Positions 1-33,731 of a stretch of 33,731 bases of DNA are shown here, piece after piece (position 1 is the first letter of the stretch; each line of letters begins with the position of its first letter). Below the pieces are notes generated by a model that was not told the origin of the DNA, searched no databases, and worked only from the letters and a program-made list of their open reading frames with translations. Source of the DNA: Blastocatellia bacterium (lineage in GTDB: Bacteria; Acidobacteriota; Blastocatellia; HR10; J050); assembly GCA_025054955.1 (NCBI GenBank), contig JANWZE010000005.1, positions 1 through 33,731 of the forward strand, read 5' to 3'. The translations under genes were made by a program, and so were the position numbers.

Positions 1-37
1 GCATGAACACCACCAAGAACACTCGTTCTCTCTTCAT
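1..37 (-). CDS. Partial CDS, N-terminus of an unidentified gene after DUF192
   Basis: An ATG at 37-35 is preceded at ideal spacing by AGGAGG (minus strand, about 44-49). The visible codons read MKRERVFLVVFM before the window ends. A short basic start followed by hydrophobic residues suggests a signal peptide or membrane anchor. The Shine-Dalgarno sequence overlaps the last codons of the DUF192 gene, so the two are translationally linked. A TadE/F/G-type pseudopilin or TadD would suit the position, since those Tad components are otherwise missing, but 12 residues cannot show this. Confidence 0.55.
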   Translation of the reverse strand, partial: MKRERVFLVVFM

Positions 38-39
38 GA

Positions 40-558
40 TTAACCTCCTGAACCCCTGCGGGGAAATCCGAAATCCCAAATCCGAAATTCTAAACGCTTC
101 GGATTAACGATTTCATGCTTGGGATTTCCCTCCAAGAGGGCTTCGGATTTCCCTCCAAGAGGGCTACGATCCACGGACCATAGTCCAAGGTCCACAGACA
201 ATGACTGAACAATGGAAATCTGATCGCCGACCGTCGTCTGCGTATCAGCAATGGCGCCAACAGGCAGCTCAATGACGCTTTCGGCCGATTTCACTGGAAG
301 CACAAGTCGGCCCGGCCGCAGATGCTCAACAACCTTGACGACCCGGCCTTGCCGGTCCAAAAACACAACATCAATGGGGAATCGCATGCCGAACATGTGA
401 ATGCTATTGCACGGCTTGATCCACAATCCTCGCGACGCTGATAGACCAGACCGCCCCAGCAGGCCGCGCATGCGCGCGAAGAACGTATGAGCCAGCTCCA
501 ATTGCATGGCCAGCCAACAGCCTTTTGTCTGATTGTACGCTCCCAGAGTCACGCTCAT
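40..558 (-). CDS. DUF192 family protein with repeat-encoded C-terminal tail
   Basis: This is a 172-residue protein starting at ATG 558 (MSVTLGAYNQ...). The first 125 or so residues match the DUF192 fold: an N-terminal segment with RMRGLLGR, then the hallmark CNSIHMFGMRFPIDVVFLD, then an acidic C-terminal core. DUF192 proteins are small, often exported and of unknown biochemical function. They are sometimes found beside pilus genes, and this one closes the visible tad operon. An upstream in-frame extension is open but consists of repeat sequence, so it was not used as the start. The last 40 or so residues (from about SPLGGKSEALLEGNPK) are translated from repeats A1 and B1 and are probably not part of the domain. 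The stop TAA overlaps the ribosome-binding site of the next gene. Confidence 0.8.
   Translation of the reverse strand: MSVTLGAYNQTKGCWLAMQLELAHTFFARMRGLLGRSGLSASRGLWIKPCNSIHMFGMRFPIDVVFLDRQGRVVKVVEHLRPGRLVLPVKSAESVIELPVGAIADTQTTVGDQISIVQSLSVDLGLWSVDRSPLGGKSEALLEGNPKHEIVNPKRLEFRIWDFGFPRRGSGG
53..163. repeat. Family A palindromic element, copy A1 (inside DUF192 C-terminus)
   Basis: The left cap CCCCTGCGGGG is followed by AAATCCGAAATCCC arms, a degenerate centre (AAACGCTTCGG), and two successive right caps of the form CCCTCCAAGAGGG. The copy lies inside the coding sequence, encodes the protein's C-terminal tail, and leaves the frame open. Confidence 0.85.
168..202. repeat. Family B repeat fragment, copy B1
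   Basis: The segment reads CCACGGACCATAGTCCAAGG and continues GTCCACAGAC. It resembles the GGACC/GGTCC-rich half of copies B2 and B4. It abuts element A1 within the DUF192 coding region. Confidence 0.45.
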
Positions 559-563
559 CGCCC

Positions 564-669
564 CTGCGGCCTCTGCGGGGAAATCCGTGATCCGTGATTC
601 GTGATCCGTGATTGAACTTGCGAGCCACGAGCCACGGTCCACGGACTGGCGGATTTCCCTCGAAGAGGG
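564..669. repeat. Composite repeat A2/B2 between tadC and DUF192
   Basis: A family A left cap (CTCTGCGGGG with AAATCC) and right cap (CCCTCGAAGAGGG) flank a family B interior, about 586-647. The interior is built from repeated GTGATCCGTGATTCGTGATC words and a CCACGAGCCACGGTCCACGG block. It begins 6 nt after the tadC stop and ends 5 nt before the DUF192 start. It looks like one repeat family nested in another. Confidence 0.75.
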
Positions 670-675
670 CTATCG

Positions 676-1635
676 TTATCGCCCGCCCGACAAGGTTGGC
701 TGCAAGACCTCCATGACCTGGATCACGCCGGGCCCCAGCAACACAATCAAGATCGTGGGAAAGATGAAGAAGACCAGCGGGAAGACCAGTTTAATGGTGG
801 TTTGCGCGGCGGCTTCCTCAGCCCGTTGTCGCCGCTTCGTTCGCAGCGTATCGGAAAAGACGCGCAAGGCGCGCGCAATACTGGTGCCGAACTTGTCCGT
901 TTGAATGAGCATCGCCGTGAACGATTTCAAATCCTTGACGCCTGAGCGAAGCCCGAGATTGCGCAATGCGTCTTCGCGCGTTTTGCCAGTGCGCATCTCC
1001 AATCCGGTCAGCTCAAACTCGCGCGCCAAATCCTTATGCACATTGCTCAATTCCGAGGCCACGCGCGCCAACGCGGCATTCAAGCTCAAGCCGGCTTCCA
1101 CACAGGAGACCATCAAATCCAAGGCATCGGCCAGCCCGTTGCGAATCGCCAACTGACGACTCTTGATTTTTGCGCTCAGCAGAAACTGAGGGCCGACTAG
1201 CCCGATGATGGCCAGCAAGGGCAAAAATGGACCGGAACGAAGCACCGACATATCCATCAAGCTCATGGCCAGCGCAGCAAACAGCGGCAGGGCTAATGCC
1301 AAAAAGAAACGGACGCCGGTAAACGTGATGGCGGCATTCTCTTGGTAGTAGCCGGCCATGATCATTCTGCGCCGTAGCGTGTTTTCCGCTGGCGAGGCTT
1401 TCTGACCTAACAACCGTCCTAACGGCTGCAAGACATGGACCACCAGAATGTCAATCGGGTCGCGGAATTGAGTTTCCGGCTGGCGCAGGTCGCTCGCTTT
1501 GTCCGGACCGTACGCGCGGATGCGTGACAATCGCTCGAAGACGACCTGGCGCGTCTGCGCTGAAACGATCGAGAAGACGGCAAGAACCAGCAATGCCGCG
1601 GCGAGGAATGCTGCCAATGTAATCAAGTAAACCAT
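676..1635 (-). CDS. tadC: TadC-like type II/Tad secretion F-domain membrane protein
   Basis: This is a 319-residue inner-membrane protein of the GspF family. TadB and TadC form the Tad platform that works with the TadA ATPase to polymerise Flp pilin. An N-terminal membrane segment is followed by two central ones. The cytoplasmic four-helix GspF domain starts near residue 160 (LADALDLMVSCVEAGLSLNA) and includes LRSGVKDLKSFTAMLIQTDK. A final hydrophobic hairpin (VFPLVFFIFPTILIVLLG) follows. ATG 1635 was chosen because GGGAGG lies 4 nt upstream; a TTG at 1647 is the alternative. It is the downstream partner of tadB, separated by element A3. The length and order fit tadC. Confidence 0.9.
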   Translation of the reverse strand: MVYLITLAAFLAAALLVLAVFSIVSAQTRQVVFERLSRIRAYGPDKASDLRQPETQFRDPIDILVVHVLQPLGRLLGQKASPAENTLRRRMIMAGYYQENAAITFTGVRFFLALALPLFAALAMSLMDMSVLRSGPFLPLLAIIGLVGPQFLLSAKIKSRQLAIRNGLADALDLMVSCVEAGLSLNAALARVASELSNVHKDLAREFELTGLEMRTGKTREDALRNLGLRSGVKDLKSFTAMLIQTDKFGTSIARALRVFSDTLRTKRRQRAEEAAAQTTIKLVFPLVFFIFPTILIVLLGPGVIQVMEVLQPTLSGGR

Positions 1636-1647
1636 AGTTCCTCCCAA

Positions 1648-1736
1648 CCCTCTTCGAGGGAAATCCGAAACCCCAAATCCAAAATCCGAAACGTTTGCGA
1701 TTTCGGATTTCGTGTTTCGGATTTCCCTCGAAGGGG
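1648..1736. repeat. Family A palindromic element, copy A3 (tadB-tadC gap)
   Basis: The cap CCCTCTTCGAGGG on the left and CCCTCGAAGGGG on the right enclose AAATCCGAAACCCC arms and a centre AAACGTTTGCG. It fills the gap between tadB (stop at 1745) and tadC (start at 1635), leaving 8 and 12 nt on either side. RNA from either strand could fold as a long hairpin. Confidence 0.9.
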
Positions 1737-1744
1737 CTTTGCCA

Positions 1745-2707
1745 CTAAACTTTAATCCTGACGATCTTGCGGATGACCAACACGCCTAACGCCTCACTAA
1801 TCAGGCCGGCGATCAGCATCATCTTGCCCATGGGATGCGTAAACAGCACGCTGATGTAGTCAGGATTGACAATGTAGATGTAGACCATCAGCCCAAACGG
1901 AATCAACCCGATCACCCAGCCCGTCAATCGCCCTTGCGCTGTGTAGACACGCACTTGACCCAAGATCTTGAATCGTTCACGAATGACGTCAGCGATGTTC
2001 TCTAGAATCTCGGCCAGGTTGCCGCCCGTCTCGCGCTGAATCAAGATGGCGGTCACAGCGAGTTTCAAATCCAGTATAGGAATTCGCTCGGTTAAATGCT
2101 CCAGCGAAGCTTTCAAGCTCATGCCCAGATTGGTCTCTTCCGACGTTCGACGAAATTCCTTCGCAATGGGGTCTGGCATCTCTGTCGCAACGGTTTGCAG
2201 GGCGCTGGTGAAGGCATGCCCAGCGCGCAAGGCGCGCGTGACCAGATCGAGCGCATCGGGCAACTGCTCAAGAAACAAGGCCAGCCGCTTCTTGCGCATC
2301 TGAAGCAGATACAATATCGGCACGGTCGAGGCGATGGCGCCGATGACGAACGCAACCAGTGCCGAACCGCGAATATACCAGAGGAAGATCCCTGTGAACG
2401 CCGACAATACAATACACAGAAGGATCACCTGCATCGGCCGCATGTTGACATCAGCCTGCTCGATTAACTGATAGAGCCGGTTGCCCAGACTCGATTTGAG
2501 AACGAACCGATTGAAGCTCGATAGTTGCGAGGCGATGTCTTCGCGCAGAATTTGTAATTCTTCGCTTTTTTGACCGACCTCCGAGCGCAACAGGCTCTCC
2601 AATCGTTCATCCACCTTTTCGGCCATCTCCTGCTGCTCTTTATAAAAGAACATGTAGATGCCGATGGCGAATAAGACGAAAGTAATGAACACCAGTAATG
2701 CAATCAT
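1745..2707 (-). CDS. tadB: TadB-like type II/Tad secretion F-domain membrane protein
   Basis: This is a 320-residue protein starting at ATG 2707 with GGAGG 5 nt upstream. Residues 1-20 form a membrane helix (MIALLVFITFVLFAIGIYMF). A charged coiled segment, two central membrane helices, a GspF domain from about residue 148 (LPDALDLVTRALRAGHAFTS) and a pair of C-terminal helices follow. RETGGNLAEILENIADVIRE is the conserved second part of the F domain. Tad loci encode TadB and TadC as adjacent paralogues that form the inner-membrane platform with the TadA ATPase. The 142-residue gene of unknown function precedes it, separated by element A4. This is the expected tadA-tadB-tadC order with one extra gene inserted. 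Confidence 0.9.
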   Translation of the reverse strand: MIALLVFITFVLFAIGIYMFFYKEQQEMAEKVDERLESLLRSEVGQKSEELQILREDIASQLSSFNRFVLKSSLGNRLYQLIEQADVNMRPMQVILLCIVLSAFTGIFLWYIRGSALVAFVIGAIASTVPILYLLQMRKKRLALFLEQLPDALDLVTRALRAGHAFTSALQTVATEMPDPIAKEFRRTSEETNLGMSLKASLEHLTERIPILDLKLAVTAILIQRETGGNLAEILENIADVIRERFKILGQVRVYTAQGRLTGWVIGLIPFGLMVYIYIVNPDYISVLFTHPMGKMMLIAGLISEALGVLVIRKIVRIKV

Positions 2708-2720
2708 GATGCCTCCATAA

Positions 2721-2809
2721 CCCCTGCGGGCAAATCCGAAGCACGAAACCCGAAGTCCCAAACGTTTTGGATTTCGGATTTGGGACTGGTGGATTTTCCT
2801 CGAAGAGGG
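2721..2809. repeat. Family A palindromic element, copy A4
   Basis: The left cap is CCCCTGCGGG and the right cap CCTCGAAGAGGG, with AAATCCGAAGCACG arms and an AAACGTTTTGG centre. It starts 1 nt after the stop of the 142-residue gene and ends 13 nt before the tadB start, just outside the tadB ribosome-binding site. Confidence 0.9.
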
Positions 2810-2810
2810 A

Positions 2811-3239
2811 TCACAGCATATCTCCGCTGATGCCTAATTCCCGTTGAACCAGCTCGCGCAGGTAGGCGACCTTCTCTTCGGGACTCGTTTCGACTTCGAT
2901 GATCTTGGGCTTCTCACCCAGCTCCAACGTCACGACGTACTTGCTGACAACGATGCGGTCGTTATCCGAAAACCCTTTGAGAATGTCGCACACTTCCTTA
3001 GCGCCCAACCCTGTGCCCGTAGCGGCTTGTGGCGAGAGTCGAGCGTTGATGGACTGAGAAAAGGCCTTCTGGTTTTTCAGGATGAACGACTCGTAGAGTT
3101 TGATTTCTGACTCGGTGCCGAAGTTCCCGTCAAACTCCCGCAGGTCCTTCTTGGCTTGGTCCAAGTCACCATGAAGTAGAAAATAAAGACTGTGGAGTTT
3201 CATTGTTCCATTGCTTTTGTTCTGCGATCCGTTCGTCAT
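2811..3239 (-). CDS. Hypothetical protein inside the tad operon
   Basis: This is a 142-residue soluble protein that I do not recognise. ATG 3239 was chosen because AGAGGAAGGA lies upstream; a TTG at 3299 would add 20 residues and overlap tadA. The N-terminus is rich in Asn, Ser and Lys. A helical stretch follows (GDLDQAKKDLREFDGNFGTE), then a more hydrophobic half with DNDRIVVSKYVVTLELGEKP and a terminal helix. No signal peptide, membrane segment or cysteine cluster is evident. It lies 46 nt after tadA and upstream of tadB, so it is probably co-expressed with the ATPase and platform proteins. A cytoplasmic accessory role in pilus assembly is inference from position only. Confidence 0.7.
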   Translation of the reverse strand: MTNGSQNKSNGTMKLHSLYFLLHGDLDQAKKDLREFDGNFGTESEIKLYESFILKNQKAFSQSINARLSPQAATGTGLGAKEVCDILKGFSDNDRIVVSKYVVTLELGEKPKIIEVETSPEEKVAYLRELVQRELGISGDML

Positions 3240-3285
3240 TGCCTTGTATCCTTCCTCTTTGAACTGTTGTTCTTCGTCACTGTTT

Positions 3286-4656
3286 TCATCTCGGCTCAAA
3301 AATCGAGCTGTTCAAATTGTAGCCATAGCGGCGCAATCGCTCGGCAAACTTGGGCCGAATCCCCGTCGGCTTATGCGTACCCATGACGCGCCCGTTGGCG
3401 TCAACGCCAGTTCGCTCGAAAACGAAGATGTCTTGCATTGTCACCGTCTCTCCTTCCATGCCGGTGATTTCGGTCACATGAGTGACCTTGCGGCTGCCAT
3501 CGCTGAGGCGACCGGCCTGCACGATCAAGTGAATGGCTGAGGCAATTTGCTGACGCATGGCTTTATCCGATAGATTCAGTCCACCCATGCTGATCATCGT
3601 CTCCAGTCGGGCCAAAGCGTCGCGCGGCGAGTTGGCGTGGATCGTGGTCAAGCTGCCATCGTGACCGGTATTCATCGCCTGCAACATATCAATCGCCTCA
3701 TCACTGCGGCACTCACCGACCACGATGCGATCCGGGCGCATACGCAAACAGTTGCGCACCAAATCACGGGCGCTCACTTCGCCGCGGCCTTCAATATTCG
3801 GGGGGCGGGTCTCCAGTCGAACGACGTGCTCTTGTTGCAGTTGCAACTCGGCTGAGTCTTCGATGGTGATGATTCGCTCATCTGAGGGGATGTAGGATGA
3901 GAGTACATTCAGCAGCGTCGTTTTACCGGCGCCCGTGCCCCCCGAAATCAAGATATTCAGTCGCGCTCGCACGCACCCCTCCAGGACAAATGCGATGCCT
4001 GGCGTGAGCGTGCCATAGCGGATTAGCTCGTCCATGGCAATCTTGATGGTGCCAAAGCGTCGAATCGAAAGCGCCGGCCCATCAATGGCCAGCGGCGGAA
4101 TAATGGCGTTCACACGTGAGCCATCGGGCAACCGCGCGTCCACCATCGGCGAAGATTCGTCAATGCGGCGCCCAACCCGTGACACGATTCGATCAATGAT
4201 TTGTAACAAGTGCTCGTCATCTTTGAAAATGACATCGGTCTTCTCCAATTTGCCGCGTCGCTCAACAAAGACCTGTTTGTGACCATTCACCAAAATATCG
4301 GAGATCGTCGGGTCGTTCAGCAGGGGCTCCAGCGGGCCTAATCCGAACAGCTCGTCGCGCACTTCGCCTACCAGCCGCTCGCGCTCGACCACGCTGAGCG
4401 GAATCCCTTCCTGTAAGATCATGTCCTCGGCGATGCGGGTGATTTCATCCTTGAGCACCGCCGGTTGAATTTTGTCCAGGCGCGTCAGGTCCAGGCGCGA
4501 AATCAAATTGCGGTGAATATGCGACTTCAAACTTTGATAATCATCGCGATTGACATGGCGACCGCCATCACCACCGGTTGCCGCGCCGCCTGCGCCTGAC
4601 GAAAACACCGGTCGTTTGACGTTCCCCTGAAGTCGCTCTTTCAACGAACCGCTCAT
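3286..4656 (-). CDS. tadA: TadA/CpaF secretion ATPase
   Basis: This is a 456-residue hexameric ATPase of the type II/IV secretion family that powers Flp pilus assembly at the cytoplasmic face. The N-terminal 70 residues are variable. The domain from about 100 ([20 protein letters not shown]) is typical of CpaF. Visible motifs are Walker [10 protein letters not shown] at 239-247, the Asp box [11 protein letters not shown] near 261-271, Walker B RIVVGECR near 310, and the His box [17 protein letters not shown] near 331-347. The start is ATG 4656 with GAGGG 4 nt upstream. It is preceded by tadZ with element A5 between them. Length and motifs are canonical. Confidence 0.96.
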
Positions 4657-4669
4657 AATCCCTCACTAA

Positions 4670-4737
4670 CCCTCTTCGAGGGAAATCCGAAATCCCAAAT
4701 CCGAAACGTTTGGGATTTCGAATTTCGTGCTTCGGAT
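4670..4737. repeat. Family A palindromic element, copy A5, one cap missing
   Basis: The copy has a CCCTCTTCGAGGG cap, AAATCCGAAATCCC arm, AAACGTTTGGG centre and return arm, but lacks the second cap. The return arm ends at CTTCGGATTT, where the tadZ stop codon (TAA on the minus strand) begins. The element therefore abuts or slightly overlaps the stop codon and ends 13 nt before the tadA start. Confidence 0.88.
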
Positions 4738-5946
4738 TTACTCATTGGGGTTCCCCAGCACGCCGCCGAACAGATTAAAGCCCCATTTCTTGGGTTTGGC
4801 ATGGGCAGCCTCACGGCTCCGCCCGGTAAACTGACCAGCGAGATCAGAAAACTGCTTCACCAGCGGCGACTTCGGCTGCGAGACGACGAGCGGATGCCCC
4901 ATATTGATGGACGACAAGACCGAGCGGTGATCCTCGGCTAACACCGTTTCGATCTTCATCCCAAAGACCTCCTGCACTTTTTCAATCGGCACACCGTCGC
5001 GCTTGTCATAGCAGTTGACCACAACCTTGATCTTCTCTTCTGGAAACCCCATTTTGCGGAATACGTCCAGCACGCGCTTGGTGCAATAGACGGATGGCAC
5101 GTCAACGAGCGACACCAACAGGATCGTATCGGCCAGATCGAGCACCGTGACCGTGTTGACATCCAATGTGTGCTGACAGTCAACGACAACGTACGTGAAC
5201 TGACTCCGGAGCATGGTCACAATCCGTTGAACGTGAGCCGGCTGAACGTCGTCAGCCTCTTCTACGCGCAACGGAGCCGGCAAACAATAGAGGTTATCGC
5301 CGGTCCGCATGAGAAAGCTCTTGAGCAATTGCGCATCCAAGCGATCCTGGTTGCGCACAACGTCGGCGATGGTGTATTCCGGGTCTAGCCCAAAAAAGAG
5401 CGGCATCGCGCCGTACTGCAAATTGAGGTCCACCAACACGGTATTTTCCCGCGTCAGCCGCGCCATCTGCGACGCCAGGTTGACGGCCATCGTCGTCACA
5501 CCGGTGCCGCCACGGCTGCTGTAAATCGCAAAGACCCGCCCGGTGAGCACCTCCGACTCACTGCGGCTACGCATGGCGTCTATTTTGGTCAGTACTTCCT
5601 CGATCTCTTCCAGCTTCAATGGCTGTGGCAGAAAATCGGTTGCGCCTGAACGGTACGATTTGACGATCACGGACGAAGGGATATTCCCGCCTGTGCAGAT
5701 AACGGCTGTCGAAGGATGCTCCTCGCTGATTTGCCGGACCAAATCCAAGGCTTGATCGCTGTCTCCGTTAATGATGATCAGTGCGCTTTGCGGGTGAAAC
5801 TCTTCGACTAGCTCCGCGCCACGAGCCAGTTCAGAGCTCTCAGCGACCACGTGCACCTTGCCTGTCGAAAGCAGTTGCACACGGGCTTGGGCGCGTTCCT
5901 GGGGGTCCTTCCCCATGATGACGAACGATATGGGTGATGTCAGCAT
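4738..5946 (-). CDS. tadZ: TadZ/CpaE-like pilus localisation ATPase homologue
   Basis: This is a 402-residue protein with the two-part layout of CpaE/TadZ. An N-terminal receiver-like domain (about 1-120, SFVIMGKDPQERAQARVQLL) is joined to a MinD/ParA-like domain beginning at RVFAIYSSRGGTGVTTMAVN. TadZ proteins recruit the pilus machinery to a cell pole or focus. The P-loop is degenerate: SRGGTGVTT in place of KGGVGKTT lacks both conserved lysines, so ATP hydrolysis may be weak or absent. The C-terminus has Arg/Lys-rich and Phe/Gly-rich stretches. It lies downstream of the secretin gene, separated by a long hairpin, and upstream of tadA. The start at 5946 has GGGAGGG upstream. Confidence 0.9.
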   Translation of the reverse strand: MLTSPISFVIMGKDPQERAQARVQLLSTGKVHVVAESSELARGAELVEEFHPQSALIIINGDSDQALDLVRQISEEHPSTAVICTGGNIPSSVIVKSYRSGATDFLPQPLKLEEIEEVLTKIDAMRSRSESEVLTGRVFAIYSSRGGTGVTTMAVNLASQMARLTRENTVLVDLNLQYGAMPLFFGLDPEYTIADVVRNQDRLDAQLLKSFLMRTGDNLYCLPAPLRVEEADDVQPAHVQRIVTMLRSQFTYVVVDCQHTLDVNTVTVLDLADTILLVSLVDVPSVYCTKRVLDVFRKMGFPEEKIKVVVNCYDKRDGVPIEKVQEVFGMKIETVLAEDHRSVLSSINMGHPLVVSQPKSPLVKQFSDLAGQFTGRSREAAHAKPKKWGFNLFGGVLGNPNE

Positions 5947-5962
5947 GTTCCCTCCCTCAAAT

Positions 5963-6053
5963 CCTATGTGAGCACGTCAACGGAAAAAGGCCATCCTCGC
6001 CGCGCCCGAGGCTGTCTCCTTTTTCCGTTCTCGTTGACGTGTTGGCGCATAGG
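5963..6053. repeat. Long imperfect inverted repeat between secretin gene and tadZ
   Basis: The left arm CCTATG...GCACGTCAACG...GAAAAAGG pairs with the right arm CCTTTTTCCG...CGTTGACGTG...CATAGG around a GC-rich loop (CCATCCTCGCCGCGCCCGAGG). The arms are about 30-36 nt with small bulges. It lies 18 nt after the secretin stop and 16 nt before the tadZ start, where neighbouring junctions carry family A elements. The sequence is unrelated to family A. On the minus strand no U-run follows, so it is more likely a processing or stability hairpin than an intrinsic terminator. Confidence 0.75.
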
Positions 6054-6071
6054 TTTTTGCTTTCTTGTTTC

Positions 6072-7475
6072 TCATCGCTTCGGCGTGGCCGCCGGAATCT
6101 GATGACCAAACGAACCTTCCAGCCCCTGCGACGGTCGGGACTCGACGCCGGGCAACGGCGGAACCTCCGTCGGCTCCAGCGGCTTGACCAATCGTGGGGT
6201 GCACAAAAAGACCAACTCCGTCTCGTTTTTGAGATAAGACGAACTCTTAAACAACGAGCCAATGATCGGAATGTCGCCCAGCATGGGCACTTTGGAATCA
6301 ATCTTGGTCAGGTCGTTGGAGAGCAAACCGGCCAGCGCGAAGCTCTGGCCATCAGCCAATTCGATCGTCGTCGCAGCCTTGCGCACGATTAGCGCGGGGA
6401 TGCGAAAGCCCTCCAGTTGAAGCGCATTGACAAAATCGAGTTGACTGACTTCCGGAGCAAGCTGCAGGCGAATGCGATTGCCATCCACGATGGAAGGTGT
6501 GAAGCCCAATCGCACGCCAAATTCACGAAATTGAATGGCCACAGAGATGCCATTGGGTGTCGGCGTCACCACCGGATAAGGAAACTCGCCGCCGGCCAGG
6601 AAGCTGGCCTTCTCGCCGTTGACGGCGATGATGTTGGGCTCGGCCAGCGAACGAAACGCATTGCGCTGCTGTAAGGCGCGGATGATTGAGCCGACATTGG
6701 CAGCCGGATTGAAAATGCCCAGATTGACTGCATCCGACAATCCCAGGAATGGAAAACCGGATGGCAAAATGCCACTGGGCGAGTGAAATTGATTGGTACC
6801 CAAGTAACCGGGAAACCGCGGGTCAAAGAAACCATAGGACGCGCCCAGCTCACGCAACGCTCGCTTGTTCACCTCAGCCACACGAACCTGCAACAGAATC
6901 TGCGCCGGCTGGCCGCTGATGGCCACCTGTGTCAAATTGACCGGCTTCAGCCCGGAGGCTTCAAACAACGGCATCGCCGACTCAATGATCTTCGGCGAAC
7001 TGACCACGCCCGACAATACAATGCGATCACCGACTTGCTCGACCTTGATCTGCTCGTCCGGATACAAATTGCTCAGTTGCGCAACAATGGGTCGAATATC
7101 CGATTGAACGCGAACCGTCAGCGTCACAGGCTCCTCGGTATCCGGCGCATTGTTACTCCACACCACAACACTGGTCGTGCCGATTCCCTTGCCGTTGATC
7201 ACCACCTGATGGGTTGAGGCCACCACTGCCTCGGCAACCTTCGGCTCAGCAAACGAGACGCGGGACAGCGTCTGATCGAACTGAACGGTGACCGATTGAT
7301 TCACATACACATTGAGATTGATCGCGCGACCACGAGACTTGGCAAAGCTGACAAAGAGCGTGGCTGCGTCAGCCTCTGCCGACTGTGGTCGTAGGCTCGC
7401 ACTGCCGATCACGCTCAGCGTTACCAGCATCGAGAGAAGGCATTTGGTACTGAAGAATCCAGATGATTTCCACAT
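6072..7475 (-). CDS. cpaC: Tad pilus secretin (CpaC/RcpA family)
   Basis: This is a 467-residue outer-membrane secretin that forms the channel for the Flp pilus. A signal peptide (SMLVTLSVIGSASLRPQSAEADA) is followed by a pilus-assembly N-terminal domain (INLNVYVNQSVTVQFDQTLS), then a BON-like segment near YPDEQIKVEQVGDRIVLSGV. The secretin core includes VAEVNKRALRELGASYGF, GEFPYPV and TTIELADGQSFALAGLL. The last strand is ETELVFLCTPRLV. There are two in-frame ATGs, 7481 and 7475; 7475 places AGGAG 8 nt upstream and is preferred. It lies between cpaB and tadZ, as in other Tad operons. The upstream in-frame extension is repeat sequence. Confidence 0.93.
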   Translation of the reverse strand: MWKSSGFFSTKCLLSMLVTLSVIGSASLRPQSAEADAATLFVSFAKSRGRAINLNVYVNQSVTVQFDQTLSRVSFAEPKVAEAVVASTHQVVINGKGIGTTSVVVWSNNAPDTEEPVTLTVRVQSDIRPIVAQLSNLYPDEQIKVEQVGDRIVLSGVVSSPKIIESAMPLFEASGLKPVNLTQVAISGQPAQILLQVRVAEVNKRALRELGASYGFFDPRFPGYLGTNQFHSPSGILPSGFPFLGLSDAVNLGIFNPAANVGSIIRALQQRNAFRSLAEPNIIAVNGEKASFLAGGEFPYPVVTPTPNGISVAIQFREFGVRLGFTPSIVDGNRIRLQLAPEVSQLDFVNALQLEGFRIPALIVRKAATTIELADGQSFALAGLLSNDLTKIDSKVPMLGDIPIIGSLFKSSSYLKNETELVFLCTPRLVKPLEPTEVPPLPGVESRPSQGLEGSFGHQIPAATPKR

Positions 7476-7484
7476 ACGCATCAC

Positions 7485-7570
7485 TCCTGCGGAGAAATCC
7501 CAAGCGCGAAATCCGAAAACGTTTGGGATTTCGGATTTCCCTCGAAGAGGGCTGTTTCCCTCGAAGAGGG
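7485..7570. repeat. Family A palindromic element, copy A6 (cpaB-secretin gap)
   Basis: The left cap is a variant (TCCTGCGGAG), the centre GAAAACGTTTGGG, and the right side carries two CCCTCGAAGAGGG caps in tandem. It begins 2 nt after the cpaB stop and ends 9 nt before the secretin start. The left cap's GGAG (AGGAG on the minus strand is just outside) sits against the secretin ribosome-binding site. Confidence 0.87.
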
Positions 7571-7572
7571 CT

Positions 7573-8451
7573 TTATCTTTCAAACGAGATCGCCTCACGT
7601 TTACTCCCTTGGATCACTTCCACCGTTGGACCTTTTGGTTTGGGTATCTCCACTTGAGCTGGCTCCACCTTCTTGACCGGCTTTGGCTGCGGGTCTTCAA
7701 TCAGCTCATTAGAGACAGGCCGCGGCGGCGGAGCCATCTGCGGGAAGGCGCCGCTGCCGAACAGCTTTGGCGTGGTGATCCCAGCCGTTTGCACTTGTTC
7801 GTTATCGGTTGAGTTACGCATGACCAGTTGCAGCTTGCCGGCCGTGCTGGCCAGGGCCAGCGCTTCGGCTTGCTCCGGCGTCACCAATAAAGAAACGGTC
7901 CGAACTTCTATAGGCCCGCCGTCCCGACCGCTTTCGACCTGTTTGCCACTGGCCAAGACTTTGACGCCTTGCAAGATGATCCGCGAGGTGGATTGGTTCA
8001 TGCCATTATCCATCACCGTGGCCACCACATCAACAAGACTGCCCGGCGCAATGAAACCGGAGACGCCGATCACCTCGTCAACTTTGACGGACATGGCTCG
8101 CATGCCTTCGGGGATCAACGCCTGCACGCCGGGGCCTGACCCTTCGGCCGCCAAACGTGACACCAGAATCGCTTCACCAATGGCTACTTCAGCCAGTGAG
8201 ACGCGGTTGACGACTTTGCCTAAATCCGTGATCGTGCCTTCCGGCAAACTGCTTTTGAGCCGGTCTTCCAGCTTGACCATCTCCGGCGTAATGCGTTGCC
8301 CTAAGCTGATCGGGTTGACAGCCACAACCACCTTGACCATTTCGCCAGTGAACCTGTTGCTGCCACTCTTTATCACGCGATTGACCATATAGGCCGTGAA
8401 CCCGCCGAAGACCAGCGCGAGCCCTAGCACGACGAGTGCCTTTTTGTTCAT
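7573..8451 (-). CDS. cpaB: Flp pilus assembly protein CpaB
   Basis: This is a 292-residue periplasmic or membrane-anchored protein of the CpaB/RcpC family, thought to support secretin assembly. An N-terminal anchor (ALVVLGLALVFGGFTAYMVN) precedes a SAF domain near residues 40-110 (VVVAVNPISLGQRITPEMVK, VNRVSLAEVAIGEAILVSRL). A CpaB C-terminal domain follows (GFIAPGSLVDVVATVMDNGM, VSLLVTPEQAEALALA). The C-terminal tail is Pro/Lys-rich. The start ATG 8451 lies 34 nt after the prepilin peptidase stop, with GGAGAG upstream. Position between tadV/cpaA and the secretin is canonical. Confidence 0.95.
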   Translation of the reverse strand: MNKKALVVLGLALVFGGFTAYMVNRVIKSGSNRFTGEMVKVVVAVNPISLGQRITPEMVKLEDRLKSSLPEGTITDLGKVVNRVSLAEVAIGEAILVSRLAAEGSGPGVQALIPEGMRAMSVKVDEVIGVSGFIAPGSLVDVVATVMDNGMNQSTSRIILQGVKVLASGKQVESGRDGGPIEVRTVSLLVTPEQAEALALASTAGKLQLVMRNSTDNEQVQTAGITTPKLFGSGAFPQMAPPPRPVSNELIEDPQPKPVKKVEPAQVEIPKPKGPTVEVIQGSKREAISFER

Positions 8452-8485
8452 AATCAGTCTCTCCTTGATATACTCCTGAGGCCGG

Positions 8486-8947
8486 CTATCTGCTCAGCAG
8501 CGAGCCAACCGTCACCACTAATGTCCCGACGGATAACGCAACACCGTATGGAACCGTCACGGGACGATCTCCGGTGGCGGCCTGACGCCACAAAGCGATC
8601 AAACATTGAATCGCTCCTACGCCAGCCGCCACGATAAACACCACAAACACGCCAGCAGCGCCGACAATGCTGCCGACAGCGGCAATGAACTTGACGTCGC
8701 CACCCCCGATGCCGCCCTTCGCATACGGGATCAACATCGGCAACAAGATCAACCCAGCGCCCAATGCAACACCGCCTAAGCTGATCCACAGCCCGTGCCC
8801 GCCGCTTTTGACGAAATGATGGGAGAGTCCAAACAGTGCCACTGCACCAGTCAACCAGTTGGGGATGCGCCGTGTCCGAAGATCGGTGTACCCAGCAATC
8901 ACGGCTGCTGCAACTAAGACCACAACGGGTATCGTCATAACTCTCAT
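8486..8947 (-). CDS. cpaA: Prepilin peptidase (CpaA/TadV, family A24)
   Basis: This is a short type IV prepilin peptidase of about 153 residues that cleaves the Flp leader at the inner membrane. The aspartate sites are visible: YTDLRTRRIPNWLTG in the first loop and KGGIGGGDVKFIAAVG (GGGD) further on. Several membrane helices alternate with these. The N-terminus is uncertain. ATG 8947 and ATG 8938 are close together, and 8938 has a GAGAG just upstream. A longer in-frame extension to 9079 lacks hydrophobic character and is rejected. The small size, with no methyltransferase domain, is typical of TadV. The gene starts the cpaA-cpaB-secretin series. Confidence 0.9.
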   Translation of the reverse strand: MRVMTIPVVVLVAAAVIAGYTDLRTRRIPNWLTGAVALFGLSHHFVKSGGHGLWISLGGVALGAGLILLPMLIPYAKGGIGGGDVKFIAAVGSIVGAAGVFVVFIVAAGVGAIQCLIALWRQAATGDRPVTVPYGVALSVGTLVVTVGSLLSR

Positions 8948-9221
8948 CCCTGCATGAACGATCCTATGAATGACCATGTTGTGGCTCGTGCGGGCAGCCG
9001 TCCAAGCCCGAATCCACCAGAGACCCACTGCATTTGACGACACCACACACCACTGGTCACTTCCCACCAAATTCCTCATGCACTCTTTAATTTCTAAACC
9101 GACTCAACCGCCAATAATGTTTGGCTGCCTTTTCCACTGATCAGTTAGCAATCCGCGTACCAGCCCGCTCCAGTGGTCGCGCCGCAGATGGCGAGCCAAT
9201 GCATAACCAATGAAGACGATA

Positions 9222-9233
9222 GTAGTTAACTAC
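9222..9233. repeat. 12-bp perfect palindrome
   Basis: GTAGTTAACTAC is self-complementary. It sits in the 428-nt gap between the glycosyltransferase stop and the prepilin peptidase start, upstream of the latter. An operator is possible, but chance occurrence is not excluded. Confidence 0.3.
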
Positions 9234-9282
9234 CTCACGCTTGCCGAGCAAGCGCGATGGTCTGGGCCAATTCTTTTCAGGC

Positions 9283-9333
9283 TTGAAACCGGGTTTTCAG
9301 CGCGTTGAAGCAGCTATTTCAACTGGGAAACGG
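9283..9333. repeat. Family C dyad element, copy C1
   Basis: The words TTGAAA, TTTTCAGCGCG, TTGAAGCAGC and TATTTCAA are spaced about 11 nt apart. The outer TTGAAA/TTTCAA and inner TTTCA/TTGAA pairs would fold as nested hairpins. It aligns with C2 and C3. It lies about 340 nt upstream of the prepilin peptidase start. The rest of the 8948-9375 gap shows nothing else except the palindrome at 9222. Confidence 0.55.
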
Positions 9334-9375
9334 GGGATAATCTTTCGCACAGAAGAGAGGAGCGAGGATAGCGAT

Positions 9376-10185
9376 TCATCGCGACATTGGCTCACTCGTC
9401 AACGAATCAATCACCCATGTCTCACTCGTTGAGATCAGGCGATCATAGACGCCCATGAGGTCATACCAGCGAATCTTGAGCAGCTCGGCAGCCATCTTCA
9501 ACGAATCACGAACCATCCGCACGCGACTTCCTTCAACGTGATTCCAGACCACCGGCATCTCAACCGTCCGCAATCCGAGTCGTTTGGCCATGAATAGCAC
9601 CTCGACATCAAAGCCGAAGCCATGTATTTGCTGCTGCCCGAAAATGGGCAAGATGGCATCACGTCGAAATGCTTTGAAACCACATTGCGTATCTTTGAAG
9701 GTCAATCCGATCACCAGCCGCATGAACCAATTGAACAAGCGACCTGCCCACTCACGCCCGCGCGACTGGCGCTGCCCAATCAATCGCCGATTCAAGGCAC
9801 GCGAACCAATGACCACATCGCAAACGCCTTTCTCAATCGGGCCAATCAGCTTCGGCAGCTCGCTGATCGGCGCCGAAAGATCAGCATCGGTGAATGCCAC
9901 AATAGAGCCGCGCGCATGCAAAACGCCGGTCCTCACGCTGGCTCCCTTGCCGGCATTCTTGCCATGCGACAGCAGCGTCAGCGGCACAGAACCGTCACAC
10001 CGCTGTCGGGCAAATTGCCGGACCAGCTCAGCCGTCCCATCTGTTGAGCCATCGTCTACGACAATGATCTCGCTCGCCCACGTCTGCTGACTCAAATAGT
10101 TCAGAACCTGATCAAGCCCGCTGCCGAGGCGCGCTGACTCGTTATAAGCGGGGATGATCACCGATACTGAAATAGGCGCTGTCAT
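9376..10185 (-). CDS. Family 2 glycosyltransferase, polyprenyl/dolichyl-phosphate glycosyltransferase-like
   Basis: This is a 269-residue GT-A glycosyltransferase. Visible motifs are the nucleotide-binding start VSVIIPAYNESARLGSGL, IIVVDDGSTDGT, the metal-binding FTDADLSAPISELPKL, and DTQCGFKAFRRDAI, which is typical of dolichyl-phosphate glucosyl/mannosyl synthases. No C-terminal membrane domain is present, so it resembles the compact ALG5/DPM1 type. The likely reaction is transfer of a sugar from a nucleotide sugar to a polyprenyl phosphate at the cytoplasmic side of the membrane. It sits between flp and the prepilin peptidase on the same strand. A role in glycosylating pilin or other surface material is inference. 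The ribosome-binding site is weak. Confidence 0.88.
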   Translation of the reverse strand: MTAPISVSVIIPAYNESARLGSGLDQVLNYLSQQTWASEIIVVDDGSTDGTAELVRQFARQRCDGSVPLTLLSHGKNAGKGASVRTGVLHARGSIVAFTDADLSAPISELPKLIGPIEKGVCDVVIGSRALNRRLIGQRQSRGREWAGRLFNWFMRLVIGLTFKDTQCGFKAFRRDAILPIFGQQQIHGFGFDVEVLFMAKRLGLRTVEMPVVWNHVEGSRVRMVRDSLKMAAELLKIRWYDLMGVYDRLISTSETWVIDSLTSEPMSR

Positions 10186-10211
10186 ACGCTACCGAGCAAC
10201 GCCAGGCAAAG

Positions 10212-10257
10212 CATGAAAAAATATGGGCTGTGATCCGCAGCGAACGGATAACAGCCC
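10212..10257 (-). terminator. Intrinsic terminator downstream of flp
   Basis: On the minus strand the stem GGGCTGTTATCCG pairs with CGGATCACAGCCC across the loop TTCGCTG, with one mismatch, and is followed by ATATTTTTTC. Stem plus U-run is the classic Rho-independent form. It lies about 80 nt after the pilin stop and before the glycosyltransferase gene. Confidence 0.85.
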
Positions 10258-10337
10258 GAAATCAAGGTACAGGAGGAGAGAGGCCACATGCACCGGGTTG
10301 AGCCCGCCGATGGCACTATCTCAGTTTTAGTTAGCTC

Positions 10338-10517
10338 TTAGCTACCCTGCAGGTTTGTGGTGATGGTGGAGAACACGGTCGTGATCTGTCCACCCAACGC
10401 CGTCAACGCACCCACAGCGACGATGCTAACCAGAACCAGGATCAATGCATACTCGGCTAGACCCTGTCCCTCATCATCCGTGATGAAGTTGTACAACTTT
10501 GTAACGATGTTCAACAT
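10338..10517 (-). CDS. flp: Flp-type pilin (Flp/Fap family)
   Basis: This is a 59-residue prepilin, the structural subunit of the Tad pilus. Start ATG 10517 has GGAGGG 3-8 nt upstream. The leader MLNIVTKLYNFITDDEG ends in the Gly cleaved by the TadV/CpaA peptidase, with mature protein starting QGLAEY. Glu+5 and Tyr+6 are the Flp hallmarks. A hydrophobic helix (ALILVLVSIVAVGALTALGG) and a short Thr/Ser-rich tail follow. It is the first gene of the tad locus and is followed by its own terminator, which suits high pilin output. The size is normal for the family. Confidence 0.96.
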   Translation of the reverse strand: MLNIVTKLYNFITDDEGQGLAEYALILVLVSIVAVGALTALGGQITTVFSTITTNLQGS

Positions 10518-10802
10518 AGTCCCTCCAAATTTGGTTCTTTGGTTGGAAGGTCGCGAGTGATTCACGGGATCTGCATGTGACTCGCGCTATCGAATGATCG
10601 CTGTCGCTTGCCGCATTAACCACTTCCCTACTACGAATCACCTCATGACTTTCCACCGTTGCTGTGAGCAACTGTTGTGCCGCAACGCTCGCCACGCAGC
10701 GCGCAGATAGGAAATTGGCTGATAATTAACGTCCCACCAATAACTTATTTTGCCTCTACCGGTCTACCTTTCGAGGCATTGCTTGCAACCCGCTCGTCTC
10801 AG

Positions 10803-10852
10803 CTATGAAATAGCTGATTCAGCGCGTGAATGCTCTATTTCATTCATGAATG
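10803..10852. repeat. Family C dyad element, copy C2
   Basis: CTATGAAATAGC, TGATTCAGCGCG, TGAATGC, TCTATTTCA and TTCATGAATGAG follow in series. The outer TGAAATAG/CTATTTCA (8 bp) and inner ATTCA/TGAAT (5 bp around GCGCG) pairs give nested hairpins. It lies about 290 nt upstream of flp in a 551-nt gap (10518-11068) that also holds repeat A7 and presumably the tad promoter. I could not place a convincing -35/-10 there. Confidence 0.55.
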
Positions 10853-10865
10853 AGTCTTAGAAACT

Positions 10866-11025
10866 CCCTGCGGGGAAATCCGAAATCCCAAGCCCTCTTC
10901 GAGGGAAATCCGAAGCACGAAATCCCAAATCCGAAACGTTTCGGATTTCGTGCTTCGGATTTCGGATTTCCCTCGAAGATGGTTTTCGAATTTCGGATTT
11001 GGGATTTCGGATTTCCCTATAGGGG
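10866..11025. repeat. Family A palindromic element, copy A7 (compound)
   Basis: A CCCTGCGGGG cap and short arm are joined to a second cap CCCTCTTCGAGGG. AAATCCGAAGCACG arms and the exact centre CCGAAACGTTTCGG follow, then a right cap CCCTCGAAGATGG, another arm and a third cap CCCTATAGGGG. It looks like one full element with extra half-units on either side. It lies in the divergent gap between flp and the toroid gene. Confidence 0.9.
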
Positions 11026-11068
11026 TACGGCATAGCAGTTGCATCCTTCAGTTAACCTGGTGTTGACC

Positions 11069-12085
11069 ATGAGACAACGTATTGACGCAGCGCGAACGTT
11101 TCTGCTTCAGGCACAGCAGCCAGATGGCGGCTGGCCGTATCGGATGAATGGGCAACCTTCGCCCGAACCCACCTGCTACAGCTTACTGGCCCTGATGGCG
11201 ACCAACCACGAACGCATGCACAAGCCAACGCTGCTGCAACAGAGGCTTGGCAGGGGCATGGGTTGGTTGCTGGCCAGACGCAACGCGGATGGAGCCTTGA
11301 CACTGCTCGGAGATAACGAACCACATTGGAGCACAGCGTTGTTTGTGGTGACGGCGCTACGTCTTCAATCAGCGCCCAGAACCCTCTTCGAGGGAAATCT
11401 GAAGCCCTCTTCGAGGGAAATCCGAAATCCCAAATCCGAAATCCAAAACGTTTCGGACTTGGGATTTCGTGCTTCGGATTTCCCCGCAGGGGCGCAGGGG
11501 CTGTTGCACCAGCAGAGCGTCCAGTGGCTGCTTTCCTGGTATGGCAACACATCGCCACCACGTGAGGTCGTGACATTGAACGGTCAACTGCGCGGCTGGC
11601 CGTGGATCAGCGATACATTCAGTTGGGTCGAACCAACCAGTTATGCCGTGTTGGCCCTGAAGCTGGCCGGTTACCGAACGCACTGGCGTGTCCGTGAGGC
11701 TGAAGAGCTGCTACTGGATCGAGCGTGTGAAGCAGGCGGGTGGAACTATGGCAATCGAATTGTCTTGGGACGAGGGCTAATGCCCTTCCCTGTGCCGACG
11801 GCCATGGCCGTGCTGGCGCTACAAGATGCTCCGTCGGCGCGCCAACGTGTCGAGCAGGCGCTAGCGTTTCTGCAACGCGAAGTCAGCCAGCATCCCTCAA
11901 CGCTCTCACTGGCATTGAGCATTCATTGCTTCCATATCTTCAACTGGCCCATGCAGGAGTTTGTCAACCGGCTGGCACAGCGACAAAGCGCCGACGGAAG
12001 CTGGCGGCAATCAGTCCATCTCACAGCATTGGCCACATTGGCGCTTCAGTGCGCCACAGGAGGATTCAATGCTTTCAAACTGTAA
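11069..12085 (+). CDS. Prenyltransferase/terpene-cyclase-like alpha/alpha-toroid protein with an in-frame repeat insertion
   Basis: This is a 338-residue protein with the repeats of the squalene cyclase/prenyltransferase fold. QW-like motifs are visible at QQPDGGWPYR near the N-terminus, RNADGALTLL, CEAGGWNYGN and QSADGSWRQS near the C-terminus. True cyclases are about twice as long and carry DXDD, which I do not see, so catalysis is unproven. About 39 residues in the middle (from TLFEGNLKPSSREIRNPKSE to FPAGAQG) are encoded by repeat A8 and interrupt the fold between two helices. ATG 11069 was chosen; a TTG at 11039 is the alternative. The stop overlaps the start of the DUF362 gene by 17 nt, so the two are coupled. 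Confidence 0.78.
   Translation: MRQRIDAARTFLLQAQQPDGGWPYRMNGQPSPEPTCYSLLALMATNHERMHKPTLLQQRLGRGMGWLLARRNADGALTLLGDNEPHWSTALFVVTALRLQSAPRTLFEGNLKPSSREIRNPKSEIQNVSDLGFRASDFPAGAQGLLHQQSVQWLLSWYGNTSPPREVVTLNGQLRGWPWISDTFSWVEPTSYAVLALKLAGYRTHWRVREAEELLLDRACEAGGWNYGNRIVLGRGLMPFPVPTAMAVLALQDAPSARQRVEQALAFLQREVSQHPSTLSLALSIHCFHIFNWPMQEFVNRLAQRQSADGSWRQSVHLTALATLALQCATGGFNAFKL
11382..11500. repeat. Family A element, copy A8, in frame inside the toroid gene
   Basis: Two successive CCCTCTTCGAGGG-capped starts precede AAATCCGAAATCCC arms and the centre AAACGTTTCGG. The right cap is CCCCGCAGGGG, followed by a GCAGGGG echo. It lies wholly inside the coding sequence and the reading frame stays open through it. 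The length is about 117 nt, a multiple of three. Confidence 0.9.
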
Positions 12086-13238
12086 GAACAACAAAACCGC
12101 AGAACCCTCTTCGAGGGAAATCCGAAATCCCAAATCCGAAATCCGAAACGTTTGGGATTTCGAATTTCGTGCTTCGGATTTCCCCGCAGGGGTTCGGGAT
12201 TTCCATCGAGGAGGGCAAAGAGGGGCTCTGACACGCCGAGGCTTCCTCGGCACAGTGGCTGCGGCGACGGGCGGGGTGGCGCTCGGCGGGTTGGGGCTTG
12301 CGTGGCAGAACCGGCGGCGTCAACCACCAGCCCGCGTCACTATTCTGAAAGCAACTTCCTACACGGATGATTTGAGCGATCTGATCCGTCGTGGCTTGCA
12401 ACACTATCCCCATGTGCTGCAGCGTGTGAAAGGTGGACGTGTTGTCCTGAAACCAAACATGGTCGAGTATTATGAAGCGCATCGCGTCAACACGAATCCA
12501 CTGGTGGTCGCAGCGGCGATTGACGCCTTCCGCGCCGCCGGCGCCGGTCAGGTCATCGTGGCCGAAGGACCTGGTCACCGGCGCGACACCGAAGCGCTGC
12601 TGGAACAAACCGGGTTGGATGAAGTTCTCATACACGAGAAAGCGCCGTTCGTTGATCTCAATCACGATTCGATCCACCCTGTCCCGCTCTCGGTCAATTA
12701 CACCAAATTGGGGCGGCTGTTTCTGCCCGCTACAATTCTCGGTGCCGACCTCGTGGTCTCTATGCCGAAGCTGAAAACTCATCACTGGGCTGGCTTCACG
12801 CTCTCGCTCAAGAATATGTTCGGCGTCGTTCCGGGCGTCAAATACGGTTGGCCGAAGAACCTGCTGCATTGGCGCGGCATTCACGAGAGCGTTGTTGACA
12901 TCAACCTGACAGTGCAACCTGGATTCGCCATTATTGACGGCATTGAAGGGATGGAAGGCGATGGCCCGCTGTTTGGCGAGACGGTGCACGCCGGCGTCCT
13001 CATCATGGGAGACAACCTAGCTGCTGTGGACGCGACCGGCGCTCGCGTCATGGGACTCTACCCCGAACACGTGCCCTACATGCAAATGATCACGCAGCAT
13101 GGCGGCACGGTTCACGAAAGTCGCATTGAACAATGTGGCGAACCGATTGCCGCTGTTCGCCAAGATTTCAGCGTGGTGGATTACTTGGCCATTCTCAAGC
13201 AACCACCGCCGCTGATGGCCTCCATCAAGGGCCTGTAG
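12069..13238 (+). CDS. Tat-exported DUF362 domain protein with repeat-encoded N-terminal extension
   Basis: This is a 389-residue protein. ATG 12069 has AGGAGG 5 nt upstream and overlaps the toroid gene. Residues 1-13 are unique. Residues 14-50 or so come from repeat A9. The twin-arginine motif TRRGFLGTVAAATGG begins at about residue 55, so the exported signal starts unusually far from the initiator. The mature region matches DUF362: VVLKPNMVEYYE, VIVAEGPGHRRDTEALLEQT, VSMPKLKTHHWAGFTLSLKN, and FAIIDGIEGMEGDGP. DUF362 proteins are of unknown reaction; some carry iron-sulfur clusters, but no four-Cys ferredoxin motif is visible here. A folded-export route suggests a cofactor. A later start inside the repeat cannot be excluded. 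Confidence 0.82.
   Translation: MLSNCKNNKTAEPSSREIRNPKSEIRNVWDFEFRASDFPAGVRDFHRGGQRGALTRRGFLGTVAAATGGVALGGLGLAWQNRRRQPPARVTILKATSYTDDLSDLIRRGLQHYPHVLQRVKGGRVVLKPNMVEYYEAHRVNTNPLVVAAAIDAFRAAGAGQVIVAEGPGHRRDTEALLEQTGLDEVLIHEKAPFVDLNHDSIHPVPLSVNYTKLGRLFLPATILGADLVVSMPKLKTHHWAGFTLSLKNMFGVVPGVKYGWPKNLLHWRGIHESVVDINLTVQPGFAIIDGIEGMEGDGPLFGETVHAGVLIMGDNLAAVDATGARVMGLYPEHVPYMQMITQHGGTVHESRIEQCGEPIAAVRQDFSVVDYLAILKQPPPLMASIKGL
12105..12215. repeat. Family A element, copy A9, in frame at the start of the DUF362 gene
   Basis: The cap CCCTCTTCGAGGG, AAATCCGAAATCCC arms, centre AAACGTTTGGG and right cap CCCCGCAGGGG are followed by a decayed second cap (CATCGAGGAGGG). It starts 20 nt after the toroid stop and lies between the DUF362 start codon and its Tat motif, with the frame open. 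Confidence 0.9.
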
Positions 13239-13271
13239 CCATCAGCGGCGGCTTCACCCGAGCGGCTGCCT

Positions 13272-14945
13272 ATGAGCGTGAAACTTCCGATAGACTATCA
13301 CCCGCCGGCTCGACCGGTCGGCATGCTGAGCATGACCGAGGCGCGCGCGGCTTTGATGCCGCATCGTCACACGGCTGTTCACGATCTGGCAGTTCAACGA
13401 TTGCTAGCGATCGTCGCTGCCCTCATAGCCATCCTATCGGTCTACACGATGCGCATCGCTGATCCTGATCTGTGGGGTCATCTGCGCTACGGCCGCTTGT
13501 TTTGGGAGAAGGGCAGCGTGCGCGTTGCCGATCCATTTGCCTTCACCTCAGCCGGGCTCACTTGGCACACCCATGAATACCTGTCGCAGATACTGCTCTG
13601 GCTCAGTTATGCTCAGGCCGGAGTTGTGGGTTTGATTCTTCTTAAGTGCGTCGTTGGAGGCGTGACCGTCTACGTGCTGTATCGCACCATCAGACTGGGC
13701 AGCGATGATGCGCCGTTGTGGGCGCCGATTCTGATGTTGACAGCGAGCTTGGTGAGTCGCTTTTTTCTGTTTCGCCCGCAAATTTTCACCTTCTTATTTT
13801 TCGCGATCTTTCTGCTGATTCTGCTGCGTCATACGTTCAGTCAGAAAACGCACCTGTGGGTCTTACCTCCCCTGCTGGCGCTCTGGGCAAACCTGCATGG
13901 AGGATTCATAGCCGGCATCGGCGCCGTCGGCCTTGTGCTGGCTTTGTGCCTCCTGCAAAGTTATCACTACCACCGTTGGAATCTGCGAGCCATCTGGCGT
14001 GATACACGGCCGCTCGCCGTTCTGTTGGCAGCCTGCGTGGCAGCCAGTTTGCTGACGCCGTCAGGCTGGCGAATATGGCCTTACCTGTTGACCGAATTGA
14101 CAAACCCATATAACCGCCGCTTCATTCGAGAATGGCAGCCGATTGATCTGACCGCGCCGGGTTGGTCAGGCGCCTGTTTCATGCTGCTGGCCGCGCTGCT
14201 CATAGCGGCGTGGGGCTTGGCGCAACGCCGCGTAGCAACGATTGCCGGGCTCCGCCCGTGGCACTGGCTATTAAGCTGCCTGCCGCTGAGCGTGATGGCG
14301 TTTGCCTCGGAGCGTCACATTCCGCTAGCGACGCTTTGGATCGCGCCGGTGTTAGCGTTGTTAGCCCAAGCCGCGTGGAACGCCAGACCTGCCCGGAGCG
14401 CGATGAATGTGGGATTGCTGCTAGCCACCTGTGTCATGAGTATGCCGGCAATTTTCGGCGCCATCATCACCGTCGCGGACCCTTGGCCACGCATTCGCTT
14501 GACGGTTGATTCGCTCGGCGCAGAACACCCAATGGGCGCTGTCGCTTTCATGCGCGTCAACAGGCTTCAGGGGCGCGTTTATACGCCGCCGTGGTGGGGC
14601 AGCTACCTGACGTGGGAGTTGTACCCGGACGTGCTCGTCTCCAGTGACAACCGCCATGTGACGTTGTTTCCGCTTGAACTGGTCGGCGAGCATCAGCGGT
14701 TCTACAACCTGGAGCAGGCTGACGTGGAGGCGCCGCTCAGTCGCGCGAGCGATTTTCTGTTGATGCCCGCGAGCACTCCGATCCTGCCGCGTGTGCGCGC
14801 AGATCGGCGCTGGACGGCCATCTACGATGACGGCCAAGCCATCTTGTTCGTGCGGGCTGATGAGGATCACGCCCACATCCTACGCCGCCATCGAACGGGT
14901 CAATTGCAACAGCCTCAGGAGCCACCACCGGTGTGGTTCCAATAA
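13272..14945 (+). CDS. Polytopic membrane protein, glycosyltransferase-like (GT-C fold suspected)
   Basis: This is a 557-residue inner-membrane protein with about ten or more hydrophobic helices up to residue 400, then a soluble C-terminal domain of about 140 residues. Helix 1 is followed by the loop motif RIADPDLWGHLRYGRLFWEK and then DPFAFTSAGLTWHTHEYLSQ. This acidic first loop with a W/H-E pattern is typical of large, poorly characterised membrane proteins resembling lipid-linked-sugar glycosyltransferases. Its donor and acceptor cannot be told from sequence. It follows DUF362 by 33 nt on the same strand and precedes the beta-propeller gene by 24 nt, so one operon from 11069 to 16097 is likely. 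Confidence 0.72.
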   Translation: MSVKLPIDYHPPARPVGMLSMTEARAALMPHRHTAVHDLAVQRLLAIVAALIAILSVYTMRIADPDLWGHLRYGRLFWEKGSVRVADPFAFTSAGLTWHTHEYLSQILLWLSYAQAGVVGLILLKCVVGGVTVYVLYRTIRLGSDDAPLWAPILMLTASLVSRFFLFRPQIFTFLFFAIFLLILLRHTFSQKTHLWVLPPLLALWANLHGGFIAGIGAVGLVLALCLLQSYHYHRWNLRAIWRDTRPLAVLLAACVAASLLTPSGWRIWPYLLTELTNPYNRRFIREWQPIDLTAPGWSGACFMLLAALLIAAWGLAQRRVATIAGLRPWHWLLSCLPLSVMAFASERHIPLATLWIAPVLALLAQAAWNARPARSAMNVGLLLATCVMSMPAIFGAIITVADPWPRIRLTVDSLGAEHPMGAVAFMRVNRLQGRVYTPPWWGSYLTWELYPDVLVSSDNRHVTLFPLELVGEHQRFYNLEQADVEAPLSRASDFLLMPASTPILPRVRADRRWTAIYDDGQAILFVRADEDHAHILRRHRTGQLQQPQEPPPVWFQ

Positions 14946-14969
14946 CATCTCTCGGTTAGGAGCAAGACT

Positions 14970-16097
14970 ATGACAACCATCTTCTGTCGCGCGCTCACTT
15001 GGATAAGTCGAGTCATCGCCGCGGCCATTTGTCTGGCCGTCGCGCACGGCAGCGCGCAAGCGCAATTCGTCTACGTCAATAACGAGACATTTCCCAACAC
15101 AGTCTCAGCGTTTCGGGTCAATCCTGATGGGTCATTGGCGCCGGTTCCCGGCTCACCGTTTGCCACCAACGACGGAAAGCGAGCTAATCGGCTCGACGGT
15201 TACTCCAACGCTACAATCGCAGTCAAAGGCAATTTCCTATTTGCGCTCAACCCGACGAGCGATTCTGTCAGTGTGTTCACCATCCAATCTAACGGCGCGT
15301 TGACGCTCGTTCCGGGTTCGCCCTTCCCAACCGGCGGTCAGCATCCGGTGGCTCTTGCTGTTGCGCCCAATGGCGAGCTGTTGTTCATTGTCCACTTTCT
15401 CAACAACGTGCTCAGCGTCTTTCGCGTCTCGTCGGGTGGGCAACTGACGCGCGCGGCCGGCTCGCCGGTCAGCTTGCGGCCGATGACGTTTTCATCCGGC
15501 TTGGCTATAGATTCAACAGGCACACGATTGTTCATCGGCGGATTCAAAAAGCTCGGCGTCTATAGCGTCAGTGCCGAAGGTCAGGTGGAACGACTCGGCG
15601 ACTTGATTGACACAGAGCTTAGTGTGCAGGCTATAGCGATCACGCCCAACAATCGCTTCGTGTACGCTGTTGGCCAAGACGCTGAGGGCATCGGGGCATT
15701 CCGTTTTTCTAATGATCAGCTCAGCCCGCTGGCCGGGGCTCCGTTCCTTGACGCCGGTATGGGACGCCTCCTGGGACTGGCGGTCAATCCAGCCGGCGAC
15801 TTGCTCACCACCACATCGGTCGGACAAGCCGGCGTCTACCTGTTTCGCATCAATGCCAACGGCAGCTTGAGAGACGCCGAAGGCTCACCGTATTCCATCG
15901 CGGTGACTCGTCCTCAGCCGATTTGCTTCAATACGCGAGGAACACTGGCGTTCACCACCGATCCGACCATTCGCAAAATTCGTGTGCTACAGGTTGACCG
16001 ACGCACATTCGTTGAAATTGCTTCATCGCCTTTCGACCTCGGTCATGCCAGCGCGCGTCCCACCGGCATCGCCGTCACCGGCACTCGTGATCCGTAA
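14970..16097 (+). CDS. Exported beta-propeller protein, lactonase-like family
   Basis: This is a 375-residue protein with a Sec signal peptide (ISRVIAAAICLAVAHGSAQA, cleavage before QFVYV). ATG 14970 is preceded by TAGGAG at good spacing. The mature part consists of repeated blades with the signature FRVNPDGSLAPVPGSPF, FTIQSNGALTLVPGSPFPTG and FRINANGSLRDAEGSPYS, matching the seven-bladed lactonase/6-phosphogluconolactonase-like family. Most exported members are structural or binding propellers, and no catalytic assignment is made. It ends the plus-strand unit and converges with the sulfatase-like gene. Confidence 0.83.
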   Translation: MTTIFCRALTWISRVIAAAICLAVAHGSAQAQFVYVNNETFPNTVSAFRVNPDGSLAPVPGSPFATNDGKRANRLDGYSNATIAVKGNFLFALNPTSDSVSVFTIQSNGALTLVPGSPFPTGGQHPVALAVAPNGELLFIVHFLNNVLSVFRVSSGGQLTRAAGSPVSLRPMTFSSGLAIDSTGTRLFIGGFKKLGVYSVSAEGQVERLGDLIDTELSVQAIAITPNNRFVYAVGQDAEGIGAFRFSNDQLSPLAGAPFLDAGMGRLLGLAVNPAGDLLTTTSVGQAGVYLFRINANGSLRDAEGSPYSIAVTRPQPICFNTRGTLAFTTDPTIRKIRVLQVDRRTFVEIASSPFDLGHASARPTGIAVTGTRDP

Positions 16098-16132
16098 TTC
16101 AACTTACGGCCCACGAGCTAGGAGCCACGGTC
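16086..16132. repeat. Family B repeat, copy B3
   Basis: The segment runs CGTGATCCGTAATTCAACTT, then GGCCCACGAGC and GAGCCACGGTCAC. This is a decayed version of the B2 arrangement (ATC-CGTGAT words, then a CCACGAGCCACGG block). It lies between two converging genes and overlaps the last codons of the propeller gene. Confidence 0.55.
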
Positions 16133-17849
16133 ACCTCTGAGCCGACGAGCGCAGCCGGGCGGTCACGTCGAAAAACTTGTAGAGATGCTGATGATCTACG
16201 AAGGCGTAGCTCCGGTCTGGCAACTGAGGTAATGTCGCACCAAAGTAGGCACTGAGCACCACGCGGAATGAGTTGACCGGCGTGATCTCAGGATAAAGCG
16301 CGTTAGCCCTGTTCGTGGGAAATCCGAAATCCGGAGCACGAAATCCGAAACGCTTCGGATTTCGGATTTGGGGTTTCGGATTTTTCCCCGTGGCGTCTAC
16401 GTCGGGCAGATAATACGCATTGAGAATGCCCATCTTTTCTCGCAGTTCCTCATCAGTCGCTTTGGTCCAATCGAATGTCGCTTCTTGACGCTCATATCGC
16501 AGTGGAAAGGGACCTTCGTCGGCTTGCAGGATGATGATCGGCGGTGTCTCTGAACGTGACAGAAGTTGATCCACCAGTTGCTGCAGCAGGTGATTGGTAT
16601 AGGCTAGTTGTTCTGTGTAATTTTGCGTGCGCGTCCGCGCAGCCACTTCGCTTAATGAGAGAAAGCGACCATCGCGAGCAAAAACATAAGGAGGATGAGG
16701 CACTAAAAAATGAGCAAACACAAACGTGGGTTGTTTGATAGCTGGCACGTCAGCAAGGCGCGCGAATTGATAGCGCGTCCGTCGCCACTGCTCAGATCGT
16801 TCATCGAGCACACCTGTCTTGACACTGAACGGATAGAAGAGCGTCATTTGATACAAGACGCGCGAAAATTCCGGGAGCGAATAGAGGTTGATATTGACAT
16901 CAGCGTGTGGATTCTCGCTTGTCGGATGCCACCAGCTTCCTACGTGAATGAACTGATAGCCCTTTGCTTTGAAAAAGCGCCACAGCTTGTAATCGCGCAC
17001 TCGCTGATAGAGCGGCGTCCAATCATTGGATTGGTCGCCGTATTGCTCGCGAACATCATCTAGAAACATCATATTCAACGAGGAGGCCAGCGAGTGAGCT
17101 GTCTTGGGATAATTCGATCGAGCCTGCGCAACGACATAAAACCCGCGCTGCTCCAGCCACGATAAAAACGGACGATTGTCAAACCCGTATGCCTCGCGCA
17201 ACACATCGGCGCTGGCGTAGCGATCCAGAATGATGTAGTAGACATCGGGCAGTGCAGGTTGATCAGCAGGCGTCCTGGCCGATGAGGTTGATTGTTGCTC
17301 TGCCGGCAAGCGCGAAATGGTTAATTCGGGTTCCACCTTAGCCCACGCGCTGATGCCCTTCCCTTCAGCAGCCGGACGAGCCGCGCGCGCCGTCACGCTA
17401 TAACTGATGATGCTCAGCAGCGGCATCAGTACAAGAGCGCCGGCCACCAGATTAAACAGTGAGGTGAACTGCTCAGCGCGTGCTTTCGTGCGTGTGATCC
17501 ACCACGCGACGCCGATAAACGGGATCACCCATATCGCCATGTAGCGAAATGTGACGTTGAGCAACGGACTGACCGACCACAACACTTGCGCCAGATCAAA
17601 CGTCGGGCCATAGGCGATAATCATGATCCAGACGACCGACGCCCACAGGCCCGCCTTGTGCCGTTCGTTCATCAACCATCGGAAGCTTCGCTCCAGCAGG
17701 AACACAAACCCGCCGGCCACTAACATCGGCAGCAACAGTTGATCCAGACCGACGCGCCCTAGGTTGCTCGAATACAACGAGAGCACCGGGAAGAATGCCA
17801 GCAAAAACGGATGAACCACCGGCGACCCCTTGGACTTTTGAGCGGTCAT
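16131..17849 (-). CDS. Sulfatase-like (alkaline phosphatase superfamily) membrane protein with in-frame repeat insertion
   Basis: This is a 572-residue protein with five or six N-terminal membrane helices (VVHPFLLAFFPVLSLYSSN onward) and an extracytoplasmic alkaline-phosphatase-type domain. Motifs are DVYYIILDRYASADVLREAY, NYPKTAHSLASSLNM (likely Thr nucleophile region), FVFAHFLVPHPPYVF and IIILQADEGPFP. The sulfatase-like family includes phosphoglycerol and phosphoethanolamine transferases, and substrate is unknown. Near residue 500 about 29 residues (GKNPKPQIRNPKRFGFRAPD... to FPTNRAN) come from repeat A10. The paralogue at 20152 has only two residues between VD and ALYP there. ATG 17849 lies 13 nt after the methyltransferase stop; a TTG at 17885 is the alternative. 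Confidence 0.85.
   Translation of the reverse strand: MTAQKSKGSPVVHPFLLAFFPVLSLYSSNLGRVGLDQLLLPMLVAGGFVFLLERSFRWLMNERHKAGLWASVVWIMIIAYGPTFDLAQVLWSVSPLLNVTFRYMAIWVIPFIGVAWWITRTKARAEQFTSLFNLVAGALVLMPLLSIISYSVTARAARPAAEGKGISAWAKVEPELTISRLPAEQQSTSSARTPADQPALPDVYYIILDRYASADVLREAYGFDNRPFLSWLEQRGFYVVAQARSNYPKTAHSLASSLNMMFLDDVREQYGDQSNDWTPLYQRVRDYKLWRFFKAKGYQFIHVGSWWHPTSENPHADVNINLYSLPEFSRVLYQMTLFYPFSVKTGVLDERSEQWRRTRYQFARLADVPAIKQPTFVFAHFLVPHPPYVFARDGRFLSLSEVAARTRTQNYTEQLAYTNHLLQQLVDQLLSRSETPPIIILQADEGPFPLRYERQEATFDWTKATDEELREKMGILNAYYLPDVDATGKNPKPQIRNPKRFGFRAPDFGFPTNRANALYPEITPVNSFRVVLSAYFGATLPQLPDRSYAFVDHQHLYKFFDVTARLRSSAQR
16307..16392. repeat. Family A element, copy A10, in frame inside a sulfatase-like gene
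   Basis: Decayed caps (CCCTGTTCGTGGG and CCCCGTGG) enclose AAATCCGAAATCCGGAGCAC arms and a centre GAAACGCTTCGG. The frame is open throughout. Net extra length relative to the paralogue is 29 codons (87 nt), close to the element's own length. Confidence 0.9.
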
Positions 17850-17862
17850 GTGGATGCTCGAT

Positions 17863-19275
17863 TCAACACTCAACCAGATGCTCAACCCGATCTCGCCTGC
17901 GCATCAGATACAAGGTTCGTTCGGAACCCTCAATCTGGACCGACCGACGAATCGTGAAGTAATGCTGAAACGCCTGCTCAAACATCACCTGCGTATAAGT
18001 TGGGAAAACGTCCTGGCGCGTCGCGAGCAAGCGCCGCACCTGCGAGTCGCTCTTAGGCACAAACTCAATGATCAGCCATTGACCCACACGGCTGAAAAAG
18101 CGCGCCAGGTGGTCAAGCGGTACGTTATTGGAGATCGCCAAATGATGAATCAGGGCCAACGCCATGACCAAATCCACCGGACCGCGCTCCAATAACGACA
18201 TACGCTCCTGATGCGCCCATCCCAAGCTGGGACTCGGATTGGTCAAATCCAACACCAACGGCAACAGATGTGGCTCGGCTTGTCGGCTGCGCTGATAATT
18301 CTTTTCGACTGCTGCCGGGTCTATATCGAAAGCAATGGTCTGAATCCCGCGGTCGCTGGCCAACCGACTGAATCGTCCATCATTGGCGCCCAGGTCCCAG
18401 ACCATCCACGGGTCAGCCTCGGCTAGAAATTCAGAAACGAGCTGATGCTTGTGCTGCATCGCCTCGGATGAGTAGTTTGTGTTCTCGTAATACTCAGCCC
18501 ACTCGGTTCCCCGCGGCTGCCACCTCATCGCGCCGACGGTGGCTTCCAGATGAGCAATCAAGCCCTCAAACGCCCGGCGGGTCATCCTGGCTCGCTCGAT
18601 GTTGACTGCTTTGTTCGCGTAATGTCGTTGACTCTTGGCATGCAGATGAATGTGCGACAGCAAAGCGAATCGGCACACGGTTCGCCACGGCAACAACCGG
18701 CTTGCCAGGTCCAACGGCACGCCGTCTATGTTGACGCGAAGCAATTGGCTCAGTCGAATATCGGTGTGTTGCATCAACGCCAGCGGCGCGAGAAAATGCT
18801 GGCAAAACTGCCGGTACGCCACCCACGGACGACCTTCGCGGTATGGCTCGAATGAGAGTGTGTCAATGAACACCGGCTTGCCCCGCCAGAATTGAATGTT
18901 ATAGGCGCTACAATCCTTCAATGACATGTCGAAGGCCAGCGCCATTTTCTGTATCCGCAAGGTGCTGAGCGCTGCGTCTTTCAATTGACTGAAACACCAC
19001 TCGTAGGGGTACGAGATGAAGGGGATGGGTTCCGGACGAATCACTTTGTAAGCGGCGACCGACCTGTTGGTCTGGGCGCGTACCTCCTCATGAGGAATGA
19101 GCAACGCCTCAGCCACCAGACGATCATACAGGCCGCTGCTCATCAGCCGATCATAGGAGTCGCGACCGAGCAGGCTGATCTGCCGGTAGAGCACGCCGTC
19201 GCGCCAAAAGACAAATCCGCTGGGATCACGAAACGATCCCCCCACCCGTCCGTTAACGGTTGACGTTATCATCAT
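17863..19275 (-). CDS. Class I SAM-dependent methyltransferase, NoeA-like
   Basis: This is a 470-residue protein. An N-terminal region (SFRDPSGFVFWRDGVLYRQI, SSGLYDRLVAEALLIPHEEV) is characteristic of large methyltransferases named after the nodulation protein NoeA. The Rossmann core starts at about residue 290 with WDLGANDGRFSRLASDRG (motif I), then IAFDIDPAAVEKNY (acidic residue for ribose) and LALIHHLAISNNVP. The acceptor is unknown. It starts inside the end of the upstream small membrane gene (23-nt overlap) and ends 13 nt before the sulfatase-like gene, so the three form one operon. Two adjacent ATGs (19275 and 19272) exist and the ribosome-binding site is weak, which fits translational coupling. 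Confidence 0.85.
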   Translation of the reverse strand: MMITSTVNGRVGGSFRDPSGFVFWRDGVLYRQISLLGRDSYDRLMSSGLYDRLVAEALLIPHEEVRAQTNRSVAAYKVIRPEPIPFISYPYEWCFSQLKDAALSTLRIQKMALAFDMSLKDCSAYNIQFWRGKPVFIDTLSFEPYREGRPWVAYRQFCQHFLAPLALMQHTDIRLSQLLRVNIDGVPLDLASRLLPWRTVCRFALLSHIHLHAKSQRHYANKAVNIERARMTRRAFEGLIAHLEATVGAMRWQPRGTEWAEYYENTNYSSEAMQHKHQLVSEFLAEADPWMVWDLGANDGRFSRLASDRGIQTIAFDIDPAAVEKNYQRSRQAEPHLLPLVLDLTNPSPSLGWAHQERMSLLERGPVDLVMALALIHHLAISNNVPLDHLARFFSRVGQWLIIEFVPKSDSQVRRLLATRQDVFPTYTQVMFEQAFQHYFTIRRSVQIEGSERTLYLMRRRDRVEHLVEC

Positions 19276-19492
19276 CGGGTTGTCGCTTGGAAATCAAACT
19301 GGAGAGGAACTGCCGGCCACGCTGCCAGTACATCTTCAGCGTCAGGCCCGCGCCCAAGAGGGCGGCAATGATGAATTGCAAAATGAAACTTCCGCTTCCA
19401 GGATCAACATAAGCATGGGCCTCAGGCGCCCATATCAGGCCACACAGGGCGATGAGCAACAACATCCTCATTGCATGATGCCAACTTTTCAT
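19253..19492 (-). CDS. Small secreted/membrane protein with DPGSGS motif
   Basis: This is a 79-residue protein with a signal peptide (MRMLLLIALCGLIWAPEAHA) followed by AYVDPGSGSFILQFIIAALL, a hydrophobic helix and a basic tail. Similar tiny proteins with AYxDPGxGS occur beside sulfatase-like and NoeA-like genes in several phyla (from memory, not checked). The function is unknown; a membrane partner of the sulfatase-like protein is inference. ATG 19492 was chosen because GAGGTG lies 6 nt upstream; a GTG at 19501 is in frame. It is the first gene of the minus-strand unit and overlaps the methyltransferase by 23 nt. Confidence 0.75.
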   Translation of the reverse strand: MKSWHHAMRMLLLIALCGLIWAPEAHAYVDPGSGSFILQFIIAALLGAGLTLKMYWQRGRQFLSSLISKRQPDDDNVNR

Positions 19493-19663
19493 ACCTGTCA
19501 CCTCACGACTGTATTGGTCAATACCGTCGCAAATCTTGCAACCGGCGTGCCGCTACCAGCCCGCAGATCCCGTCGCTCGTAGGTTGGGTTATCTCATGAG
19601 GGATTGGCTCCTATGCTCGGCTCCAGCGGCACAGCCCAAGCCGAGGAGTGACCAACCTGTTCA

Positions 19664-19715
19664 ATTGTGAAAAACATGATTCACCTGGATGAAACAGCTC
19701 TTTTCAACCTTGACC
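19664..19715. repeat. Family C dyad element, copy C3
   Basis: TGTGAAAAACATGATTCACC, then TGGATGAAACAGCTC, TTTTCAACC and TTGACCC. It shares TGATTCA with C2 and CAGCT(C)TTTTCAAC-like with C1. It is about 170 nt upstream of the small membrane protein gene. Between 19493 and 19663 I see no other clear structure. Confidence 0.5.
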
Positions 19716-19721
19716 CACTCA

Positions 19722-20131
19722 CCCTCTTCGAGGGAAACCCCAAATCCGAATATCGAAATCCGAAGGCCCTCTTCGAGGGAAATCCCAAATCCGAATATCG
19801 AAATCCGAAAACTCTCTTCGAGCGAAATCCGAAGCCCTCTTCGAGGGAAATCCCAAATCCGAATATCGAAACCCGAAGCCCTCTTCGAAGGGAAATTCCA
19901 AGCACGAAATCCGAAATTCGAAACGTTTCGGAGTTCGTGCTTCGAATTTCGGATTTCCCCGCAGGGGCTTGGGGTTTCGTGCTTCGGATTTCCCCGCAGG
20001 GGTCGCAGGGGCTTCGGCACGCCGGTTGCTCATCTCCCAACGCGCCAGCAGGGAAATCCCGAGCACGCCAGTCCGAAATCCTAAACGTTTCGGGTTTCGG
20101 ATTTGGGGTTTCGGATTTCCCTCGAAGAGGG
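19722..20131. repeat. Family A element array, copy A11
   Basis: A 410-nt array holds five or more partial units. Each begins with CCCTCTTCGAGGG or a variant and continues AAATCCCAAATCCGAATATC. One centre CCGAAACGTTTCGG, two CCCCGCAGGGG caps, a divergent unit (CCAGCAGGGAAATCCCGAGC) and a final CCCTCGAAGAGGG cap follow. At least five of six frames are open across about 19,720-20,020. It lies between divergent units and ends 20 nt before the second sulfatase-like gene. Confidence 0.92.
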
Positions 20132-20151
20132 TTATGGTGAGGCTTGGATAT

Positions 20152-21756
20152 ATGGAACAACCGCGCAACTCACATCTAGACCATCATCACCAAGACAATC
20201 GAGCGGCGAAGCCGACCCGCGTGATTCATCCATTCTTGTTCGCCATCTTCCCGACGCTGGCCCTCTTTGCCCACAATACCGGCCAGACATTCCTTGGCGA
20301 AATCCTTTGGCCAATGGTCGTCTCGTTCGTCTTTGCCGCGGCGCTTCTGGCAATCACCCAACGAACGCTGCGAGATTCTCACCGAGCGGGCATTGTTGTC
20401 TCTATCTTCCTCGCTCTTGTGTTTAGCTACGGGCATCTGGTGCAAGCCATTCAATGGCGGATCGGCGCTCTGACGATCACGCCGGGCTATCTTTTGTTGG
20501 TCATTCCGGCTATCGTGGCGCTACTGGCCGCGGTGCGCGCGCGCCGATCGCTTGAGCCTTTCACCCGTATCCTCAACGTGACGGCCATCGCGCTCGTGAT
20601 GATGCCGCTGCTGAACATCGTTGCCGCCGACTTGCGCCCCGCCACGGCGCAGCAGCCAGAGCTCACCAGCGAACTTGTTGATCGGCCCGCGTTCTCCTCA
20701 ACCGGCTCCGCCTCAAGCTCGGACGCTCTCCCCGACATCTACTACATCGTCTTCGACCGCTACGCGCGCGCCGACACGCTCAAAGAGTTTTATGGATTCG
20801 ACAATAGCCAATTCCTAAACGGCCTGGTGCAACGGGGTTTTTATGTCGCCAGCCAAAGCCGCGCCAATTACCTGAACACAGCGCAATCACTTCCCTGCTC
20901 GCTCAACATGAGGCACATCACCGACCTGAGCCAAACCGTCGGAGAAAACTCTGACGATATGAAGCCGCTCTACGCCATGTTGCAGGATTACACCGTGTGG
21001 CGCTTCCTCAAGGCGCGAGGCTACCAGTTCATTCACCTGGGAAGCTGGTGGCAACCGACGCGCCACAATAAGCACGCCGACCGCAACATCAACCTCTACA
21101 GCCTACCGGAATTTTCCCAGATTCTCTATCAAACTACCCTGCTCTATCCGCTCGGATTGAAATTCGGCATCTGCGATAAGAACCGCGAACAATGGAAGCG
21201 CGTCCTTTACAAGTTTGACCAACTTGCCAACATCCCGGCGATGTCGCAACCGAAATTTGTGTTTGCCCATTTTCTGCTACCCCACGATCCGTACGTGTTC
21301 GACCAGGACGGCCGCTTCGTCACACCGGAGGATGCGCGCAGCAAAAGTCGCCGGGAGCTCTATGTCAACCAATTGGTCTTCACCAATCGCAAAGCGATCG
21401 AGGCAATTGATCACATCCTGACACGTTCAGCCAGGCCGCCGATCATTGTTGTACAAGCCGACGAGGGACCATTTCCATTGAACCGGCCACAAGAAGAGTA
21501 CCAATCCCCGACATTCGACTGGCGGACGCTCACACGCGCTGAGTGGAACCAGAAAATGCGCATTCTGAACGCCTACCATTTGCCCGGTGTTGACTCATCC
21601 GCATTGTATCCATCCATTACACCGGTTAACTCATTTCGGCTCATCTTCAACATCTATTTCCAGACGAAGTTCGAGCTGCTGCCTGATGAGAGCTATGCGT
21701 TTGTGGACGCGCGGCACATCTACAAGTTCTTCAACGTCACCAAAGAAGTTGACTGA
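20152..21756 (+). CDS. Sulfatase-like (alkaline phosphatase superfamily) membrane protein, paralogue without insertion
   Basis: This is a 534-residue paralogue of the gene at 16131-17849. It has N-terminal membrane helices (VIHPFLFAIFPTLALFAHNT onward) and a periplasmic catalytic domain. Shared motifs are DIYYIVFDRYARADTLKEFY, NYLNTAQSLPCSLNM, FVFAHFLLPHDPYVF, IIVVQADEGPFPLN and the end HIYKFFNVT. The canonical metal ligand DHG is DEG in both copies. At the site of repeat A10 this copy reads GVDSSALYPSITPVNSF, giving the empty-site form. ATG 20152 has GAGG about 10 nt upstream; ATG 20134 is possible and would use the GAGGG of the repeat cap as its ribosome-binding site. Confidence 0.87.
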   Translation: MEQPRNSHLDHHHQDNRAAKPTRVIHPFLFAIFPTLALFAHNTGQTFLGEILWPMVVSFVFAAALLAITQRTLRDSHRAGIVVSIFLALVFSYGHLVQAIQWRIGALTITPGYLLLVIPAIVALLAAVRARRSLEPFTRILNVTAIALVMMPLLNIVAADLRPATAQQPELTSELVDRPAFSSTGSASSSDALPDIYYIVFDRYARADTLKEFYGFDNSQFLNGLVQRGFYVASQSRANYLNTAQSLPCSLNMRHITDLSQTVGENSDDMKPLYAMLQDYTVWRFLKARGYQFIHLGSWWQPTRHNKHADRNINLYSLPEFSQILYQTTLLYPLGLKFGICDKNREQWKRVLYKFDQLANIPAMSQPKFVFAHFLLPHDPYVFDQDGRFVTPEDARSKSRRELYVNQLVFTNRKAIEAIDHILTRSARPPIIVVQADEGPFPLNRPQEEYQSPTFDWRTLTRAEWNQKMRILNAYHLPGVDSSALYPSITPVNSFRLIFNIYFQTKFELLPDESYAFVDARHIYKFFNVTKEVD

Positions 21757-21769
21757 CAGCAACCGCCTT

Positions 21770-21805
21770 TGAAAGCGCCTCACCTTTGAAGACGCCACGT
21801 TCAGT
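21770..21805. repeat. Short direct repeat
   Basis: CCTTTGAAAGCGCC and CCTTTGAAGACGCC lie in tandem, three bases apart, just after the second sulfatase-like gene. Significance is unknown. Confidence 0.35.
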
Positions 21806-21844
21806 CCCCTCGCTGTTTGTCACTCTGAAATCCGTGATCCGCAA

Positions 21845-21962
21845 CCCCTGCGGGGAAATCCAAAATCCCAAGCCCTCTTCGAGGGAAACCCGAAATCCGA
21901 ATATCGAAATCCCAAACGTTTCGGATTTGGGATTTCGTGCTTGGGATTTCCCTCGAAGAGGG
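21845..21962. repeat. Family A palindromic element, copy A12
   Basis: The CCCCTGCGGGG cap and a short arm, a second CCCTCTTCGAGGG cap, AATATCGAAATCCC, the centre AAACGTTTCGG, and a right cap CCCTCGAAGAGGG. It occupies the middle of the 359-nt gap between the sulfatase-like and nucleotidyltransferase genes. It is the last family A element in the window. Confidence 0.9.
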
Positions 21963-22115
21963 CTACGGTTGACAGAAATCGGCACTCCGCAATTGGCATT
22001 AACCTGGCGCTGCCGCTGTGTAAGTGTTTCCACTGCATCGCGCCAATTCATCTTGCGTTCAACCTCAAACCTATGATAAAACCGCCACTCAATAACTGGC
22101 TATTTCGCTTTCCAC

Positions 22116-22859
22116 ATGAGCAAAACGATCAAAGGCGTCATCTTGGCCGGCGGGCTAGGGACACGATTGCATCCTTGCACGCTGGTGACCAACAAGCACC
22201 TGCTGCCGGTTTACAACAAACCGATGATTTATTACCCGCTGCAAACGCTCGTGGATGCCGGCATTCGTGACATCATGATCGTGACCGGCGGCAATAACGC
22301 AGGCGATTTCTTGCGCCTGCTGGGCAACGGCAAAGAGTTCGGACTGCAACATCTGAACTACGCTTACCAGCAAGGTGAAGGCGGCATCGCTGAAGCGCTC
22401 GGTCTGGCTGCCCATTTCGCTGACGGCCATCTCGTGTGTGTCATGTTGGGCGATAACGTCATCGAAAAGTCCATCGCCCCGTATGTTCAACGGTTCCTCG
22501 AGCAGGGCGCCGGAGCCAAAATCCTTCTGAAAGAAGTGCCCGACCCCCAACGATTCGGCGTCCCACAGATCGAGAACGGCCGCATTGTTCGTATCGAAGA
22601 GAAACCAGCCGTGCCCGCCTCGCCCTACGCCGTCACAGGCATCTACATGTACGATTCCGATGTGTTCGACATCATCAAACAACTGAAGCCGAGCCAGCGC
22701 GGCGAACTGGAGATCACCGATGTCAATAACGTCTACATCGAGCGAGGCCTGATGACGTATGACATCCTGGACGGTTGGTGGACCGATGCCGGCACATTCG
22801 AGAGCCTGCTCCTAGCCAACAACCTCGTGGCCCAAGCATGCCGATCGGCGGCGCGATGA
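22116..22859 (+). CDS. Sugar-1-phosphate nucleotidyltransferase, RmlA-like
   Basis: This is a 247-residue protein of the glucose-1-phosphate thymidylyltransferase family, which joins a sugar 1-phosphate to a nucleoside triphosphate to give a nucleotide sugar. The signature GVILAGGLGTRLHPCTLVTN is at the N-terminus. KHLLPVYNKPMIYYPLQTLV and the metal-site VCVMLGDNVI follow, then EVPDPQRFGVPQIE. Substrate cannot be fixed: related enzymes use dTTP or UTP. Full RmlA is about 290 residues and this short form lacks the C-terminal allosteric helices. It could supply the sugar donor for nearby surface glycosylation genes, which is inference. No strong ribosome-binding site is seen. Confidence 0.9.
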   Translation: MSKTIKGVILAGGLGTRLHPCTLVTNKHLLPVYNKPMIYYPLQTLVDAGIRDIMIVTGGNNAGDFLRLLGNGKEFGLQHLNYAYQQGEGGIAEALGLAAHFADGHLVCVMLGDNVIEKSIAPYVQRFLEQGAGAKILLKEVPDPQRFGVPQIENGRIVRIEEKPAVPASPYAVTGIYMYDSDVFDIIKQLKPSQRGELEITDVNNVYIERGLMTYDILDGWWTDAGTFESLLLANNLVAQACRSAAR

Positions 22860-22972
22860 AAATCCAGAGTCAGCCTGTTTTTTATTGGCTATCACCTTTC
22901 CGCCTCCTTCCCTGTGATGGTAAACTTCCACCTGCAATGTTCATATTCACACGAGGCTGAGAGGAGACCATC

Positions 22973-23395
22973 ATGGAATCAGACATCACCATCGAAGAGA
23001 AATCTAGTGATGATACGCCCCAGCAGTCATTGGACGTTACCAAACCGGCTGAATCATCGCGACCATCTGCTGACGCGCTCGAAGAGCTGGCAGCATCGGT
23101 CAAAGAATTTGCTGCCAAAATCCCTGACTCGATTTCCAAGGTAGTCGAACGCGCCTTGTCAGGTCGCGACGTGCCGTTGATGGTGCGCGTCAACGATGAA
23201 ACATTGCGGCGCATTGATCAGTTGGTTGAATCGGGCGTCTTTCAGAATCGCTCAGAGAGCGTCGCCTTTCTGATTAGCGAAGGTATCAAAGCCCAGTCAG
23301 CTCTGTTTGAACAAATTGAATCGAAGGTTCAAGAGATTGAAAAATTGCGCGAGGAGTTGAAAAACATTATTCGCCAGCAACGTGGGGAGCAGTGA
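22973..23395 (+). CDS. Ribbon-helix-helix domain protein with coiled coil
   Basis: This is a 140-residue protein starting at ATG 22973 with GAGAGGAG upstream. The first 60 residues are acidic and low in complexity. A ribbon-helix-helix domain spans roughly 65-110 (PLMVRVNDETLRRIDQLVES, then NRSESVAFLISEGI), the CopG/Arc-type DNA-binding fold. A C-terminal coiled coil (EQIESKVQEIEKLREELKNI) probably drives further oligomerisation. It ends 1 nt before the S41 protease start, so the two are co-translated. A regulatory role for itself and the protease is inference. No membrane segment is present. Confidence 0.78.
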   Translation: MESDITIEEKSSDDTPQQSLDVTKPAESSRPSADALEELAASVKEFAAKIPDSISKVVERALSGRDVPLMVRVNDETLRRIDQLVESGVFQNRSESVAFLISEGIKAQSALFEQIESKVQEIEKLREELKNIIRQQRGEQ

Positions 23396-23396
23396 G

Positions 23397-25037
23397 ATGA
23401 ATCGGATCACCAGAATAAGCATCGTCGGATTGTTGATTGCAAGCTTGGCCTGCGCCACGGCGTTCTCTGTGACCGGCCGCACGAAAGCAGTGGACGAACT
23501 GACCATCGCCGCGGATTTTGCTGAAGCCGTCTCTTTGGTCGAGACCTATTACGCCGATTCGATCAACTACGAAGAGATCACGAAAATGGCCATTCTCGGC
23601 ATGCTGCATACGCTTGATCCGCACTCCAGCTACTATGATCGCCGAGAATTCACCCGATTCCGCATCGAGCAAACCAGCCAGTACTTCGGCATCGGCGCCA
23701 CGATTGGCGCCCGTAACGGCAAGGTCTTCATCCTGGCGCCGTTTGCTGACACACCGGCCTACCGCGCCGGGCTGCGGTACGGCGATCAGATCGTGGCCAT
23801 TGACGGAGAATCCACCGAGACGTGGTCCTCAACACAAGTCTCCAGCCGACTGCGTGGCCCACGCGGCACGCCGGTCGAAGTCCGGGTACAACGCGCCGGC
23901 GAAGCGACACCTCGTACCTTCAAGCTCACCCGCGATGCTGTGCCATTGCCCAGCATCAGTGGCGCTTACTTCGTCCGCCCAGGAATCGGTTACATCAACT
24001 TTCAACTGCGCGGCTTCAATACGACAACCGATGAAGAAATGAACAAAGCTCTGAAGCGATTGGAAAGCGGTGGCCTCAAGGCTCTCATCATTGACATGCG
24101 CAGTAACCCCGGCGGACTGCTGGATCAGGCAGTGAAAATGGCAGAAAAGTTTTTGTTCAAAGGCCAGCTCATCCTGACCCAAAAGAGCCGATCCAACAAA
24201 CGTGAATCAACCAAACGCTATGAGTCACAAAATCCCAACCCGTTGCTGCTGCCTTTAGTGGTCATTGTCAACGGCGGCACGGCCTCAGCCGCCGAAATCG
24301 TCACAGCAGCCATCCAGGAACATGACCGCGGGATGGTCGTGGGTGAACCGACGTTTGGCAAAGCGCTTGTTCAAACTGTTTTGCCGCTGTCGTTCGGCGC
24401 TGGCCTCACGCTGACAACAGCCAAGTATCTCACCCCCAGCGGACGCTCCATTCAACGCGCGTACACCAACCTCTCTTTCTACGACTACTATTTCAAGAAC
24501 CGGAGCGATGGCCCGAACGGCTCTTCTACAGTTCCGACCGGCCCGGCATTCCGCACTGACGCTGGCCGCACTGTCTATGGCGAAGGAGGCATCACGCCGG
24601 ATGTCGCTGTCCCTGCCACCCAACTAACAGAAGCACAAAGCCGGCTGCAAGGCGCCATCTTCGCCTTCACGCGCGAGCTAGTGGCCGGCTTGATACCGGG
24701 GCTTGAATCTTATCGCGTCAGTAGCTTGACACTTGATCACACGTTGGGAGAGAAAGAGTACCGGATTTCCGATCAGGTGCTTCAAGCGTTCACCAAGTTT
24801 GCCACGTCTCGAAAGGATGAGTTCCGCCTTTCACCAGGCTTGATCGAATCCAACAAGGAGTTCATCCGCACATTTATCCGATATGAGGTGGTCACGGCTG
24901 CTTACGGACTAGAAACAGCAGCGCAAGCGTTGAACGACACGGACATTCAATTACTGAAAGCCATCGAGGTGATGCCGAAGGCTGCTGAACTAGCCAACAC
25001 GTATAGAACACGAGCGAACCGCGCCACAGCTAAATAA
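23397..25037 (+). CDS. S41 family carboxyl-terminal processing protease
   Basis: This is a 546-residue periplasmic serine protease. An N-terminal signal or anchor (ISIVGLLIASLACATAFS) precedes a helical segment with LDPHSSYYD, a PDZ domain at about 95-170 (GIGATIGARNGKVFILAPFA, AGLRYGDQIVAIDGES) and the catalytic domain. The nucleophile Ser297 lies in VNGGTASAAE and the general base Lys322 in GEPTFGKALVQT. DMRSNPGGLLDQAV is the conserved strand before them. CTP-type enzymes trim or degrade envelope proteins from the C-terminus. It has an extra C-terminal domain of about 150 residues. ATG 23397 with GGGGAG upstream was preferred over GTG 23382. Confidence 0.93.
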   Translation: MNRITRISIVGLLIASLACATAFSVTGRTKAVDELTIAADFAEAVSLVETYYADSINYEEITKMAILGMLHTLDPHSSYYDRREFTRFRIEQTSQYFGIGATIGARNGKVFILAPFADTPAYRAGLRYGDQIVAIDGESTETWSSTQVSSRLRGPRGTPVEVRVQRAGEATPRTFKLTRDAVPLPSISGAYFVRPGIGYINFQLRGFNTTTDEEMNKALKRLESGGLKALIIDMRSNPGGLLDQAVKMAEKFLFKGQLILTQKSRSNKRESTKRYESQNPNPLLLPLVVIVNGGTASAAEIVTAAIQEHDRGMVVGEPTFGKALVQTVLPLSFGAGLTLTTAKYLTPSGRSIQRAYTNLSFYDYYFKNRSDGPNGSSTVPTGPAFRTDAGRTVYGEGGITPDVAVPATQLTEAQSRLQGAIFAFTRELVAGLIPGLESYRVSSLTLDHTLGEKEYRISDQVLQAFTKFATSRKDEFRLSPGLIESNKEFIRTFIRYEVVTAAYGLETAAQALNDTDIQLLKAIEVMPKAAELANTYRTRANRATAK

Positions 25038-25125
25038 GTTTGTCGAACCAGCACCGACAAGCATCGTTTGCTCAACTGCCGCTGATCACCGCGTCCCACT
25101 CCATGTCATCTGCCGTGGCGCAGCT

Positions 25126-25214
25126 CCTGCTTGATCATCGAATACCCCAGGGCACACGGCGGCACAAAGTGTTGTTCGCTGCAGCGCGGCTCCCGCCTGA
25201 TCACCGGGGAATGC
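25126..25214. repeat. Imperfect direct repeat in the gap before the DUF7453-like gene
   Basis: GCAGCTCCTGCTTGATCATC and GCGGCTCCCGCCTGATCACC are about 65 nt apart and match at most positions. They lie in the intergenic region 25038-25200, with the second unit running into the end of the minus-strand gene. This may be another degenerate intergenic repeat. Confidence 0.35.
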
Positions 25215-26619
25215 AGTCAATCATTCGATCTTGCCGAGCAAGCGAGCGGAAGACGCCTTCTTTACAACGACCGCCTTCGACGTCAGCCTGAAAAACAATG
25301 AAACCGTCGTCGTTCAGCGCAATCGGGCCGATGGCCTTGTAACTGGCTCCTTGCTCACGCGGGATTCGATCTCCGACCGAAACTGTCTCCGAGGCCAATG
25401 TTAACGGGCCTAGCGTCACCATGAAGAGCGCTTGCGAAGGTCCACTGCCGGCTAATTCGGCGACATAAATCAATTGCTCGGCGTCGTTGCCCACCATGCG
25501 TCCAAATCGGACATAGTTGACCCGCGCGCCAACAACCGGCGCTTGAGTGCCGGCGAGAACTTTGGGCGTCGCCAACTCAATAAATCCTCCAGCGAGCAAG
25601 GCTGTCTGGAAGATGCCTTCTGCTGCCGTGCCGCCCGTCAATCCGGCGCGGAAAACGACTTCACTCTTGGTCAACACCACGTCCTCAAAGCTGGTGTATG
25701 TATTTCCTCTCAACCCACCAGCGTTGCCGCCCACAAGCGCCACCGCGCTGGTGATCAGCTCCAGCCGCAACGGGAAAAGCCCTGCGACAATAAACGTGCT
25801 GAGAAACACGCCCTGCTCAACGCGACCGCCCTCCACGTTGGCAATATAAGCAAACCGATCCAGCCTCAGTCCAGGGATGGGGAACGGAGTGATCACATCC
25901 TCAACCAGATCATAGGCGCCGAAGCTGGCATAAGCCCCGGCTCCCGTCTCCGGCGCGCCTTCACCTTGAACGGCCACTGCATCAATGTTGGCTTCACCCA
26001 GCAAAAATCCACGAGGCGCAAAGAACAATCCCTCGGATGCTGTTCCACCCGTCACCGTGGCCTTGAACATGACCGTGCCATTGCGGCTGATGAGCACTTG
26101 GCCGGGAAATCCACTGAACGCGCCGCCTCCCGTGTTGGGCGCGATGTCGCCAGGTAAGGCAATCGCGGCAATGCCGCGCGTCTCCGAAAAGAGGAAAATT
26201 CCCTCACCCACTGACCCGCCTTCGATCAACGCACGGAAAACGATTTGCAGCTCCTTCCCGAGTAACGTTGTCGTGACAGTCGCACTATCTAGGTCTACAA
26301 ACTGCGCAAACCGTCCTCCACTCCGAGGCGCATTGCTGCCCAGAGCAACTTGACGAAGAATCCCGCCCGCCCGGCCAAACGTGTAGATGCCATCGCTCTT
26401 GATGTAAGCGATCACACCATCCTCATCAATAGAAACCTGCTTGACAACAGTATGCTGAGCCGGCGGACTGCTCAGCGGCGCCGCCTGTGTGAGCCACGAA
26501 CCGCCATTGCCAACCAGCAGGATCAGGGCGACCAGCATCACCACCACGGCCTTTCGCACACAGGCTTCAATTAACCCCAAGAAATGGTCAGCGCATTGAG
26601 ACACCAAACGTACTGACAT
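25201..26619 (-). CDS. Exported tandem-repeat protein, DUF7453-like (NxxGxxxF repeats)
   Basis: This is a 472-residue protein with a membrane or signal segment (AVVVMLVALILLVGNGGSWL). Repeats of about 60-70 residues follow, each having a short strand plus G-E/SEGIFL/F, as in IDEDGVIAYIKSDGIYTF, ALIEGGSVGEGIFLF, TVTGGTASEGLFFA, GLTGGTAAEGIFQTA and DVEGGRCKEGVFRS. This matches choice-of-anchor proteins with NxxGxxxF tandem repeats, probably a propeller-like extracellular fold of unknown role. ATG 26619 with AAGGAGGAG at good spacing was chosen over 26652. It converges with the protease gene; the gap 25038-25200 has an imperfect direct repeat but no clear terminator. Confidence 0.8.
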   Translation of the reverse strand: MSVRLVSQCADHFLGLIEACVRKAVVVMLVALILLVGNGGSWLTQAAPLSSPPAQHTVVKQVSIDEDGVIAYIKSDGIYTFGRAGGILRQVALGSNAPRSGGRFAQFVDLDSATVTTTLLGKELQIVFRALIEGGSVGEGIFLFSETRGIAAIALPGDIAPNTGGGAFSGFPGQVLISRNGTVMFKATVTGGTASEGLFFAPRGFLLGEANIDAVAVQGEGAPETGAGAYASFGAYDLVEDVITPFPIPGLRLDRFAYIANVEGGRVEQGVFLSTFIVAGLFPLRLELITSAVALVGGNAGGLRGNTYTSFEDVVLTKSEVVFRAGLTGGTAAEGIFQTALLAGGFIELATPKVLAGTQAPVVGARVNYVRFGRMVGNDAEQLIYVAELAGSGPSQALFMVTLGPLTLASETVSVGDRIPREQGASYKAIGPIALNDDGFIVFQADVEGGRCKEGVFRSLARQDRMIDCIPR

Positions 26620-26718
26620 AACGCTCCTCCTTGTTTTTGACCTCTGACACAACCAGCTCGGTCAACGCATGAGCGCATTGACTCCTTTGCCTGAAAGCCC
26701 AAGCTGGCCGCTCTCTAC

Positions 26719-26775
26719 GTGGACCGTGGTCCGTGGACCACAAGTTGAATCACGGATCACGAATCACGGATTGTT
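26719..26775. repeat. Family B repeat, copy B4
   Basis: GTGGACCGTGGTCCGTGGAC is followed by CACAAGTTGAATCACGGATC and ACGAATCACGGAT. This is the best-preserved copy, in reverse orientation to B2, with a GGACC/GGTCC block and tandem ATCACGGAT/GAATCACGG words. It lies in the 222-nt gap between the DUF7453-like gene and ccsA. Confidence 0.65.
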
Positions 26776-26841
26776 TGATATGGCGCTCGGCCCACCACGA
26801 TCATCCGCCGCCACCTCTCAGCCATACCATCCGGCCTCACT

Positions 26842-28329
26842 TCACAGCGTGGCGTAAGAGTGCAACCCAGGTAGAATGAAGCTCACGCCAAGATAGGTGA
26901 AGATCACCGAGATAAACCCAATCACAGCAAACATGGCCGTCTTGCGCCCTTTCCAACCATGGACGATCCGCGTATGCAGAAAGATCGCATAGCAAATGCA
27001 GGTGATCAGCGCCCACGTTTCCTTTGGGTCCCAGCCCCAGTAGCGGCCCCATGATTCATTGGCCCACACCGCGCCCGTGATCGTCATCAGCGTTAGCAAC
27101 GGAAACGCGACGGTGACGGACTTGTACGTCAAATCATCTAACACGGCTAACGACGGCGCCGCTTCCAGAAACCGATCCCGCTTCAACGCAAACACGACCA
27201 CGAACGCCGTCAGCGCAGTGGCGACAAACATGCTGGCAATGGCTACGGGACTGCCACGAAAGACCAGTTCCAGCCTCGAACCGAACTCATCCAACCATGA
27301 GGCCGGAACAATTCCCTTCTGCGTTGGCGAAATCCAATTGGCCACCGCCGTCGCCGTCTTCATCTGGTAGATCAATAAACCCAACGCGACCACCTGCACC
27401 AGCAACACGCCACGCGTGAGCCAGTGCCCATAGCTCTTCAGATTCTCTTGCGCCGTGCGAAGATAAGCGGCAAAGCACAGGATCGCCAATACCGACCCGA
27501 TGAACGCCACACGCATGAGCTGACCGACGAACGGAATGGCAGCGCGCAAGAATTCGTTACCTGCCTCGTTGACAGGTATGCGAGCGCCCTCAATCATCAG
27601 ATCAATCTCGAACAAGCCGCGCGTCAGCACACTGCCGCCCGACACAAAGCCATAGGTGAGAATCGGAACACCCAGGGCAAAAATAGCCATCAGTTCCGTC
27701 TTCATGCCATCTTTAAGCAGGTAGAGCAATCCCAGGGCAAATGCCAAGCTGCACACCCCATAACCGGCCATGGCAATGGTGACGTGAATCGGACGCCAAT
27801 AACTGACCAACACCGGTGGCATATCAATGATCTGATCGCCATAGAGAATGGCCAGAATAATGAACATTGCGGCAATCGGTAAGGTGAACGCCCCGACGAA
27901 CCGATGCCGATAGATCGTGGTGATCACCAGGCTCGCTCCGGTTGTTGTCATTCCAAGGGAGAGCGCCGTGTCGTACAAATTGCTTAACGGATAGTGATTC
28001 GCCACCAACCCGCGCGTGCCCCACGCCGCAACGTTGAGCCCAAATCCGAGCGCTGCCGTCCATGTGGCCAGGTTTTCCAGCAGTCCCTCTTTCTGCAAGA
28101 CAAACATGACATAAAAGACAGCCGCCGCAATATAACTGATCAAGGCCAGCATCACCAATGTGCTCTCCGTGCTGAGTCGGGGAATCCATCCTTGCCATTG
28201 AGCCAAAATGAACAACCCCGCCAACAGGAGAGGCGCTACAAACGGGACAAAACGAGCATAACCGCTCCAGACATCAGTTGGTGCAGGCTTCAAACTATCA
28301 ATGGTTGATTGTGCAATCTTCGTGCTCAT
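26842..28329 (-). CDS. ccsA: Cytochrome c biogenesis protein CcsA/ResC type
   Basis: This is a 495-residue polytopic membrane protein. The C-terminal half has the family signature ANESWGRYWGWDPKETWALI, the WWD-like heme-handling segment. HIS-containing helices are visible (THVTIAMAGYGVCSLAFALG region, FLHTRIVHGWKGRK). CcsA/ResC works with CcsB/ResB in system II to deliver heme to apocytochrome c outside the membrane; no ccsB is in this window. ATG 28329 has GAGGAGGTGG at ideal spacing. The protein is longer than many CcsA proteins (300-400 residues) because of extra N-terminal helices. Confidence 0.92.
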   Translation of the reverse strand: MSTKIAQSTIDSLKPAPTDVWSGYARFVPFVAPLLLAGLFILAQWQGWIPRLSTESTLVMLALISYIAAAVFYVMFVLQKEGLLENLATWTAALGFGLNVAAWGTRGLVANHYPLSNLYDTALSLGMTTTGASLVITTIYRHRFVGAFTLPIAAMFIILAILYGDQIIDMPPVLVSYWRPIHVTIAMAGYGVCSLAFALGLLYLLKDGMKTELMAIFALGVPILTYGFVSGGSVLTRGLFEIDLMIEGARIPVNEAGNEFLRAAIPFVGQLMRVAFIGSVLAILCFAAYLRTAQENLKSYGHWLTRGVLLVQVVALGLLIYQMKTATAVANWISPTQKGIVPASWLDEFGSRLELVFRGSPVAIASMFVATALTAFVVVFALKRDRFLEAAPSLAVLDDLTYKSVTVAFPLLTLMTITGAVWANESWGRYWGWDPKETWALITCICYAIFLHTRIVHGWKGRKTAMFAVIGFISVIFTYLGVSFILPGLHSYATL

Positions 28330-28497
28330 TGCCACCTCCTCACGCAATCTGTGAAATTTCTCGATGACCAGCCTGTTGCCATCGCAACAAAACGAGTGGT
28401 TATCTTACATCATTTCTTCGATCCGGCCAACAGCAAACTTCCCTTTAAGCCGACCCGCGACTGGCTTGACGCAATCGGTTTCAGCCCGGGCAGCCGC

Positions 28498-30000
28498 TCA
28501 AAGCCCCACTCCATGCTGCTTGAGAAAATCGCGGATCACGTTGACGGGGACTGCCAGGTTGGACGCAGGAAACTCAGTGACGGCGTAAATAATGCCAACC
28601 ACCACGCCGTCCTTATTGAATAACGGGCCGCCCGACCCACCGCTTGCCGTGGCCGCATCATGAATGATGCGTGTCGGCGTCAAAGCCGTAATGCGCCCCT
28701 GCGTTGGCAAGGGTCGAATCAACCCACGCCGCGCCAGCTCCTGCGTCACTTCCGTCACACGCAACGAAGTAGCCCGCGTGATGCTTTGCGCCACGCTTTC
28801 ATCCAGCCGCGTCAGCAGCCCTTCCACACCCGCCGGATACCCCAACAACACGACAGACTGGCCAACCTCAACCACCGTGTGCGCGTCAGCAAGCGGCGGA
28901 ATTGGCACCGATAATTCCCCTCGGTCAAACCGACAAACGGCTAGATCATAGCCTTCCGAGGCTCCCAGTATCTCCAACCGAACCGGCTCACTGACACTTG
29001 GAAAATATGCTTTCAACGCCGTCGCGCGCGGGATGAATCCGCGCCGAATAATCTGATTGGAAGCTTCGTCCTTCCACCACGGTCGGGCCACGTGCAGATT
29101 GGTCAGAATCAGACCCGGACTGATAATAAACCCAGTCCCAATGACCGTCTCTTCAATGAGCGGCCCGACTTCATCCGTTGTCACATAGAATTTGCTGTCG
29201 CCTTCAAAAATCGCAATGCTTCCTTCAGGCGTTGATGCCTCGCGCAGCCACTTTCCCGTGCCCCGCTCAACGAACCGATAGCCACTTTCGATCAGGCAAA
29301 TACTGGGGCTGTAGGTGGTCGCAATCCGCCCGATCAACCCGGACTCGCCCTGAAACGTGGCTCGCGCCGCCTCTACGTCACGTCGCATCTGTTCCAGGCG
29401 CGCCTGAATGCCGAGCAAAGTTTCTTGTTGTTGGTTCACTTGCCGCGTTAGCGCATTCAGCGCCCGGTGAATCCGAACGTGCAAGGCAACAAGCAGCGTC
29501 ACTCCTGCCAGGAACGCCAGGATGATAAGCCAACGACGTTTCCGCGCGAAGAACGCCCGCATACGTGCTTTTTGGGTCTCCGCATGTGCTCCGATTGCGC
29601 GCGCCTCAGCGCCTTCCTTTTCGGCAGGATCGTCACCAAGTTGCTGCACGTCTTCAGAGCTGCGAGCTAACCGAAATTCCACCGCTCGTGATTGCCCATC
29701 AAAGCCAATCACATCACGGTCCCGAAGCGTGGTGTGTTGCTCAGCCGGCTGGTCATTCAACCACACGGGCAGACTTGAATTCATGACCACAAGCGCATAC
29801 TGGCGACCATCAAAGACAATCCGCGCTACAATCCCGTAGTGTCCGCCGTTCAGCCCTAGATCACTTAATTGAAGATGGCAGCCGGCGACATCTCCAATGA
29901 AGGTATCCCCCTCCGGAAGGTGGACTCGGTCGCCCCGCTTGTGGCCGACCAGTATGACACATTCACCAACCTCAATCATGCACGCCCTGATTATACTCAT
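28498..30000 (-). CDS. FHA-like domain / transmembrane / trypsin-like serine protease
   Basis: This is a 500-residue protein with three parts. Residues 10-112 look like a forkhead-associated domain (ECVILVGHKRGDRVHLPEGD, LNDQPAEQHTTLRDRDVIGF), though the classical GR..S..H core is not intact. A basic stretch and one membrane helix (about 155-177, WLIILAFLAGVTLLVALHVR) follow. A coiled coil leads to a trypsin-like domain with the triad His303 (LTNLHVARPWW), Asp352 (YDLAVCRFD) and Ser456 (ATASGGSGGPLFN). The FHA-like part would be cytoplasmic and the protease periplasmic, so it may link an internal phospho-signal to outside proteolysis, which is inference. Start 30000 or 29979 are both possible. 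Confidence 0.85.
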   Translation of the reverse strand: MSIIRACMIEVGECVILVGHKRGDRVHLPEGDTFIGDVAGCHLQLSDLGLNGGHYGIVARIVFDGRQYALVVMNSSLPVWLNDQPAEQHTTLRDRDVIGFDGQSRAVEFRLARSSEDVQQLGDDPAEKEGAEARAIGAHAETQKARMRAFFARKRRWLIILAFLAGVTLLVALHVRIHRALNALTRQVNQQQETLLGIQARLEQMRRDVEAARATFQGESGLIGRIATTYSPSICLIESGYRFVERGTGKWLREASTPEGSIAIFEGDSKFYVTTDEVGPLIEETVIGTGFIISPGLILTNLHVARPWWKDEASNQIIRRGFIPRATALKAYFPSVSEPVRLEILGASEGYDLAVCRFDRGELSVPIPPLADAHTVVEVGQSVVLLGYPAGVEGLLTRLDESVAQSITRATSLRVTEVTQELARRGLIRPLPTQGRITALTPTRIIHDAATASGGSGGPLFNKDGVVVGIIYAVTEFPASNLAVPVNVIRDFLKQHGVGL

Positions 30001-30199
30001 CTAGACGGATGGGCGGAAGTTGTCCCCCTCTGTATCGTTCGGCCCGTCACAAGCCGCGATGACCTCCGGCGCGCTCGCCCCAGCCGATCAGCCATCGGCC
30101 TAGCCACTCACACGCAGGGGCAAAGCGCCGCACGACGGGCACCAGCACAGCATCTTGTTCAGGAACATTAACAAACGATTCATCAATGTGTTACAAGAA

Positions 30200-30217
30200 A
30201 TGTGCGACGTCGCACAT
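30200..30217. promoter_or_regulatory. 18-bp perfect palindrome between two minus-strand genes
   Basis: ATGTGCGACGTCGCACAT is perfectly self-complementary. It lies 200 nt upstream of the FHA-protease start and 10 nt after the ligase stop. On the minus strand TTTCTTGT follows it, so it could be a weak intrinsic terminator for the ligase or an operator for the protease gene. The rest of 30001-30199 shows nothing clear. Confidence 0.5.
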
Positions 30218-30227
30218 CGGGCCATTC

Positions 30228-31739
30228 TCAGGCGGCACCCGTTGATGCGCGCCGACCAGGCTCCTCACCAGCAAACGGCCCAGCTCGATCCATCACCACA
30301 GCGACGGCCATGAGAAAATAGACGATCATGATGACCTCGGAATCTCCAAAATTGTAATGAGCAAGCGAGCTGACGAGAAATCCGACCGTCCCACCCAGTA
30401 TACCGATCAATACACCCTGGCTGAGCCAATCCCACGCGGACAACCGCTCACCCGTCAATCGCCATAGCAAGCGCAGGTAAACGCCAAACCACCAGACCAA
30501 ACACAAGAACGCTGGAAGGCCCCGCTCAAGCGCAACCTGCAGCGGCGTCGAATGCATGTGACCAACCGGCAACCTGCCGCCTTGAAAGAGTCCCCACTCA
30601 CGCCAGCGCGTCTTCAGGCTATCCATTCCAACCCCCACCAACCAATGACGTGGCTGACGGATGAGCAGCCGGGCTCCCTCCTGCCAAATCGTCAACCGAT
30701 ACGCCGTGCTCGGCTCCGCCCGCGAGAGCATCGGTTGCCCGCGTGTCTTGTAGAGCATCTTCACCGCCACCGGCGCGACCATCAACCCAGCGATCAGCAG
30801 TAGCGCGAGCACCCACCGTTGACCGGAACGAACCGCCATCACCAGCAACGCCGCCGCAAAACCAATCCATACCGCCCGCGTCAACGTCAGAACAATCGCG
30901 GCGCTCATCGCCAGGACCACGAGCGTCAACCAAACAAATAACCAGGATCGTTTCCGCCTCGCTTGAAGCCAAATTCCACATGCAATCGCTGTCAGTAACT
31001 GGAGAACTTCAGCATAGGTAAAATAATTCCATCCATAGAAGCCGGCAGCGCGAAATTCGCGCCACGGCGCTACAACAACTCCAACTGAGCTAACATCACG
31101 CCATTGGTCAACAGCCACCTGTTGCCGAATGTAAATCTCCGGCCGATAAAAAAACAACTCGACACGTGACTGCCCCGACCGACGCGCAGATTCGACCATC
31201 TCTTCCAGCGAATCAACAGCCCGGTCGTTGAGCTCGAGGATCACATCGCCAGGACGTAAGCCGGCGGCTCCGAGCGGACTGTCAACGCTCATCTGAACGA
31301 TCTTCAATCCATGACCAGCGAATTTTTGCCAGAACACATATCCCACGTTCACCAAGCAGGAGGCGACCATCAGCACGACGAGCGTTCGCGCCGACCGGGC
31401 CGCGCGGACTTGTCTGGTGACAAGAAAAAACAGCAACACTAAGCTGACGCTCGCCAGCTTTCTCACACTGACGGCTGGCTCATAAGAAAAGATCGCCGAC
31501 AGGAGCGTGAACCCCACAAAGGCCAGTATAGGCCGATCCAGCACCGACCAAGGAACCGGCGCGCGCCGCCTCCAAATCAGGTGTAGGATCCAGAGCGCCA
31601 GCGACGTGAAAAACGCCATCTGGCTCAAGGCAATTGAATGCGGAGCAAACACGCAGAAGAGCGCGAGCAGGACAATCATAGCCCTCTGCGGCCACGCTGG
31701 CGCGTCCAGTTCTGCAATCCACTCTCTGAGACGAATCAC
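30228..31739 (-). CDS. O-antigen ligase/polymerase-like (Wzy/WaaL family) with embedded PDZ domain
   Basis: This is a polytopic membrane protein of about 503 residues (GTG 31739 with AAAGGGG 8 nt upstream; TTG 31766 is the alternative). About five N-terminal helices are followed by a PDZ-like domain (IVQMSVDSPLGAAGLRPGDV, ILELNDRAVDSLEEMVE), near residues 144-199. Further helices and the family's periplasmic loop (LLIRQPRHWLVGVGMDSLKT, GHMHSTPLQVALERGLPAFL) follow. Wzy/WaaL proteins polymerise or ligate polysaccharide at the outer face of the inner membrane. A PDZ domain inside one is not usual. Substrate is unknown. Confidence 0.83.
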   Translation of the reverse strand: MIRLREWIAELDAPAWPQRAMIVLLALFCVFAPHSIALSQMAFFTSLALWILHLIWRRRAPVPWSVLDRPILAFVGFTLLSAIFSYEPAVSVRKLASVSLVLLFFLVTRQVRAARSARTLVVLMVASCLVNVGYVFWQKFAGHGLKIVQMSVDSPLGAAGLRPGDVILELNDRAVDSLEEMVESARRSGQSRVELFFYRPEIYIRQQVAVDQWRDVSSVGVVVAPWREFRAAGFYGWNYFTYAEVLQLLTAIACGIWLQARRKRSWLFVWLTLVVLAMSAAIVLTLTRAVWIGFAAALLVMAVRSGQRWVLALLLIAGLMVAPVAVKMLYKTRGQPMLSRAEPSTAYRLTIWQEGARLLIRQPRHWLVGVGMDSLKTRWREWGLFQGGRLPVGHMHSTPLQVALERGLPAFLCLVWWFGVYLRLLWRLTGERLSAWDWLSQGVLIGILGGTVGFLVSSLAHYNFGDSEVIMIVYFLMAVAVVMDRAGPFAGEEPGRRASTGAA

Positions 31740-31891
31740 CCGGCACACCCCTTTGTCTTGTTGCAAGCGCAGATGGTATCAGAGATCAAGTGAAAGTGAC
31801 ATAGGGTGGCCAGCCCCCTGATGGTCTTAATCGTTGTTTACAAAGCAGGCAGACGTGGATAAACTGGAGCGTCCAATTCGTGGCTCTGCTT

Positions 31892-32689
31892 ATGAGTTAC
31901 AACATCGCCATCGCGACGATCAAGGGAGGTGTTGGAAAAACGACGATCGCCTACAACCTAGCCGGCGCCTTCGCTGAAACGGGGAAAAAAGTCCTGGTGG
32001 TAGACCTCGATCAACAAGGCAATCTTTCGTCAGTGTTCCTCGACAATATCTATCGCTTGCCGGCGACCCTGTATGATGTGTTGGTGAATCTGGACATGCC
32101 CACCACGTCAGCCATTCACCATACGAGCTACCCAGGCATTGATATCCTGCCGGCTAATCTGGACCTGAGCCGACTTGAATTCCAGTTGGCCGGTGACGCG
32201 GAAGCGCAATACTATCTTGCCGAGAAACTGCGTGAAGTGGACGGTTACGATCTTATCGTCATGGACACGCCGCCACATCCGGGCTTGCTTACGTTGAGCG
32301 CATTGGTCGCCGCTCACGGCGTTCTGATTCCAGTGGAATGCCAGGAATGGGCCGCTCGCGGCACAACTCATGTGCTGGACATGATCCGCAAGGTTCAACG
32401 GCGCGCGAATTCCCAGCTCACTCTGCTCGGATATATCATCAACAAGTATGACGCTCGGCGAAAGCTCGAAGAAAGCTACAAAGAGGTCCTTATCGAGCGG
32501 TATGGCCAGGACGTTTTCAAAACGGTGATCCGCCAGAGCGTGAAGTATCCCGAATCAGCTAGTGTCCGCCGTCCATTGACGAGCTATCAGGCGAGGTCTG
32601 AGCAAGCCGAACTCTTCCGGCAGTTGGCGCGCGAAGTCTGGCAACGCGCGGTGCGCCGCCGCTCGCGGGCAGCTTCGTCCGCTTCGTAA
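31892..32689 (+). CDS. parA: ParA family partition ATPase
   Basis: This is a 265-residue Walker-type ATPase that binds DNA and moves ParB-parS complexes during segregation. The deviant P-loop KGGVGKTT is at about 11-18, VLVVDLDQQGNLSSVFLDN carries the A' motif, and DLIVMDTPPHPG is Walker B. The end, VIRQSVKYPESASVRRPL, corresponds to the family's conserved C-terminal strand but is divergent from the usual NVRLSEAPS. ATG 31892 fits the family length; GTG 31880 with a GGAG upstream would add four residues. It precedes parB by 16 nt. A TTATCCACG (minus strand, 31854-31862) resembles a DnaA box but is single. Confidence 0.92.
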   Translation: MSYNIAIATIKGGVGKTTIAYNLAGAFAETGKKVLVVDLDQQGNLSSVFLDNIYRLPATLYDVLVNLDMPTTSAIHHTSYPGIDILPANLDLSRLEFQLAGDAEAQYYLAEKLREVDGYDLIVMDTPPHPGLLTLSALVAAHGVLIPVECQEWAARGTTHVLDMIRKVQRRANSQLTLLGYIINKYDARRKLEESYKEVLIERYGQDVFKTVIRQSVKYPESASVRRPLTSYQARSEQAELFRQLAREVWQRAVRRRSRAASSAS

Positions 32690-32705
32690 CAGTTGAAGGT
32701 TCATC

Positions 32706-33581
32706 ATGTCAAAGTTGGAGAAATTCAAAAGCCTTGCCCAAGCTGCACTGGCTCCTGCTCCTGCTCGTAGTGAGGCGATAGCCGAGCCGTCACGCGATCA
32801 AGACGCCATCAGCCTTCACGACACCGAACGACTCAAGAGCGCCAGACTCATCCCGATTGAGCGAATCCGCCCCGATCCTCATCAACCGCGGAAACATTTC
32901 CCGGAAAAATCGCTGGAAGAGCTGGCAGCCTCGATTGCTGCTCAAGGTGTGCTTCAACCGCTCACTGTGTCACCTGACACGACTGGTGACACATTCATCA
33001 TCGTCACCGGCGAGCGCCGTTATCGCGCAGCCCAACGTGTCGGGTTAAAGTCTCTTCCCTGCATCATCGTCAATCAGATCACGGAGCAGCAACGCTCGAT
33101 TCAGCAACTGATTGAAAATTTACAACGCGAAGACCTCACACCGTTTGAGGAGGCTGACGCGTTCCATCTTCTGGCAGAAACCTTCCATCTGAAGCACCAG
33201 CAGATCGCTGATTCGGTAGGGAAGAGCAGAAGCTATGTCACAAAGACACTCAGCCTCGCTCAGGTCCCAGATGAAGTGCGCCGCCTCTGTGCGCATCACG
33301 GCATTGCGACGCGCGAGCAGCTTATCCTCATCGCTCAACAGAAGACTGAATCGGCCATGTTAGCCCTGTTGAACCAGCTTGCTCAACACGGCAGCACAGT
33401 GCGTGCGGCGCGAAATGCAGCTCGCGGGAACCGCGCGCGTCAACGCAGAAGTCGCCCATTCGTGTTTCGTTATCAGGCTCGTGGTTTCACAGTGCATGTG
33501 CGTTTTGCCAAACATCACGCTTCCACACGCGATATTGCTCACGCATTGACAACAGCCCTGCGCTCTCTTGACCAAAGCTGA
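32706..33581 (+). CDS. parB: ParB/Spo0J family partition protein
   Basis: This is a 291-residue partition protein. The N-terminal CTPase/ParB domain shows RLIPIERIRPDPHQPRKHF, SIAAQGVLQPLTV, VTGERRYRAAQRVGL and ENLQREDLTPFEEA. A helix-turn-helix (KHQQIADSVGKSRSYVTKTL) follows. The C-terminus is Arg-rich then FVFRYQARGFTVHVRF, unlike the short dimerisation domain of typical chromosomal ParB. It is translated with parA. No parS-like 16-mer (TGTTTCACGTGAAACA) was seen within the window. Whether this is the main chromosomal pair or a second partition locus is not clear. Confidence 0.93.
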   Translation: MSKLEKFKSLAQAALAPAPARSEAIAEPSRDQDAISLHDTERLKSARLIPIERIRPDPHQPRKHFPEKSLEELAASIAAQGVLQPLTVSPDTTGDTFIIVTGERRYRAAQRVGLKSLPCIIVNQITEQQRSIQQLIENLQREDLTPFEEADAFHLLAETFHLKHQQIADSVGKSRSYVTKTLSLAQVPDEVRRLCAHHGIATREQLILIAQQKTESAMLALLNQLAQHGSTVRAARNAARGNRARQRRSRPFVFRYQARGFTVHVRFAKHHASTRDIAHALTTALRSLDQS

Positions 33582-33653
33582 GGTAACCCGGAGCTTGTTT
33601 AGGAGGCAGGCTGGTCCCACACTTGCTCGCTTGGACGATTCCAGGCTGGAGAT

Positions 33654-33718
33654 TCGAGGGAAAATTTGATTGCCAAGGCAACAGGATTGAGGGCAAATTT
33701 TGCTGCTTCGGGCAGCAA
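33654..33718. repeat. Inverted repeats downstream of parB
   Basis: An AAAATTTG/CAAATTTT pair encloses TTGCCAAGGCAA, and is followed by the hairpin TTGCTGC-TTCGG-GCAGCAA (33700-33718). No U-run follows on either strand, so a Rho-independent terminator is not supported. Confidence 0.45.
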
Positions 33719-33731
33719 GAATACAGGGGTT

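Follow-up and report, generated by a model that had tools for sequence, protein, structure and literature searches.

In-frame capture of selfish palindromes by genes is best known from Rickettsia and from a few REP-rich genomes. Rickettsia palindromic elements (RPEs) are described as in-frame palindromes that are tolerated in unrelated genes (Ogata et al. 2000, 2002, as cited in PMC10969869). They are often intragenic (nearly half are in R. conorii; PMC10969869), and RPE-4 and RPE-6 match CGTC-tagged repeat families (PMC3733652). REPs and REP dimers (BIMEs) of the GTAG and CGTC families are mostly intergenic; some lie in open reading frames, where they account for 20-30 residues and dimers are favoured, and REPs are occasionally clustered, as is GTAG-23 of T. 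roseum (PMC3733652). Enterobacterial RU repeats also occur in frame in genes (PMC2759123).

A clear case can now be placed beside these from another class, apparently Blastocatellia of the Acidobacteriota (judging by the relatives of the genome). The window, that is, the whole stretch of 33,731 nucleotides that was analysed (contig C5), carries copies of a palindromic repeat, here called family A, and two genes for sulfatase-like proteins, one of which is interrupted by a family A copy (Table 1). The preferred reading of this interruption, to which we assign a probability of about 0.9 on the strength of sequence comparison, is that an ~88-nt dispersed palindrome was copied in frame into a functional-looking gene, adding 29 residues as a near-neutral loop and keeping the frame.

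Table 1. Family A copies and associated genes in the window
Feature	Position	Strand	Evidence
Membrane-anchored sulfatase/alkaline-phosphatase superfamily protein, host of the insert	16131..17849	-	Pfam PF00884, AlphaFold2, Foldseek
Family A palindrome inside the gene, ~87-90 nt, arms degenerate at the ends; adds TGKNPKPQIRNPKRFGFRAPDFGFPTNRA	16305..16394	-	Gap vs paralogue and 83 homologues, alignment, folding
Paralogue without insert	20152..21756	+	BLASTP, Pfam
Array of full and half family A copies upstream of paralogue	19722..20131	+	Family A search
Family A copy of 90 nt, near-perfect, downstream of paralogue	21873..21962	-	Family A search
Near-consensus intergenic family A copy	10893..10982	+	Family A search
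Second family A copy lying inside a gene, in frame with terpene-cyclase-like ORF 11039-12085 (+)	11405..11491	-	
Family A copy, intergenic or extending ORF 11961-13238 at its N-terminus	12105..12192	-	
Family A copy at contig end overlapping contig C134	54..140	-	
Intergenic family A copy	1648..1736	-	Profile search
Family A copy at start of ORF 1745-2761	2722..2809	+	Profile search
Family A copy touching stop codon of ORF 4738-5946	4670..4741	-	
Shortened family A copy at 5' end of secretin ORF	7488..7551	+	

The products of the interrupted gene (572 residues) and of its paralogue (534 residues) both match Pfam Sulfatase. BLASTP aligns them at 45% identity with a gap of 29 residues (87 nt) that falls exactly at the family A copy, the host reading VDAT...RANALYPEITPVNSF and the paralogue VDSS, the gap and then ALYPSITPVNSF. 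This bears out what the first-pass annotation had read from the sequence, namely 29 extra residues at the repeat in one gene and their absence from the other. Its spacing of 3 kb needs correction: the genes are 2.3 kb apart and the insertion sites about 5.2 kb. It had also presented the pair as the filled and empty states of one site; the insert is indeed absent from the paralogue, but a literal before-and-after comparison it is not, since the two genes had parted long before the repeat arrived. The paralogue is now too distant to stand for the pre-insertion state and is by itself weak evidence, and for the same reason the pair does not reveal the precise sequence that was targeted.

Because two paralogues cannot separate gain from loss, homologues were gathered: 80 loci from a collection of species genomes (Chloroflexi, Patescibacteria, KSB1, Actinomycetota, Acidobacteria, archaea and others), two from a genome of the same class, and the window paralogue. 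Length was scored between the motifs ILNAYYLP.. and ..YPxITPVNSF. All 83 have 2-6 residues at the insertion site (4 in 70 of them), as against 33 in the host protein, which marks the 29-residue stretch as a derived, in-frame gain. The first-pass annotation had named orthologues free of family A elements yet carrying the same 29 residues as what would refute it; no homologue examined has them. The opposite polarity (an ancestral stretch, lost by the paralogue and resembling family A by chance) drew its appeal from there being a single pair to compare at first sight; it is refuted by the uniformly short homologues and has, besides, to contend with the fit of the insert DNA to a dispersed repeat over ~88 nt, so that its chance of being right is practically nil.

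The insert reads ACG GGG AAA AAT CCG ... AGG GCT on the minus strand at about 16305-16391. The copy itself starts at about 16305/16307 and ends at 16391-16396; its earlier placement at 16307-16392 is right, give or take a few nucleotides, the left arm being degenerate and blending into GAC GCC codons. As had been proposed from the 87 nt of extra length, it is a member of the family: at 88 nt it can be aligned over its full length with 26 other copies (mean column identity 86%), and a DNA search matches it to the dispersed repeat at 90% identity over 77 nt (E 2e-23). It folds far better than shuffled sequence (z of -3.6 as RNA, -3.9 as DNA).

The family A consensus is a 90-nt palindrome with ends CCCTCTTCGAGGG or CCCCTGCGGGG and centre AAACGTTT, between which lie heptamer-like units (GAAATCC, GAAGCAC); copies measure 86-90 nt. 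In the window at 574-668, family A ends enclose a different interior built of GTCCGTGGACCGTGG and ATCACGGATCACG units, which suggests that interiors are interchangeable between the same ends. Searched with a profile, the fetched contigs yield 106 matches or fragments in 86 clusters on 11 contigs, mostly on C5, C38, C43, C102 and C134, with few copies on C65, C98, C117, C130, C40 and C47. The search finds none on 20 control contigs, one of which (C4) is masked and reads N. A genome-wide DNA search points to the same contigs. With the census defined by the fetched contigs together with genome-wide searches in which part of the first-look candidates were scored, family A amounts to ~80-100 copies in one chromosomal region, most of them intergenic. 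Signs of a structured RNA are scarce: there is no Rfam match in the window, the covariation term for family A is -0.01 with double changes at 1 of 23 pairs, and no link to tRNA was found.

Overlaps between contig ends place the dense contigs next to one another, in three or more linked groups. Four pairs (C5-C134, C38-C65, C43-C98 and C102-C117) share terminal stretches of exactly 141 nt, and C43 and C102 overlap over 508 nt at 93%. All of the dense contigs probably belong to a single chromosomal neighbourhood. The window carries parA-parB, and its ParB is most similar (59-60%) to those of the two genomes of the same family, from which it follows that the window belongs to this genome. That element-rich contigs might contaminate the bin was considered and is rejected for the window on the basis of this kinship and of tetranucleotide profiles like those of the rest. 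Near-duplicates of 96-97% are also seen (C65:1-508 with C134:16479-16991, and C134:21884-22061 with C102:5489-5666); these terminate at an element or begin within one, beyond which the sequences differ, and they represent either joins made in assembly at contig ends or genuine rearrangements among copies.

Possibly chimeric joins at elements, at C65:1-508 with C134 and where the end of C134 meets the bchD linker of C102, raise the question whether the interrupted gene is itself an artefact, the assembler having jumped through a repeat and fused two unrelated loci. This is very hard to credit at 16131-17849, where the sequences on either side of the element form a single gene that stays in frame and is collinear with the homologues. 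Moreover, the exact 141-nt overlaps imply an assembler setting of k=141, which is longer than the element, so that its junctions would have been bridged.

An AlphaFold2 model of the host protein built with 43 sequences has a mean pLDDT of 87.7 and a pTM of 0.87, and Foldseek places it closest to EptA/MCR-type phosphoethanolamine transferases and sulfatases. The first-pass annotation had asked whether the insert falls in a surface loop. The insert is modelled as disordered: confidence is high just before it (pLDDT 98 for residues 471-480), drops to ~44 over residues 489-513 and recovers from about residue 521 (block mean 96). The insert thus most likely forms, as modelled, a disordered loop at the surface of an enzyme that is otherwise intact, and the peptide itself has no evident function. 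Near the presumed metal site, both window paralogues have DEG; most of the family has DHG.

It is also unlikely that the host gene is a decaying pseudogene whose interruption would be uninformative about tolerance. A paralogue close by could relieve selection, and the host protein (P0001) departs from the family at 5 of 68 highly conserved positions, compared with 2 of 68 for the paralogue (P0002). The gene is nonetheless open over 572 codons, folds confidently in prediction, and retains the invariant columns of the family and 63 of the 68 positions conserved to 90% or more, the five changes being mild. Both flanks of the insert are in frame with a good coding signal, the best among the 86 hit clusters, in agreement with the original reading that the frame was kept.

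Tolerance of the frame may owe something to the composition of the repeat. The consensus length is a multiple of three, without a stop in any of the six frames, and 43 of 74 long copies are open in all six; long copies average 0.8 stops, compared with 7.8 after shuffling, although the 74 amount to roughly one observation because they share ancestry. A random palindrome with this composition would be free of stops with a probability of 0.014, one built from shuffled GAAATCC heptamers with a probability of 0.35. The stop-free property is permissive and may be accidental; it is not strong evidence of selection.

Other genes in the neighbourhood carry in-frame copies as well. At the place of the second intragenic copy in the window, an orthologue of the terpene-cyclase-like protein (G049:C67), with one open frame, is ~33 residues shorter; matches of this ORF to cyclase domains are weak. 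On C102 a copy lies in BchH-N (at 9216), where the loop of relatives is shorter and variable, and another in BchH-C (6752-6881), where six relatives (57-60% identity) are shorter by ~24-26 residues. A BchI/D-like protein has a copy in a hypervariable linker. By codon score, the sulfatase, BchH-C and BchH-N copies rank first among the 86 clusters. Two further candidates at contig-end joins, P0006 (ctaA, at the end of C134) and P0007 (at the start of C65), were dropped, and N-terminal 'insertions' (for example in 11961-13238, C102:43669 and C134:20280) are left out of the count, as the true start codon may lie downstream.

The setting on C102 (L065:4218-10658) is a set of bacteriochlorophyll genes among repeats, comprising the BchI/D-like gene and a bchH split into two ORFs with the C-terminal half first. 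BchH-N is matched by some 50 genomes of the same class; among genomes of the same family and order BchH has no match, the lone same-order match (in G005) being the repeat itself.

About 5-7 of the 86 clusters look intragenic, while 85% of the sequence in the six densest contigs lies within ORFs; family A is therefore strongly depleted from genes. Insertions into genes are usually removed, and the survivors sit in tolerant loops. This depletion weighs against the view that the elements are selected coding modules, a lexicon existing for the sake of its peptides, with the added loop altering the behaviour of the enzyme. The stop-free 90-nt consensus and the number of host proteins, magnesium-chelatase subunits among them, lend this view some colour, but the inserts lie in loops that are variable or modelled with low confidence, and at least two different frames are used, which leaves it highly improbable.

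On the preferred reading of in-frame copying, a non-autonomous repeat of the REP/MITE sort would have been copied into the sulfatase-like gene, probably through whatever process also produced the ~80-100 copies of the neighbourhood. The frame would have been kept by the near absence of stops in any frame together with a net gain that is a multiple of three, and a length-tolerant surface loop as the site would have made the change nearly neutral and allowed it to survive. Regional clustering and nested arrays (as upstream of the paralogue) point to a local copying process, which might be template switching, gene conversion, or a HUH or other transposase acting in trans. Candidate target-site duplications are seen at 13 of 74 copies, no excess over random intervals (31%), though decay of old copies could hide one. 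With neither such an excess nor a linked transposase, transposition as the mode of insertion is something that we infer. GTAG is near 5 of 148 ends of family A (or 8 of 147 arms) and CGTC near 1 of 148 (background 3.4%); the genome has two Y1_Tnp (PF01797) genes, and no family A copy lies in their loci. An origin from RAYT/GTAG-REPs or CGTC-REPs, which was considered, is thus unsupported. A broader proposal, to which only an outside chance is given, is that the element spreads solely by a local process, confined to a ~200 kb neighbourhood with parAB and the bacteriochlorophyll cluster, its stop-free lexicon repeatedly lengthening proteins, both magnesium-chelatase H halves included.

The three isolated copies on C130, C40 and C47 are of a longer variant, with common outer ends GCGCACGCCCTGCCCC ... 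TTGCAAGGGCGC that they share with a copy from a different family within the order (G005:C24:16646, L022); the lineage of the element, by this sequence likeness, is probably older than its burst in this region. A genome of the same class (G085; L177, L183 and L185) has many arrays of GGATTTCGGATTTCGG with the same lexicon (791 first-look candidates), and the family A palindrome was not found in the loci read there. A candidate WWE3 contig has a weakly similar palindrome (L113:2206-2313) just downstream of its own sulfatase homologue. The exact family A core was not found in viral contigs.

Compared with described systems, family A resembles RPEs in being a palindrome found in frame in unrelated genes (the sulfatase, both halves of BchH and the terpene-cyclase-like gene). 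It differs in that few of its ~86 clusters are intragenic, in belonging to another phylum, and in being regional where RPEs are genome-wide; the two are set apart here by their descriptions. The CGTC tag of the families matched by RPE-4 and RPE-6 is all but missing from its ends. With REPs and BIMEs it shares a mostly intergenic distribution, with some copies inside ORFs and with clustering, which in REPs is occasional; unlike GTAG and CGTC REPs, it has no tags and is absent from the vicinity of the Y1-transposase genes. Its non-autonomous size class, inverted symmetry and intragenic fusions are those of MITEs and of RU/ERIC repeats (PMC10969869; PMC2759123), but MITE-like target-site duplication or a linked transposase was not detected. 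No earlier description was found in the open-access literature searched, though one may exist elsewhere. The 83 homologue controls and the further host genes make the case usable for studying how proteins gain loops, and the regional confinement of the repeat is a separate, testable oddity bearing on how such repeats move. Family A is a real new family, and the phenomenon itself is rare but known: it works like RPEs and intragenic REPs, yet is without the tags, duplications and transposase association by which it was tested for kinship with the described families.
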